Source: an uncultured Pseudomonadota bacterium
Lineage (GTDB): Bacteria > Myxococcota_A > UBA796 > SXON01
Direction: 5' to 3'
Assembly: GCA_903844155.1 (NCBI GenBank)
Contig: CAIMSU010000315.1
Span: 1-45,244, forward strand
DNA: 45,244 nucleotides
The notes below the pieces were generated by a model. That model did not search any database. It was not told where the DNA came from and was given only the letters and a program-made list of their open reading frames with translations. Below, piece by piece: positions 1-45,244 of the stretch (the first letter of the stretch is position 1; each line of letters begins with the position of its first letter). A program made the position numbers and the translations under genes.

Positions 1-69
1 GACGTCGTCGGTTTTGATAGGTTGTTGGTGGTTGGGTGGGGGCGATTAGATCGTTTGGATGGAGTCCGC

Positions 70-837
70 ATGAAGCTCGCTGGGTCGCGCCTCGGCCTTG
101 TACTCGCGGCGGTCATCCTGGTGGTGCTCGAAAAGTTCGTTCCGTTCGGGGAATTGGCGCTGTACCCGTTCACCCTGCTGGCGACCTGGGTGCACGAGAT
201 GGGCCACGGGCTCGCGGCGCTGTTCCTGGGCGGTGCGTTCGATCACCTCGAGATCTTCGGCGACGCGTCGGGTGTGGCGTTCACCACGAGCATTCCGGGC
301 TGGCACTCGGCCCTGGTCGCCGCTGCGGGGCTCCTTGGGCCACCGGTCGCCGGCGCGGGGATCCTGGCGTTTGCGCGGGGTCCGCGGCGCGGGGCGCTGG
401 TGCTCGGTGGAATCGCGATTGCCGTGCTCGTTTCGGTGGTGTTCTGGGTACGCAGCGCCGTTGGCGTCTTCACGCTGGTGCCGCTGGCGCTCCTGCTCGG
501 CCTGTTGGCGCTCCGGGCGGGGCGCGCCCGCCTCGTCCTTGCCCAGCTCCTTGGCCTGCTGTTCGCGATGGACACGCTTGCGAGGTTCGACTACCTTTTT
601 TCGTCGACGGCGATGATCGGTGGCGCTCAGCGGGCGTCCGACGTCGTCGGCATTGCGGCCGGTCTGTTTCCGCCGGCGTTGCTCTGGGGCGTGCTGATCG
701 CGGCGTTGGACCTCGTGCTCCTCTACGGCGGCCTGCGCGCGGCGTGGGCTCCGGCTCGGGCGCCGAAGGTCGGTGCCGTCGAGGCCGCCGCGGACACCAC
801 GATCCGCCGTGCCCAGCGCGCGCGTCAGCGGACTTGA
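70..837 (+). CDS. M50/S2P-type membrane zinc metalloprotease-like protein
   Basis: The 255-residue protein starts at ATG 70, where a GGAG ribosome-binding site lies five bases upstream; the earlier in-frame ATG at 22 has no such support. An HEMGHG motif at residues 42-47 matches the HExxH zinc site of M50/S2P intramembrane proteases and lies at the end of the first hydrophobic segment. Several more membrane helices follow, to about residue 230, and the tail is short, basic and soluble. The family cleaves membrane-bound substrates within or near the membrane. The size and the early HExxH resemble the short M50B group. I could not identify the NPxxD-like third zinc ligand with certainty, so activity is uncertain. 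The gene converges on the UvrA-like gene with no base between the two stop codons. Confidence 0.75.
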   Translation: MKLAGSRLGLVLAAVILVVLEKFVPFGELALYPFTLLATWVHEMGHGLAALFLGGAFDHLEIFGDASGVAFTTSIPGWHSALVAAAGLLGPPVAGAGILAFARGPRRGALVLGGIAIAVLVSVVFWVRSAVGVFTLVPLALLLGLLALRAGRARLVLAQLLGLLFAMDTLARFDYLFSSTAMIGGAQRASDVVGIAAGLFPPALLWGVLIAALDLVLLYGGLRAAWAPARAPKVGAVEAAADTTIRRAQRARQRT

Positions 838-3444
838 CTAGCCGAGGCTGACGACAACGTCGCAGCCGGGCACCAGCGCCGGGTCCGTATCGACGACGAT
901 CACGGTCCCGCCTGCGTCCGCGAGGCGGTGCAGGGCGGCGAGGAGCGAGGCGATGTCGGCAGGGTGCAGGCCGATGGAGGGCTCGTCGAGGACGTAGAGG
1001 GCGCCGGCGATGTCGCCGGGTTTGCCAAGCTCACGGGCAAGCTGGATCCGCTGCTGCTCGCCGCCTGAGAGCGTGGAGGCGGGCTGGCCGAGGGGGAGGT
1101 AGCCGAGGCCGAGATCCTCCAGAAGCCGCAGCGGACCCGCGATGCTGGCGTGGTTCGCGTAGAGCACGCGCGCATCCCGGGCGGGAAGGTCGAGGACCTG
1201 GGCCATGGAGAGGCCGTGGAACGTGACGCCGAGCGTGGCCTCGTCGTACCGGCGGCCCTCGCAGACTTCGCATTCGACCGCGACTTCTGGCAGGAACTGC
1301 AGGTCGACGTGCCGGACGCCCTCGCCCTCGCACGTCGCGCAGCGGCCGCTGCCGACCGTGTGCAGGCTCCAGTGGTCGGGGCCCCAGCCGTGTAGCCGGG
1401 CGAGGGGGGTGCGGGCGTAGAGTCCGCGAAGATCCGCCCATATCTTCAGAAGGGTGACGGGAAGGCTGCGGTCGGAGCGGGCGGCGGGGGCGAGGCCGAC
1501 GCGGACGAGGCGGCCGATGTGGTCGAGGCCATCGAGGGTGTCGTAGGGGAGCGGCTCAGCGAGGGAGCCGAGGTGACGGGCGACGGCGGCGGCGAGGGTG
1601 TCGAGGACGAGCGTGGACTTGCCGACGCCGCTGCGCCCGGTGACCGCGGTGACGTGGCCGATGGGCACGACGAGGTCGATGCCACCGAGGTTTCTGCCGC
1701 GAGCGCCCCGGAGCGTGAGGGTGGGGCCAGGGCGGCGGGGCAGGGGCGAGGCGACGTGGTCCCGCCCGTCCAGCCACCGCGCGGTCGGGCCGTCGCGCCC
1801 GGCGAGGCCTGCGGGAGGTCCAACGTAAAGCAGTTGCCCGCCGTCGGGGCCGGGTCCGGGGCCGATGTCGACGACGAGGTCGGCGATGCGGATGACGTCG
1901 GGGTCGTGCTCGACGACGAGCACGGTGTTGCCGGCGTCGCGAAAGCTTCGGAGGACGTCGAGGAACAGGGCCGTGTCGAGCGGGTGGAGGCCGGCGGTGG
2001 GCTCGTCGAACACGTAGAGCACGCCTGCAAGCTGGTTTCCGGCCTGGGCGGCGATGCGGACGCGCTGGCTCTCTCCCGTCGACAGGGTGGACGCGAGCCG
2101 GCCGAGCGTGAGGTGGCCGAGGCCGACGCGGACGAGGAACGCGATGCGCCGGTTGATCTCCTCGATCAACGGGGCGATCTCCAGCGCTTCGCAGCGGAGT
2201 TCAAGCCCGGCGAGCGGCCGGACGAGCAGCTCCGGCATGGTTGCCGTCCCATCCTCGAAGATCGGTGCCCGAACGCCCCTTCCTGCGGGCCCGAGCCCCG
2301 AACCGTCGCACGCCTCGCACGTCGCCTCCCGGGTCGCCGCCATGATCCGTTCGGACCCGCCGCGCCTCGCCGCCCGTCGCACGGCGCCTTCCCACCCGTC
2401 GCCCCCGCGCAAGACGTAGTCCTGCGCCTGCCAGTCGAGGTCCCGCCACGCGCGATCGATCGCGATGCCATGCGCCTCGGCGGCGTCGCGCACGGCCTTC
2501 CCGCCCTCGACCGCGCCCCCCGCGATCGACCGGGTCGGGTCGTTGATGAGCCTCTCGGGGTCGACCGTCCGCGTCACGCCAAGGCCGTCGCAGGTCGGGC
2601 ACGCGCCGCGCGGGCTGCTGGTCGAGAACAGTCGGCTGTGAAGCTCGGGAAGCGCGCTGTCGCACGCCGCACAACGCCCCGCGATGCCGTAGCCGCGGAT
2701 CGCCTCGACCCCTTCGCCCGTCACGCTCACCAGGACCTCGCCTCGACCCGCTGCTTTTCCCATCCGCTGGGCTGTCCGCACGGCCTCGGCCAGTCGTCCC
2801 GCGATCCCGTCGTCGCCGGGTGAGGGGATTCTCAGCCGGTCCACGACCACGTCGACGTTGTGTGGCACGCGATCGTCGACCGTCCCGACGTCGTCCAGCG
2901 CCACGACGACGCCGTCGAGCCGCACGCGCGCAAACCCTTGTCGCGGCAGCTCCCTCAGCACGGCAGCGGCCCTGCCGCCGCGAACGATGGGCGCAAGCAC
3001 CACCAAGCGCGTGCCCGGGGCGAGGGCGACCAGCTCCCGGACGATGCCCTCGGCGGTCGCTGGCCGTGACGGCGTCCCGCATTTCGGGCAGTGCAGGACC
3101 CCGACCGTCGCGTAGACGACGCGTAGAAGCTCGTGGATCTCCGCCTCGGACGAGACGGTCGCTCGGGCAGCCGGCGCGGTGCGACCCCGTTGGCTCACGC
3201 CGATCGCCGGTGGCAGGCCGTCGATGAAGGTGACGGGTGGGCGTTTGAGGCGGCCAAAGCGCGCGCGGGCTTCGGGCGCGAGGGCCTCGACAAAACGGCG
3301 GCTGGCCTCGGCGTAGATCGTGTCGAAGGCGAGCGAGGATTTCCCGGACCCGCTGACACCCGTGCACACGATCAGCTTGCCGAGCGGCAGATCGAGGTCG
3401 ATGCCGCGGAGGTTGTGGGTGCGGGCGCCGCGGACGCGGATCAT
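838..3444 (-). CDS. Divergent UvrA-family excinuclease ATPase, C-terminally short
   Basis: UvrA dimers scan DNA for bulky lesions and load UvrB in nucleotide excision repair. The 868 residues carry two ABC-type ATPase halves. The first Walker A is GVSGSGKSS near residue 29, with signature LSTGESQR and Walker B LYVFDEPTAGLHP. The second half has GRSGVGKST, LSGGEQQR and LYVLDEPSIGLHP. The cysteine pairs of the zinc modules are present (CPKCG; CAACD with CPTCDGLG; CATCEGEG with CEVCEG). Oddities are LSTGE instead of LSGGE in the first signature, a second H-loop reading VVDTDPA where EH is usual, and an end right after VVVSLG, without the usual glycine-rich C-terminal tail. Canonical UvrA is about 940 residues. 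It is probably a specialised paralogue rather than the housekeeping UvrA. Its start overlaps the upstream gene's stop by 4 bases, implying coupling. Confidence 0.85.
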   Translation of the reverse strand: MIRVRGARTHNLRGIDLDLPLGKLIVCTGVSGSGKSSLAFDTIYAEASRRFVEALAPEARARFGRLKRPPVTFIDGLPPAIGVSQRGRTAPAARATVSSEAEIHELLRVVYATVGVLHCPKCGTPSRPATAEGIVRELVALAPGTRLVVLAPIVRGGRAAAVLRELPRQGFARVRLDGVVVALDDVGTVDDRVPHNVDVVVDRLRIPSPGDDGIAGRLAEAVRTAQRMGKAAGRGEVLVSVTGEGVEAIRGYGIAGRCAACDSALPELHSRLFSTSSPRGACPTCDGLGVTRTVDPERLINDPTRSIAGGAVEGGKAVRDAAEAHGIAIDRAWRDLDWQAQDYVLRGGDGWEGAVRRAARRGGSERIMAATREATCEACDGSGLGPAGRGVRAPIFEDGTATMPELLVRPLAGLELRCEALEIAPLIEEINRRIAFLVRVGLGHLTLGRLASTLSTGESQRVRIAAQAGNQLAGVLYVFDEPTAGLHPLDTALFLDVLRSFRDAGNTVLVVEHDPDVIRIADLVVDIGPGPGPDGGQLLYVGPPAGLAGRDGPTARWLDGRDHVASPLPRRPGPTLTLRGARGRNLGGIDLVVPIGHVTAVTGRSGVGKSTLVLDTLAAAVARHLGSLAEPLPYDTLDGLDHIGRLVRVGLAPAARSDRSLPVTLLKIWADLRGLYARTPLARLHGWGPDHWSLHTVGSGRCATCEGEGVRHVDLQFLPEVAVECEVCEGRRYDEATLGVTFHGLSMAQVLDLPARDARVLYANHASIAGPLRLLEDLGLGYLPLGQPASTLSGGEQQRIQLARELGKPGDIAGALYVLDEPSIGLHPADIASLLAALHRLADAGGTVIVVDTDPALVPGCDVVVSLG

Positions 3445-5300
3445 CGGGGGCGCCGGGCGCTCGGTGCAGGTTGCCCGCCGATCATCTCCACGCCGGGGTG
3501 GTCAGCACCGCGCTCCGCCCCGGGCGGCAGGTGGACACGGACCCGAAAAGCGGTCCCGGCGAGGCGCCCACAAAACGTTGAGGTGCGCTCCGCCGGGGGC
3601 GCCGTGGCACCCCACCATCGGGCCTCCACCGTCTGATTGATGCGATCGACCTCCGCGAGCCACGTCTCATGGCCATCAAACGGGTCGCCGCCGTCGAAGA
3701 TGGTGACCCGTGTGACCCCCGCTGGCGCGCGCTGGACGACGTCGCGGAGACCCCGGGTCGGCAGCCTCGTGACCACCGCCGCGACGGCGGTGTCCTGCGG
3801 CATTCCACCGGCCCCGTCCCAGCGCTGGCGTCGCTCGGTGAGCGCCGCGGTGTGCGTGCCGGGGATGCGGGCGAATTCCCCATGGGCGTCGCCGAACACC
3901 CGGATTGGTGGATGGCCGAGCGCTTCTCGACCGGCCTGTACCTCCGTCATCACGTCTGGGAGCGCGCGCGAGCCGAGCCGGGTTGGGCTCCAGACGTGCA
4001 CCGCCTCGAGGTTGGGGAGGGCGACGAGCACCTGCAGGTCCCAGTCCGGGACAACCAGCCGCCGCACCGGGAGCCACGCGGGGTCGATGTCGGCGACGCC
4101 GAACGGCGGTCGGTAGTGCGCCGTGTGAAGCACCCCCTCCATGAAGGCAGCTCCGCCCGGATCGAGCCCGAATGGGCGGTCCAGCAGGGCCTCAACGGTC
4201 CGAGGGGGCAGCCGGACGAGATCCTCTGTCGTCACGGGGCCGCACCCGAGCGCGGGCACCAGGGCGTCGCCCCGCTCCCGCAACGCGTCCGCGTAGATGG
4301 CGGCTGCAAGCTCACGATCAGCTGGTCCAGCCCGCCACGCTGCGGCCTGCACCTCCCGGTACACCCCCTCGCGCGGGGCGACGTTGCCCCCCGCCCGTCG
4401 CGCGAGTGCACGGACGCGGTCGCGCTCGCCGGGCCCCGAGGGCGTCGTCCACATGGCCGCAGCGTTGACGGCGGGAAGAAAGCGCTCCCACGCCAGGCGC
4501 GGCAACCCACGCACGTCCGCCACGCGCCCGAAGGCATCGGCCCACAGGGCCAGATCGCCGACCCGCCCGCTTGCCGTCAGGAGCGCAGCCCGGAGCAACG
4601 TCCCGACCCGGGGGTCCCGCGGCATCGACCCCAGCGCCCCGATCATCTGCTCTACGCTACGGTGCCCCGCGTAGAAGCCGCTCCTCAGCGCCCTGCCAAG
4701 CGTGTCCCCCTCCTCGGCAAAGGCGGGACGCAGGAAGACCAGCTCCGCTTGCCGAGGGGTGAGCGGCTCCCCGCCGTAGGGATCCAGCACGTCGATCACA
4801 TCGGCCACCAGCGGATCCCCGGTCTCGCGCCACAGGCGGAGGAGGGCGGCCTGTGCGTGCGGGATCTCGCCGCGGTCCATCGCGGCCTCGGCCTCCACGA
4901 TTCGTCGGTCGATGCTCCCCCGGTTCAGCCAGTCCGTCACCAACGGCGGTCGAAGTGCAGCCGGCAACGCGGAGAGTGGCTCAACCATCGCCTCGCCGAA
5001 GCGACGGGTCAGGTCCCCGAGCAGGACGGCGTTGCGGTTCCAGTCGCGCTCTTCGTCGATGAGCCGGGGACCGCGGCCGCGGGGCTCGATCCCGCCTACG
5101 GGGTCGGTCGCGAGAAACAGGCTCGCCCCAAGCCACGGCGCAACGGCGCGCTCGGTGATCGCGGCCAGCACGTGGCTCGGCAGGATTCCGAGAAACGGGC
5201 TTGGGACCGCCGTAAGGAGACGGTCGGCCACCGGCCGCACGGCGTCCAGCTCCGCGTGCAGCTCGGCGGGGATCCAGTCGCGGAGCGCGCCGGGCGTCAT
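3441..5300 (-). CDS. TIGR02996/LRR-type protein coupled to UvrA-like gene
   Basis: This 619-residue soluble protein has no recognised enzyme motif. Around residues 150-170 it contains LLRLWRETGDPLVADVID, which closely matches ALWRATRDPSLADWIDEL in the protein at 30846-32909, so the two look like distant paralogues. A later segment (AAIYADALRERGD) recalls the TIGR02996 repeat-companion motif YADWLEERGD, and the region after residue 400 has leucine-rich-repeat-like strands (RRLVVPDWDLQVLVALPNLEAVHVW). Proteins of this type are common in myxobacteria and planctomycetes, and their function is unknown. It is the first gene of a two-gene minus-strand operon and its TGA overlaps the ATG of the UvrA-like gene. 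A role together with that ATPase is inferred only from the coupling. Confidence 0.7.
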   Translation of the reverse strand: MTPGALRDWIPAELHAELDAVRPVADRLLTAVPSPFLGILPSHVLAAITERAVAPWLGASLFLATDPVGGIEPRGRGPRLIDEERDWNRNAVLLGDLTRRFGEAMVEPLSALPAALRPPLVTDWLNRGSIDRRIVEAEAAMDRGEIPHAQAALLRLWRETGDPLVADVIDVLDPYGGEPLTPRQAELVFLRPAFAEEGDTLGRALRSGFYAGHRSVEQMIGALGSMPRDPRVGTLLRAALLTASGRVGDLALWADAFGRVADVRGLPRLAWERFLPAVNAAAMWTTPSGPGERDRVRALARRAGGNVAPREGVYREVQAAAWRAGPADRELAAAIYADALRERGDALVPALGCGPVTTEDLVRLPPRTVEALLDRPFGLDPGGAAFMEGVLHTAHYRPPFGVADIDPAWLPVRRLVVPDWDLQVLVALPNLEAVHVWSPTRLGSRALPDVMTEVQAGREALGHPPIRVFGDAHGEFARIPGTHTAALTERRQRWDGAGGMPQDTAVAAVVTRLPTRGLRDVVQRAPAGVTRVTIFDGGDPFDGHETWLAEVDRINQTVEARWWGATAPPAERTSTFCGRLAGTAFRVRVHLPPGAERGADHPGVEMIGGQPAPSARRPR

Positions 5301-5363
5301 GGCCGGACGCTTAGCGCGGACGCGCCGGTTCAGCCGTTCGGGACGGATCCGGCGATGGTTTCC

Positions 5364-5369
5364 GGATAC
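5364..5369 (+). promoter_or_regulatory. GGATAC box, candidate -10 of a leaderless promoter
   Basis: GGATAC lies 8 bases before the ATG at 5378. The same hexamer sits at the same distance before the starts at 6787 and 44402, and 10 bases before 32949. Read as TA at -11/-10, it would place transcription initiation at or next to the start codon. I saw no clear -35. Confidence 0.35.
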
Positions 5370-5377
5370 CGGGGGGC

Positions 5378-6754
5378 ATGACCCGCGTTGGCCCCCTCTC
5401 GCTCCTGCTCCTCGCAGCGATCGGCTGCCATCACAGCCCCGCGGCAGGCACCTCGCTCGACTGCACGGCGTCCATCGCCACCATCCCCATGCTCCTGAAC
5501 CTGTCCTGGACCGCGCCCCGCGCTACGACCCGCTCCTGGGTCGAGTTCACCACGGCCGACGGCGTCGCCCACTCGACAAAAGACGCCGCAGACCCAGCAA
5601 ACGTCGCCCTCACCCTCTACGGCGCCGGTCCGGAGGAGGCGGTGAGCTGGACCGGCTACTCCATCGACGAGCTCGGCAATCGCCAGAACTGCTCCGGCAC
5701 GACTACGACGGGCCCGCTCGGCACCGACGTCCCCATCCTGCACGTTGGCATCGACAACGGCGACTGGGACCCCGACGTGAACTACCTCCTCGGCGTGTTC
5801 TACGAGATGTCCGGCGATGTCTCCCACGTGTTCGTCATCGACCGTACGGGGCGCTACCTCTGGTACGTGTCGACCGCGCAGGGCTTCGTGTCAATCGACG
5901 TCCACGTTCCGCGCGACGGGCGCGGACTGTATTTCAACGAGATCCAGCGCGACTTTGTGAGCGATCAGTCGGACATCAAGCGCGTGGACTGGGACGGCAC
6001 CGTGCTTGGGACGACCGCGACGTCGCTCGCCCACCACACGTTCACCGAGCTTCCCGACGGCACCCTCGCCTACCAGCAGATCGACCCCCGCGACGTGACG
6101 GGCGACACGGGCAGCACGGACGAGTGGATCGGCGACGCGATTGTGGAGGTTCCACCTGGCGGTGAGGGCAACAAGGTCTGGTCCGTGTGGGACTGGCTGA
6201 CCCCGGTCTGGAACGACTACATGGACAGCATCAGCCTGTACGGTGGCAAGGATTGGACCCATGGAAACCTGCTTTCCTACGACGACGCCACCAACCACTA
6301 CCTGCTCTCGCTCGCCCACGCCGCGACCATCTTCGACATCGACCGGTCGACGATGACGCCGTCGCGCGAGTTCGGGCCGCCGGGCGACGCGTTCACGGAG
6401 GGCAGCACGCCGTTCAGCTACCAGCACACGCCCACCTGGGAGGACGACCACACGCTCATCATGTTCAGCTCGCCGACGGACGGCTCCAGCTCCGGGGCGT
6501 TTGAGTACACGATCAACGACGACCAGACGCTCACTGAAAAATGGCACCACCAGGGCCCCGCGAAGTCGCTGTGCCTCGGACAGGCGCTGCCACTGCCGAG
6601 CACGCATGTCCTCATCAACTACGGCTGCTCCTCTCAGATCGAGGAGGTTGGGCGGGACGACGGGCTCACGCGCTGGGAGATCGAGGCGCGGCCGGGTGCG
6701 GGTTTTGGCCAGGTCATCCCGCTCAAGGACGTGCCGTGGGCCGGGCTGGAATGA
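5378..6754 (+). CDS. Arylsulfotransferase (ASST)-like lipoprotein
   Basis: The 458-residue product begins with a lipoprotein signal ending in LLLLAAIGC, so Cys17 should be acylated and the protein exported. After an Ig-like N-terminal region (about 25-110), the rest resembles the beta-propeller of bacterial arylsulfotransferases: AHHTFTELPDGTLAY, DWTHGNLLSYD followed by LLSLAHAATIFDID, and YQHTPTWEDDHTLIMFSS. In the family these histidine-containing blade motifs line the active site, where a sulfo group passes between phenolic compounds through a sulfo-histidine. Activity is not proven, since many members in high-GC bacteria are uncharacterised. The gene stands alone, divergent from the gene starting at 5300, with a G-rich stretch and a GGATAC box just upstream. 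Confidence 0.75.
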   Translation: MTRVGPLSLLLLAAIGCHHSPAAGTSLDCTASIATIPMLLNLSWTAPRATTRSWVEFTTADGVAHSTKDAADPANVALTLYGAGPEEAVSWTGYSIDELGNRQNCSGTTTTGPLGTDVPILHVGIDNGDWDPDVNYLLGVFYEMSGDVSHVFVIDRTGRYLWYVSTAQGFVSIDVHVPRDGRGLYFNEIQRDFVSDQSDIKRVDWDGTVLGTTATSLAHHTFTELPDGTLAYQQIDPRDVTGDTGSTDEWIGDAIVEVPPGGEGNKVWSVWDWLTPVWNDYMDSISLYGGKDWTHGNLLSYDDATNHYLLSLAHAATIFDIDRSTMTPSREFGPPGDAFTEGSTPFSYQHTPTWEDDHTLIMFSSPTDGSSSGAFEYTINDDQTLTEKWHHQGPAKSLCLGQALPLPSTHVLINYGCSSQIEEVGRDDGLTRWEIEARPGAGFGQVIPLKDVPWAGLE

Positions 6755-6772
6755 TGCCGACCCGGAAATCGC

Positions 6773-6778
6773 GGATAC
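6773..6778 (+). promoter_or_regulatory. GGATAC box before the SRPBCC-like gene
   Basis: GGATAC lies 8 bases before ATG 6787. Overlapping it is TACACT (6776-6781), a good TAnnnT -10 hexamer 5 bases from the start codon, as expected for a leaderless mRNA. A GAGG stretch at 6782-6785 could instead act as a weak ribosome-binding site. Confidence 0.35.
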
Positions 6779-6786
6779 ACTGAGGT

Positions 6787-7434
6787 ATGCCCTGCGACGC
6801 GTCCGTCGTTCAAGCGCTCCCGAGCCCGACCGCCGAGGTCAGTGGGCCGATCGTGGTGAGCGGGAGGACGTCGTCCGACGGCGTCGAGATCGCTGGCGCC
6901 AAGGTCGTGTGGGTGTCGACGGCGAGCATGGGGACCTGGGCGGAGCTGCTCGCCCATCCGGAAAAGACCGACGAATGGCTCCCGGCCTCGCTCGGGACCA
7001 GGCAGGTCGAGCGGCTGGACGCGGGCCACATCTACCAGGCGACGGACATCAGCCTGCTCGCGGGCATCGTTCGCATCCAGCGGCAGGCGGTGGTCGCGAT
7101 CCACTGGGAAGAGGCGGACGCGAAGAAGGTCGAGAACTGCTGGTGGGTGGAGGACCCGAAGACCTGGCAGCCGGTCCTGCAAAAATGGCCCGACGACGCC
7201 GAGTTCGTGGAGCACGGCCAGGGGGGATGGGATCTTTCGCCAATCCCCGGCGGTGTGTCCGTCTCGTACGCGTTCTGGACGGAGGCGAAGACGATGCTTC
7301 CGCAGGTCCAGGCCTGGGCGATGTCGCGAACGTTGCCGGATCTCTCCAAGGCTTTTGAAGCACGGGCCGAGTGGATGGAGGCCGGGGCGAGGGCGGAGCC
7401 GGCGAGCGGCGCGCCCAACCAGGGCGTTCCATAG
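6787..7434 (+). CDS. SRPBCC/START-like small-molecule-binding protein
   Basis: The 215 residues show the pattern of a START-like (SRPBCC) helix-grip fold: a strand with VVWVSTASMGTWAELLAHPEKTDEWLP, alternating beta strands (HIYQATDISL, RQAVVAIHWEEAD), a WDLSPIPGGVSVSYAFW strand pair, and a C-terminal amphipathic helix from LPQVQAWAMSRTLPDL to about residue 200. Such proteins bind lipids or other hydrophobic ligands, and the ligand here is unknown. The assignment rests on pattern rather than a catalytic motif. The last 403 bases are also open on the opposite strand as the tail of the GGDEF gene. I regard this strand as the real coding one because it holds the full fold. Confidence 0.6.
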   Translation: MPCDASVVQALPSPTAEVSGPIVVSGRTSSDGVEIAGAKVVWVSTASMGTWAELLAHPEKTDEWLPASLGTRQVERLDAGHIYQATDISLLAGIVRIQRQAVVAIHWEEADAKKVENCWWVEDPKTWQPVLQKWPDDAEFVEHGQGGWDLSPIPGGVSVSYAFWTEAKTMLPQVQAWAMSRTLPDLSKAFEARAEWMEAGARAEPASGAPNQGVP

Positions 7435-8495
7435 GGCTCGGACGGCCATCCACAAACCCGGTTTCGGCCGGTGTTCTTGGCGAGGTACAGCGCCCGATCC
7501 GCGTCGGCGACGAGGGTGTCGGCATGTCGTCGGTCGTCGGGAGTGGCGGAGGTCGCACCGACCGATACAGTTGTTCGGATCACGCTTTCGCCCGTCGCCA
7601 CGCGCAGCGCCTCTACCGCGCGACGGACCCGCTCCCCGGCCAGCAACGCCTGCGCCATGGTGGTGTCCGGCAGCACCATCAGCAGCTCCTCGCCCCCCCA
7701 ACGCGCGATGGCGTCCGACCGGCGACCCACTTCGTGCAACGCGCGGGCAACGGCGCGCAACGCGGCGTCTCCGGCGGGGTGACCGAACGTGTCATTCACG
7801 AGCTTGAAGCGGTCGATGTCGATCATCAGGACGCCGGTGGAGCGATTCTGCCGCATGTCCAGCGAGCGGATCTCCTCCAGACGTTGGGCGCCGAACGCCC
7901 GGTTGTGCAGGCGCGTGAGCGCGTCCGTCGTCGCGCGGTCCCAAAGCGAGAGATTCTCGAGCGCCTGCCCGACCTGCTGACCGTAGATCCGGCAGAGATC
8001 GCCAGCATCTGCTGACAGCGGGCCCTCGATGACGATGCAGCCGCGCTCCCCCTCCCGCGTGCGCATCGGGATGAGGACGAAGCCGGCCTCGAGTACCAGC
8101 GCGAGGTCGGAGGTGAGCGCCCGGGTGACGGCGGCCTGCGCGGCGCTGTCGAGCTCGTCCATCCGTTGCAAGCCGGCGAATCGCCCGGTGCCGGCGCGAA
8201 CGACGATGCCGTCGCTCGACCCCTCGAACACGAAAAGGCCGCTGTTCTCTGCCGCGATGAACGCCTCGCCGCCGCCAAGCAGGCGTTGCACCTCCTCAAG
8301 CGCCACGTGGAACATGCCGTCCATCGGCTGCAGCCGCGTAAGGCGCGGGCCGAAATCGACGAGGTGAAGCAGGCCGCGGCGCTGCAGCTCCACGCGTTCG
8401 ACGACGCGGTGCTGCTCGATGAGCGTGTCCGCGAGCAGGAGCAGGCGATCGTCGCCGTCCGCGCGGGCGTGCGCGCCTTGAACGCCCAGCTCCAC
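7032..8495 (-). CDS. GGDEF-domain diguanylate cyclase, C-terminal part of a split gene
   Basis: A GAF-like region (about residues 60-175) is followed by a GGDEF domain (about 190-345). The domain shows DALTRLHNR, MIDIDRFKLVNDTFGHPAGD, the active-site loop RWGGEELLMVLP and, five residues before the loop, an RRSD inhibitory c-di-GMP-binding site. It should make c-di-GMP from two GTP, although GGEEL deviates from GG(D/E)EF at the last position. The frame has no good natural start: it opens with GTG at 8495, just after the receiver-like fragment stops, and the two parts fit together if one base is removed from the 8540-8546 G run. The roughly 140 residues after NRVCGW lie antisense to the SRPBCC-like gene and look like read-through. 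Confidence 0.7.
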   Translation of the reverse strand: MELGVQGAHARADGDDRLLLLADTLIEQHRVVERVELQRRGLLHLVDFGPRLTRLQPMDGMFHVALEEVQRLLGGGEAFIAAENSGLFVFEGSSDGIVVRAGTGRFAGLQRMDELDSAAQAAVTRALTSDLALVLEAGFVLIPMRTREGERGCIVIEGPLSADAGDLCRIYGQQVGQALENLSLWDRATTDALTRLHNRAFGAQRLEEIRSLDMRQNRSTGVLMIDIDRFKLVNDTFGHPAGDAALRAVARALHEVGRRSDAIARWGGEELLMVLPDTTMAQALLAGERVRRAVEALRVATGESVIRTTVSVGATSATPDDRRHADTLVADADRALYLAKNTGRNRVCGWPSEPYGTPWLGAPLAGSALAPASIHSARASKALERSGNVRDIAQAWTCGSIVFASVQNAYETDTPPGIGERSHPPWPCSTNSASSGHFCRTGCQVFGSSTHQQFSTFFASASSQWIATTACRWMRTMPASRLMSVAW

Positions 8496-8505
8496 GCGGA
8501 GGCGT

Positions 8506-8754
8506 CTAAGTGCGCTTCCATCCTCGCAAACGGCGAGGAGGGGGGGCGGACCGGCTGCCCGGGATCGCCATGGCCGCCTGGCGGCCGGCGGCCCGCGAGG
8601 TCACGACGACGAGGTCGGGGAGCCAGGTCTGCGGATCCGCGGTCGCGAGCGCCCGAGCGTCTGCGCCGTCCGACGTGAAGACGCCGAGAAGGTGGTCTAC
8701 CAGCGCGGCTTCCCCGTCCTCAGCGATGACCAGGATGCGCCGGCTCGGTGACAT
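8506..8754 (-). pseudogene. Receiver-like N-terminal fragment of the GGDEF gene (frameshift)
   Basis: The fragment starts at ATG 8754 with GGAG six bases upstream and reads ILVIAEDGEAALVDHLLG, then PDLVVVTSR, like the first half of a response-regulator receiver. The phospho-acceptor Asp, usual in LVLLD, is replaced by Thr, so it would be a pseudo-receiver. The frame ends at 8506 shortly after seven consecutive G on the plus strand (8540-8546). With six G, the frame runs directly into LLAVCEDGSALRRLRVELGV and the GAF-GGDEF protein. This is either a sequencing or assembly error, phase variation or a true lesion. Confidence 0.65.
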
Positions 8755-8867
8755 TTTCTCTCCGGTGGCGAGGAGGGGTGTGAATGAGACGAGCATGATC
8801 CTACTCCCTTTTCGGAAGCGGGGCCCGGCTGGCGACGCCGTGGCGACCGCTCGCCGGGCCGGATATA

Positions 8868-8885
8868 TGAATGAGCATTCATTCA
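8868..8885. promoter_or_regulatory. FadR-type (TetR family) fatty-acid operator
   Basis: TGAATGAGCATTCATTCA is an inverted repeat with 7-base arms (TGAATGA/TCATTCA) around four bases. The arms are identical to those of the Bacillus subtilis FadR consensus as I recall it (TGAATGAMTANTCATTCA). It lies 35 bases before the fadN start, next to the AT-rich GGATATATG that could be part of the -10. It is expected to bind a TetR-family repressor released by long-chain acyl-CoA. No such regulator gene is visible in the window. Confidence 0.7.
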
Positions 8886-8920
8886 CGGCGGTCGCGCACG
8901 CGGGCCGCGAGGAGCTACGC

Positions 8921-11326
8921 ATGGTTTCCCGGCAGATTCGGAAGGTCGCCGTCCTCGGCGCTGGCGTCATGGGTCAGGGCATCGCGGCGCACCTCGCGAA
9001 TGCAGGCATTGACAGCCTGTTGTTCGACATTCCGCCGAAGGGCTACGTCGCGGGGGCTGGGGACGCGCGAGCGGTCGCGAAGGCGGGCATCGCCAACCTC
9101 GCGAAGCTGAAGCCCGCGCCGCTCTACCGGGCGGCAGACGCCGCGAAGATCAGCCCGTGCGAGTACGAGTCCGACGCTGGTCGCCTCGCCGAGTGCGACC
9201 TCATCGTCGAGGCCGTCGCCGAGATCCTGACGATCAAGCAGAAGGTTTTCGGATGGGTCGAGAAGAACCGCAAGGCTGGCGCCGTCGTCGCGTCGAACAC
9301 CTCGGGCATCCCCATCGCCGCGCTGACGAACGGCTGGTCGGACGCGATGAAAGCCGACTTCCTGGTCATGCATTTCTTCAACCCCGTTCGGTACATGCGG
9401 CTCCTCGAACTCGTCGCCGGGCCGCAGACCTCCGCGGAAGTCGTCGGGTTGATCCACGATTTTGGCGAGCGCGTGCTCGGCAAGGGCATCGTCTACGGCA
9501 AGGACACGCCCGCGTTCATCGCCAACCGCGTCGGCACCTACGGCATGGTGAGCATCTTCAAACACATGGTCGAAGGTGGGTTTACCGTTGAGCAGGTGGA
9601 CGCGATCTGGGGCAAGCCGATGGGCCGTCCTGGGTCGGCCGTTTTCCGCACCGCGGACCTCGTCGGCCTCGATACGCTGGCGCACGTCATCGACGGCATC
9701 CACGCCGGCTGCCCGAACGACGAGCACCACGACGACTTTGTGGTCCCCGCCTTCGTCCAGAAGCTGATCGACGCCGGGTCGCTCGGCGAGAAGTCGGGCG
9801 TCGGATTTTACAAGAAGACCAAGAACGCCGAAGGAAAAACCGAGATCCTCGCGCTCAACGCTGAGACGGGCGCCTACGTCCCGCAGGGCAAGGTCCGCTT
9901 CGACAGCCTCGGCGCGGCGCGAAAGGCCGAGTCCAGCCTCGATTCCGCCAAGATCATCCTGAATCACCCGGACAAAGCCGGACAGTTCGCGTGGAAGGTC
10001 ACGGCAGACGTGCTCATCTACGCCGCGAACCGGGTCGGCGAGATCGCGGACGACGTCGTGAACATCGACAACGCGATGAAGTGGGGCTTTGCCTGGGACA
10101 ATGGCCCGTTTGAATCCTGGGACGCGCTTGGCGTGCCGGAGACGGTCGCGCGGCTGGAAAAAGACGGCTACGTCGTGCCGAAGTGGGTCAAGGACATGCT
10201 CGCCTCCGGGCGGACGAAGTTCTACGAGCGCCCCGCCACCGGCGCGCTCACGGGCCAGCGCACGTTCTGGAACGGCGCCGTGACACGGATGCCCCAGAGC
10301 GAAGGCCAGCTCCGCCTTGAGGACGTACGCGCCAACGGCGGCGAGCTCAAGTCAAACGTCTCCGCGTCGCTGCTGGATCTTGGCGACCGCGTGCTCTGCC
10401 TCGAGTTCCACTCGAAGATGAACGCGCTTGATGACATGATCTTCCCGATGTACAGCGAGGCGCTCGACATGCTCGACGCCGGGCGGTTTGACGCGTTGGT
10501 CGTCGGGAATCAGGGCCACTCGGGGTCGACGGGCGCGTTCTGCGCTGGCGCGAACATCCTGATGATCCTGATGGGCGCGATGCAGCAGGACTGGAAGGGC
10601 CTGGAGACGGCCATTTCGGGGCTTCAGAACCTGCTGATGCGCGCGAAGTTCAGCGAAAAGCCCGTCGTCACCGCGCCCTGGGGCCTGACGCTCGGCGGTG
10701 GCGTGGAGGTCACGATGCACTCCGCGGCGACCGTGGCAGCGGGCGAGCTCTACGCGGGCCTCGTGGAGGTAGGCGTTGGCCTGATTCCGGGCGGTGGCGG
10801 CTGTAAAGAGATGCTGGCGCGGTACATGGGCGACATTCCCGCGGGCGTCGCGTACGACCCGAACCCCTTCGTGCAGAAGGCGTTTGAGCACATCGGCATG
10901 GCCAAGGTCGCCACGAGCTGCGAAGAGGCGCGGGACGCCGGCTTCTTGCGTCCCAACGACCACGTCACCCTCGACCCCGACCGCCACATCGCCGACGCCA
11001 AGCGCGTGGCATTGGGGCTGCACGTCGGCGGGTACAAGCCCCCCCGTCGCAAGACCTTCAAGCTCCCCGGCGCGTCGGGCCGCGGCGCGATCGAGGCGTT
11101 CCTCTTCCAGATGCGCGCGGGCGGGTACGCGACGCCGCACGACCTCGTCGTCGGCAAGAAGCTCGCCTACGTGATGACCGGCGGCGATTGCCCGGTCGGC
11201 GCGGCGCGCGGGGAACAGGACATCCTCGACCTCGAACGCGAGATCTTCCTGCAGCTCTGCGGGCATCCCGACACCCAGGCCCGGATCCAGCACATGCTCG
11301 AGAAGGGCAAGCCGCTGCGCAACTAG
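8921..11326 (+). CDS. fadN: 3-hydroxyacyl-CoA dehydrogenase / enoyl-CoA hydratase fusion
   Basis: This 801-residue bifunctional enzyme hydrates trans-2-enoyl-CoA and oxidises L-3-hydroxyacyl-CoA with NAD+ in beta-oxidation. The start is ATG 8921, preceded by GAGGAG at 8908-8913; the open frame further upstream is not coding. The dehydrogenase comes first: LGAGVMGQGIA at residues 12-22 is the NAD-binding loop, SNTSGIPI and MHFFNPVRYMRLLELV hold the catalytic His, and a second dehydrogenase helical domain follows. The crotonase domain is C-terminal, with an oxyanion-hole strand GAFCAGANIL and EVGVGLIPGGGG. This dehydrogenase-then-hydratase order and the following thiolase match B. subtilis FadN-FadA rather than E. 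coli FadB, where the order is reversed. The operator upstream fits repression in the absence of acyl-CoA. Confidence 0.9.
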   Translation: MVSRQIRKVAVLGAGVMGQGIAAHLANAGIDSLLFDIPPKGYVAGAGDARAVAKAGIANLAKLKPAPLYRAADAAKISPCEYESDAGRLAECDLIVEAVAEILTIKQKVFGWVEKNRKAGAVVASNTSGIPIAALTNGWSDAMKADFLVMHFFNPVRYMRLLELVAGPQTSAEVVGLIHDFGERVLGKGIVYGKDTPAFIANRVGTYGMVSIFKHMVEGGFTVEQVDAIWGKPMGRPGSAVFRTADLVGLDTLAHVIDGIHAGCPNDEHHDDFVVPAFVQKLIDAGSLGEKSGVGFYKKTKNAEGKTEILALNAETGAYVPQGKVRFDSLGAARKAESSLDSAKIILNHPDKAGQFAWKVTADVLIYAANRVGEIADDVVNIDNAMKWGFAWDNGPFESWDALGVPETVARLEKDGYVVPKWVKDMLASGRTKFYERPATGALTGQRTFWNGAVTRMPQSEGQLRLEDVRANGGELKSNVSASLLDLGDRVLCLEFHSKMNALDDMIFPMYSEALDMLDAGRFDALVVGNQGHSGSTGAFCAGANILMILMGAMQQDWKGLETAISGLQNLLMRAKFSEKPVVTAPWGLTLGGGVEVTMHSAATVAAGELYAGLVEVGVGLIPGGGGCKEMLARYMGDIPAGVAYDPNPFVQKAFEHIGMAKVATSCEEARDAGFLRPNDHVTLDPDRHIADAKRVALGLHVGGYKPPRRKTFKLPGASGRGAIEAFLFQMRAGGYATPHDLVVGKKLAYVMTGGDCPVGAARGEQDILDLEREIFLQLCGHPDTQARIQHMLEKGKPLRN

Positions 11327-11328
11327 CA

Positions 11329-11375
11329 CCCCCCTCCGTCGCTACGCGACACCTCCCCCCGAGCGGGGGAGGGAA
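11329..11375. repeat. Double-hairpin intergenic repeat between fadN and fadA
   Basis: A small hairpin (GTCGC-TAC-GCGAC) is followed by an 8-bp stem CCTCCCCC/GGGGGAGG with a five-base loop (11352-11372). It resembles the small palindromic repeats scattered between genes in many high-GC genomes. It could attenuate transcription between the two genes. Only one copy is seen here. Confidence 0.45.
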
Positions 11376-11412
11376 GACACCCGGTCGAACCCCTCTTTTT
11401 CTGGAGTCCATC

Positions 11413-12576
11413 ATGCGTGAAGTCGTCATCTGCGTCGCCGTTCGTTCCGCGGTTGGAAAAAGCGGCCGTGGAAGCCTGAAAGACACGCGTCCCGACGACA
11501 TGCTCGGGCAGGTCATGAAGGGCGCCCTGGCGCGCGTGCCGGCGCTCGACCCCGCCGCCATCGACGACGTCGTCATCGGCACCGCCACGCCGGAGGCCGA
11601 ACAGGGGATGAACGTCGCCCGTATCGCCTCGTTCCTGGCGGATCTTCCGGACAGCGTGCCGGCGGTCACCATCAACCGCTTCTGCTCCTCGGGCTTGCAG
11701 TCGCTCGCGCAGGCGGCCGCGTCCATCGCCGCGGGCTGGCAGGACATCGCGCTCACCGGCGGCGTTGAGAGCATGAGCGTGCTCGCGATGGGTGGCCAGA
11801 AGCCAAGCCCGAACCCGGGTCTGGTCGAGCGACGGCCGGAGGCCTACACGCCGATGGGCATCACGGCCGAGCTCGTCGCCGAGAAATACGGCGTCTCGCG
11901 CGCGGACCAGGACGCGTTCTCGGTCGGCTCGCACGCAAAGGCCATCGCCGCGATCAAGGGCGGGCGGTTCGTGGACGAGATCGTGGTGCTGCAAACCCGT
12001 GTTTCGGGCGACAGCGGCTGGAAGGACATCGTCTTTGCGACGGACGAGGGCCCGCGCGCCGACACCACGCTGGAGGGCCTCGCGCGTCTGAAGCCGGCGT
12101 TCAAGGCGGACGGCACCTGCACCGCCGGCAACTCCTCGCAGACGAGCGACGGCGCTGCGGTCACGATCCTCGCGGCCCGCGAGATCGCCGAGCGGCTCGG
12201 CCTGCCGATCATCGGCATCCTGCGCAGCTATCAGGTCGCTGGCGTCGCGCCGGAGATCATGGGCATCGGCCCCATCGCGGCGATCCCGAAGGCGCTCGCC
12301 AAGGCCGGCATCACCAAGGATGACGTCGGCCTGATCGAGCTGAACGAGGCGTTTGCCGCCCAGTCGCTCGCCTGCGTCCGCGAGCTTGGCCTGAACCCCG
12401 AGATCGTGAACGTGAACGGCGGCGCCATCGCCCTCGGCCACCCGCTCGGCTGCACCGGCGCGAAGCTGACCGCCACGTTGCTCCATGAGATGCCGAGGCG
12501 GAATGCGCGGTATGGGATCGTCAGCATGTGTATCGGGGGAGGGATGGGGGCGGCGGCTGTGTTCGAGCGGCCGTAG
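11413..12576 (+). CDS. fadA: Acetyl-CoA C-acyltransferase (3-ketoacyl-CoA thiolase)
   Basis: This 387-residue thiolase cleaves 3-ketoacyl-CoA with CoA to acetyl-CoA and a shortened acyl-CoA, the last step of the cycle started by the upstream fusion enzyme. The acyl-accepting Cys91 lies in NRFCSSGLQ. The C-terminal signatures [17 protein letters not shown] (His) and [13 protein letters not shown] (second Cys) are intact, as is GGVESMS. The length is normal for the family. It lies 86 bases after fadN in the same direction and is probably co-transcribed under the operator at 8868. A biosynthetic acetyl-CoA acetyltransferase role is possible from sequence alone, but the pairing with fadN favours degradation. 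Confidence 0.9.
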
Positions 12577-12914
12577 GCGGCTCGAACTGTGCCGCCGCCG
12601 CGGAGCTGCCGGCGGTCGCGCGTCTGCGCGCGACGCGGAGCCCCCGACCCGCCCGCTGGGCGGGGCCCGGCCGGCAAGGCCGGGAGGGGGCGGAGCCTGC
12701 CCCCGTAGTCCGGCCGCAAAGGCCGGGCGTGAGGGGGCCTGCTAGGCGCGCGAACGCCGACAAGGCGTTCAGGCAGCGTAGCCTGCCCCCGTAGTCGCGC
12801 CGCAAAGGCGCGGCGATCATCCGAAAAGCCGCGATCTGACCGCGATCGGGCGGTTGAAGTAGCGGGAGCGCCCGCGTGGAGACGGTCTCCGCGTGGGTGC
12901 GCGCACCTCACCTA
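12577..12914. repeat. Intergenic tandem hairpin array, 86-bp unit with compensated stems
   Basis: This gene-free stretch lies between two convergent genes. Two units of 86 bases are in tandem, each holding two hairpins. Unit 1 has CCCGGCC-GGCAA-GGCCGGG (12666-12684) and CCGGCC-GCAAA-GGCCGG (12710-12726). Unit 2 has GAACGCC-GACAA-GGCGTTC (12752-12770) and CGCGCC-GCAAA-GGCGCG (12796-12812). The 15-mer GCCTGCCCCCGTAGT occurs unchanged at 12695-12709 and 12781-12795. Stem bases differ between units but pairing is kept, so the RNA or cruciform structure seems conserved. A further hairpin GTCGCGCG-TCTG-CGCGCGAC sits at 12615-12634. Bidirectional termination or a mobile palindromic repeat are both possible. 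Confidence 0.7.
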
Positions 12915-14096
12915 CTACCCGCCAGGCACCAGTGTTTTTGCCTGCGCGGCGTCCAGGTCAAACTGGATCGCCGCCCCGGCTGGGCTCACATTCACGACCT
13001 CGCCCGACGTGGTGACCCGCCCGCCCTCCGGGGTGACGAGGATGACCGCGACGCGCGCGCGCTCGACGAGATCCGTGGCGCCCGGCACGAACAGGCCGCG
13101 GAACCGTAGACTCTCCCTGTGATCCTTCGCGTATTGTTCGGCGGATTGCCATCCGAATTCGACGACGCCCGGGCGTACCGCGATCCTCGGGTCGGCGGCG
13201 ACAGTCGGCGAGGGGAGGGACGGCACTGTGCCGGCTGGCGGCGCGGCTGACGGGGGCGGCGCAACGCTCAGGGCGGGCGCGGCGGCGGCGGGGGGGACGC
13301 CGTCAGTGGGCGCCGGGGTGACGGTCGACGACGCAGGCGGGGCTTCAGGGCTCGGCGGTGCGGGCGCCGGGGCTGGCGGGGGGCTCGCGGCTGCGGGTTT
13401 TGGGGGCTGCGACGGGCTGATTGGAGCGAGCGCGCTGCGGGCCGAAGCCGTGGGCACCGGATCCACGGAGGGCCACGGTGGGCTCGGCGTGTCGGCCCGG
13501 GCCGGGCCCAGCGAACTCAACGGTGGCGGCAACCGACTCGCCGGAGGCAGCGAGCCGACCGGTCGAGGTGTCAAGCTGGATCTTGAGCCTCGAATCGCCT
13601 TCACGGCCGGGTCCGGCCCCTGCAAGTCGCGGGGATCCGGCCACCCCTTCTTCTGGGACTGGACGAGCTGCCGGACGGACTGCTGCAGCCGCAGCCGACG
13701 TTCCTCCTGCATCTTTACGGCATACGCCCGCTCTTCGGGCGTCGTCCCCCGGTTCGCGCTCGCCTCGGCCCAGCCCTCCGGGCTGGAGTGCCGGCTGCTG
13801 GACGCTGCGATGTTTCCCGCGGCCACCGCGGTCCGCCAGATCTCGAACAACTCCTTGTCATCTGGCGCGACGGAGAGGACCTGGAGCTGGAACGTCGGCG
13901 CGGTCCCCTTCTCGCCCCGTTGGGACAGCACGCGCACCATGCCGAGCGCGGTCACCTCAAGGCCCGGCAGCTCCAACCGGAACTCCACCGATGCGCCGAG
14001 GTCCATGTTGGCGGCGACGACGACGAAAAGCATGTCGTGATCGATGCTCTGTGCGGTGCCAAACACCAGCCCGTCGCGCGACTGGAGGGCGATCAT
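12915..14096 (-). CDS. PilZ-like protein with long proline/alanine-rich linker
   Basis: The 393 residues have a beta-rich N-terminal domain (about 1-90), a charged helix (about 115-150, with KMQEERRLRLQQSVRQL), a long Pro/Ala/Ser-rich linker (about 165-300) and a C-terminal beta-rich domain (about 305-393). The C-terminal domain has GEVVNVSPAGAAIQF, matching the second motif (D/N)xSxxG of PilZ domains. Neither domain shows a clear RxxxR motif, so c-di-GMP binding is doubtful and the domains may be PilZ-like interaction modules. The N-terminal half resembles the PilZ-like folds common in gliding and twitching deltaproteobacteria. Function unknown. The linker DNA gives very long antisense open frames, which I consider non-coding. 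Confidence 0.6.
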   Translation of the reverse strand: MIALQSRDGLVFGTAQSIDHDMLFVVVAANMDLGASVEFRLELPGLEVTALGMVRVLSQRGEKGTAPTFQLQVLSVAPDDKELFEIWRTAVAAGNIAASSSRHSSPEGWAEASANRGTTPEERAYAVKMQEERRLRLQQSVRQLVQSQKKGWPDPRDLQGPDPAVKAIRGSRSSLTPRPVGSLPPASRLPPPLSSLGPARADTPSPPWPSVDPVPTASARSALAPISPSQPPKPAAASPPPAPAPAPPSPEAPPASSTVTPAPTDGVPPAAAAPALSVAPPPSAAPPAGTVPSLPSPTVAADPRIAVRPGVVEFGWQSAEQYAKDHRESLRFRGLFVPGATDLVERARVAVILVTPEGGRVTTSGEVVNVSPAGAAIQFDLDAAQAKTLVPGG

Positions 14097-14178
14097 CGCT
14101 TGTATCGGGCGTTGCAGCGCGATCCTCCGTGTTCGGGCAGCATAGCACAGGATTCCCGGCGCGGGCTAAGCTGCCGGG

Positions 14179-14661
14179 GTGCCGTCCCTGCGTCAGACCG
14201 TCCTGCTCGCGCTGCTCTGGGCGCTCGTGGCGTGGGTCACCAGCGTGGTCTGGGGGGTGCGTGACCTGCACCAGACCTGGGGAGAGGCGTTGGTGCACTA
14301 TTACGCCGTGCGGGCCCCGTTCGTTGGTGCGCTCTCCGGCGTGTTGTGGGCCCCGGTCTTGTGCGCTGGCATGGTGCCTGGTCGCGCCAGCGCGATGGCC
14401 GGGCGGGCGGCGGGGATGGCTGTGGAGGGCCGCACGCGGTTGTGGCTGCGCGGCATCCAGGGGTCGGTCACGGGGATCCTCGTGGGGCCGACGGGAACGG
14501 TGTTGTCCCTGCTGATCTGGCCGAACGACTCGCAGAATTCGCGGTGGGACGCGTTCAAATGGGGCGGGTTCATCTGGTACTCGGATTGGAAGATCTTTGT
14601 TCCGGCGGGCACGATCGCCGGGATCGTGAGCGTGTGGGTGGCGTTGAGGTGGCGACGATGA
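14179..14661 (+). CDS. Small membrane protein of unknown function
   Basis: The 160-residue protein starts at GTG 14179. It has hydrophobic segments near residues 7-27, 48-66, 98-115 and 138-156, and a basic C-terminus, suggesting four transmembrane helices. I recognise no family. A TAAGCT hexamer lies six bases before the GTG and there is no strong ribosome-binding site. Its stop overlaps the ATG of the following dehydrogenase by 4 bases, so the two are probably translated in a coupled way. Confidence 0.6.
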   Translation: MPSLRQTVLLALLWALVAWVTSVVWGVRDLHQTWGEALVHYYAVRAPFVGALSGVLWAPVLCAGMVPGRASAMAGRAAGMAVEGRTRLWLRGIQGSVTGILVGPTGTVLSLLIWPNDSQNSRWDAFKWGGFIWYSDWKIFVPAGTIAGIVSVWVALRWRR

Positions 14662-15593
14662 ACGTGCTGTTGTGGGGGCGAGCGGAGTACGAGCGACACC
14701 TGCCGGAGTTTCCGGAGCCGCTGCGCGCGGAGGTGCGCGTGGTCCACGCGCTGGGCGAGACTGCCCCCCTGGAGGAGGCCGACGTCGTCGTCGTGCCGAG
14801 CCGACAGCCGGTGCGACGGGAGCACATCCCGCGGCTCCGACGTGCAAAGCTGGTGTTGACCACGACATCCGGCTTCGATCACGTCGACGTGGTGGGCCTG
14901 CAGGCGGCGGGGATCGCGTGCGCGCGCCTGCCGCTCGCGCGTCGGGACGCGGTCGTGCAGACGGCGCTCGGCATGCTCCTGTCGCTGAACCGGCGCTTCG
15001 GGCCGTTGCAGGAGCCCGCGGCGCGTGGCCACTGGGACCGGTCCGAATTGCCGGTGTACAACCCGACCTTGCTCGGGACGGTCGGGGTCGTCGGTGTCGG
15101 CGTGATTGGGAGTGTGATGGCAGCGCAGCTTGAGCACCTTGGCGCCCGCGTGCTTCGGTGTGACCCGCTGCTCAGGGACAGCCTCCCCCTCGACGAGGTC
15201 GTCCGGTTGGCCGACGCCATCACCCTGCATTGCGAGCTGACGGACGAGAATGAGGGATTCTTCGACGAAAAGCGCATTGCGGCGATGCGCCCGGGAGCTG
15301 TGCTCGTCAACACCGCCAGGGGTCGGCTCGTCGACACGAACGCGGCCCTTGCCGCCGTTTCTACCCGCCGTCTCGCGGGGCTCGGGATCGACGTGTTCCC
15401 CACCGAGCCGCCGCCCGACTTCGCGCGGTTCGTCGGGGCCGGCTGCATCGTGACGCCGCATGCCGCTGGCTGGCACCCGGGGCTGGACGCGGCCATCGCG
15501 GAGGGCATCGTTCGGGCGGTGTCCGCGGTTCACGCCGGGCTGCCCGTCCCGTACGCCCTTGGCGTCGGCCCCCCGTCCGCACGCGGATCTTGA
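14658..15593 (+). CDS. D-isomer-specific 2-hydroxyacid dehydrogenase
   Basis: The 311-residue NAD(P)-dependent oxidoreductase interconverts 2-keto and D-2-hydroxy acids; the substrate cannot be told from sequence. The Rossmann motif is GVVGVGVIGS. The catalytic triad of the family is visible as Arg in VLVNTARGRLVD, Glu in GIDVFPTEPP and His in VTPHAAGWHPG. The start at ATG 14658 overlaps the previous stop; an open frame extends far upstream but covers the membrane protein. The protein is slightly short for the family, with a compact N-terminal catalytic domain (LTTTSGFDHVDV). An Hsp70 gene follows after 22 bases, so it may belong to the same operon. Confidence 0.85.
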   Translation: MNVLLWGRAEYERHLPEFPEPLRAEVRVVHALGETAPLEEADVVVVPSRQPVRREHIPRLRRAKLVLTTTSGFDHVDVVGLQAAGIACARLPLARRDAVVQTALGMLLSLNRRFGPLQEPAARGHWDRSELPVYNPTLLGTVGVVGVGVIGSVMAAQLEHLGARVLRCDPLLRDSLPLDEVVRLADAITLHCELTDENEGFFDEKRIAAMRPGAVLVNTARGRLVDTNAALAAVSTRRLAGLGIDVFPTEPPPDFARFVGAGCIVTPHAAGWHPGLDAAIAEGIVRAVSAVHAGLPVPYALGVGPPSARGS

Positions 15594-15615
15594 TAGTCCA
15601 CCTCAGGAGTCTTCC

Positions 15616-17196
15616 ATGGGCCTCGCCGTTGGCATCGATCTGGGTACCTCCAACTCCTGCGTGGCGTGCGTACGGGGTGGGCAGGTCATCGTTTGCGAGG
15701 ACAACGAGGGCCGTCGCACGCAGCCTTCCGTGGTGGCCTTCGGCTCCCGGAGCGTGGTCGTCGGGCACCGCGCGAAGAAGCAGATCCTGCATTCTCCGGA
15801 AGGAACCGTCACGTCGAGCAAGCGCCTGATCGGGCGTCGCTTCGAGGACGCCGAGGTCCAGCGGATGAAGTCGCACAGCGCGTTCGGCGTGTTCCGGGGC
15901 GACAACGGCGACGCTCGCCTGCGCGTGCACGGCAAGTCCTACGCCCCCGAGGAGATCTCGGCGCACGTCCTCTCGCACATGAAGCGCATCGCCGAGGCGC
16001 AGCTTGGCGAGACCGTCGATCGGGCGGTCATCACGGTGCCTGCGTACTTCAATGACCCGCAGCGGCAGGCCACGCGCGACGCCGCGCAGATCGCCGGGCT
16101 GGAGTGCATCCGCATCCTGAACGAGCCGACGGCGGCCGCGCTGGCGTACGGCTATACGCGGTCGACGAAGAAGCGCATCGTCGTCTACGATCTCGGCGGC
16201 GGGACGTTCGACGTGTCGATCCTTCGTGTGGACGGGGATCTCTACGAGGTCATCGCAACGGCCGGCGACACGTTGCTCGGCGGCGATGATTTCGACATCG
16301 CCGCGTCCGAGGAGCTCATCAAGCTCTTCGAGGCGCAGACCAAGCAGAGCTTCGCGGACAACCGTACGGTCCGACTCCGCATGCGTGAGGCGGCGGAGCT
16401 CGCCAAGATCGCCTTGTCCGAGGCCGAGGAGGTGCTCATCGATCTGCCGAGCGCCTGGCGGACCGTGCAGGGCGTCGACCACTCGTTCACCTACACCCTC
16501 GACCGCCACACCTACGCGCGCTGGGTGCTCCCGCTCGTCCAGAAGACCCTCGCGATCTGCGAGGAGACGATGAAGACGGCGAAGATGAACATGCGCCACA
16601 TCGACGCCGTTCTGCTCGTCGGCGGGATGACCCGCTACCCGCTCGTGCGCGAGGCCGCCCAGCACCTGTTCGGACGCGTGCCGGACACCTCGGTGAACCC
16701 GGACGAGGCGATCGCGGTCGGCGCCGCCATCCAGGCCCACACACTCACGTCGACAGACGAGTCGATGGCGCCGAGCGTGCTCCTCGACGTGACCTCGCAG
16801 TCGCTCTCGATCCGCACGATGGGCGGGCATTGCGATGTCCTGATCCCCAACAACACGCCGATCCCGACCGAGCATTCGAAGGTCTTCCACACCGCGGTCG
16901 ACCAGCAGACCGAGGTGCGCATCGCGGTCTACCAGGGCGAAGGCCGGCAGGCGGACATGAACGAGCTGCTTGGCCAGTTCGTGATGGAGGTGCCGCCGAT
17001 GCCGCGCGGTCAGGTGCGCATCCGGGTGACCTTCAGCATCGACGCAGACGGGATTGTCCAGGTTCGCGCAGTGGATTCCGTCCACGGGCAGGAGGCGAGC
17101 ATCCGGATCGAGGCCCGGGGCGGGATGTCCCCCGAGGAAGTCAAACAGGCGCACTTCGGATCGGTCGCCGACCAGGATCTGGTTCCGGAAAAATGA
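15616..17196 (+). CDS. Hsp70 (DnaK-like) chaperone lacking the C-terminal lid
   Basis: This 526-residue Hsp70 starts at ATG 15616 with AGGAG at 15605-15609. The ATPase domain is complete: GIDLGTSNSCVA (residues 6-17), VPAYFNDPQRQATRDA, LNEPTAAALAYGY, VYDLGGGTFDVSI and LLVGGMTRYPLV. A beta-sandwich substrate domain follows (VLLDVTSQSLSI to about residue 505). The protein then ends at about the point where DnaK would continue with its 100-residue helical lid and EEVD-like tail. DnaK is usually 600-640 residues, so this is a lidless paralogue, which would bind and release peptide quickly. The J-protein 9 bases downstream is probably its dedicated partner. It is not likely to be the housekeeping DnaK, since no grpE is nearby. 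Confidence 0.9.
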   Translation: MGLAVGIDLGTSNSCVACVRGGQVIVCEDNEGRRTQPSVVAFGSRSVVVGHRAKKQILHSPEGTVTSSKRLIGRRFEDAEVQRMKSHSAFGVFRGDNGDARLRVHGKSYAPEEISAHVLSHMKRIAEAQLGETVDRAVITVPAYFNDPQRQATRDAAQIAGLECIRILNEPTAAALAYGYTRSTKKRIVVYDLGGGTFDVSILRVDGDLYEVIATAGDTLLGGDDFDIAASEELIKLFEAQTKQSFADNRTVRLRMREAAELAKIALSEAEEVLIDLPSAWRTVQGVDHSFTYTLDRHTYARWVLPLVQKTLAICEETMKTAKMNMRHIDAVLLVGGMTRYPLVREAAQHLFGRVPDTSVNPDEAIAVGAAIQAHTLTSTDESMAPSVLLDVTSQSLSIRTMGGHCDVLIPNNTPIPTEHSKVFHTAVDQQTEVRIAVYQGEGRQADMNELLGQFVMEVPPMPRGQVRIRVTFSIDADGIVQVRAVDSVHGQEASIRIEARGGMSPEEVKQAHFGSVADQDLVPEK

Positions 17197-17205
17197 GGAT
17201 GTCCC

Positions 17206-17778
17206 ATGCTTGATCCCCGACTGCGCACACGATTTGAGATCGAGACGATTCACGAGCTGTTGCCGGAGTTGACGCACTACCACCTGCTCGGGCTCAAGTA
17301 CGGGTGCGCGCAGGACGAGGTCGACGTCGCGTTCCGCAACGAGAGTCGCCGTTTGCATCCGGATCGCGTGAGCGCGGGCGCCACGCCCGAGCTCAAGGCC
17401 AAGGCCAACGACGTCTACAAGGCGATCAACGAGGCGTATCGCCTGCTTCGCGACCCGGACGCACGCCTCGCCTACGACCAGCAGATGACCAGCGGCCCGG
17501 GGAAGGAGGACGAGGACTCCAGGCGGACGGCTGAGTCCGTGCGCGACCCCGCCAAGGCAGCGCGCACGCCGAAGGGCGAGAAGTACTGGAAGATGGCGCT
17601 GCAGTGCTGGGAGGCGCGGGACTTCACCGGCTGCAAGATGCAGATCCAGTTCGCGCTCACCTTTGAGCCGGACAACGAGGTGTTCAAGGAGTGGATGGTG
17701 AAGGCGCAGTCCGGCCTTGAGAACAAAAAGAAGGACACCGGTGGTGCGGGCAACAGCTACCGGATCCGAATCAGCTAG
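17206..17778 (+). CDS. J-domain protein with TPR-like C-terminus
   Basis: The 190 residues contain a J domain at about 22-92 with the HPD tripeptide at 51-53 (RRLHPDRV) and helix IV RLLRDPDARLAYDQQM. After a charged linker, a TPR-like helix pair follows (KYWKMALQCWEARDFTGCKMQIQFALTFEPDN, about 125-157). J-domain proteins stimulate the ATPase of their Hsp70. The TPR-like part probably brings substrate or partner instead of the Gly/Phe and zinc modules of DnaJ. The tight spacing after the Hsp70 gene suggests a dedicated pair. The ribosome-binding sequence is a weak GAGG before ATG 17206. Confidence 0.85.
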   Translation: MLDPRLRTRFEIETIHELLPELTHYHLLGLKYGCAQDEVDVAFRNESRRLHPDRVSAGATPELKAKANDVYKAINEAYRLLRDPDARLAYDQQMTSGPGKEDEDSRRTAESVRDPAKAARTPKGEKYWKMALQCWEARDFTGCKMQIQFALTFEPDNEVFKEWMVKAQSGLENKKKDTGGAGNSYRIRIS

Positions 17779-17779
17779 C

Positions 17780-18514
17780 GTGCGCTCGGCCTGGCTGCCC
17801 GCGCTGGTGGGCATTTGTGCCTGCACCACGGCGCCTGCGGTGGTCCACCAGGGCGTCTACACGAGCGGCGCCAACGCGATCATCGACGGTGTCACCTCCG
17901 CGGAGGTGCGGGTGTGGGGCCCGGATGGGACGCGGGCCCGGAGCCCGGTCGTGGGGCCAGTGGGGGCCACGTTCGTGGGCCAGGCTGGACCGCTGTGGCG
18001 GGTGGATCGCGACGTAGCCGCACCTCCAAAGCCGCCAACCGTCCCTGCCGAGCTGGTCGAGCGCGCCGGGATCCGGATGAAGTCGGTGCTCGGCACCTCG
18101 GGCCCGCCCTCCGTGGACGCCGCTCGGCCAGGCGGCGTTTACGTCCGCAGCATCATCAAGGTCCGTCAGCCGCACGCCCCGCCGTTCATCGTGGTGACCG
18201 CGACGGGCGACGACGTCGGTGCGGGCGTCTGGGGCGGCCCGCCGGACGTCCGGGCCGGCAACAACTGCAAGGCGGCGGTCGCGACCGTCGACATCGCGGC
18301 GGACAAGGTCATCTCCAGCCACCTCCTCGACGACGCGACGCGGATCTGCGCCGTTCCGGACGCGCTCGGTCCTGTCGACCTCGACGGTGACGGTGGGCAG
18401 GACTTCCTCGTCTACGGCCAGGAGAAGCAGGCGGGTTTTCGGGCCTGGTTCCGGCTGATGGCGGACGGCACGCTCGTCGCCCGCGCCTCGGACGTCTGGA
18501 CAGGCATCCCGTAG
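17780..18514 (+). CDS. Lipoprotein with FG-GAP-like motif, unknown function
   Basis: I choose GTG 17780, one base after the J-protein stop, because it opens a short signal sequence (VRSAWLPALVGICAC) with a plausible lipobox ICAC. The earlier ATG at 17717 would bury the signal behind about 20 charged residues. The mature part (about 230 residues) is beta-rich and near its end has DLDGDGGQDFLVYG, an FG-GAP/VCBS-like calcium-loop pattern. No enzyme motif is seen. Placement at the end of the Hsp70/J-protein unit suggests co-transcription, but a functional link is not shown. Confidence 0.6.
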   Translation: MRSAWLPALVGICACTTAPAVVHQGVYTSGANAIIDGVTSAEVRVWGPDGTRARSPVVGPVGATFVGQAGPLWRVDRDVAAPPKPPTVPAELVERAGIRMKSVLGTSGPPSVDAARPGGVYVRSIIKVRQPHAPPFIVVTATGDDVGAGVWGGPPDVRAGNNCKAAVATVDIAADKVISSHLLDDATRICAVPDALGPVDLDGDGGQDFLVYGQEKQAGFRAWFRLMADGTLVARASDVWTGIP

Positions 18515-18517
18515 CCC

Positions 18518-20257
18518 TCAGCCGCCCGGCGCCGGTCGCTCCGCCGAGGTCGAGTACGGCAGATCCGGGCGCAGGTCCTCAAAGATGCAGCGCCCGATCT
18601 CCATGAACCTGCCGGTGTCCTCCGCCACCGACCGGCGCAGGTGTTCGTACGCGCTCTCGGGCGCGAGGTCGCCCTGGTTCACGCAACTAAACACCACGAA
18701 CCGACGTTTCTGCGGCCCAGCCGGGTACCGGAAGCTCAACGCGCGCGCGCCCTCGCGCACCGGCGCCCAGGTGATGACCGCCCCCTCGCCGTCCAGCAGC
18801 GCGGCCATCAACCGGGTGTCGGTGCCGTCGATGACCGCGTCGCCTGGCGTCAGGCGCTCCCGGAGGTTTTTCAACGCTGCGATGGGCTCGGCCCGGGCCT
18901 GAAGGATCTGGATCTGCTGCTGGAACGCGTTGGAGCCGAGCGAACCGGTTGACGGCCCCGAGACCCACCCCACGGCCGCGAGGAGGGGGAGGAACGCCAG
19001 CATTCCGCGGACGCCATTGGCCTCGCGCGCGGGAAAACAGGCCAGGGCGAGCAGGAGCACGGGCGCTGTGACGAGGCTGGGGAGCTGGTAGCGCTCGGCC
19101 GGCGGCGCGCTGGTGAGCCCCCACAGCGTGCCACCCACGATCGCGAGCGCGAGGCCGGCGGTGAGCATCCGTCGGGCTGCCTTTCCCTCCCCCATCCCCG
19201 CGCACAGGCAGCCGAGCACGGCGATCACGACGAGCGCCGGGCAAGCGGTCATCGACAGCTCGCCGGCCATGCGGGGAACGAACGCGTCGAACCGCTCGGC
19301 CAGCGTCATCGCGTGGACCGGCGCCTCGAGCAGGTACTTCACGACGTCCGGGAGGTGCCAGAGCGCTTTGGCGTGGCCGGGGATCCAGTAGCCGCGCTCG
19401 CCGGGGCCCCCGAGCGTCCACCCGACGTTCGGGAACGGCAGGCCGGGATCGAGCCAGGAGCCGGCCAATTGCACGGCGACGATGTCCTCCTCCAACGTGA
19501 AGAGCCGCAGTGGCAACGCCGCGAAAACCGCCCAGGCGGCGACCAGCGGCGCCAGGAGCGCGAGGGCATGCAGGACGGCGCGCCGCCCCTGATCGACGAG
19601 ACCGAGGCCCAGGCCCGTCGCCCCGAGGAGGATGAGCGGCAGCGACTTTGGCGTGGCGAGGAGGTAGGCGGCCAGCAGGGTGCCCGCGAGCGCGTATCGG
19701 CCGACGGTCGGGCGCCGTGTCGCGGCGACGATCGCGGCCGTGGAAAGCACAAAAAGCGTGGCTGCAAGCGGGTAGTCCGTCGGCGTCGCCAGCATCGTGA
19801 GGTGGGTCGGCAGGTGGAGCGTCAGGAGCGCGCCGGCGATGGCGACGGGGCGAGCGGCCACCGTGCGACCGAGCAGGTAGACGCTTGCCGGGAGGCTCGC
19901 GGAGGTGATGAGCGAGAGGCCCATCGACGTAATCCACAGCGAAACGCCACTGACGAGGCTGGAGGCGACCGTCAGCGCTGGGTACAGCGGATAACGGGCG
20001 GGTGACCACAGCTCTGGCAGGTTCCAGCGGAGCGCCACGATGCACGCGTAGTAGTCGTGGTTGTCCTGACCGTAGGGCGTCCAGTCCTCGTTGGCCGCCT
20101 CGTGCGTGGCGAGCAGCACGGCGAAGCTGGCGAGGCCGATGAGGACGGCGATGGCGGCGTCCATGCGCGGATCGGCGGGCGACGGGGAGGGCCGGATGCG
20201 CCGCCAGAGCACGGTCGACGCCAGCGCCGAGAGGAGGAGGAGCGCCCAGTCGTCCAT
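18518..20257 (-). CDS. Multi-pass membrane protein, glycosyltransferase-C-like
   Basis: The 579-residue protein has about ten or more hydrophobic segments up to residue 420 and a soluble C-terminal domain. The first external loop has DWTPYGQDNHDYYACIVAL, with acidic residues in the place where GT-C (dolichyl- or undecaprenyl-phosphate-sugar-dependent) glycosyltransferases carry their catalytic Asp/Glu. ARYPLYPAL follows in the next loop. Such enzymes move a sugar from a lipid carrier to a protein or glycan outside the membrane. The assignment rests on topology and loop composition, so substrate and activity are unknown. It lies 14 bases after the methyltransferase on the same strand and is probably its operon partner. 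Confidence 0.55.
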   Translation of the reverse strand: MDDWALLLLSALASTVLWRRIRPSPSPADPRMDAAIAVLIGLASFAVLLATHEAANEDWTPYGQDNHDYYACIVALRWNLPELWSPARYPLYPALTVASSLVSGVSLWITSMGLSLITSASLPASVYLLGRTVAARPVAIAGALLTLHLPTHLTMLATPTDYPLAATLFVLSTAAIVAATRRPTVGRYALAGTLLAAYLLATPKSLPLILLGATGLGLGLVDQGRRAVLHALALLAPLVAAWAVFAALPLRLFTLEEDIVAVQLAGSWLDPGLPFPNVGWTLGGPGERGYWIPGHAKALWHLPDVVKYLLEAPVHAMTLAERFDAFVPRMAGELSMTACPALVVIAVLGCLCAGMGEGKAARRMLTAGLALAIVGGTLWGLTSAPPAERYQLPSLVTAPVLLLALACFPAREANGVRGMLAFLPLLAAVGWVSGPSTGSLGSNAFQQQIQILQARAEPIAALKNLRERLTPGDAVIDGTDTRLMAALLDGEGAVITWAPVREGARALSFRYPAGPQKRRFVVFSCVNQGDLAPESAYEHLRRSVAEDTGRFMEIGRCIFEDLRPDLPYSTSAERPAPGG

Positions 20258-20271
20258 TCAGGCTGGCCCCG

Positions 20272-21177
20272 TCACGGCCGTTCCAGCACGTACGCCACGT
20301 TCACAGCCAGTTTTTTGACCGTACACTCTGCCAGTGTCCTCCCCTCGTACGGCAGCAACAGCCGGGCCTGGATCGCAAGGCCGCTTGCCGCGATCAGCGC
20401 CTCGATGCTCTCGACGTCCCGGAACAGCATGATGTGGTCGACCGCAGGCCCGTTGATGCAGGTGGTGATGAAGATGAACGCGCCGGGTCGAGCCACGGCG
20501 GCGATGCGGTCGAGGAACGCCTGTGGGTCCTCGACGTGCTCCAGCACCTCGCCCATCACGATGGCGTCATACGCTGCAAGCGGCAGGTCGCCCGTGAGGA
20601 AGTCCTCGCAGCGCAGCTCGCAGCGCGAGCCGGGGGCCATGAACGCGATGAGGTCGCGGGTCTGCTCGAGGCTCGTGGTCGAGAGGTCGATGGCGGTGAA
20701 GCGGTCGTACGCGGTCTCCTGCATCGCCGTCATCACGTAGTACCCGTGTCCAGGGCCGATCTCCAGGTACGCGCCCGCGTGGTCGCGCGGGAGATGTTCG
20801 GCGTAGAACCGGAACATCGCGCGGTGGTTCGGCCACAGGAAGGCGCTCACGCACAGGCCCACCATGTAGCGGCACATGTACTCGGGGTTGAAGTAGACAT
20901 CGCCGGCAACGTCCACAAAGCGGGTGTGCCGGTAGGCGCCGTGCTGACGGAAGTAGATCTGCTCGCGGAGCGTGTCGTGGACGAGGGTGAGGTACGCGTC
21001 AGCGACGTCGCCGACGGAGAGGCCGCGGGCGAGGCAGAATTCCACGTAGCGTTCGAGCCGCGTACGCTCGTCCGGGGTTGTTCCGGCGAGGGCGCCCTGC
21101 AGGAAGGCGCGATGCATCGGGTTCCGCTCCTCGATCACGCTCACGAGCGCGTGGATCACGGCGGAGGGCTGCGGCAT
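20272..21177 (-). CDS. SAM-dependent class I methyltransferase
   Basis: The start at ATG 21177 is chosen because GGAGG lies directly upstream and the longer frame to 21471 is antisense to the acyl carrier protein gene. The 301 residues have an N-terminal helical region (about 1-115) and a Rossmann methyltransferase domain: YLEIGPGHGYYV is motif I, RFTAIDLSTTSLEQ motif II, YDAIVMGEVLEHVEDP motif IV and ARPGAFIFITTCIN the following strand. The substrate is unknown. Its position next to a membrane glycosyltransferase-like gene, an acyl carrier protein and an O-acyltransferase suggests a role in an envelope glycan or lipid. A GGATAG box lies 10 bases before the start. Confidence 0.8.
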   Translation of the reverse strand: MPQPSAVIHALVSVIEERNPMHRAFLQGALAGTTPDERTRLERYVEFCLARGLSVGDVADAYLTLVHDTLREQIYFRQHGAYRHTRFVDVAGDVYFNPEYMCRYMVGLCVSAFLWPNHRAMFRFYAEHLPRDHAGAYLEIGPGHGYYVMTAMQETAYDRFTAIDLSTTSLEQTRDLIAFMAPGSRCELRCEDFLTGDLPLAAYDAIVMGEVLEHVEDPQAFLDRIAAVARPGAFIFITTCINGPAVDHIMLFRDVESIEALIAASGLAIQARLLLPYEGRTLAECTVKKLAVNVAYVLERP

Positions 21178-21253
21178 CCCTCCGGACCTATCCGGAAACC
21201 ACGGGTGATGCCTGCCCTTCCCGGTTAGCCTCGTCCCGCACGAGGCCCGCTCC

Positions 21254-21490
21254 ATGGACGACACGTTCCCGCGCCTGGTGGCGCTGTTCCGGCGGGTCTT
21301 CGAGGACGATGCGCTGGTCATCTCCGCGGCCACCACCGCGGCCGATCTGCGTGCCTGGGACTCGGTCATGCACATCACGCTGCTGATGGAGTGCGAGGAT
21401 GCGTTCGGCATCGAGTTCCCGCCGGGCGACGTCGCCGGCCTGAAGAACGTCGGCGCCCTCGTCGCCGTCATCGACCGGCTCCGCCGCTAA
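21254..21490 (+). CDS. Acyl carrier protein
   Basis: The 78-residue acidic four-helix protein has the phosphopantetheine site DSVMHITLLMECEDAFGIEF; the Ser of DSV at about residue 37 would carry the 4'-phosphopantetheine arm. The usual motif is DSL, and DSV is found in specialised carrier proteins. It stands alone on its strand, divergent from the methyltransferase, and its stop overlaps the end of the convergent SGNH gene by 4 bases. With an MBOAT acyltransferase and SGNH proteins next door it may supply an acyl group for a surface modification rather than general fatty-acid synthesis, whose fab genes are absent here. Confidence 0.85.
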   Translation: MDDTFPRLVALFRRVFEDDALVISAATTAADLRAWDSVMHITLLMECEDAFGIEFPPGDVAGLKNVGALVAVIDRLRR

Positions 21491-24006
21491 TCCTGCACGC
21501 CGTAGGCCGTGAAGAGGATGGCGGGGTTCTCCGCCGGGGAGTCGACGATGATGTCCAGATCTCCCGGATCCCCGCGCCGCAGCGGTGGGCGAATTGGTAG
21601 CTCCCGGGCGTTCAACTCGGCGACCGGCACGTCCGCGTCGTAACGCGCGACGCCCGCAGCCTCGATGTGGACGTGAACGGTCGCGTCGGGCGCCGGGTCT
21701 ACGTCCCAGACCGCGTTGAGCATCAGCCCGTACACGCCCGCGCGCAGCGGTTGGCGCGCGTCTGCAGGCAGCGTGAGCGTGAGGTGGTCGCCCGGGTCGG
21801 CCCAGGCGCGGTCCGGGCAGAACGGGCACTCCCGGTGCCAGCACTTGCGCTCGCCGTCATAGACGATCTGGTAGCTCCGGCCGTTGCTCGCGGCGTCCGA
21901 GTCGTCCGAGGCGGAGACCCACACCCGGTTGCCGACGTGCTCGGCGCCCCCGCCGCTTGGGAACATCAGGACCTTGTGGTTCCCGGGCGCCATCGGGTCG
22001 AACACGTCGTACGCATCCACGCGCGGGTAACGGGTGAGCAGGTGCCCGTTCTCGGTCACTCGCAATTGCGAGCAGCCGGCGGTGTCCGGAAACGGCGCTG
22101 CCATCCACATCGTGCTCGGCTTGCCGGAATAGACGGTGCCGACGGGGAGCGGCTCCGGCGTCCGACCGGTGAACGCCACGGCGCCCTTCTCGACGACGTT
22201 GATTCGCGGCCAGAACGGCTGACGGACAACGCGAACGCGCTGACCGCCCTGCGAAAGCGTGACCTCCCGAACGATGAGGTAGTGCCCGCGCGCCGGCGAT
22301 GAGAGACGCAGCGACCAGGGTGCCGACGTCGACGGGACCGCCACGTGCGCGCGGTAGCCCGTCGCTGTCGTCAGTAGCGTCGCTGGCTGGCCCATGATCG
22401 TCAGCTCTGGGACGGCCTCGTCGTCGGTCGCGCCCGCAGGATCGACGCGGAGGACCTCGATGTCGACGTCGTAGGTCGGGTCCGGCGGGGTCCACGGGCT
22501 CTCGAACGTCCACACCAGCGCTGTCCCGGGATAGACCCAGTAGATCCCAGGCAATGTCGGATCGGGTGCGGCGTCGATGGCGAGGGGGGCGGCGGGGAGC
22601 GAGGGGTCGAGGCGAAAGCGCAGGGGCGGCCCGTCGGCGTGCTGTCGGGAGATCGCCACGTCGTCGCCCGCGAATTGGTAGAAGCCCCAGCAGCTCTGGT
22701 CCGGCACGTCGGTCGACGGGGCGAGGGGCGCGGTGCCTTCCTCGACGATGAGGGGGGAGTGGACGGTGGAGGTGACGGCGTGGAGGCCGTCGTCGGAGAG
22801 GAAGCCGAGGCCGGGGAAGTGGGCGGTGGTGCGACAGGGATCGGCGGAGGGGGTCAGGGCGGTGGGGGTGAAGTCGGAGGCCTCGCCCTCCCGCGCGACC
22901 GAGACGATCGGCGGGAGGAGGGGTGCTGCCAGCGAGCCGGTGCCGAGGGCGCCGATGTCCTGAAGGCGATCCGCGATGGCGCGCGTGTACTTCTGGGCGC
23001 CGCGCGTGTTGAGGTGCCGCGAATCGGCGAAATCCGCTGGGTCCGTCGCCCGGTCCGTCTCGTCCAGCCACCCGACACCAAGCTGCCCGGCAAGCTGGGC
23101 CATCCCGCGAGCGAATTCGGCGGAGACGTGCTTTTTCGGGTCGTCGCCCGCGGCGCTCGGCGGGACCACGAGGACCAGCCGCCCACCGTGCTCAGCGACC
23201 ATCGCCGCCAACGCGGGGAGGTAGGTCTCCGCCGGCGACGTCGCCGGCACGTGCTTTGCCGCGCTCGTGGCGCTGACCGCGCGTGTGGCGTTCGACTGCG
23301 CGCCGGGCACCCCATCCTGCCCCTGCGCGTCCGCGTGGACGCCACCGAAGACGGCTGTGCTCGCGACCGTCACCCGCTCCGATCCCGACGGGCCGCCGTC
23401 GCCGTACCACCACCCGACCAGCCCCGACCGGAACGTCGTCAGCAACGCCGACCGGCGAGACTTGACGCGGTCCAACGCCAGCTCCCACGCGGGCGGGTGG
23501 CCGCCCCGCCAGGTCTTTTCGCTCAAGAGCGCGTCTGGCGCGTTGACCTGCTCGCGGAGCAACGCGTACTCGTCGTCGTCGAGGCCCACCGCCGAAAGCG
23601 CGGAGAGGTAGGCGCCAAGCACCACAAGGCGCGGGTGGAGTCCGTTCGCGTAGACGCGGTCGCGCAGGATCGTGTACCAGACCGGCGCGGTGCTCCCGCC
23701 CGAGCGCGCGAATGAGACGGTGCGGAGCGGCGGATCGCCGAGGGCGTCGCTGAGCACGTCTGCGTTGAGGTCCAGCTCGGCCGAGCTGTCGCCGACGATG
23801 ACGACGTCCGCGGGGCCTGCGCGTGCCCGCTGGTCCATCGCAGCGGCCACCTCCGAGGGTGGGCCGTCGGATCCCACGTCGGGCGGGCGCATCAGCGCGA
23901 AGGCCGCAAGGGTCGGCAGCAGCGTGGCCGCGACCAGCGCCGACCACCGGGGCAGGCGGGCGACGCGCTGCTGTGGCGCGAGGGTCGGGGGTGGTTGGTC
24001 GGACAT
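21487..24006 (-). CDS. Large SGNH-fold protein, probable envelope acyl-modification factor
   Basis: The 839-residue protein has an N-terminal membrane anchor (about residues 22-38). A SGNH hydrolase-like domain follows, with block I VIVGDSSAELDLN (Gly72-Asp73-Ser74) and block V DSRHLNTRGAQKYT near residue 340, giving the Ser, Asp and His of the catalytic triad. The second half (about 370-839) is beta-rich, probably carbohydrate-binding or jelly-roll-like modules. The domain recalls the AlgJ/AlgX/DltD partners of MBOAT acyltransferases, which act on exported polysaccharides. The MBOAT gene lies 3 bases upstream on the same strand, so the pair is very likely one operon. The size is far larger than AlgJ or AlgX because of the C-terminal modules. 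Confidence 0.7.
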   Translation of the reverse strand: MSDQPPPTLAPQQRVARLPRWSALVAATLLPTLAAFALMRPPDVGSDGPPSEVAAAMDQRARAGPADVVIVGDSSAELDLNADVLSDALGDPPLRTVSFARSGGSTAPVWYTILRDRVYANGLHPRLVVLGAYLSALSAVGLDDDEYALLREQVNAPDALLSEKTWRGGHPPAWELALDRVKSRRSALLTTFRSGLVGWWYGDGGPSGSERVTVASTAVFGGVHADAQGQDGVPGAQSNATRAVSATSAAKHVPATSPAETYLPALAAMVAEHGGRLVLVVPPSAAGDDPKKHVSAEFARGMAQLAGQLGVGWLDETDRATDPADFADSRHLNTRGAQKYTRAIADRLQDIGALGTGSLAAPLLPPIVSVAREGEASDFTPTALTPSADPCRTTAHFPGLGFLSDDGLHAVTSTVHSPLIVEEGTAPLAPSTDVPDQSCWGFYQFAGDDVAISRQHADGPPLRFRLDPSLPAAPLAIDAAPDPTLPGIYWVYPGTALVWTFESPWTPPDPTYDVDIEVLRVDPAGATDDEAVPELTIMGQPATLLTTATGYRAHVAVPSTSAPWSLRLSSPARGHYLIVREVTLSQGGQRVRVVRQPFWPRINVVEKGAVAFTGRTPEPLPVGTVYSGKPSTMWMAAPFPDTAGCSQLRVTENGHLLTRYPRVDAYDVFDPMAPGNHKVLMFPSGGGAEHVGNRVWVSASDDSDAASNGRSYQIVYDGERKCWHRECPFCPDRAWADPGDHLTLTLPADARQPLRAGVYGLMLNAVWDVDPAPDATVHVHIEAAGVARYDADVPVAELNARELPIRPPLRRGDPGDLDIIVDSPAENPAILFTAYGVQD

Positions 24007-24009
24007 CGG

Positions 24010-25461
24010 TCAGAACTGGAAGTAGACGAAGGCGCTTGGCTGGGCCTGCGCGGAGGCGAGGATGGCCAGCGCCATGGCCGTACAGCCCACGCTCCACGCC
24101 ACGGGCTGCAGCCCTCGATGCGTCACCCGCGGACCCAGCCAGCGCTCCCACGCGAGCGCGAACAGCAGCGGCGCGGCGGCGTAGGCGCACAGCCCGAGCA
24201 TGGACGTCGCGACGATGAGCTGGTCGGCATTCTCGGCGAACGGGTTCAGCTTCAGGTGCTCGGCGATGCGCGCGGCGGTCGGCTCCCGCCAGATCAGCAT
24301 GCTCACGAGCGTCCAACAGAACATGAGTGGAACCGTCAGCCAGCGCCAGCCGCCCGCGTCTCGCAGGTGTTTCGGCAGGCGCCGCTCGACGGTGATGTAG
24401 GTGGTGATCAGGACGAAGTGGTACAGGCCCCAAAGCAGGAATTTCGGCGTAGAACCATGCCAAAGGCCGGAGAGCAGCATCGTGATGAGCAGCGCGCGGG
24501 CGCTGTTCGCCGAGGGGCGCCATTTTCCGGTCCCCGGGATCGTGAGCCAACGCTGCACGGACCTCGAAAAGCACAGGGGAAAGTAGACATAGTCGCGGAG
24601 CCAGCTCGACAGCGAGATGTGCCAGCGCTGCCAGAATTCCGTGGGGGTCGCTGCGAGATACGGGTGGTTGAAGTTCTCGACCAGCTCGATCCCTAGCATC
24701 CGCGACGTCCCGCGGGCGATGGCCGTGTAGCCGGCGAAGTCGGCGAGGACCTGCAGGGCAAAGCCGAGCGTCCCCGCCCAGATCATCGCCCAGGAGGCGT
24801 GGTCTGCGCCAAAGATGAGGTCGACGTAGGGCGCGAGCGTGTCGGCGATCACGACCTTCTGGAACGCCCCCCACAGCGCCAGCGCGAGGCCGGACAGGAA
24901 GCGGGTCGCCTCAAAGCTCCGCTTTTTGTCGATCTGCGGGAAGATGTGCTCCGCGCGCTCGATCGGCCCGGCGACGAGCTGCGGGAAGTACGAGCCGAAG
25001 AGCAGGACGTCGAGGACATCGGTCCGGACCGCGACCGCCTTCCGCCGGACGTCGATGCTGTAGGACAGGTTGTGGAACGTGTAGAACGAGAGGCCCAGGG
25101 GCATCACGACGTGCAACGCGTCGATGGCGGCGGTCCGCTCTGGACTGAAGAACTTCGGGGCAATTTCCGCCGTGAACCAGCCAAAATACTTGAACACCGC
25201 GAGGTTGGCTACGCTCGCTGCCGTCAGCGCTCCGAGGATCTGCCCGCCCCGCGCCGGAAACCGGTCGATGAGCCGCGCGGCGCCGTAGTTTGCGAGGGTC
25301 ACAGAGAGCAACAGCACCAGCAAGACTGGGCTCACCCACCCGTAGAACAGCCAGGACGCGAGCAGCAGCCACACGTTCTGCCAGCGCGCCGCCGGAAGTA
25401 CCCAGTAGACGGCGCAAACGACCGCGAAGAACCCTGCAAATTCCGGTTGGAGGAACGACAC
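24010..25461 (-). CDS. MBOAT-family membrane O-acyltransferase (AlgI-like)
   Basis: The 483-residue polytopic protein starts at GTG 25461. It shows the AlgI/DltB signature regions: SYFPQLVAGPIERA, NHPYLAATPTEFWQRWHISLS, WLRDYVYFPLCFSRS, and LLSGLWHGSTPKFLLWGLYH with the invariant His335. MBOAT proteins of this group pass an acyl group across the membrane onto a glycan or teichoic acid, with SGNH partners completing the transfer. The next gene downstream is such an SGNH protein, and an acyl carrier protein is encoded 2.5 kb away. The acceptor polymer is not known. The 124-base gap to the divergent SGNH gene (start 25586) probably carries both promoters, but I saw no convincing boxes. Confidence 0.9.
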   Translation of the reverse strand: MSFLQPEFAGFFAVVCAVYWVLPAARWQNVWLLLASWLFYGWVSPVLLVLLLSVTLANYGAARLIDRFPARGGQILGALTAASVANLAVFKYFGWFTAEIAPKFFSPERTAAIDALHVVMPLGLSFYTFHNLSYSIDVRRKAVAVRTDVLDVLLFGSYFPQLVAGPIERAEHIFPQIDKKRSFEATRFLSGLALALWGAFQKVVIADTLAPYVDLIFGADHASWAMIWAGTLGFALQVLADFAGYTAIARGTSRMLGIELVENFNHPYLAATPTEFWQRWHISLSSWLRDYVYFPLCFSRSVQRWLTIPGTGKWRPSANSARALLITMLLSGLWHGSTPKFLLWGLYHFVLITTYITVERRLPKHLRDAGGWRWLTVPLMFCWTLVSMLIWREPTAARIAEHLKLNPFAENADQLIVATSMLGLCAYAAAPLLFALAWERWLGPRVTHRGLQPVAWSVGCTAMALAILASAQAQPSAFVYFQF

Positions 25462-25585
25462 TCAGTGCACCCGGATGCGCGGACCGGTCGCTCGTCCGCC
25501 GTTCGGCCGTGGGGAGGCTGCGTGCATCGTACCTGTAGTTATCGTCCGACCCGCTCCGCAGCGAGCGTGTCGCACCGTGTCAGGG

Positions 25586-26641
25586 ATGGAGGTTGACGCG
25601 CCCGCGGGCGAGCGAGTAGAGTCCACCGATGCCTTCGCAGCCCCTCCCTTGACCCGCTGGAAGGTGGCTGCACGGCTCGTCATCATCACGGGCGTCTTCG
25701 CGCCGCTCCTGGCCGTTGGCGTTGAGGGCCTGGCCCGGTACATGCACATGGACGCGCGCCAGGGCGAGCCGATGACCGCTCCCGGCGCGCCGAAGGGCTA
25801 CCTCTCGGACTACGTCCGGACGCCGGGCGTCGACTACACGCCGCGAAAGTGGAAGCTGGACGACGACGGCTTCGACGATGGCTTTGGGCATTGCGACTTC
25901 CATTTTCACGGCAAGACCTTTCTGGCCTTCGGCGACAGCACGACCGTCTGGGGCACGCTCCCCGACGGAGACAACCGCGACTGGATCTCCAGTTGGGCCA
26001 CCCTGCTCAAGAAGGACATCCCAGCCGACTGGCAGGTCTGCACGATCGCCGAGGTCGGCTACCACCCCGTGGACTACCTCGACATGTGGCGCTTGCTGGC
26101 CGGCCGTCTGCATCCGGACGCGGCCACGGTGCTGCTCTGCGAGAACGACCTCACTGGTCAGCCGGAACGAATTGCCGCGAACGTCGGCGGTGAATGGACG
26201 CTTTTCCATTCGCCGGAGCAGATGACCGAGTGGGCCGATGACCCGTTCCCGTCCCTCTACGAGCCTTCGGAGGCCTGGCGCTTCATGTCCTGGCGCATCG
26301 CCGATCATACCGGTGCAAAGCGCATGATCCACCGTGACGTGCCGCACCGGCAGGCGTCGGATGCGCTGACGACGCTGGAGGGTGAGATGGACCTCAAGAT
26401 CTACTACTTGTGGCCGTTGACCGCCGACTCCGCGCGAAACGTCCACGTCGACGAGCTGCAGACCGCCGTGGGCAAGCCGATCGTCGACGTCGACCTGCCG
26501 GCCGAGAAGGTCCCGCTGCAGCTCCAGCCCGGGGACACGGTCCACATGAACCACATCGGGCACGAGCGGTTTGAGGCGCAGGTGTTGCGCGACACGTTCG
26601 GTCGCGCCGCCCCGACCCCCGCGTCCACGCCCGCCCCCTGA
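25586..26641 (+). CDS. Membrane-anchored SGNH/GDSL-like protein
   Basis: The chosen start, ATG 25586, places one hydrophobic anchor (residues 31-50) near the N-terminus; the longer frame from 25475 adds an unlikely basic leader. The 351 residues carry SGNH block I FLAFGDSTTVWG (Ser118), an LLCENDLTG segment where the Asn of block III could lie, and block V DTVHMNHIGHERF with Asp and His. It is probably an envelope esterase or acyl-transfer partner similar to the SGNH protein on the other side of the MBOAT gene. The AAA ATPase and Hsp100 proteins elsewhere in the window are unrelated. Stop codons of this gene and the epimerase abut at 26641/26642. Confidence 0.65.
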   Translation: MEVDAPAGERVESTDAFAAPPLTRWKVAARLVIITGVFAPLLAVGVEGLARYMHMDARQGEPMTAPGAPKGYLSDYVRTPGVDYTPRKWKLDDDGFDDGFGHCDFHFHGKTFLAFGDSTTVWGTLPDGDNRDWISSWATLLKKDIPADWQVCTIAEVGYHPVDYLDMWRLLAGRLHPDAATVLLCENDLTGQPERIAANVGGEWTLFHSPEQMTEWADDPFPSLYEPSEAWRFMSWRIADHTGAKRMIHRDVPHRQASDALTTLEGEMDLKIYYLWPLTADSARNVHVDELQTAVGKPIVDVDLPAEKVPLQLQPGDTVHMNHIGHERFEAQVLRDTFGRAAPTPASTPAP

Positions 26642-27619
26642 TCAGCCCTGCCTCTCGCGATAATCGGCGACGGCGGCTGCAAGTCCGTCCGCCAGGGACG
26701 TCTGCGCACGCCAGCCCGTCCGCGCCTCCATCCGCCCCGAGTCCAGGCACTTTCTCGGCATGCCGTCTGGCTTTTCGATGTCCCAGCGCAGCGCACCGCG
26801 GTAGCCCACGGCCGTCGCCACGGACTCTGCGATCTCGCGCACCGTCGTCTCGCGGCCACTCCCGAGGTTGAACGCCCGTCCCCAGCTCCCCGCCCCGCTC
26901 GTCGGCGAGTCGCCGTCCACACCGGCACCGGTCTCCAGAAGCTGCACGATGCCCTCTGCGGCGTCGCCGACGTAGAGCAGATCACGCGTCGCCCGGCCCG
27001 TACCCCATACCGTCACCACCGGGTCGTTCGCGATCCTTGCGGCCTCAAACCTGCGGATAAGCGCGGCGACGACGTGGGATGAGCGCTCGTCGTAGTCGTC
27101 CCCGGGGCCGTAGAGGTTCGTGGGCACGGCAAAGGCGCAGTCGAGTCCGTACTGGTGCGCGTAGCCCTCGCCCTGGACGAGCATCAGGCGCTTTGCGTGG
27201 CCGTAGGCGGCGTTGGTGGGCTCGGGGTCGCCGTCGCCGATGGTCTCCTCGCGCATGGGCTGCGTCACGCGGCCTGGGTAGGCGCACGCGCTGGAAACAC
27301 CGATGTAACGCCGAACCCCGGCGATCCGTGCTGCTTCGATCGCCGTCGTGTTGACGAGCACGTTGTCCGTGCAGGACGTCCCCGGGTTCGCGCGCATGAA
27401 CCCGATCCCGCCTCCCGTGGCTGCGCAATGGATGAGAAAGTCCGGGCGCAGATCAGCCAGCGCCCGTGCGGCTGAGCGCACGTCCGACAGGTCGATCGCC
27501 GCACGCCTTGGCGCCAGGACCGTCGCCCCACGCCGCCCCAACGTTCGGACCACGTGCTGACCGAGGAATCCCTTCCCGCCGGTCACGAGCACGCGGCTCC
27601 CTCCGAGGTCCCCGCCCAT
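26642..27619 (-). CDS. NAD-dependent epimerase/reductase, GDP-L-fucose synthase-like
   Basis: The 325-residue short-chain dehydrogenase-type protein has the Rossmann motif VTGGKGFLGQH, the catalytic SSACAYP and YGHAK (Tyr/Lys), and features typical of GDP-fucose synthase: GGIGFMRANPGT, NLYGPGDDYDERSSHVV, VWGTGRATRDLLYV and RKCLDSGRM. GDP-fucose synthase epimerises and reduces GDP-4-keto-6-deoxymannose to GDP-L-fucose for surface glycans. A GDP-mannose dehydratase is not in the window, so a related nucleotide sugar is possible. ATG 27619 is preferred over 27637 because it follows the OmpA stop by one base. Co-transcription with the OmpA gene is likely. Confidence 0.75.
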   Translation of the reverse strand: MGGDLGGSRVLVTGGKGFLGQHVVRTLGRRGATVLAPRRAAIDLSDVRSAARALADLRPDFLIHCAATGGGIGFMRANPGTSCTDNVLVNTTAIEAARIAGVRRYIGVSSACAYPGRVTQPMREETIGDGDPEPTNAAYGHAKRLMLVQGEGYAHQYGLDCAFAVPTNLYGPGDDYDERSSHVVAALIRRFEAARIANDPVVTVWGTGRATRDLLYVGDAAEGIVQLLETGAGVDGDSPTSGAGSWGRAFNLGSGRETTVREIAESVATAVGYRGALRWDIEKPDGMPRKCLDSGRMEARTGWRAQTSLADGLAAAVADYRERQG

Positions 27620-27620
27620 C

Positions 27621-28997
<1,377 letters not shown>

Positions 28998-29009
28998 GGG
29001 GATCGGTCT

Positions 29010-29040
29010 ATTGTATCCGGATAAGGGCGTCGTGATGCAA
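29010..29040 (-). promoter_or_regulatory. Candidate sigma-70 promoter for the OmpA gene
   Basis: On the minus strand TTGCAT (29040-29035) and TACAAT (29015-29010) are separated by 19 bases, and the GTG start of the OmpA gene is 12 bases beyond the second box. The -35 would overlap the uvrC start codon. The spacer is slightly long, so this is tentative. Confidence 0.3.
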
Positions 29041-30849
29041 GCCCTTGACGAACAAGCCGACGGCCTCACTACAGAGCCCGGCGTCTACTTGTGGAAGGAC
29101 GCAGACGGTGTCGTCCTTTACGTTGGCAAGGCAATCAACCTGCGCTCGCGTGTGAAGCAGTACCTCGGCGGGCATGACGGTCGCTACATGGTGCCCTTCC
29201 TCGTGAACCAGGCCGTCCGCATCGAGACCATCCCCGTCCGCACGGAGAAGGAGGCGCTTCTCCTCGAAAACCTGCTGATCAAGCAACACAAGCCGCGCTA
29301 CAACATCAAGTTGCGCGACGACAAGAACTTCCTGCACGTCCGCGTGGACCCACGCAGCGAGTGGCCGCGCTTCTCCCTTGTCCGACGCCCGAAAGACGAC
29401 GGCGCCAAGTACTTCGGCCCCTACCATTCAGCGACCACGGCCCGCCGCACCCTGCAGTTCGTCCAGCGCAGCTTTCCGCTCCGAACCTGCACGGACGCCG
29501 TCCTCCAGTCCCGCAAGAAGCCCTGCCTGCTCTACCAACTCAAGCGCTGCATCGCGCCGTGTGTCAATCTGTGTACCGGGGACGACTACGACGCGATCCT
29601 GCAGGACGCGGTGCTGTTCCTCGGCGGCAAGGACCGGGAGCTACAGGGCCGGCTGATGACGAAGATGTCGGCGTTTGCAGACGAGGAGCGCTTCGAGGAG
29701 GCGGCGCGGGTGCGCGATCTGCTGGCGGCGGTGCGGGCGAGCCTGGACCGGCAGGTCGTCGCCGACGTGCGGATGGGCGACCGGGATGTGTGGGGCTTGC
29801 ATCGGGAGGGCGACCGTGGCGCCATTGCGTGCATGCCTGTGCGCGGCGGGCTGGCGCGCGAGCCGATGGTATTTCCGTTCGCGGGAGAGCTGGCGGAGGA
29901 CGCCGAGATCCTGACGGCGACGCTCAACCGTTGGTACGGCGAGGAGGGGACGGCGCCGCCGGAGGTGCTCGTGCCTGTCGAACTACCGGCGGTCATCGTG
30001 GAGATCCTGACGGAGCTGCGGGGCTCGGGCGTGAAGGTGCTGGCACCCCAGCGGGGCGACAAGACCCGCCTCGTGGAGATCGCGACGAACGCGGCAAAGT
30101 CGCGCTTCGCGGTGGATCATGGCGAGGAGGACCGCATCCAACGCGCGCTGGACGGCATCGCCGAGCTGGCGCAGTTGGACGCCCCGCCCGTTCGCATCGA
30201 GTGCTACGACAATTCCAACCTGCTCGGCATGGATCCGGTGGCTTCGCAGGTGGTTTTCATCGACGGACGGCCGTCGCGCAAGGACTACCGGCGCTACAAG
30301 GTCAAGACGGTGGTGGGCGCGGACGACTACGCGACGATGGAGGAGATCCTTCGTCGGCGGCTCAAACGCGCGATGGAAAGCGGGGAGTTCCCGGACCTGA
30401 TCGTCGTGGACGGCGGGCGGGGCCAGCTCAACTCGGCGCTCGCTGTGCTCACCGAGCTTGGGTTGGAGCAGCAGCCGGTCATCGGCCTTGCCAAGCCAAG
30501 GACCGAGCGCAAACATGGCGATCGCGATGCCGTCGACAAGATCGTCCTCCCTTGGGACCCCGAGCCGCTCGTCCTGCGCTACGACAACCCGTCGCTGCGG
30601 CTCCTTCAGCACCTGCGCGACGAGGCGCACGACACCGCCGTCGGCTTTCACCGGAAGACCCGTTCCAAGCGCACCGTGCGGAGCGCGTTGGAGGACCTGC
30701 CGGGCGTGGGCCCCGCGCGGCGCAAGGCGTTGCTGGTGCACTTTGGCTCGATGGCGGCGATGCGGGCGGCGGACGTGGAGGCGCTCGCTGCGGCGCCGGG
30801 CGTGGGGCCGAAGCTGGCGCAGCGGTTGTGGGCGGGGTTGCACCCGTGA
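29035..30849 (+). CDS. uvrC: UvrC excinuclease subunit C
   Basis: UvrC makes the dual incisions around a lesion marked by UvrA-UvrB in nucleotide excision repair. The 604 residues have the full order: GIY-YIG nuclease (about 13-95, EPGVYLWKD, VLYVGKAINLRSRVKQYL), a cysteine cluster typical of the iron-sulfur UvrC (RTCTDAV, KPCLLYQLKRCIAPC), a UVR helix pair for UvrB (RLMTKMSAFADEERFEEAARVRD; here split across the region near 203-230), the RNase H-like nuclease (IECYDNSNLLG, LIVVDGGRGQLNSA, RDEAHDTAV) and two helix-hairpin-helix motifs (LEDLPGVGPARRKALL, APGVGPKLAQRL). ATG 29035 is chosen over upstream codons. A GGATAA box lies 10 bases before it. The next gene's GTG overlaps its stop. Confidence 0.95.
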   Translation: MQALDEQADGLTTEPGVYLWKDADGVVLYVGKAINLRSRVKQYLGGHDGRYMVPFLVNQAVRIETIPVRTEKEALLLENLLIKQHKPRYNIKLRDDKNFLHVRVDPRSEWPRFSLVRRPKDDGAKYFGPYHSATTARRTLQFVQRSFPLRTCTDAVLQSRKKPCLLYQLKRCIAPCVNLCTGDDYDAILQDAVLFLGGKDRELQGRLMTKMSAFADEERFEEAARVRDLLAAVRASLDRQVVADVRMGDRDVWGLHREGDRGAIACMPVRGGLAREPMVFPFAGELAEDAEILTATLNRWYGEEGTAPPEVLVPVELPAVIVEILTELRGSGVKVLAPQRGDKTRLVEIATNAAKSRFAVDHGEEDRIQRALDGIAELAQLDAPPVRIECYDNSNLLGMDPVASQVVFIDGRPSRKDYRRYKVKTVVGADDYATMEEILRRRLKRAMESGEFPDLIVVDGGRGQLNSALAVLTELGLEQQPVIGLAKPRTERKHGDRDAVDKIVLPWDPEPLVLRYDNPSLRLLQHLRDEAHDTAVGFHRKTRSKRTVRSALEDLPGVGPARRKALLVHFGSMAAMRAADVEALAAAPGVGPKLAQRLWAGLHP

Positions 30850-32909
30850 ACCTCCTTCGGTGGGAGCTCGATCGGATCCGGCGCTACGTGCCGGGACGGC
30901 TCTGGCCGGAGGTCGACGCAGTCGGGGAGGCCATCCGCGCGAAAATTCCCTCCATCGAGGTAGACTTTCTGCAGGTCATGTTCGACCGGCGACGGGGGGG
31001 CAAGCCGGCGTGGCCCGCACGACCGGCCGGGGAGATCGCGGGGTGGTTCATGGTGATCGGGAGCAAGGAAGACGACGCCGCCGCGCTGGATGAGGCTGCG
31101 GGGCGATTTGGCCGTCCGGTGGTCGAGGCGGCGTTGGCGGGCGCCATCGGGCTGCAGAGCGGTGCCTCGGAGGCGCAGGTCCGGTGGCTCTCGGCGAGCG
31201 AAGCAGCGATCCCGGCGCTGGTGGCCGGCCTGGTCGCCCGGAGGAGGGGCGTACGCGCGGCCGCCGAAGCGCTGGTGGACGCGGTCAGAGCCGCGGGTCT
31301 GGCGGCTGAGTTGGAGTCTGCGCTGCACCATGCGCTGGAGTCGACCTCACCGGCTCAGCGCCAGCCGCTCCTGGCGCAGCTCTCCCGGTTGCGGCCAGCG
31401 CCGCCCGCGGTCGCTGAGGCCTCAGCGATCGCCGCAGCGCTCGCAGCTTTTGGACGGCGCGACGTGCACGCCGCGATCAACGCGCTGGTGGCGCTGTGGC
31501 GCGCCACGCGCGACCCGAGCCTCGCCGACTGGATCGACGAGCTGACCGCCGCCATCCCGGTGTTCACGGTCACAGGCAAGACCGTGACCGCGCGCCAGTC
31601 CTCGTGGATCAACGCCGCCCGAACCAGCGACGACGTGGAGCTGAGCCTCCTCGTCCTCGCCCCGTGGCCATCGGAGTGGCGTGCGGCGACCGCGAGGTTG
31701 GAGGCCTGCGTCGGGCGCGAGCATCCGGTCCTGGCAAGGCGCGTGATCGAGCTGCTCGAAGCTGGGAATTACCGCACGTTCGCCGGCCACGCCTTCTCGC
31801 TGGCCGCGGCAGACTGCCTCACCACCTGCGCCGACCCACGCACAGGTGGGCGTCTCGCCGCGCTCGGCCTCGCCGGCGACCCCTCCGCTCGCGTCCGCGA
31901 CGTCCCCCTGCTCAGCGGGAACGCGCTTGCCGCCGCTCTCCCCGCCCGCCCGCCGGTCTACGTCGACCTCGCCCCACTGCTCGCCGCCGCGGGCGCCCCA
32001 GCGCGGTCCTCCGTCCCCGAGCTGCTCGCACGCGTCTACGCCAACCCCGAGGACCCCGATGCCCGCCGCGTCCTGGCCGACGCCCTGACCGAAGCCGAGG
32101 ATCCACGCGGGGAGTTCATCCACCTGCAGTTCGCCGGCGAGGGCGAGGGCGCCGCCGCTGAGCGCGCGCGCAAGCGTGCGGCAACCCTCCTCAACACCCA
32201 CCGCCGCGACTGGGTGCCCGACCAGTCCAACCCCGGATCCGTGGAGTTCAAGGGGGGTTTTGCCTGGCGAGCGGGGCTCCGGGACTACGGACGCGCTGCG
32301 TTCCTCGCCCACCCCTCCTGGAGCACGGTGCGGGAGTTGCTGTGGACCGGTGGTGAGGACGGCAGCGAGGTCCCCTTAGTCTTCGGAGTCCCGTCGATGC
32401 GGTCGCTCACGGCCTGGCACCGGCTTCGGCACGCGTTCGCGCTGCGAGACTGCGTCGCGCCCCACGTCGCCGAGCTCTCCTTTGTCGCGCCGGTCGTCCA
32501 GGACGGCGCGCCGATTGCCCCCCAGCACGCGGACTTTCCGGCGTTGGATGGGTTCACGGGCCTGCGCCGCCTCGCGGTGACCTGCGCGCCCTTCAACGTG
32601 CGCGAGCCCGACTACGTCGCCCGGAGCCCGGTCTGGCGACGGCTGGAGGAGGTGGCGCTCGGCATCGAGCCGAACCGGATCGCCAGCCTGCTTGCCTGGT
32701 TGCCCGCCGGTCCGCGGATTGTGCGCTTCGTGCCGCTCCTGCACCGTTTTCCGGGCGAGCCCGATTGGGAGATCGCGATCGAGCGTGCCGGAGCGATGAA
32801 CCTGCGGATGCGCGTGCGGCCGCCGGGTCCGAAGACGAGCCTGACCCCCTGGGACGTCCGTGAATTCGAGCGCGCCGTGGCCGCGCTGGACATCCCGGTC
32901 GTGCGGTAG
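30846..32909 (+). CDS. TIGR02996/LRR-type protein coupled to uvrC and the Clp-like genes
   Basis: The start is GTG 30846, overlapping the uvrC stop by 4 bases; the open frame further upstream is antisense-like shadow within uvrC. The 687 residues are mostly helical to about 370, with ALWRATRDPSLADWIDEL near residue 220. A clear TIGR02996 motif follows (about 395-440: LLARVYANPEDPDARRVLADA, then DPRGEFIHLQFA). The C-terminal part has leucine-rich-repeat-like segments (about 500-640). This domain is of unknown function and typical of myxobacteria and planctomycetes. A paralogue sits next to the UvrA-like gene (3441-5300). Only 39 bases separate it from the first Clp-like ATPase gene, so it may be an accessory or adaptor for either partner. 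Confidence 0.75.
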   Translation: MNLLRWELDRIRRYVPGRLWPEVDAVGEAIRAKIPSIEVDFLQVMFDRRRGGKPAWPARPAGEIAGWFMVIGSKEDDAAALDEAAGRFGRPVVEAALAGAIGLQSGASEAQVRWLSASEAAIPALVAGLVARRRGVRAAAEALVDAVRAAGLAAELESALHHALESTSPAQRQPLLAQLSRLRPAPPAVAEASAIAAALAAFGRRDVHAAINALVALWRATRDPSLADWIDELTAAIPVFTVTGKTVTARQSSWINAARTSDDVELSLLVLAPWPSEWRAATARLEACVGREHPVLARRVIELLEAGNYRTFAGHAFSLAAADCLTTCADPRTGGRLAALGLAGDPSARVRDVPLLSGNALAAALPARPPVYVDLAPLLAAAGAPARSSVPELLARVYANPEDPDARRVLADALTEAEDPRGEFIHLQFAGEGEGAAAERARKRAATLLNTHRRDWVPDQSNPGSVEFKGGFAWRAGLRDYGRAAFLAHPSWSTVRELLWTGGEDGSEVPLVFGVPSMRSLTAWHRLRHAFALRDCVAPHVAELSFVAPVVQDGAPIAPQHADFPALDGFTGLRRLAVTCAPFNVREPDYVARSPVWRRLEEVALGIEPNRIASLLAWLPAGPRIVRFVPLLHRFPGEPDWEIAIERAGAMNLRMRVRPPGPKTSLTPWDVREFERAVAALDIPVVR

Positions 32910-32932
32910 CTGACCCGGCGGCCCCGTCGGTC

Positions 32933-32938
32933 GGATAC
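32933..32938 (+). promoter_or_regulatory. GGATAC box before the first Clp-like gene
   Basis: GGATAC lies 10 bases before ATG 32949, and the overlapping TACCTT (32936-32941) is a TAnnnT hexamer 7 bases from the start. No ribosome-binding site is visible between box and ATG. The three Clp-like genes could therefore be transcribed from here as a leaderless mRNA, in addition to read-through from uvrC. Confidence 0.35.
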
Positions 32939-32948
32939 CTTCCCAGCA

Positions 32949-35900
32949 ATGGCGCTGGACCGGACCCTCACGCTCTGGCTCGCGCGACAGACCGCGGCGG
33001 GCACGCCGGATGTGCTGTCGCCGGTGCTCGACCCGGGGCTCCGGTGGCTTGGCCATGAGCCTGAGCACGTTGCTGCGAAGCTGCGCAAGCACCTTCAGGA
33101 TCAGCTCTGGCGGCCTGGCGGGGAGGCGGTGTTCGAGCAGCTCCCGGCGGTCCGCGTGGAGGTCGCTGAGCCGCTCACCATCACGCTTCCCGCGCGTCGC
33201 GATGGCATGCCGCGGCTCTCGCTGGAGGTCGGCGTCACGCTCGTCCAGGCGCCCGTGGAGGGGCCTGCGGCGGTGCTCGCCGTCGCGCCGTCGCTGGGGC
33301 TCTCGTGGGCTGGAACCACGCCCGAAACCGCAATGGCGGGCCTGCGCGAGGCCGTCCGCCTCGACCTCCTCGCCCGCGATCCGCCGCTGGATGGCGCTGC
33401 GATCGCGACCCTCGCGGCATCGTCCGCCGCCACGCTCTCCGTCGTCGCCACGCCCGTCGCCCTCTCGCTCCCCACGTTCTCGGAGATGCGCGAGCACGAG
33501 AAGAAGGGCGCGGTCAAAGCTGGAGATTTTCTGCAGCCCCTCGCGCCCGGCGAGGCGTGGCACATGAACGCTGCCGTGGACGCCGTCGTGGCGGTGCTCC
33601 AGTCCCAGCGCAGCGTGGTGCTCGTCGGGCCACGCGGGGTTGGAAAGTCCGCGATCATCCGGGAGATCGTGCGGGCGCACTGGGCCGCCGCGACCGGCGG
33701 GAAGGGCGTACGGCTCCTTGAGGCGCACGCGCCGACGTTCCTGGTGAAGCTGCTCGCCAACGGGAGCTGGCAGGACGACCTCGCGAAGCTGTGCGCGCGC
33801 CTCGGCGAGACGGGCGACTGGCTGTACATCACCGCGCTGCCGGAGCTTTTCGAGGTTGGTCGGTACGAAGGCAACAACACGAGCTGCGGCGAGTTCATCC
33901 GGCCGTGGCTGGGGCGCGGGGAGCTCCGGCTCGTCTCCGAGTGTACTGCCGAGGAGATCGCGGCGATCGACGCGCGCTATCCGGGCGCGCTGAACGGGGT
34001 GGTCCGGGTGGAGGTGCCCGAGCCGACCGACCGGCTGGAGGCGATCCTCGGCGCCTGGAATGCCCGTCAGAACAGTCCGTTCACGCCCGATGCCCTCCAC
34101 GACGCCTTGCGCCTGCATCGCCGGTTCGCGCCGTACTCGGGCTTCCCGGGGCGGATCCTTCGCTTTCTCGGGGCGATGCTGCTGGAGGAGGCGCGCGGCG
34201 ATGGCCTGGCTGTCCAGCTTGACCGCGACGCTGTCTACCGAAGCTTTTGCGCCCAGACCGGGCTTTTGCGTCCGCTCATCGACCCGCGGGCGCCGCTGCC
34301 GTACGCCGACATCGCCGGGTTTTTCGAGCAGCGCGTCTACGGGCAGGCCGCCGCTGGCGCTGCAGTCACCGCCGCAATCGCGAGCATCAAGGCCGATGTG
34401 AGCCCCTGGGGCAAGCCGCTGGCCTCGCTGCTGCTGGTCGGGCCGACGGGCGTGGGCAAGACCGAGACGGCCCGGGCGCTCGCCGAGTTCCTCTTCGGCT
34501 CCGCGGACCGGATGATCCGCTTTGACATGAGCGAATTCCAGACGCCAGGGAGCGTCCTGCGCTTGATCGAGGGCGCTGACGGAGAAGGCCTCCTCACCTC
34601 GGCGGTGCGCCGTCAGCCGTTCTGCGTGCTGTTGCTGGACGAGCTCGAAAAGGCCCACCCGGCCGTGCTCGACCTGCTCCTGCAGGTGCTCGGCGAGGGA
34701 CGGCTGACGGACGGACGCGGTCGGCTGACGGACTTCTGTGCGTGCGTGGTGCTGATGACCTCGAACGTTGGCGCCGTGGACGCGCGAAAGAACGCGGCGG
34801 GGTTCGGCGGGCCGGGCGTGGCGTTGGAGGCCGCTGCCCGGGCCGCGTCCGAAAAAGCGGCGCGCTACCGCGACGCCGTGAAGGGCTGGCTGCGGCCCGA
34901 GATGCTCAACCGCATCGACCACATCCTGCCGTTTGACGCGCTCGGGCCCGACGCGATCGGGCGCGTGCTGGATCGGGAGCTGGACGCGTTGCGGCGTCGC
35001 CCGGGCCTGCGCGATGTCCCGATGACGCTCTCGCAGGGGGCGCGGGGTGTGCTCGCTGCAGCCGGCTACGATCCGGCCTGGGGCGCGCGCCAGCTCCAGC
35101 GGGCCGTCCAGGATCAGCTCGTGGCGCCACTCGCGCGCGGGTTGCACGACGGTCGGAACGCGCCGCCGGTGGTCACCGTCGAGGTGAGTCGGGCCGACGG
35201 GCTCACGGTCGAGGTGGCGCGGGAGGCGAGTCGGGCGCCGATCTACCACCTCGACGGCGTCTACAATCGCACGGTGGGGTTGCGCGGGCGATGCCGTCGC
35301 GTGCTCGACGGGCCGGTCTACGCCGAGATGGAGGCGCGGCTGGCGTCGGAGGAGCGGGCGGAGCGTCACCGGGTACGGCCCGTGGGCAAGGGCGGGCTGG
35401 CGGCTTTGGCGACGGCGATGGGCGGAATGCGCAGCGAACTGGCGACACTACGGGCGAACATCGCGGACTTCGAGCTGGACGTCGGCGTCCGGGCGCTGAT
35501 GGAGACGCCCGGACCGGAGACGACCCCGTCGCCGGCAGTGGCGGCCCTGCGCACGACGCTTGACGACCTCGAAGCCCGCTTCTGGCGCCTCGCGCGGGCG
35601 CTGGCGCGGCTGATGATCCCGGACATCGGCGAGCTGGTCGTTGGGGTGTACGGTCCGGTCGACAGCGTCCCCTTGCGCGAGCAGGTCGCGCTCTACCAGC
35701 GCGTGGCCGAGCGGTGCGGGGCGACGGTGGAGGTCGCCCGCGTACTGCCCGTCGTCGGCCAGAACAACAGCTTTACCGCTGTGTTCCCGCTGCGGACGGT
35801 CGGGGCCAAGCCGGACCTGAAGGCCCCGCCGCTCGGCGTGGAGCTGGTGGTGGTCGGGCCGGCGGCGGCGTACCTGTTCCAGCAAGAGGCCGGTGTCCAC

Positions 35901-36185
35901 GCGTTTGCGCAAGGCTGGGTTGGACCTGGTCAACTCGGGGGTCCGCTCGCGCGCGAAGCCCGCTTGAGCGTGCACACCTGGATCGGCACCTACGCGAAGT
36001 TCGTGGACGTTCGCCCGGCGGATCTCAACCGCAAGCTGCGTTTTGAGGGCGTGCCGCACCGCCAGATCGCCAACGACAAGGTGCAGAGCGCCACCAACCG
36101 GCTCCGCATCGCGAGCTTTGCAGAGCTGGAAGGCCACCTCCAACGCCTGTTTGACGCGAAGCTGTTCGACGAGCTCACCGGATGA
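32949..36185 (+). CDS. Hsp100/Clp-like AAA+ ATPase 1 with release-factor-like C-terminus
   Basis: The 1078-residue protein has an N-terminal domain (about 1-200), two AAA+ rings and a long C-terminal extension. D1 has an intact Walker A (GPRGVGKS, 227-234), but its Walker B aligns to WLYITALPEL, without Asp-Glu, and the usual ERRF arginine-finger segment reads GALNGVVRV. D2 is complete: GPTGVGKTE (498-506), VLLLDELEKAHP, sensor 1 MTSNVGA, arginine finger RPEMLNRID and sensor 2 GARQL near 712. There is no ClpB-type coiled-coil middle domain. Residues about 860-1075 resemble a class I release factor: PCRF-like ALYQRVAERCGATVEV and QQEAGVHAFAQ, then ADLNRKLRFEGVPHRQIAN, where release factors have the GGQ loop. 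Overlaps with both neighbours in the operon imply coupled expression. Role unknown. Confidence 0.85.
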   Translation: MALDRTLTLWLARQTAAGTPDVLSPVLDPGLRWLGHEPEHVAAKLRKHLQDQLWRPGGEAVFEQLPAVRVEVAEPLTITLPARRDGMPRLSLEVGVTLVQAPVEGPAAVLAVAPSLGLSWAGTTPETAMAGLREAVRLDLLARDPPLDGAAIATLAASSAATLSVVATPVALSLPTFSEMREHEKKGAVKAGDFLQPLAPGEAWHMNAAVDAVVAVLQSQRSVVLVGPRGVGKSAIIREIVRAHWAAATGGKGVRLLEAHAPTFLVKLLANGSWQDDLAKLCARLGETGDWLYITALPELFEVGRYEGNNTSCGEFIRPWLGRGELRLVSECTAEEIAAIDARYPGALNGVVRVEVPEPTDRLEAILGAWNARQNSPFTPDALHDALRLHRRFAPYSGFPGRILRFLGAMLLEEARGDGLAVQLDRDAVYRSFCAQTGLLRPLIDPRAPLPYADIAGFFEQRVYGQAAAGAAVTAAIASIKADVSPWGKPLASLLLVGPTGVGKTETARALAEFLFGSADRMIRFDMSEFQTPGSVLRLIEGADGEGLLTSAVRRQPFCVLLLDELEKAHPAVLDLLLQVLGEGRLTDGRGRLTDFCACVVLMTSNVGAVDARKNAAGFGGPGVALEAAARAASEKAARYRDAVKGWLRPEMLNRIDHILPFDALGPDAIGRVLDRELDALRRRPGLRDVPMTLSQGARGVLAAAGYDPAWGARQLQRAVQDQLVAPLARGLHDGRNAPPVVTVEVSRADGLTVEVAREASRAPIYHLDGVYNRTVGLRGRCRRVLDGPVYAEMEARLASEERAERHRVRPVGKGGLAALATAMGGMRSELATLRANIADFELDVGVRALMETPGPETTPSPAVAALRTTLDDLEARFWRLARALARLMIPDIGELVVGVYGPVDSVPLREQVALYQRVAERCGATVEVARVLPVVGQNNSFTAVFPLRTVGAKPDLKAPPLGVELVVVGPAAAYLFQQEAGVHAFAQGWVGPGQLGGPLAREARLSVHTWIGTYAKFVDVRPADLNRKLRFEGVPHRQIANDKVQSATNRLRIASFAELEGHLQRLFDAKLFDELTG

Positions 36186-39100
36186 GCATGTTCCAGTTCC
36201 CCGTGTTCTTCTGCATGCCGACCGCGGCGTTCCGGGCGCGCGTGCACAAGGGCTGGCCGCTGCTGGCCCCGGAGCTGGCCGTGAAGCGCGCCGAAGGCCC
36301 CGCCGCGACCCGTGCGCTGTGCGAGAAGGTGCTGGAGGCGCTCGCCCGAAACCCCGAGCTTGCGGCCCGACTCGTGGCGATCAACGAGGGCCGACCGGAC
36401 GAGATCGAGGTGGACGTGCCCTGGCGAAAGGGTCGGGCGACCATCAAGACGCCGGCGCTGTGGTTCACCGCGGGTCACGTTCCGACCCGCGAGCGAGACG
36501 CTCGGAATCCCGCGGCCGATCCCCCAGCGCCCCAGCAGTGGGTGGCGTTGCCGCGCTTCCACGCGGTGCTGCCTGCGTCCCCGGAGGATCCGACGGTGCT
36601 GGACAAGGCGCTCGCGGGCCATCTGCGGCGCACCGGCGTGTCACTCGGCGAGCACGATCCCGAAGAGGAGGAGGAGGCCGAGCTGAGCGCCTGCGGGTGG
36701 GCGCGCCAGCGTGGCGACCGGTTCGTTTGGCTGGACGTGCGGGCGAATCTGCCAGAACCCTCGCTCGACGCTGGCGTGGACTTGATGCAGCTCCTGTTCG
36801 GCGGCGCGCGCGAGATGAGCGGGCCGGACGAGCTCCGCAAGGTCGCGACCTGCCTGAACGACCTGCACCCGGACGGCCTGCGCTACGACGCGGTCCCCGA
36901 CGACCGCGTCGCCCGGCTCGGCAGCCTGCTTTTTGACGACGCTGAGCCCGTCCCCACCGCGATCATCGGCCCCCGCGGCTCTGGCCGGACCACGCTCGTC
37001 CACGCCGCCATCCGTCGTCGCCTCGCGATCGTGGACATCGGCCCGGCAAAAGAGGCCGAGCGCCTCTCCCGCGTCCATCACCTCGACCCCAACCGCGTCA
37101 TCAGCGGCATGAGCCGGCTCGGCCAGTGGGAAACGCGCCTCACGGCCATCCTGAAACACGTCGCCAAACCCGGCGGCGGCGCCCATCGGCACGGCATCTT
37201 CGTCGACAACGCCGTCGCCCTCGCGCGCATCGGCCGGTCCCGCGGCAGCGCCCTCTCGCTCACCCGCCTCATCCGGCCCTGGATCGCCGACCGCACGTTG
37301 CCTTTCGTCCTCGAAGCGACGGCCGAGGAGTGGACCCGCCTCGAAGAGCTCGATCGCGGCTTCACCGACTTGTTCCAGCGTATACGCGTGGAGCCACCGG
37401 CGCCCGAGCGCGCCTTCCGGATCCTCCTCTCCGCCGCCGAGGCGATCTCGCGCGAGGAGGGCAAGACCATCGAGCTCTCGGGCATCCGGGCGGTCCTCGA
37501 CGTCGAAGCCCGGTTTCCCTCGGGGCGCGGGGCTCCGGGCGGGCTCATCGACCGGCTGCGGACCTACACGCGCGCAACGAGCGAGAGTGTGGACCACTGG
37601 GAGGTGAGCGAGGCGACGGCGGGCGAGACCGGGTACACCGAGTGGGTGCTGGAGGGGCACCGCGTCGAGCAGGTCACCGCCTGGATCCAGAAGCGGCTGA
37701 CCGGCCAGCCCGAGTTCGAACACGCGGCGATCGACCTGCTCTCCACGCTCGGCGCCGGTCTCGTGCGACCGGGTCGGCCCATCGCAAGCTGGCTTTTTGT
37801 CGGTCCGACGGGCGTCGGCAAGACCGAGGCGGCCAAGGTGCTGAATGAGGTGATCTTCGACGCGCCCGAGCGGCTCATCCGGCTCGACATGAACGAGTAC
37901 GTCGACGGCGCCGCTGTCAGCCGGCTGCTCGGCGCGCCCGAGAACGGCACGCTGACGAGTCGGGTGCGCGCCCAGCCTTCCGCCATCGTGCTGCTCGACG
38001 AGATCGAAAAAGCCCACCCCTCCGTCCACGATCTGCTGCTGCAGGTGCTCGACGAAGGCTGGCTGGGCGACGGCGAGGGGCGGCGCGTGGACTTCAGCCG
38101 GACGATCGTGCTGATGACCTCGAACGTGGGGGCGCAGGAGGTGGCGCGGGCGACGGGCTTTGGCGCGCGGGACGGCTCGGCGGCGAGCGCGACGTTGCGG
38201 GCGCAGGTGTGGCGGGCGGCGATCCAGTCGAGCTTCCGGCCGGAGCTCGTGAACCGCATCGGGCGGGTGGTGCTGTTCCGTCCGCTCGACCGGGCGACGA
38301 TCCAGGCCGTGGCTGAGCGGCAGTTGACGCGGATTTTTGCGCGCGACGGCTTCTTGCGGCGGACGTTCCTGTTGAGCGTCGATCCCGCTGTCGTCACGTC
38401 GCTCGCGGACGCAGGCTTTGACCCGGACCTTGGGGCGCGGGCGCTGAAGCGGGTCCTGGAGCGGGACCTCGTCCAGCCGGTCGCGGAGATCTTCGCGGGG
38501 TTGCCTGTCGCTGAGCCAGTGCGCGTGCGGCTCTCCGCGGGTGAGGGCGGGGCCGGGATGGTCAGCGCCGTGGAGCGGTGGGCCTTCGCGCGGCCCATTG
38601 AGCCCGCGCCACCCCTCGCTCCGGCGACGGAGTCCATGCTTCGGGCGCTGCGTGACGCCGTGCCGGACGTGCGCCTGCGCGCGAGCATCGGGCCGACGGG
38701 AACGCGGGTGAGCGGGGCTGCGGAGTTCGCGTTGCGGGAGGCGATCGACGCCCTGCTCGCTGAATTGCCGGAAGATGCTGGGGAGATCGGCGGCAACGTC
38801 GACCTGCGCGCGCAGGAATTGGAGCGGCTGAGGGGGCGGTTCGAGGGGGGCCTCTACCGGGACTACGGCGTGGGGGCCCCGCGCTGGGATCAGATCGCCA
38901 GCGCGCGCTCCGTGCGCGAATTCCTGCTCACCCTGCCGCTCCACGCGCCAGGTCCCGTCGAGGCCGGCCGCTCGGTCGACGAGCGCGCCTTTCGCGTCCA
39001 GGATCGGCTCCGGTGCTTGCTCGCCGGCGACCTCGCCACGCCCGCTGGCAGCACCAGCGTCCGCCTCTGCATCCGTCCGCTCGTCGACGGCTCGCGCATG

Positions 39101-39595
39101 CGCTGGGCGCCATTTTCGGCGTACATCGCTGGTTTGACCGCGTTGGTCGAGGGCTTCGGGGCGAGCATCGCGCTTCGCAACTGGACCGGCGTCTGGCGCG
39201 ACGGCCCGGCGCAGGGCGAGGGCTGCCCCGCGATGATCCTGGACATCACCGGACTGCCGGATGCACGCTGGCTCGATCCCGAGCTTGGCGGCCACGTTTG
39301 CTACCCGGCGGGGGAGCCGCCGAGCGCGCTCCTCGTCGAACGCGTCCCTGCGGAGCTCGCGCCGAAGGCCCTCGCGCAGCTCGTTTCCGACGCGTCCCGG
39401 TCACCCGTGTCGCGCGTGCTGGTCCGGCTCCTGGTGCCCCTCGCCGACCGGAAGGCCGCGCTGCGCGTCACGGACCTTCGACTCGGGCGCACCGAGGAGA
39501 TCGAGCCCGTCGCGTTCGGGCGCTTGCTGGAGCGGCTGTGGTACCCGGTCTACGGGTCGGCGGGTGAGCCGGTCGCGACGGGGAGGGCGCTGTGA
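36182..39595 (+). CDS. Hsp100/Clp-like AAA+ ATPase 2 with weak PCRF-like C-terminus
   Basis: The start ATG 36182 overlaps the previous stop by 4 bases. The 1137 residues follow the same plan as ATPase 1. D1 has Walker A GPRGSGRTT (263-271), with Arg in place of the catalytic Lys, and Walker B HGIFVDNAV with Asn343 instead of Glu. D2 is complete: GPTGVGKTE from 541, IVLLDEIEKAHP with Asp606, MTSNVGA, RPELVNRIG and GARALKR from 751. The C-terminal extension includes a segment (about 960-1045) that can be aligned with PCRF: a two-strand/helix unit ending FGASIAL, then MILDITG and DPELGGHVCYP, where PCRF has a GVHR motif. The match is weaker than in ATPase 1 and no GGQ-like loop is seen. Confidence 0.8.
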   Translation: MSMFQFPVFFCMPTAAFRARVHKGWPLLAPELAVKRAEGPAATRALCEKVLEALARNPELAARLVAINEGRPDEIEVDVPWRKGRATIKTPALWFTAGHVPTRERDARNPAADPPAPQQWVALPRFHAVLPASPEDPTVLDKALAGHLRRTGVSLGEHDPEEEEEAELSACGWARQRGDRFVWLDVRANLPEPSLDAGVDLMQLLFGGAREMSGPDELRKVATCLNDLHPDGLRYDAVPDDRVARLGSLLFDDAEPVPTAIIGPRGSGRTTLVHAAIRRRLAIVDIGPAKEAERLSRVHHLDPNRVISGMSRLGQWETRLTAILKHVAKPGGGAHRHGIFVDNAVALARIGRSRGSALSLTRLIRPWIADRTLPFVLEATAEEWTRLEELDRGFTDLFQRIRVEPPAPERAFRILLSAAEAISREEGKTIELSGIRAVLDVEARFPSGRGAPGGLIDRLRTYTRATSESVDHWEVSEATAGETGYTEWVLEGHRVEQVTAWIQKRLTGQPEFEHAAIDLLSTLGAGLVRPGRPIASWLFVGPTGVGKTEAAKVLNEVIFDAPERLIRLDMNEYVDGAAVSRLLGAPENGTLTSRVRAQPSAIVLLDEIEKAHPSVHDLLLQVLDEGWLGDGEGRRVDFSRTIVLMTSNVGAQEVARATGFGARDGSAASATLRAQVWRAAIQSSFRPELVNRIGRVVLFRPLDRATIQAVAERQLTRIFARDGFLRRTFLLSVDPAVVTSLADAGFDPDLGARALKRVLERDLVQPVAEIFAGLPVAEPVRVRLSAGEGGAGMVSAVERWAFARPIEPAPPLAPATESMLRALRDAVPDVRLRASIGPTGTRVSGAAEFALREAIDALLAELPEDAGEIGGNVDLRAQELERLRGRFEGGLYRDYGVGAPRWDQIASARSVREFLLTLPLHAPGPVEAGRSVDERAFRVQDRLRCLLAGDLATPAGSTSVRLCIRPLVDGSRMRWAPFSAYIAGLTALVEGFGASIALRNWTGVWRDGPAQGEGCPAMILDITGLPDARWLDPELGGHVCYPAGEPPSALLVERVPAELAPKALAQLVSDASRSPVSRVLVRLLVPLADRKAALRVTDLRLGRTEEIEPVAFGRLLERLWYPVYGSAGEPVATGRAL

Positions 39596-41841
39596 GCACC
39601 CGCCCCATCGCCATCTGGACGTGGCAGCTCGGACCTGAGACCGTGCTGGCGCGGCTGGCGTTCTGCGGCCCCAACCCACGGTCGGGCAACAGCGCCCTTC
39701 GGAAGAGCGCTCCTGCGGCCATCGCAGCGGTCAAGGAGGAGCTTGAACGGTCCGCGGTTTCCGTCGTCGAGGCCGAGGATCCGCAGTCCCGGCGCATGAG
39801 CGTGGAGGTCTACCCGTCGCGCGCGAAGCCCGAGAAGCCTGCCGCGAAGGGGGCCCGGAAACCCCGCGGCAAAGCTGCTGAAGCCGCGCGCATCGCCACG
39901 GCTGCCGGCGTCGACCTCCCCGTCGACATCGCGTACTCGCGCATCGACGACGACCTCTACATCGTCGAGATCGCCCAGACGCAGGACGTTTTCCACGTCC
40001 ACGACCTCGCCATGCTCCCCTCGCTCGTCCCCCACCTGGTCCGCGAAGGCCTCGCGAACGCCGAGCCCCGCGTGCTGTACGGCCACCTCGCTCGGCCCGC
40101 GCCGGTTCTGCACAAGACCTGGCTTCGGGAGCCGCGAATCGTGGCCGCCGGCCGGGGCGCGAAACAGGAACGGCTCTCCGCGATCGCGGAGCTGGTGACC
40201 GGGCCGGACCCGGCTGCGCTGGGCGTCTGGGAGCGAGCGGGTGTCATCAACTTTGTACGTTGGATGATGGAAAACGGCAGCACGCTGGTGGTCGGCGAGC
40301 CGCGGGTCGGGCGGACGACGATCCTGGCCGAGGCGGTTCGCCAGCTCAAGGGGAAGGTGAAGGTCTACCGGACCCACGCGCGGCGGATGACCGCTGGGGC
40401 GAAGTACCTTGGCGAGTGGCAGCAGCTCGTCGACCAGCTCATCGACGAGCTGGAGGGCGAGGAGAACGTGCTTTGGATCGAGGACATCGCCCAGCTCGTG
40501 CAGGAGGGCGGGGCGACGCCGGAGGAGTCGGTCGCGGCCTACCTCGTGCCGGCCATGAAGCGCGGGGTCCGGGTCGCGGGCGAGCTGACGCCGACGGAGC
40601 TGTCGGTGCTTCAGGTCAAGCTCCCAGCGTTTGCCGAGCAGTTCTCGCCGATCCGGGTGCAGCCGTTGAGCGCGACGGCGGTGAGCGCCGTGCTCACGCA
40701 GGCGTCCGCCTGCCTTTCCCAGCGCCGCAGCATCGTCATCGAGCCAAAGGCCGGAGAGCTGGCGTTGCGCCTGCTCGATCGCTACGTGCGCTACGAGCAG
40801 TTCCCGGGAAAGCTGATCCCGTTCCTGACCGACCTCGTCGACGAGGCAGCGCGTGAGCGACCGCCCGGGCGGGTTGACGAAGAGCGTGTCCTGACGCTGT
40901 TCTCGCGGCGGACGGGGGTGCCGCGCGACCTGCTCGACGACAGCATCGGCCTCGACGACGGCGCTGTGCGCGCGTTCCTGGAGAAGCGGGTCGTCGCCCA
41001 GCCGGAAGCGGTGACCTCCGCGGTCGGCGCCATCCGGGCCCTGAAAGCGGGGCTGAACGACCCCGCAAAGCCTGTCGCCACCTTGCTCTACGCGGGTCCG
41101 ACGGGCGTCGGCAAGACCGCCAGCGCGCGGGCGCTCGCGGCGTGGTGCTTTGGCAGCGAGGCCGCGCTCGTGCGCGTGGACATGAGCGAATGCCAGCACC
41201 CCGCGGGCCTCGCGCGACTCATCGGACTCCCCGGCGCCGACCCCGGCGATCTCGTCCGCCGCGTGCGCGAAAAGCCGCTCTCCGTCGTGCTCTTCGACGA
41301 GATCGAAAAAGCCCACCCCGCCTTCTTCGACATGCTGCTCACGGTGCTGGACGAGGGCACGATGACGGACGCAAATGGCCGCGTCACCGACTTCCGGGGG
41401 TGTCTCCTGCTTTTGACGACCAACCTGGGCACGCGGAGCCGCGGGAGCCTCGGGTTCGGGGGCGATGGCGGGGGTGCCGTGGATCTCGGCGCGATCCGTC
41501 GCCATTTTCGCCCGGAGTTCCTCAACCGGGTCGACCGCATCGTGCCCTTCCGGGCGCTCGGCGTGGAAACCGTGCGGGCCATCGCCGAGCGGGAATTGGC
41601 GGCGATTGCGCTGCGTCCGGGGTTTGCGGAGCGGAAGGTGCAGTTCCTGTTCGGCGAGGCCGTCGTGGACCGCGTCGTGAAGGCCGGCTTCGATCCGGTG
41701 CTTGGGGCACGGCCGCTGCTGCGGGTAGTGGAGCAGGTCGTCGTCGCGGCACTTGCGAGGTTCCTGCTGGATCATGCGGTGGAGGAGGGGGCGGTGCTTG
41801 TGGTGGACGTGGGGGTGGACGGGGCGGTGGTGGTGGGGTGA
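39592..41841 (+). CDS. Hsp100/Clp-like AAA+ ATPase 3 without C-terminal extension
   Basis: The start GTG 39592 overlaps the previous stop. The 749 residues hold an N-terminal domain with a basic Lys/Ala-rich linker (about 79-105), then two AAA+ rings. D1 has Walker A GEPRVGRTT (235-243), again Arg for Lys, a Walker B of VLWIEDIAQL with Glu297-Asp298 in swapped order, and FAEQFSPIRV where two arginine fingers (ERRF) are usual. D2 is complete: GPTGVGKTA from 502, VVLFDEIEKAHP with Asp569, LLTTNLGT, RPEFLNRVD and GARPLLRV from 705. It lacks the release-factor-like extension of its two neighbours. The likely arrangement is a mixed ring with them, which is inference. Confidence 0.85.
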   Translation: MSTRPIAIWTWQLGPETVLARLAFCGPNPRSGNSALRKSAPAAIAAVKEELERSAVSVVEAEDPQSRRMSVEVYPSRAKPEKPAAKGARKPRGKAAEAARIATAAGVDLPVDIAYSRIDDDLYIVEIAQTQDVFHVHDLAMLPSLVPHLVREGLANAEPRVLYGHLARPAPVLHKTWLREPRIVAAGRGAKQERLSAIAELVTGPDPAALGVWERAGVINFVRWMMENGSTLVVGEPRVGRTTILAEAVRQLKGKVKVYRTHARRMTAGAKYLGEWQQLVDQLIDELEGEENVLWIEDIAQLVQEGGATPEESVAAYLVPAMKRGVRVAGELTPTELSVLQVKLPAFAEQFSPIRVQPLSATAVSAVLTQASACLSQRRSIVIEPKAGELALRLLDRYVRYEQFPGKLIPFLTDLVDEAARERPPGRVDEERVLTLFSRRTGVPRDLLDDSIGLDDGAVRAFLEKRVVAQPEAVTSAVGAIRALKAGLNDPAKPVATLLYAGPTGVGKTASARALAAWCFGSEAALVRVDMSECQHPAGLARLIGLPGADPGDLVRRVREKPLSVVLFDEIEKAHPAFFDMLLTVLDEGTMTDANGRVTDFRGCLLLLTTNLGTRSRGSLGFGGDGGGAVDLGAIRRHFRPEFLNRVDRIVPFRALGVETVRAIAERELAAIALRPGFAERKVQFLFGEAVVDRVVKAGFDPVLGARPLLRVVEQVVVAALARFLLDHAVEEGAVLVVDVGVDGAVVVG

Positions 41842-41942
41842 GGGGAGCCTGCGCCCGACCCACCCCGCGCCGTTGACCCGAACAGGACGGCCAGGCGCAC
41901 GGCCGGCAGCCGGCTGAGGGCGTCGATGAGGGGCTGGAGCAT
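41842..41942 (-). pseudogene. Truncated MNT-type nucleotidyltransferase remnant
   Basis: On the minus strand MLQPLIDALSRLPAVRLAVLFGSTARGGSGAGS matches the first half of MNT-type nucleotidyltransferases, whose motif is GSxARGxxxxxSDxDL. The frame then enters low-complexity codons antisense to the 3' end of ATPase 3, and the catalytic DxD never appears in any frame. It is a decayed or cut gene end, so a recombination junction probably lies near 41845. The remaining 80 bases up to 42022 show no gene. Confidence 0.55.
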
Positions 41943-42022
41943 GCCGTGATCGTCGCGAGATCCCGCGGTTCGCGCTTGCATCCTCGCACCGGGCGCACTA
42001 CCCCGCGCGCGGAGAATCCACG

Positions 42023-42808
42023 ATGTCCCGCTCGATTTCCTCGCTCGCCCTCCCGTTGTTCCTGCTCGTCGCCCTTCCCGCCCTGGCCGCCGGCAAGCCG
42101 CCTCCGCACTGGACAGACTACGCCGGGCCTGCCGCCGGGCCGGTCCTCACGGGTCCGCGCGCTTGGACCGCGGCGCCCAACACCATCGACATGAAGGGCG
42201 GATCGAGCTTCGCGACCGTGGCGCTCTCGGTCGAGGACTTCGTGAGCACCGACGGGAAGGAGAACCTTTTTGGGGCGGGCGACAACCGTTTTTACGCGCC
42301 CGTGGGCACCGGCGTCGCCTTGAAGGCGCCCGCCGGCTTGAAGGTCGGCGACGCTGTCGTCGCAGCCTTTGGCGGCGGTGCGATCACCGGTCGCGTCACG
42401 GCTGTGGACGGCGACAAGGCCACGATCGAGCAGTATTTCGTCGGCAGCGTGCGGACGGACAGCATCCCGACGAACGAGCTGCTGTTGCTCGACGGCACCG
42501 TTCATCCGGGCGCGCTGGTCACCTTCACCGGCGACAACGGGCAGGATGCGGGGATGGTCCTGCAGAACACGGCGGACACGGTCTGGGTGATGTCCGAGGG
42601 GCACGTGGTCAAGAAGTCCACGGGCGACGTGCAGATCATGGTGACGGCCCCCCTCGCTGCCGGCGCAGCGTGCCTCGGCAGCCAATTCGCGCCGTTGACC
42701 GCCTGCAAGGTCAAGAAGGTGCTCGGCCACGGCGTTGCCTACGAGGTGAAGCTGGGCGACGGCGAGACGGCTACGTTGACGATGGACCGGGTCACGAAGG
42801 GGCCGTAG
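42023..42808 (+). CDS. Secreted protein of unknown function
   Basis: The 261 residues start with a clear signal peptide (SISSLALPLFLLVALPALAAG, cleavage after ALA). The mature part is beta-rich with many Gly, Val and Thr residues, recurring short motifs such as GDNRFYAPVGTGVAL and VGDAVVAAFGGGAITGRVTAVDGDKATIEQYFV, and an SH3- or Tudor-like barrel feel. A Cys pair (ACLGSQ, TACKV) could form a disulfide. I recognise no family. GGAG is present near the ATG (GCGGAGAATCCACG). It is the only plus-strand gene between ATPase 3 and the AAA-nuclease gene. Confidence 0.65.
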   Translation: MSRSISSLALPLFLLVALPALAAGKPPPHWTDYAGPAAGPVLTGPRAWTAAPNTIDMKGGSSFATVALSVEDFVSTDGKENLFGAGDNRFYAPVGTGVALKAPAGLKVGDAVVAAFGGGAITGRVTAVDGDKATIEQYFVGSVRTDSIPTNELLLLDGTVHPGALVTFTGDNGQDAGMVLQNTADTVWVMSEGHVVKKSTGDVQIMVTAPLAAGAACLGSQFAPLTACKVKKVLGHGVAYEVKLGDGETATLTMDRVTKGP

Positions 42809-42845
42809 GAGGCGGCGAAGCCGTGGTCGCTCAGCCGCTCGCGCC

Positions 42846-44402
42846 TCACCCTCGCACGACCACCACCTCGAACCCTGCCGGGCTCACAAGGGACGACGCG
42901 CTCACACGCTCCTCGATGTCCGGCAGGCCCGACCGCTGATCGAAGATCACCAGCCAACCGGGCACGCGCTCACCCAAGCCTGAAAGTTTCCCGAGATACC
43001 GATCCAACTGGCTGATGCCGTCCGCGAGCGGGTCCTTGCGACCATCCCGCCACACCTTGAGCTCGATCCCAAGTCGGACCGGGCCGTGTTGCAGGCAGAT
43101 GTCGATGCGGCCCGAGAGCACCGCAAACTCTGGCGAGACCGAACCGCCGCCGTTGGAAACGCGGTGAAGGAACGCGAGCACGACGAGCTGTGCTGCGATC
43201 TCATGGTAGGGCGAGGCGCCCATGAGCGGGTGCCCGTAGGCCCGCCAGAACTGCAGGAAACCGTCGAGCAGGCGCACCAGGTCAAGCCGCCCATTTGGGT
43301 CCAACCATCCGATCTCCAGGCGTGGCATGCCAAGGTTCACTGCCCCCACCAGGGCGCGGGGCAGGGCGTCCGCGTAGATGGGGTTGGCGATCTGGAGGTT
43401 GCCGGTCGCATCCGCGCGAATCAGGCCCAGCTCGGTGACGTACTCGACGTCGTCGTCCGGCAGGTCCTGCACAGTCGCCCCCGCCATCACCGCCTCGACA
43501 ACGGGGCGCACGCGCGGATCCCGAATACGGCTCCCAAGGCTCTGCAAGTGCGTTGGGCGCGTCCGAACCAGGGTCTCCTTCGCCTCGTCGATCTGGGCCA
43601 GGGTGATGGGCTGGGCGCGGTCCCGGACCACGCTGCACGCCTCGCGGGCGAGCGCGTTCACCAGCCAGGGCTGCCCGAACGTCAGCTCCCAGGCGCGGTC
43701 GATGGCGGCTGCCTCGAACACCTGCCCGGTGTCCGAGGTGTGTTGGGCGTACAACTCGGCGATCTCGTCGTGTGTGAAGTACCGCACCGTCAGCGACGCC
43801 GCGAGGATGTTGAACGGTGAGCCTGAGCCGGGACGGCCGGTGCCCCCAGCCGCCACCGCGTAGTCCTTCACGTCCCGCATCCCGACCAGCGCGATCGACG
43901 CTGGAAAGCCGCGAGGACGGTCGTTGTAGCCGTCCCGGAGCTGCCGCAGCAACGCCCCGAGCACCACGGGCGCGAGGCTGTCCGCCTCGTCGAGAAAAAG
44001 AGCGAGGGGGCGGGGGCAGGCGCGTGCCCACGCGGACAGCGCCGCGCCGATGGCGTCATTGCCGTCGGCAGCCGGCCAGGGTGGCGGCTGCAGGTCCACC
44101 GGAAGCCGGTTCTTAGCGCGCCGCCGCCATGAGCCGAGGATGGCCGGCACCGCGTTTTCCAGGTCCTCGAACGGCACGCCCGTCTCGACCGACAGCATCA
44201 CCGACGCATACCGCCCTTCCGCCGTGAGCGTGTCGCCGAGCGCGAGCATCGACGTGCTTTTTCCGACCTGCCGGGGGGCGTGGACGACGAAGTAGTCGCT
44301 GCGGTCCACCAACTCGCGCACCTGCGCGATCCGGCGCTCCGGGGGCAGCATGTAGTGCAGGCTGGGCTGGCATGGGCCGGCGATGTTGAATGCGCGGGGC
44401 AT
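42846..44402 (-). CDS. AAA ATPase fused to PD-(D/E)XK-like domain
   Basis: The 518-residue protein starts at ATG 44402; the longer frame to 44696 overlaps the divergent lipoprotein. The ATPase part (about 20-330) has Walker A FVVHAPRQVGKSTSML and Walker B PLALFLDEADSL. A winged-helix-like middle follows. The C-terminal 100 residues have GRIDICLQHG, GIELKVWRDG and ISQLDRYL, matching the D, ExK and helical elements of PD-(D/E)XK nuclease-like domains that accompany this ATPase family (AAA-ATPase-like, PF09820/PF14516 type). Family members are frequent in genomes of diverse bacteria and their role is mostly unknown; defence or mobile-element contexts have been suggested. A GGATAC box lies 8 bases upstream. 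Confidence 0.75.
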   Translation of the reverse strand: MPRAFNIAGPCQPSLHYMLPPERRIAQVRELVDRSDYFVVHAPRQVGKSTSMLALGDTLTAEGRYASVMLSVETGVPFEDLENAVPAILGSWRRRAKNRLPVDLQPPPWPAADGNDAIGAALSAWARACPRPLALFLDEADSLAPVVLGALLRQLRDGYNDRPRGFPASIALVGMRDVKDYAVAAGGTGRPGSGSPFNILAASLTVRYFTHDEIAELYAQHTSDTGQVFEAAAIDRAWELTFGQPWLVNALAREACSVVRDRAQPITLAQIDEAKETLVRTRPTHLQSLGSRIRDPRVRPVVEAVMAGATVQDLPDDDVEYVTELGLIRADATGNLQIANPIYADALPRALVGAVNLGMPRLEIGWLDPNGRLDLVRLLDGFLQFWRAYGHPLMGASPYHEIAAQLVVLAFLHRVSNGGGSVSPEFAVLSGRIDICLQHGPVRLGIELKVWRDGRKDPLADGISQLDRYLGKLSGLGERVPGWLVIFDQRSGLPDIEERVSASSLVSPAGFEVVVVRG

Positions 44403-44410
44403 GGGGGTGG

Positions 44411-44416
44411 GTATCC
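44411..44416 (-). promoter_or_regulatory. GGATAC box before the AAA-nuclease-like gene
   Basis: On the minus strand GGATAC lies 8 bases before ATG 44402, in the same spacing as before 5378 and 6787. The intervening bases are CCACCCCC, so there is no ribosome-binding site at all, which favours a leaderless start. Confidence 0.4.
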
Positions 44417-44484
44417 CGTGGGTCGGGCGCCCGCGCTCGTGGGGCGTATTTGAATTCTCGGCCCGGGCCGCGTAGGATCCGACG

Positions 44485-45244
44485 ATGCTTGTGGAACTTC
44501 CCCTCGTCAGGCTCGCGTTCCCCGCGCTCGGGCTTGCGGCGCTGGTCGGTTGCGTCATCGCGCCGGGCGAGTCGAGGCCCGCCGCCGACAGCCGCGTCGA
44601 CGGCTGGGACAGCGCCAGCGGCGTGGATTCCGGGGTTGCCACGGAGACGGCGATCTCGGACTCGACCGTCGCGACGGACACCGGGGCCAGGGACACCGGA
44701 CGCTGGGCCGCCGACTGCGCGCTGCCAAGCGACGTGACGCCGCTGACTTGCGCGCTCGGGAACCCGGGCCCGGTCGACAGCGGGACGACGGAGGCGCTTC
44801 TGCGTATGTTGGGCGGCGATCCGCTCAGGTTGGGCCTTGAACCCTATTTCTTGGGCGACACCTGGGAGTGTTCGTACGCTTCCGACCGGGCGAGTTGGGA
44901 GACGTTCACGGGCGACTGCTCCGACAGCGACGGGAACAGTTGGGGTGGCACGGCGGGCTGGGTCTGGGGCCCCGGCGCGGACTGGACGTTCTCCAACTTC
45001 ACCGAGGTCACGGCCGCGGGGGTGTCGTTTCGGTGGAATGGGACGGTGGATTACGGCTGGAATGACGAGGGGAACTGGTCGACCAGCTTCGTGCAGTACG
45101 TTGTGGGTGCGTTCGCGAAAAGCGTGTTCCAAGTCTCGACTCATGCGGCTTCACGGCCTGCCTCCAGGCCCAAGCCACCCGCCTGCAACCAGTGTCGTCC
45201 GTCAAGCATCGCGGTCATGAAGTCCTCCCAGCGGCCTGCCTTGA
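44485..45244 (+). CDS. Lipoprotein, incomplete at the window end
   Basis: The open frame from ATG 44485 is 253 residues long and still open at the window edge. It begins with a lipoprotein signal (RLAFPALGLAALVGC), and the mature part has a Ser/Asp/Thr-rich linker (about 30-75, with SDSTVATDTGARDT), typical of exported lipoproteins of this lineage. A Trp/Gly-rich domain follows (WSTSF, GWVWGPGADW). After about 45120 the composition changes to Ser/Pro-rich (HAASRPASRPKPP), so a frameshift or the true C-terminal frame cannot be excluded. The start has TAGGAT six bases before it and no ribosome-binding site. It is divergent from the AAA-nuclease-like gene. Confidence 0.6.
   Translation, partial: MLVELPLVRLAFPALGLAALVGCVIAPGESRPAADSRVDGWDSASGVDSGVATETAISDSTVATDTGARDTGRWAADCALPSDVTPLTCALGNPGPVDSGTTEALLRMLGGDPLRLGLEPYFLGDTWECSYASDRASWETFTGDCSDSDGNSWGGTAGWVWGPGADWTFSNFTEVTAAGVSFRWNGTVDYGWNDEGNWSTSFVQYVVGAFAKSVFQVSTHAASRPASRPKPPACNQCRPSSIAVMKSSQRPAL

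Follow-up and report, generated by a model that had tools for sequence, protein, structure and literature searches.

A structured palindromic repeat found in one bacterial family, with long target duplications and an insertion scar suggestive of target-primed synthesis

Bacterial genomes commonly contain small palindromic repeats; for those that have no linked transposase, the mode of movement is largely unknown. To our knowledge, target-primed synthesis has been established among bacterial non-coding elements only for group II introns. Eukaryotic SINEs are non-coding and structured, and their insertions have an exact 3' junction with microhomology to the target, a variable 5' junction and long target duplications of variable length. 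Among the small bacterial repeats, Rickettsia palindromic elements (RPEs) are structured repeats of roughly 100 to 150 bp that occupy intergenic sites and also sit in frame within unrelated genes (PMC10969869); those of R. conorii have been described as CGTC-tagged, and GTAG tags have been described for REPs (PMC3733652). REPs are described as 20 to 40 bp long, usually with more than 100 copies per genome. The target duplications of bacterial MITEs are short, for example 7 to 9 bp in QMITE2 (PMC10969869).

In the window (the whole 45,244-nucleotide stretch of DNA analysed here), two pairs of hairpins follow a thiolase gene. The initial annotation had described them as an 86-bp tandem unit whose hairpins differ between copies by compensatory changes, and the 86-bp start-to-start spacing of the two copies was confirmed. 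The first hairpin reads CCCGGCC-GGCAA-GGCCGGG (12666-12684) in one copy and GAACGCC-GACAA-GGCGTTC (12752-12770) in the other, with four of seven pairs changed; the second reads CCGGCC-GCAAA-GGCCGG (12710-12726) and CGCGCC-GCAAA-GGCGCG (12796-12812), with two of six pairs changed. Pairing is kept throughout, all six differing base pairs being compensated. The segment between the hairpins is indeed invariant, but it measures 17 nt (AGCCTGCCCCCGTAGTC) and not 15. Likewise, 86 bp is the spacing and not the natural unit, which is a mobile repeat of about 107 to 125 bases made up of a modelled core of about 107 nt and a 5' hairpin; what had been delimited were parts of two such units. The locus is laid out as follows.

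11413..12576, + strand: thiolase gene (Thiolase_N, Thiolase_C), stop codon 12574-12576, directly upstream of the units
12546..12550, + strand: G-run in the last thiolase codons, the presumed original insertion target (sequence; the direct repeats of relatives start at such G-runs)
12550..12568, + strand: x, the target sequence directly past the G-run, at the thiolase gene end (sequence)
12580..12599, + strand: inverted copy of x at the 5' junction of the first insertion (16/20 match to the reverse complement)
12600..12615, + strand: unit 0, probably the 5' scrap of a third element (GCGGAG...), matching the family start GCGGAG and without a model match of its own
12615..12634, + strand: H1, the 5' hairpin of unit 1, GTCGCGCG-TCTG-CGCGCGAC (sequence, energy fold)
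12615-12738, + strand: unit 1, a full element; model match 12632..12738, model positions 1-107, 93.7 bits
12641..12690, + strand: P2 stem, 12641-12645 paired with 12686-12690, closing a three-way junction with H3 and H4 (comparative structure, unit 1 energy fold)
12648-12664, + strand: H3 hairpin (comparative structure, energy fold)
12666-12684, + strand: H4 hairpin (comparative structure, energy fold)
12700..12737, + strand: P5, a two-tier hairpin (comparative structure, sequence, energy fold)
12700-12704 with 12733-12737, + strand: P5 outer stem CCCCC/GGGGG
12705-12708 with 12728-12732, + strand: P5 internal loop GTAG/CGTGA
12710-12715 with 12721-12726, + strand: P5 inner stem, with loop GCAAA at 12716-12720
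12739..12815 (end approximate), + strand: unit 2, an element truncated at both ends; model match 12739-12823 (35.1 bits) over model positions 10-106

Unit 2 starts inside H3 at its 5' side and ends without CGTGAGGGGG. When unit 1 was folded alone by energy, the same structure was obtained at -96.2 kcal/mol, against -76.0 ± 4.0 for shuffled sequences (z = -5.0). The inverted pair of the window consists of the thiolase end and 12580-12599, directly before the unit 0 scrap, and the thiolase of a relative (G002) has the same arrangement of x and its inverted copy. The window copy has no clear direct repeat, its ends having been overwritten by later events. The initial reading of this repeat as a whole was partly supported. 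It did not include the decisive features: a longer unit with several branches, target duplications of great length, and an inverted copy of the target at the 5' junction.

The family fold was derived from a 21-row alignment of diverged stand-alone copies, the window's included, together with copies in relatives. It runs 5' hairpin, GCGGAG, P2 enclosing H3 and H4 in a three-way junction, the linker CGKAGCCYGCC, P5 and a 3' G-run; P5 comprises an outer stem, a GKAG/CGTGA internal loop, an inner stem and a GCAAA loop. In a MAFFT alignment, covariation for the hand-made structure was 0.612, versus 0.141 for shuffles. With 51 matches aligned by, and hence fitted to, the model it was 0.676, versus 0.141 for shuffles and 0.055 to 0.090 for slid versions of the structure, and 27 of 30 pairs had changed on both sides. 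The stems thus vary freely under a strictly kept fold, as had been proposed from the window's two copies when selection on structure was suggested. The unpaired parts are more constant: the H4 loop is GACAA or GGCAA in 41/51 copies, the P5 loop GCAAA in 34/51, the terminal CGTGAG is present in 44/51, and the foot of P5 is GGAG in 43/51 and GTAG in 5/51. Both-sided changes outnumbered one-sided ones by about 4:1 in independent close pairs and 8:1 over all pairs. Replacement of whole stems as blocks was considered and discarded, the clustering of paired changes per stem being nonsignificant (P = 0.07).

Mismatches indicate which strand folds. Among 38 non-redundant copies, G.T mismatches numbered 25 and A.C mismatches 2, the effective number of G.T being below 25 because some are shared by descent. 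A palindrome selected as double-stranded DNA would give the two in equal numbers; therefore, one strand folds, namely the given strand (+ in the window). The bias is compatible with an RNA intermediate, and the GACAA, GGCAA and GCAAA loops look RNA-like. A known RNA family was ruled out: the Rfam 15 covariance models gave only a chance-level match in the window, and in four copy-bearing loci the only match was a neighboring cobalamin riboswitch, with none to the element. Our literature searches found no description of the element.

A genome search with a covariance model had been named beforehand as a check of the initial reading. A DNA search of the source genome (8.13 Mb, a draft in 375 contigs) yielded 37 matches, and covariance model R1 raised this to at least 39 copies; the repeat is thus mobilised, as had been suggested, and because of these copies the refutation proposed at the outset (no further copies) fails. 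Model R1 found copies in 16 of the 22 genomes of the family, from at least 1 to at least 39 per genome (1 to 19 in the 15 relatives); these counts are lower bounds because the number of candidates scored was capped. All the genomes are drafts or MAGs, with home-made gene calls. In a sample of 282 genomes of the phylum, no copy was found outside the family (threshold E 1e-5; the filters used miss weak matches). When 84,980 species genomes were scanned with a strict pattern, 12 stretches matched, 9 of them labelled Deltaproteobacteria or (uncultured) Proteobacteria MAGs and the remaining three Klebsiella or Bifidobacterium. These three (L172, L177 and L178, labelled Klebsiella pneumoniae and Bifidobacterium breve) contain the same element; their labels look wrong, and they apparently match G005:C15, G004:C65 and G004:C81. 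In these searches the element is confined to one family of Deltaproteobacteria-labelled bacteria.

Most copies in the source genome are nested in a second repeat, and many of these lie at contig ends. The second repeat (L004, L053, L054, L060, L065 and others) spans about 210 bp, or 330 bp with the nested element; it consists of long hairpins, is often arranged in head-to-tail arrays of about 205 bp and breaks many contigs. Since it also occurs without the element, the nested copy has been amplified by its host repeat in this genome. A cobalamin riboswitch (L004:1206-1421, - strand, 105.7 bits) lies near one copy of this carrier repeat.

For the insertion scar, we examined 43 non-redundant copies with 300 to 400 bp of flank on each side. 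Direct repeats of 29 to 127 bp (85 to 100% identity) surround 11 of the 43 copies, and the other 32 have no clear direct repeat. The alignment scores of these repeats were 41 to 215, against a 99th percentile of 38 in a null of mismatched pairings, whose few high scores plausibly come from copies at homologous genes. In all 11 copies the start of the downstream repeat coincides with the 3' G-run of the element, 0 to 5 nt from a fixed point; the junction is exact on the 3' side and variable on the 5' side. The upstream repeat usually begins with a G-run as well (for example, GTGGTGGGGGGCGAC, ATGTGGGGGGCGAC and AATGGGGGCGGCC), except at L151 and L170, where the G's at the 3' end clearly belong to the element. 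Often the duplicated stretch contains a gene end including the stop codon, as at groEL (G004, G005), thiolase (G002), a DUF4394 gene (G018, G021), a sulfatase-like gene (G014) and a gene of G020 that we take to be rpsR-like from its sequence alone (127 bp).

Many copies also have the reverse complement of the target just past the G-run, placed directly 5' of GCGGAG and sometimes extending into C's that match the G-run itself; examples are CCAGCGTCGCCCCC-GCGCAG at L165, CAGGCGGCTGCGCC-GGGAG at L150 and GACCGCCGCGCCC-GCGGAG at L135. Ten of the 43 copies reached a score for this inverted piece that 0.9% of mismatched pairings attained; for L134 and the window, the stretch picked by this test differs from the one adjoining GCGGAG. 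Six readable orthologs of the L150 gene without the element have neither the duplication nor the inverted piece, and a native terminator hairpin, considered as the source of the inverted piece, is absent from them. Other copies carry the compact 5' hairpin H1 in place of the inverted piece, with no duplication detected. No source copies of fresh insertions were identified. The tandem arrays of G002, like the second, truncated unit seen in G004 and again in G018, show unequal recombination to be a further process at these loci. The fourth tandem unit at L134:4422-4512 (G002:C75) is interrupted by a near-perfect 21-bp inverted repeat (GTCAGGTTGTTACCATTACAC...GTGTAATGGTAACAACCTGAC) whose AT-richness is out of character in a GC-rich genome.

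G-runs or positions beside them are the insertion sites, frequently within a gene's final codons, and some sites have been used repeatedly. The same DUF4394-gene end was hit by three different elements (G017, G018 and G021), and the groEL end by two. At the groEL and thiolase ends, copies are present in 2 of 20 genomes each, for thiolase the source genome and G002, whose copies begin 21 nt past the stop codon. There is no model match at the thiolase site in G001, G003 and G004, the last of which has a possible element scrap (AAGGCCGCGGAGCC), nor in groEL of G003 (protein 98% identical) where G004 has the element. In G011, the thiolase ortholog (L263, G011:C137) is followed by another sort of tandem array, built of short palindromic units (GGTAGTCGCACCTCAGGAGTCGGGGGA...); repeats of more than one type thus accumulate at this gene end. 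Our home-made gene finder places several copies of the element within predicted coding sequence. In prmC of G009, the copy is in frame, with PrmC_N and the methyltransferase domain on either side within one open frame; about 100 amino acids of the G009 protein, those contributed by the element among them, are missing from prmC orthologs. A peptide similar to the inserted one (79% over 57 amino acids) is encoded in a methyltransferase gene of G013. The prmC of G011 was rejected as an empty site because a remnant of the element's end is present there. Four other neighborhoods are in-frame candidates by the same home-made gene calls.

An exact 3' end, a variable 5' end, long variable duplications and 3' microhomology are together the marks of target-primed synthesis. 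We favor, with a rough probability of 0.6, the reading that this is a lineage-specific element, structured and non-autonomous, that enters new sites through synthesis primed at a G-run in the target. A nicked target strand ending in C's would pair with the element's 3' G-run and be extended by copying the element. We infer that the inverted piece is the product of the new strand's 3' end folding back on its own primer at the element end; this snap-back would copy about 9 to 17 nt, and joining of the new strand to the other side of the staggered break would leave the long duplication. Copies would survive where the host gene stays intact, that is, at gene ends with a duplicated stop codon, at intergenic sites and at in-frame sites inside genes. 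The template could be RNA, as for a SINE, or single-stranded DNA. The more specific proposal of a bacterial SINE, a structured non-coding RNA that is reverse transcribed at G-runs from a target primer and whose 5' inverted target copy stems from snap-back priming, is tentative and rather less probable than not. RVT_1 domains occur in 11 of the 22 genomes, not linked to element copies; 20 RVT_1 loci contained only weak element matches (27 bits in L279), and RVT_1 had no match in six copy-bearing draft genomes (G004, G005, G010, G014, G019 and G020). The six copy-bearing genomes without a detectable reverse transcriptase argue against a dedicated one, but not against an RNA or single-stranded DNA template copied by a host polymerase. 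An all-against-all comparison of ORFs in 41 copy neighborhoods revealed no shared neighbor gene that could serve as mobiliser.

The main rival is a by-product of replication or repair: on stalling at a G-run, a polymerase would use microhomology to jump onto an existing copy, cross its hairpins and return, so that the intervening stretch is duplicated with no dedicated enzyme or RNA. Such template switching accounts for the duplications, the microhomology and the inverted piece, and is in keeping with the lack of any reverse transcriptase or RAYT linked to the copies; we nevertheless consider it unlikely, as it does not account for the conservation of a single fold with its loops throughout the family, or for a 3' junction that always falls at the same point of the element. 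The GGAG or GTAG at the foot of P5 raises the prospect that a Y1 (RAYT) transposase mobilises the element in single-stranded DNA form, as for REPs. Y1_Tnp searches of the 22 genomes, with model searches of the locus flanks, led us to reject this mobilisation as highly improbable: none of the 21 Y1-transposase loci in the family is flanked by the element (best score, 21 bits; E = 0.014), and Y1_Tnp has no match in three copy-bearing genomes, G004, G012 and G018. Long target duplications also do not fit single-strand IS200/IS605 insertion. The source genome's two RAYT-like Y1 transposase ORFs, L051 (G000:C268:23798-24133) and L052 (G000:C113:46399-46722), are each flanked on both sides by a private palindrome (TATCAAAAGCGACGACGTC... 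and CCACAACTGC...GTGGTA, respectively) unrelated to the element.

Another alternative is that selection keeps the element at gene ends as a cis-acting 3'-UTR RNA, which would stabilise the mRNA or terminate transcription. In keeping with this, several copies follow a stop codon by 8 to 56 nt in the orientation of the gene, with the same genes affected in different species, and the GNNAA-type loops are constant. Yet the sporadic presence at groEL and thiolase, the many copies that are antisense, far from genes or within coding sequence, and the lack of a T-run after the copies make this alternative very unlikely; the same-gene copies are explained by different elements re-using one G-run. Vertical conservation at gene ends as a sign of cis function was rejected, given sporadic presence and recurrent insertion. 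The bidirectional terminator entertained in the initial annotation fares no better: these G+C-rich hairpins, unlike intrinsic terminators, have no T-run (TTTT within 20 nt past the end in 0/43 copies), the fold is strand specific, and at groEL of G004 a typical intrinsic-terminator-like sequence sits farther downstream. The adjacent, similar units of the window would also result if a native terminator-like hairpin had simply been duplicated in tandem and the compensation were a matter of chance, but this is refuted by the wider family, with at least 39 copies in the source genome and family-wide covariation, and by the six orthologs whose native gene ends show no such hairpin; we give it practically no weight.

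Compared with the described systems, the element resembles RPEs in size class, structure and in-frame insertion in protein genes (here prmC of G009), and is set apart by their descriptions: it belongs to another lineage and has long target duplications and the GKAG/CGTGA loop. With REP/RAYT palindromes it shares GTAG or GGAG at the 5' hairpin foot (48/51 copies) and dispersal mostly between genes, but it is four times longer (at least 107 nt), has several stems, occurs in 1 to 39 copies (lower bounds) and has no RAYT link. Like bacterial MITEs, it is non-coding and mobile, with stable folds and target duplications; its duplications are variable, at 29 to 127 bp, whereas those of MITEs are of short, fixed length. 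The duplications of the element are far longer than is usual for small bacterial repeats. The insertion scar is shared with eukaryotic SINEs, from which the element differs in being bacterial and having no linked reverse transcriptase, an RNA form being only proposed. A REP tag without REP size, number or RAYT, an RPE-like entry into proteins and duplications unlike those of MITEs together define a small mobile palindromic element with a SINE-like insertion scar.

The insertion scar of this family can thus be read: long duplications of variable length, a 3' junction that falls exactly at a G-run, and an inverted piece of target. Together they point to target-primed synthesis. In addition, the family supplies ample covariation data for a new three-way-junction fold, and its in-frame copies are a natural example of structured elements becoming part of proteins.
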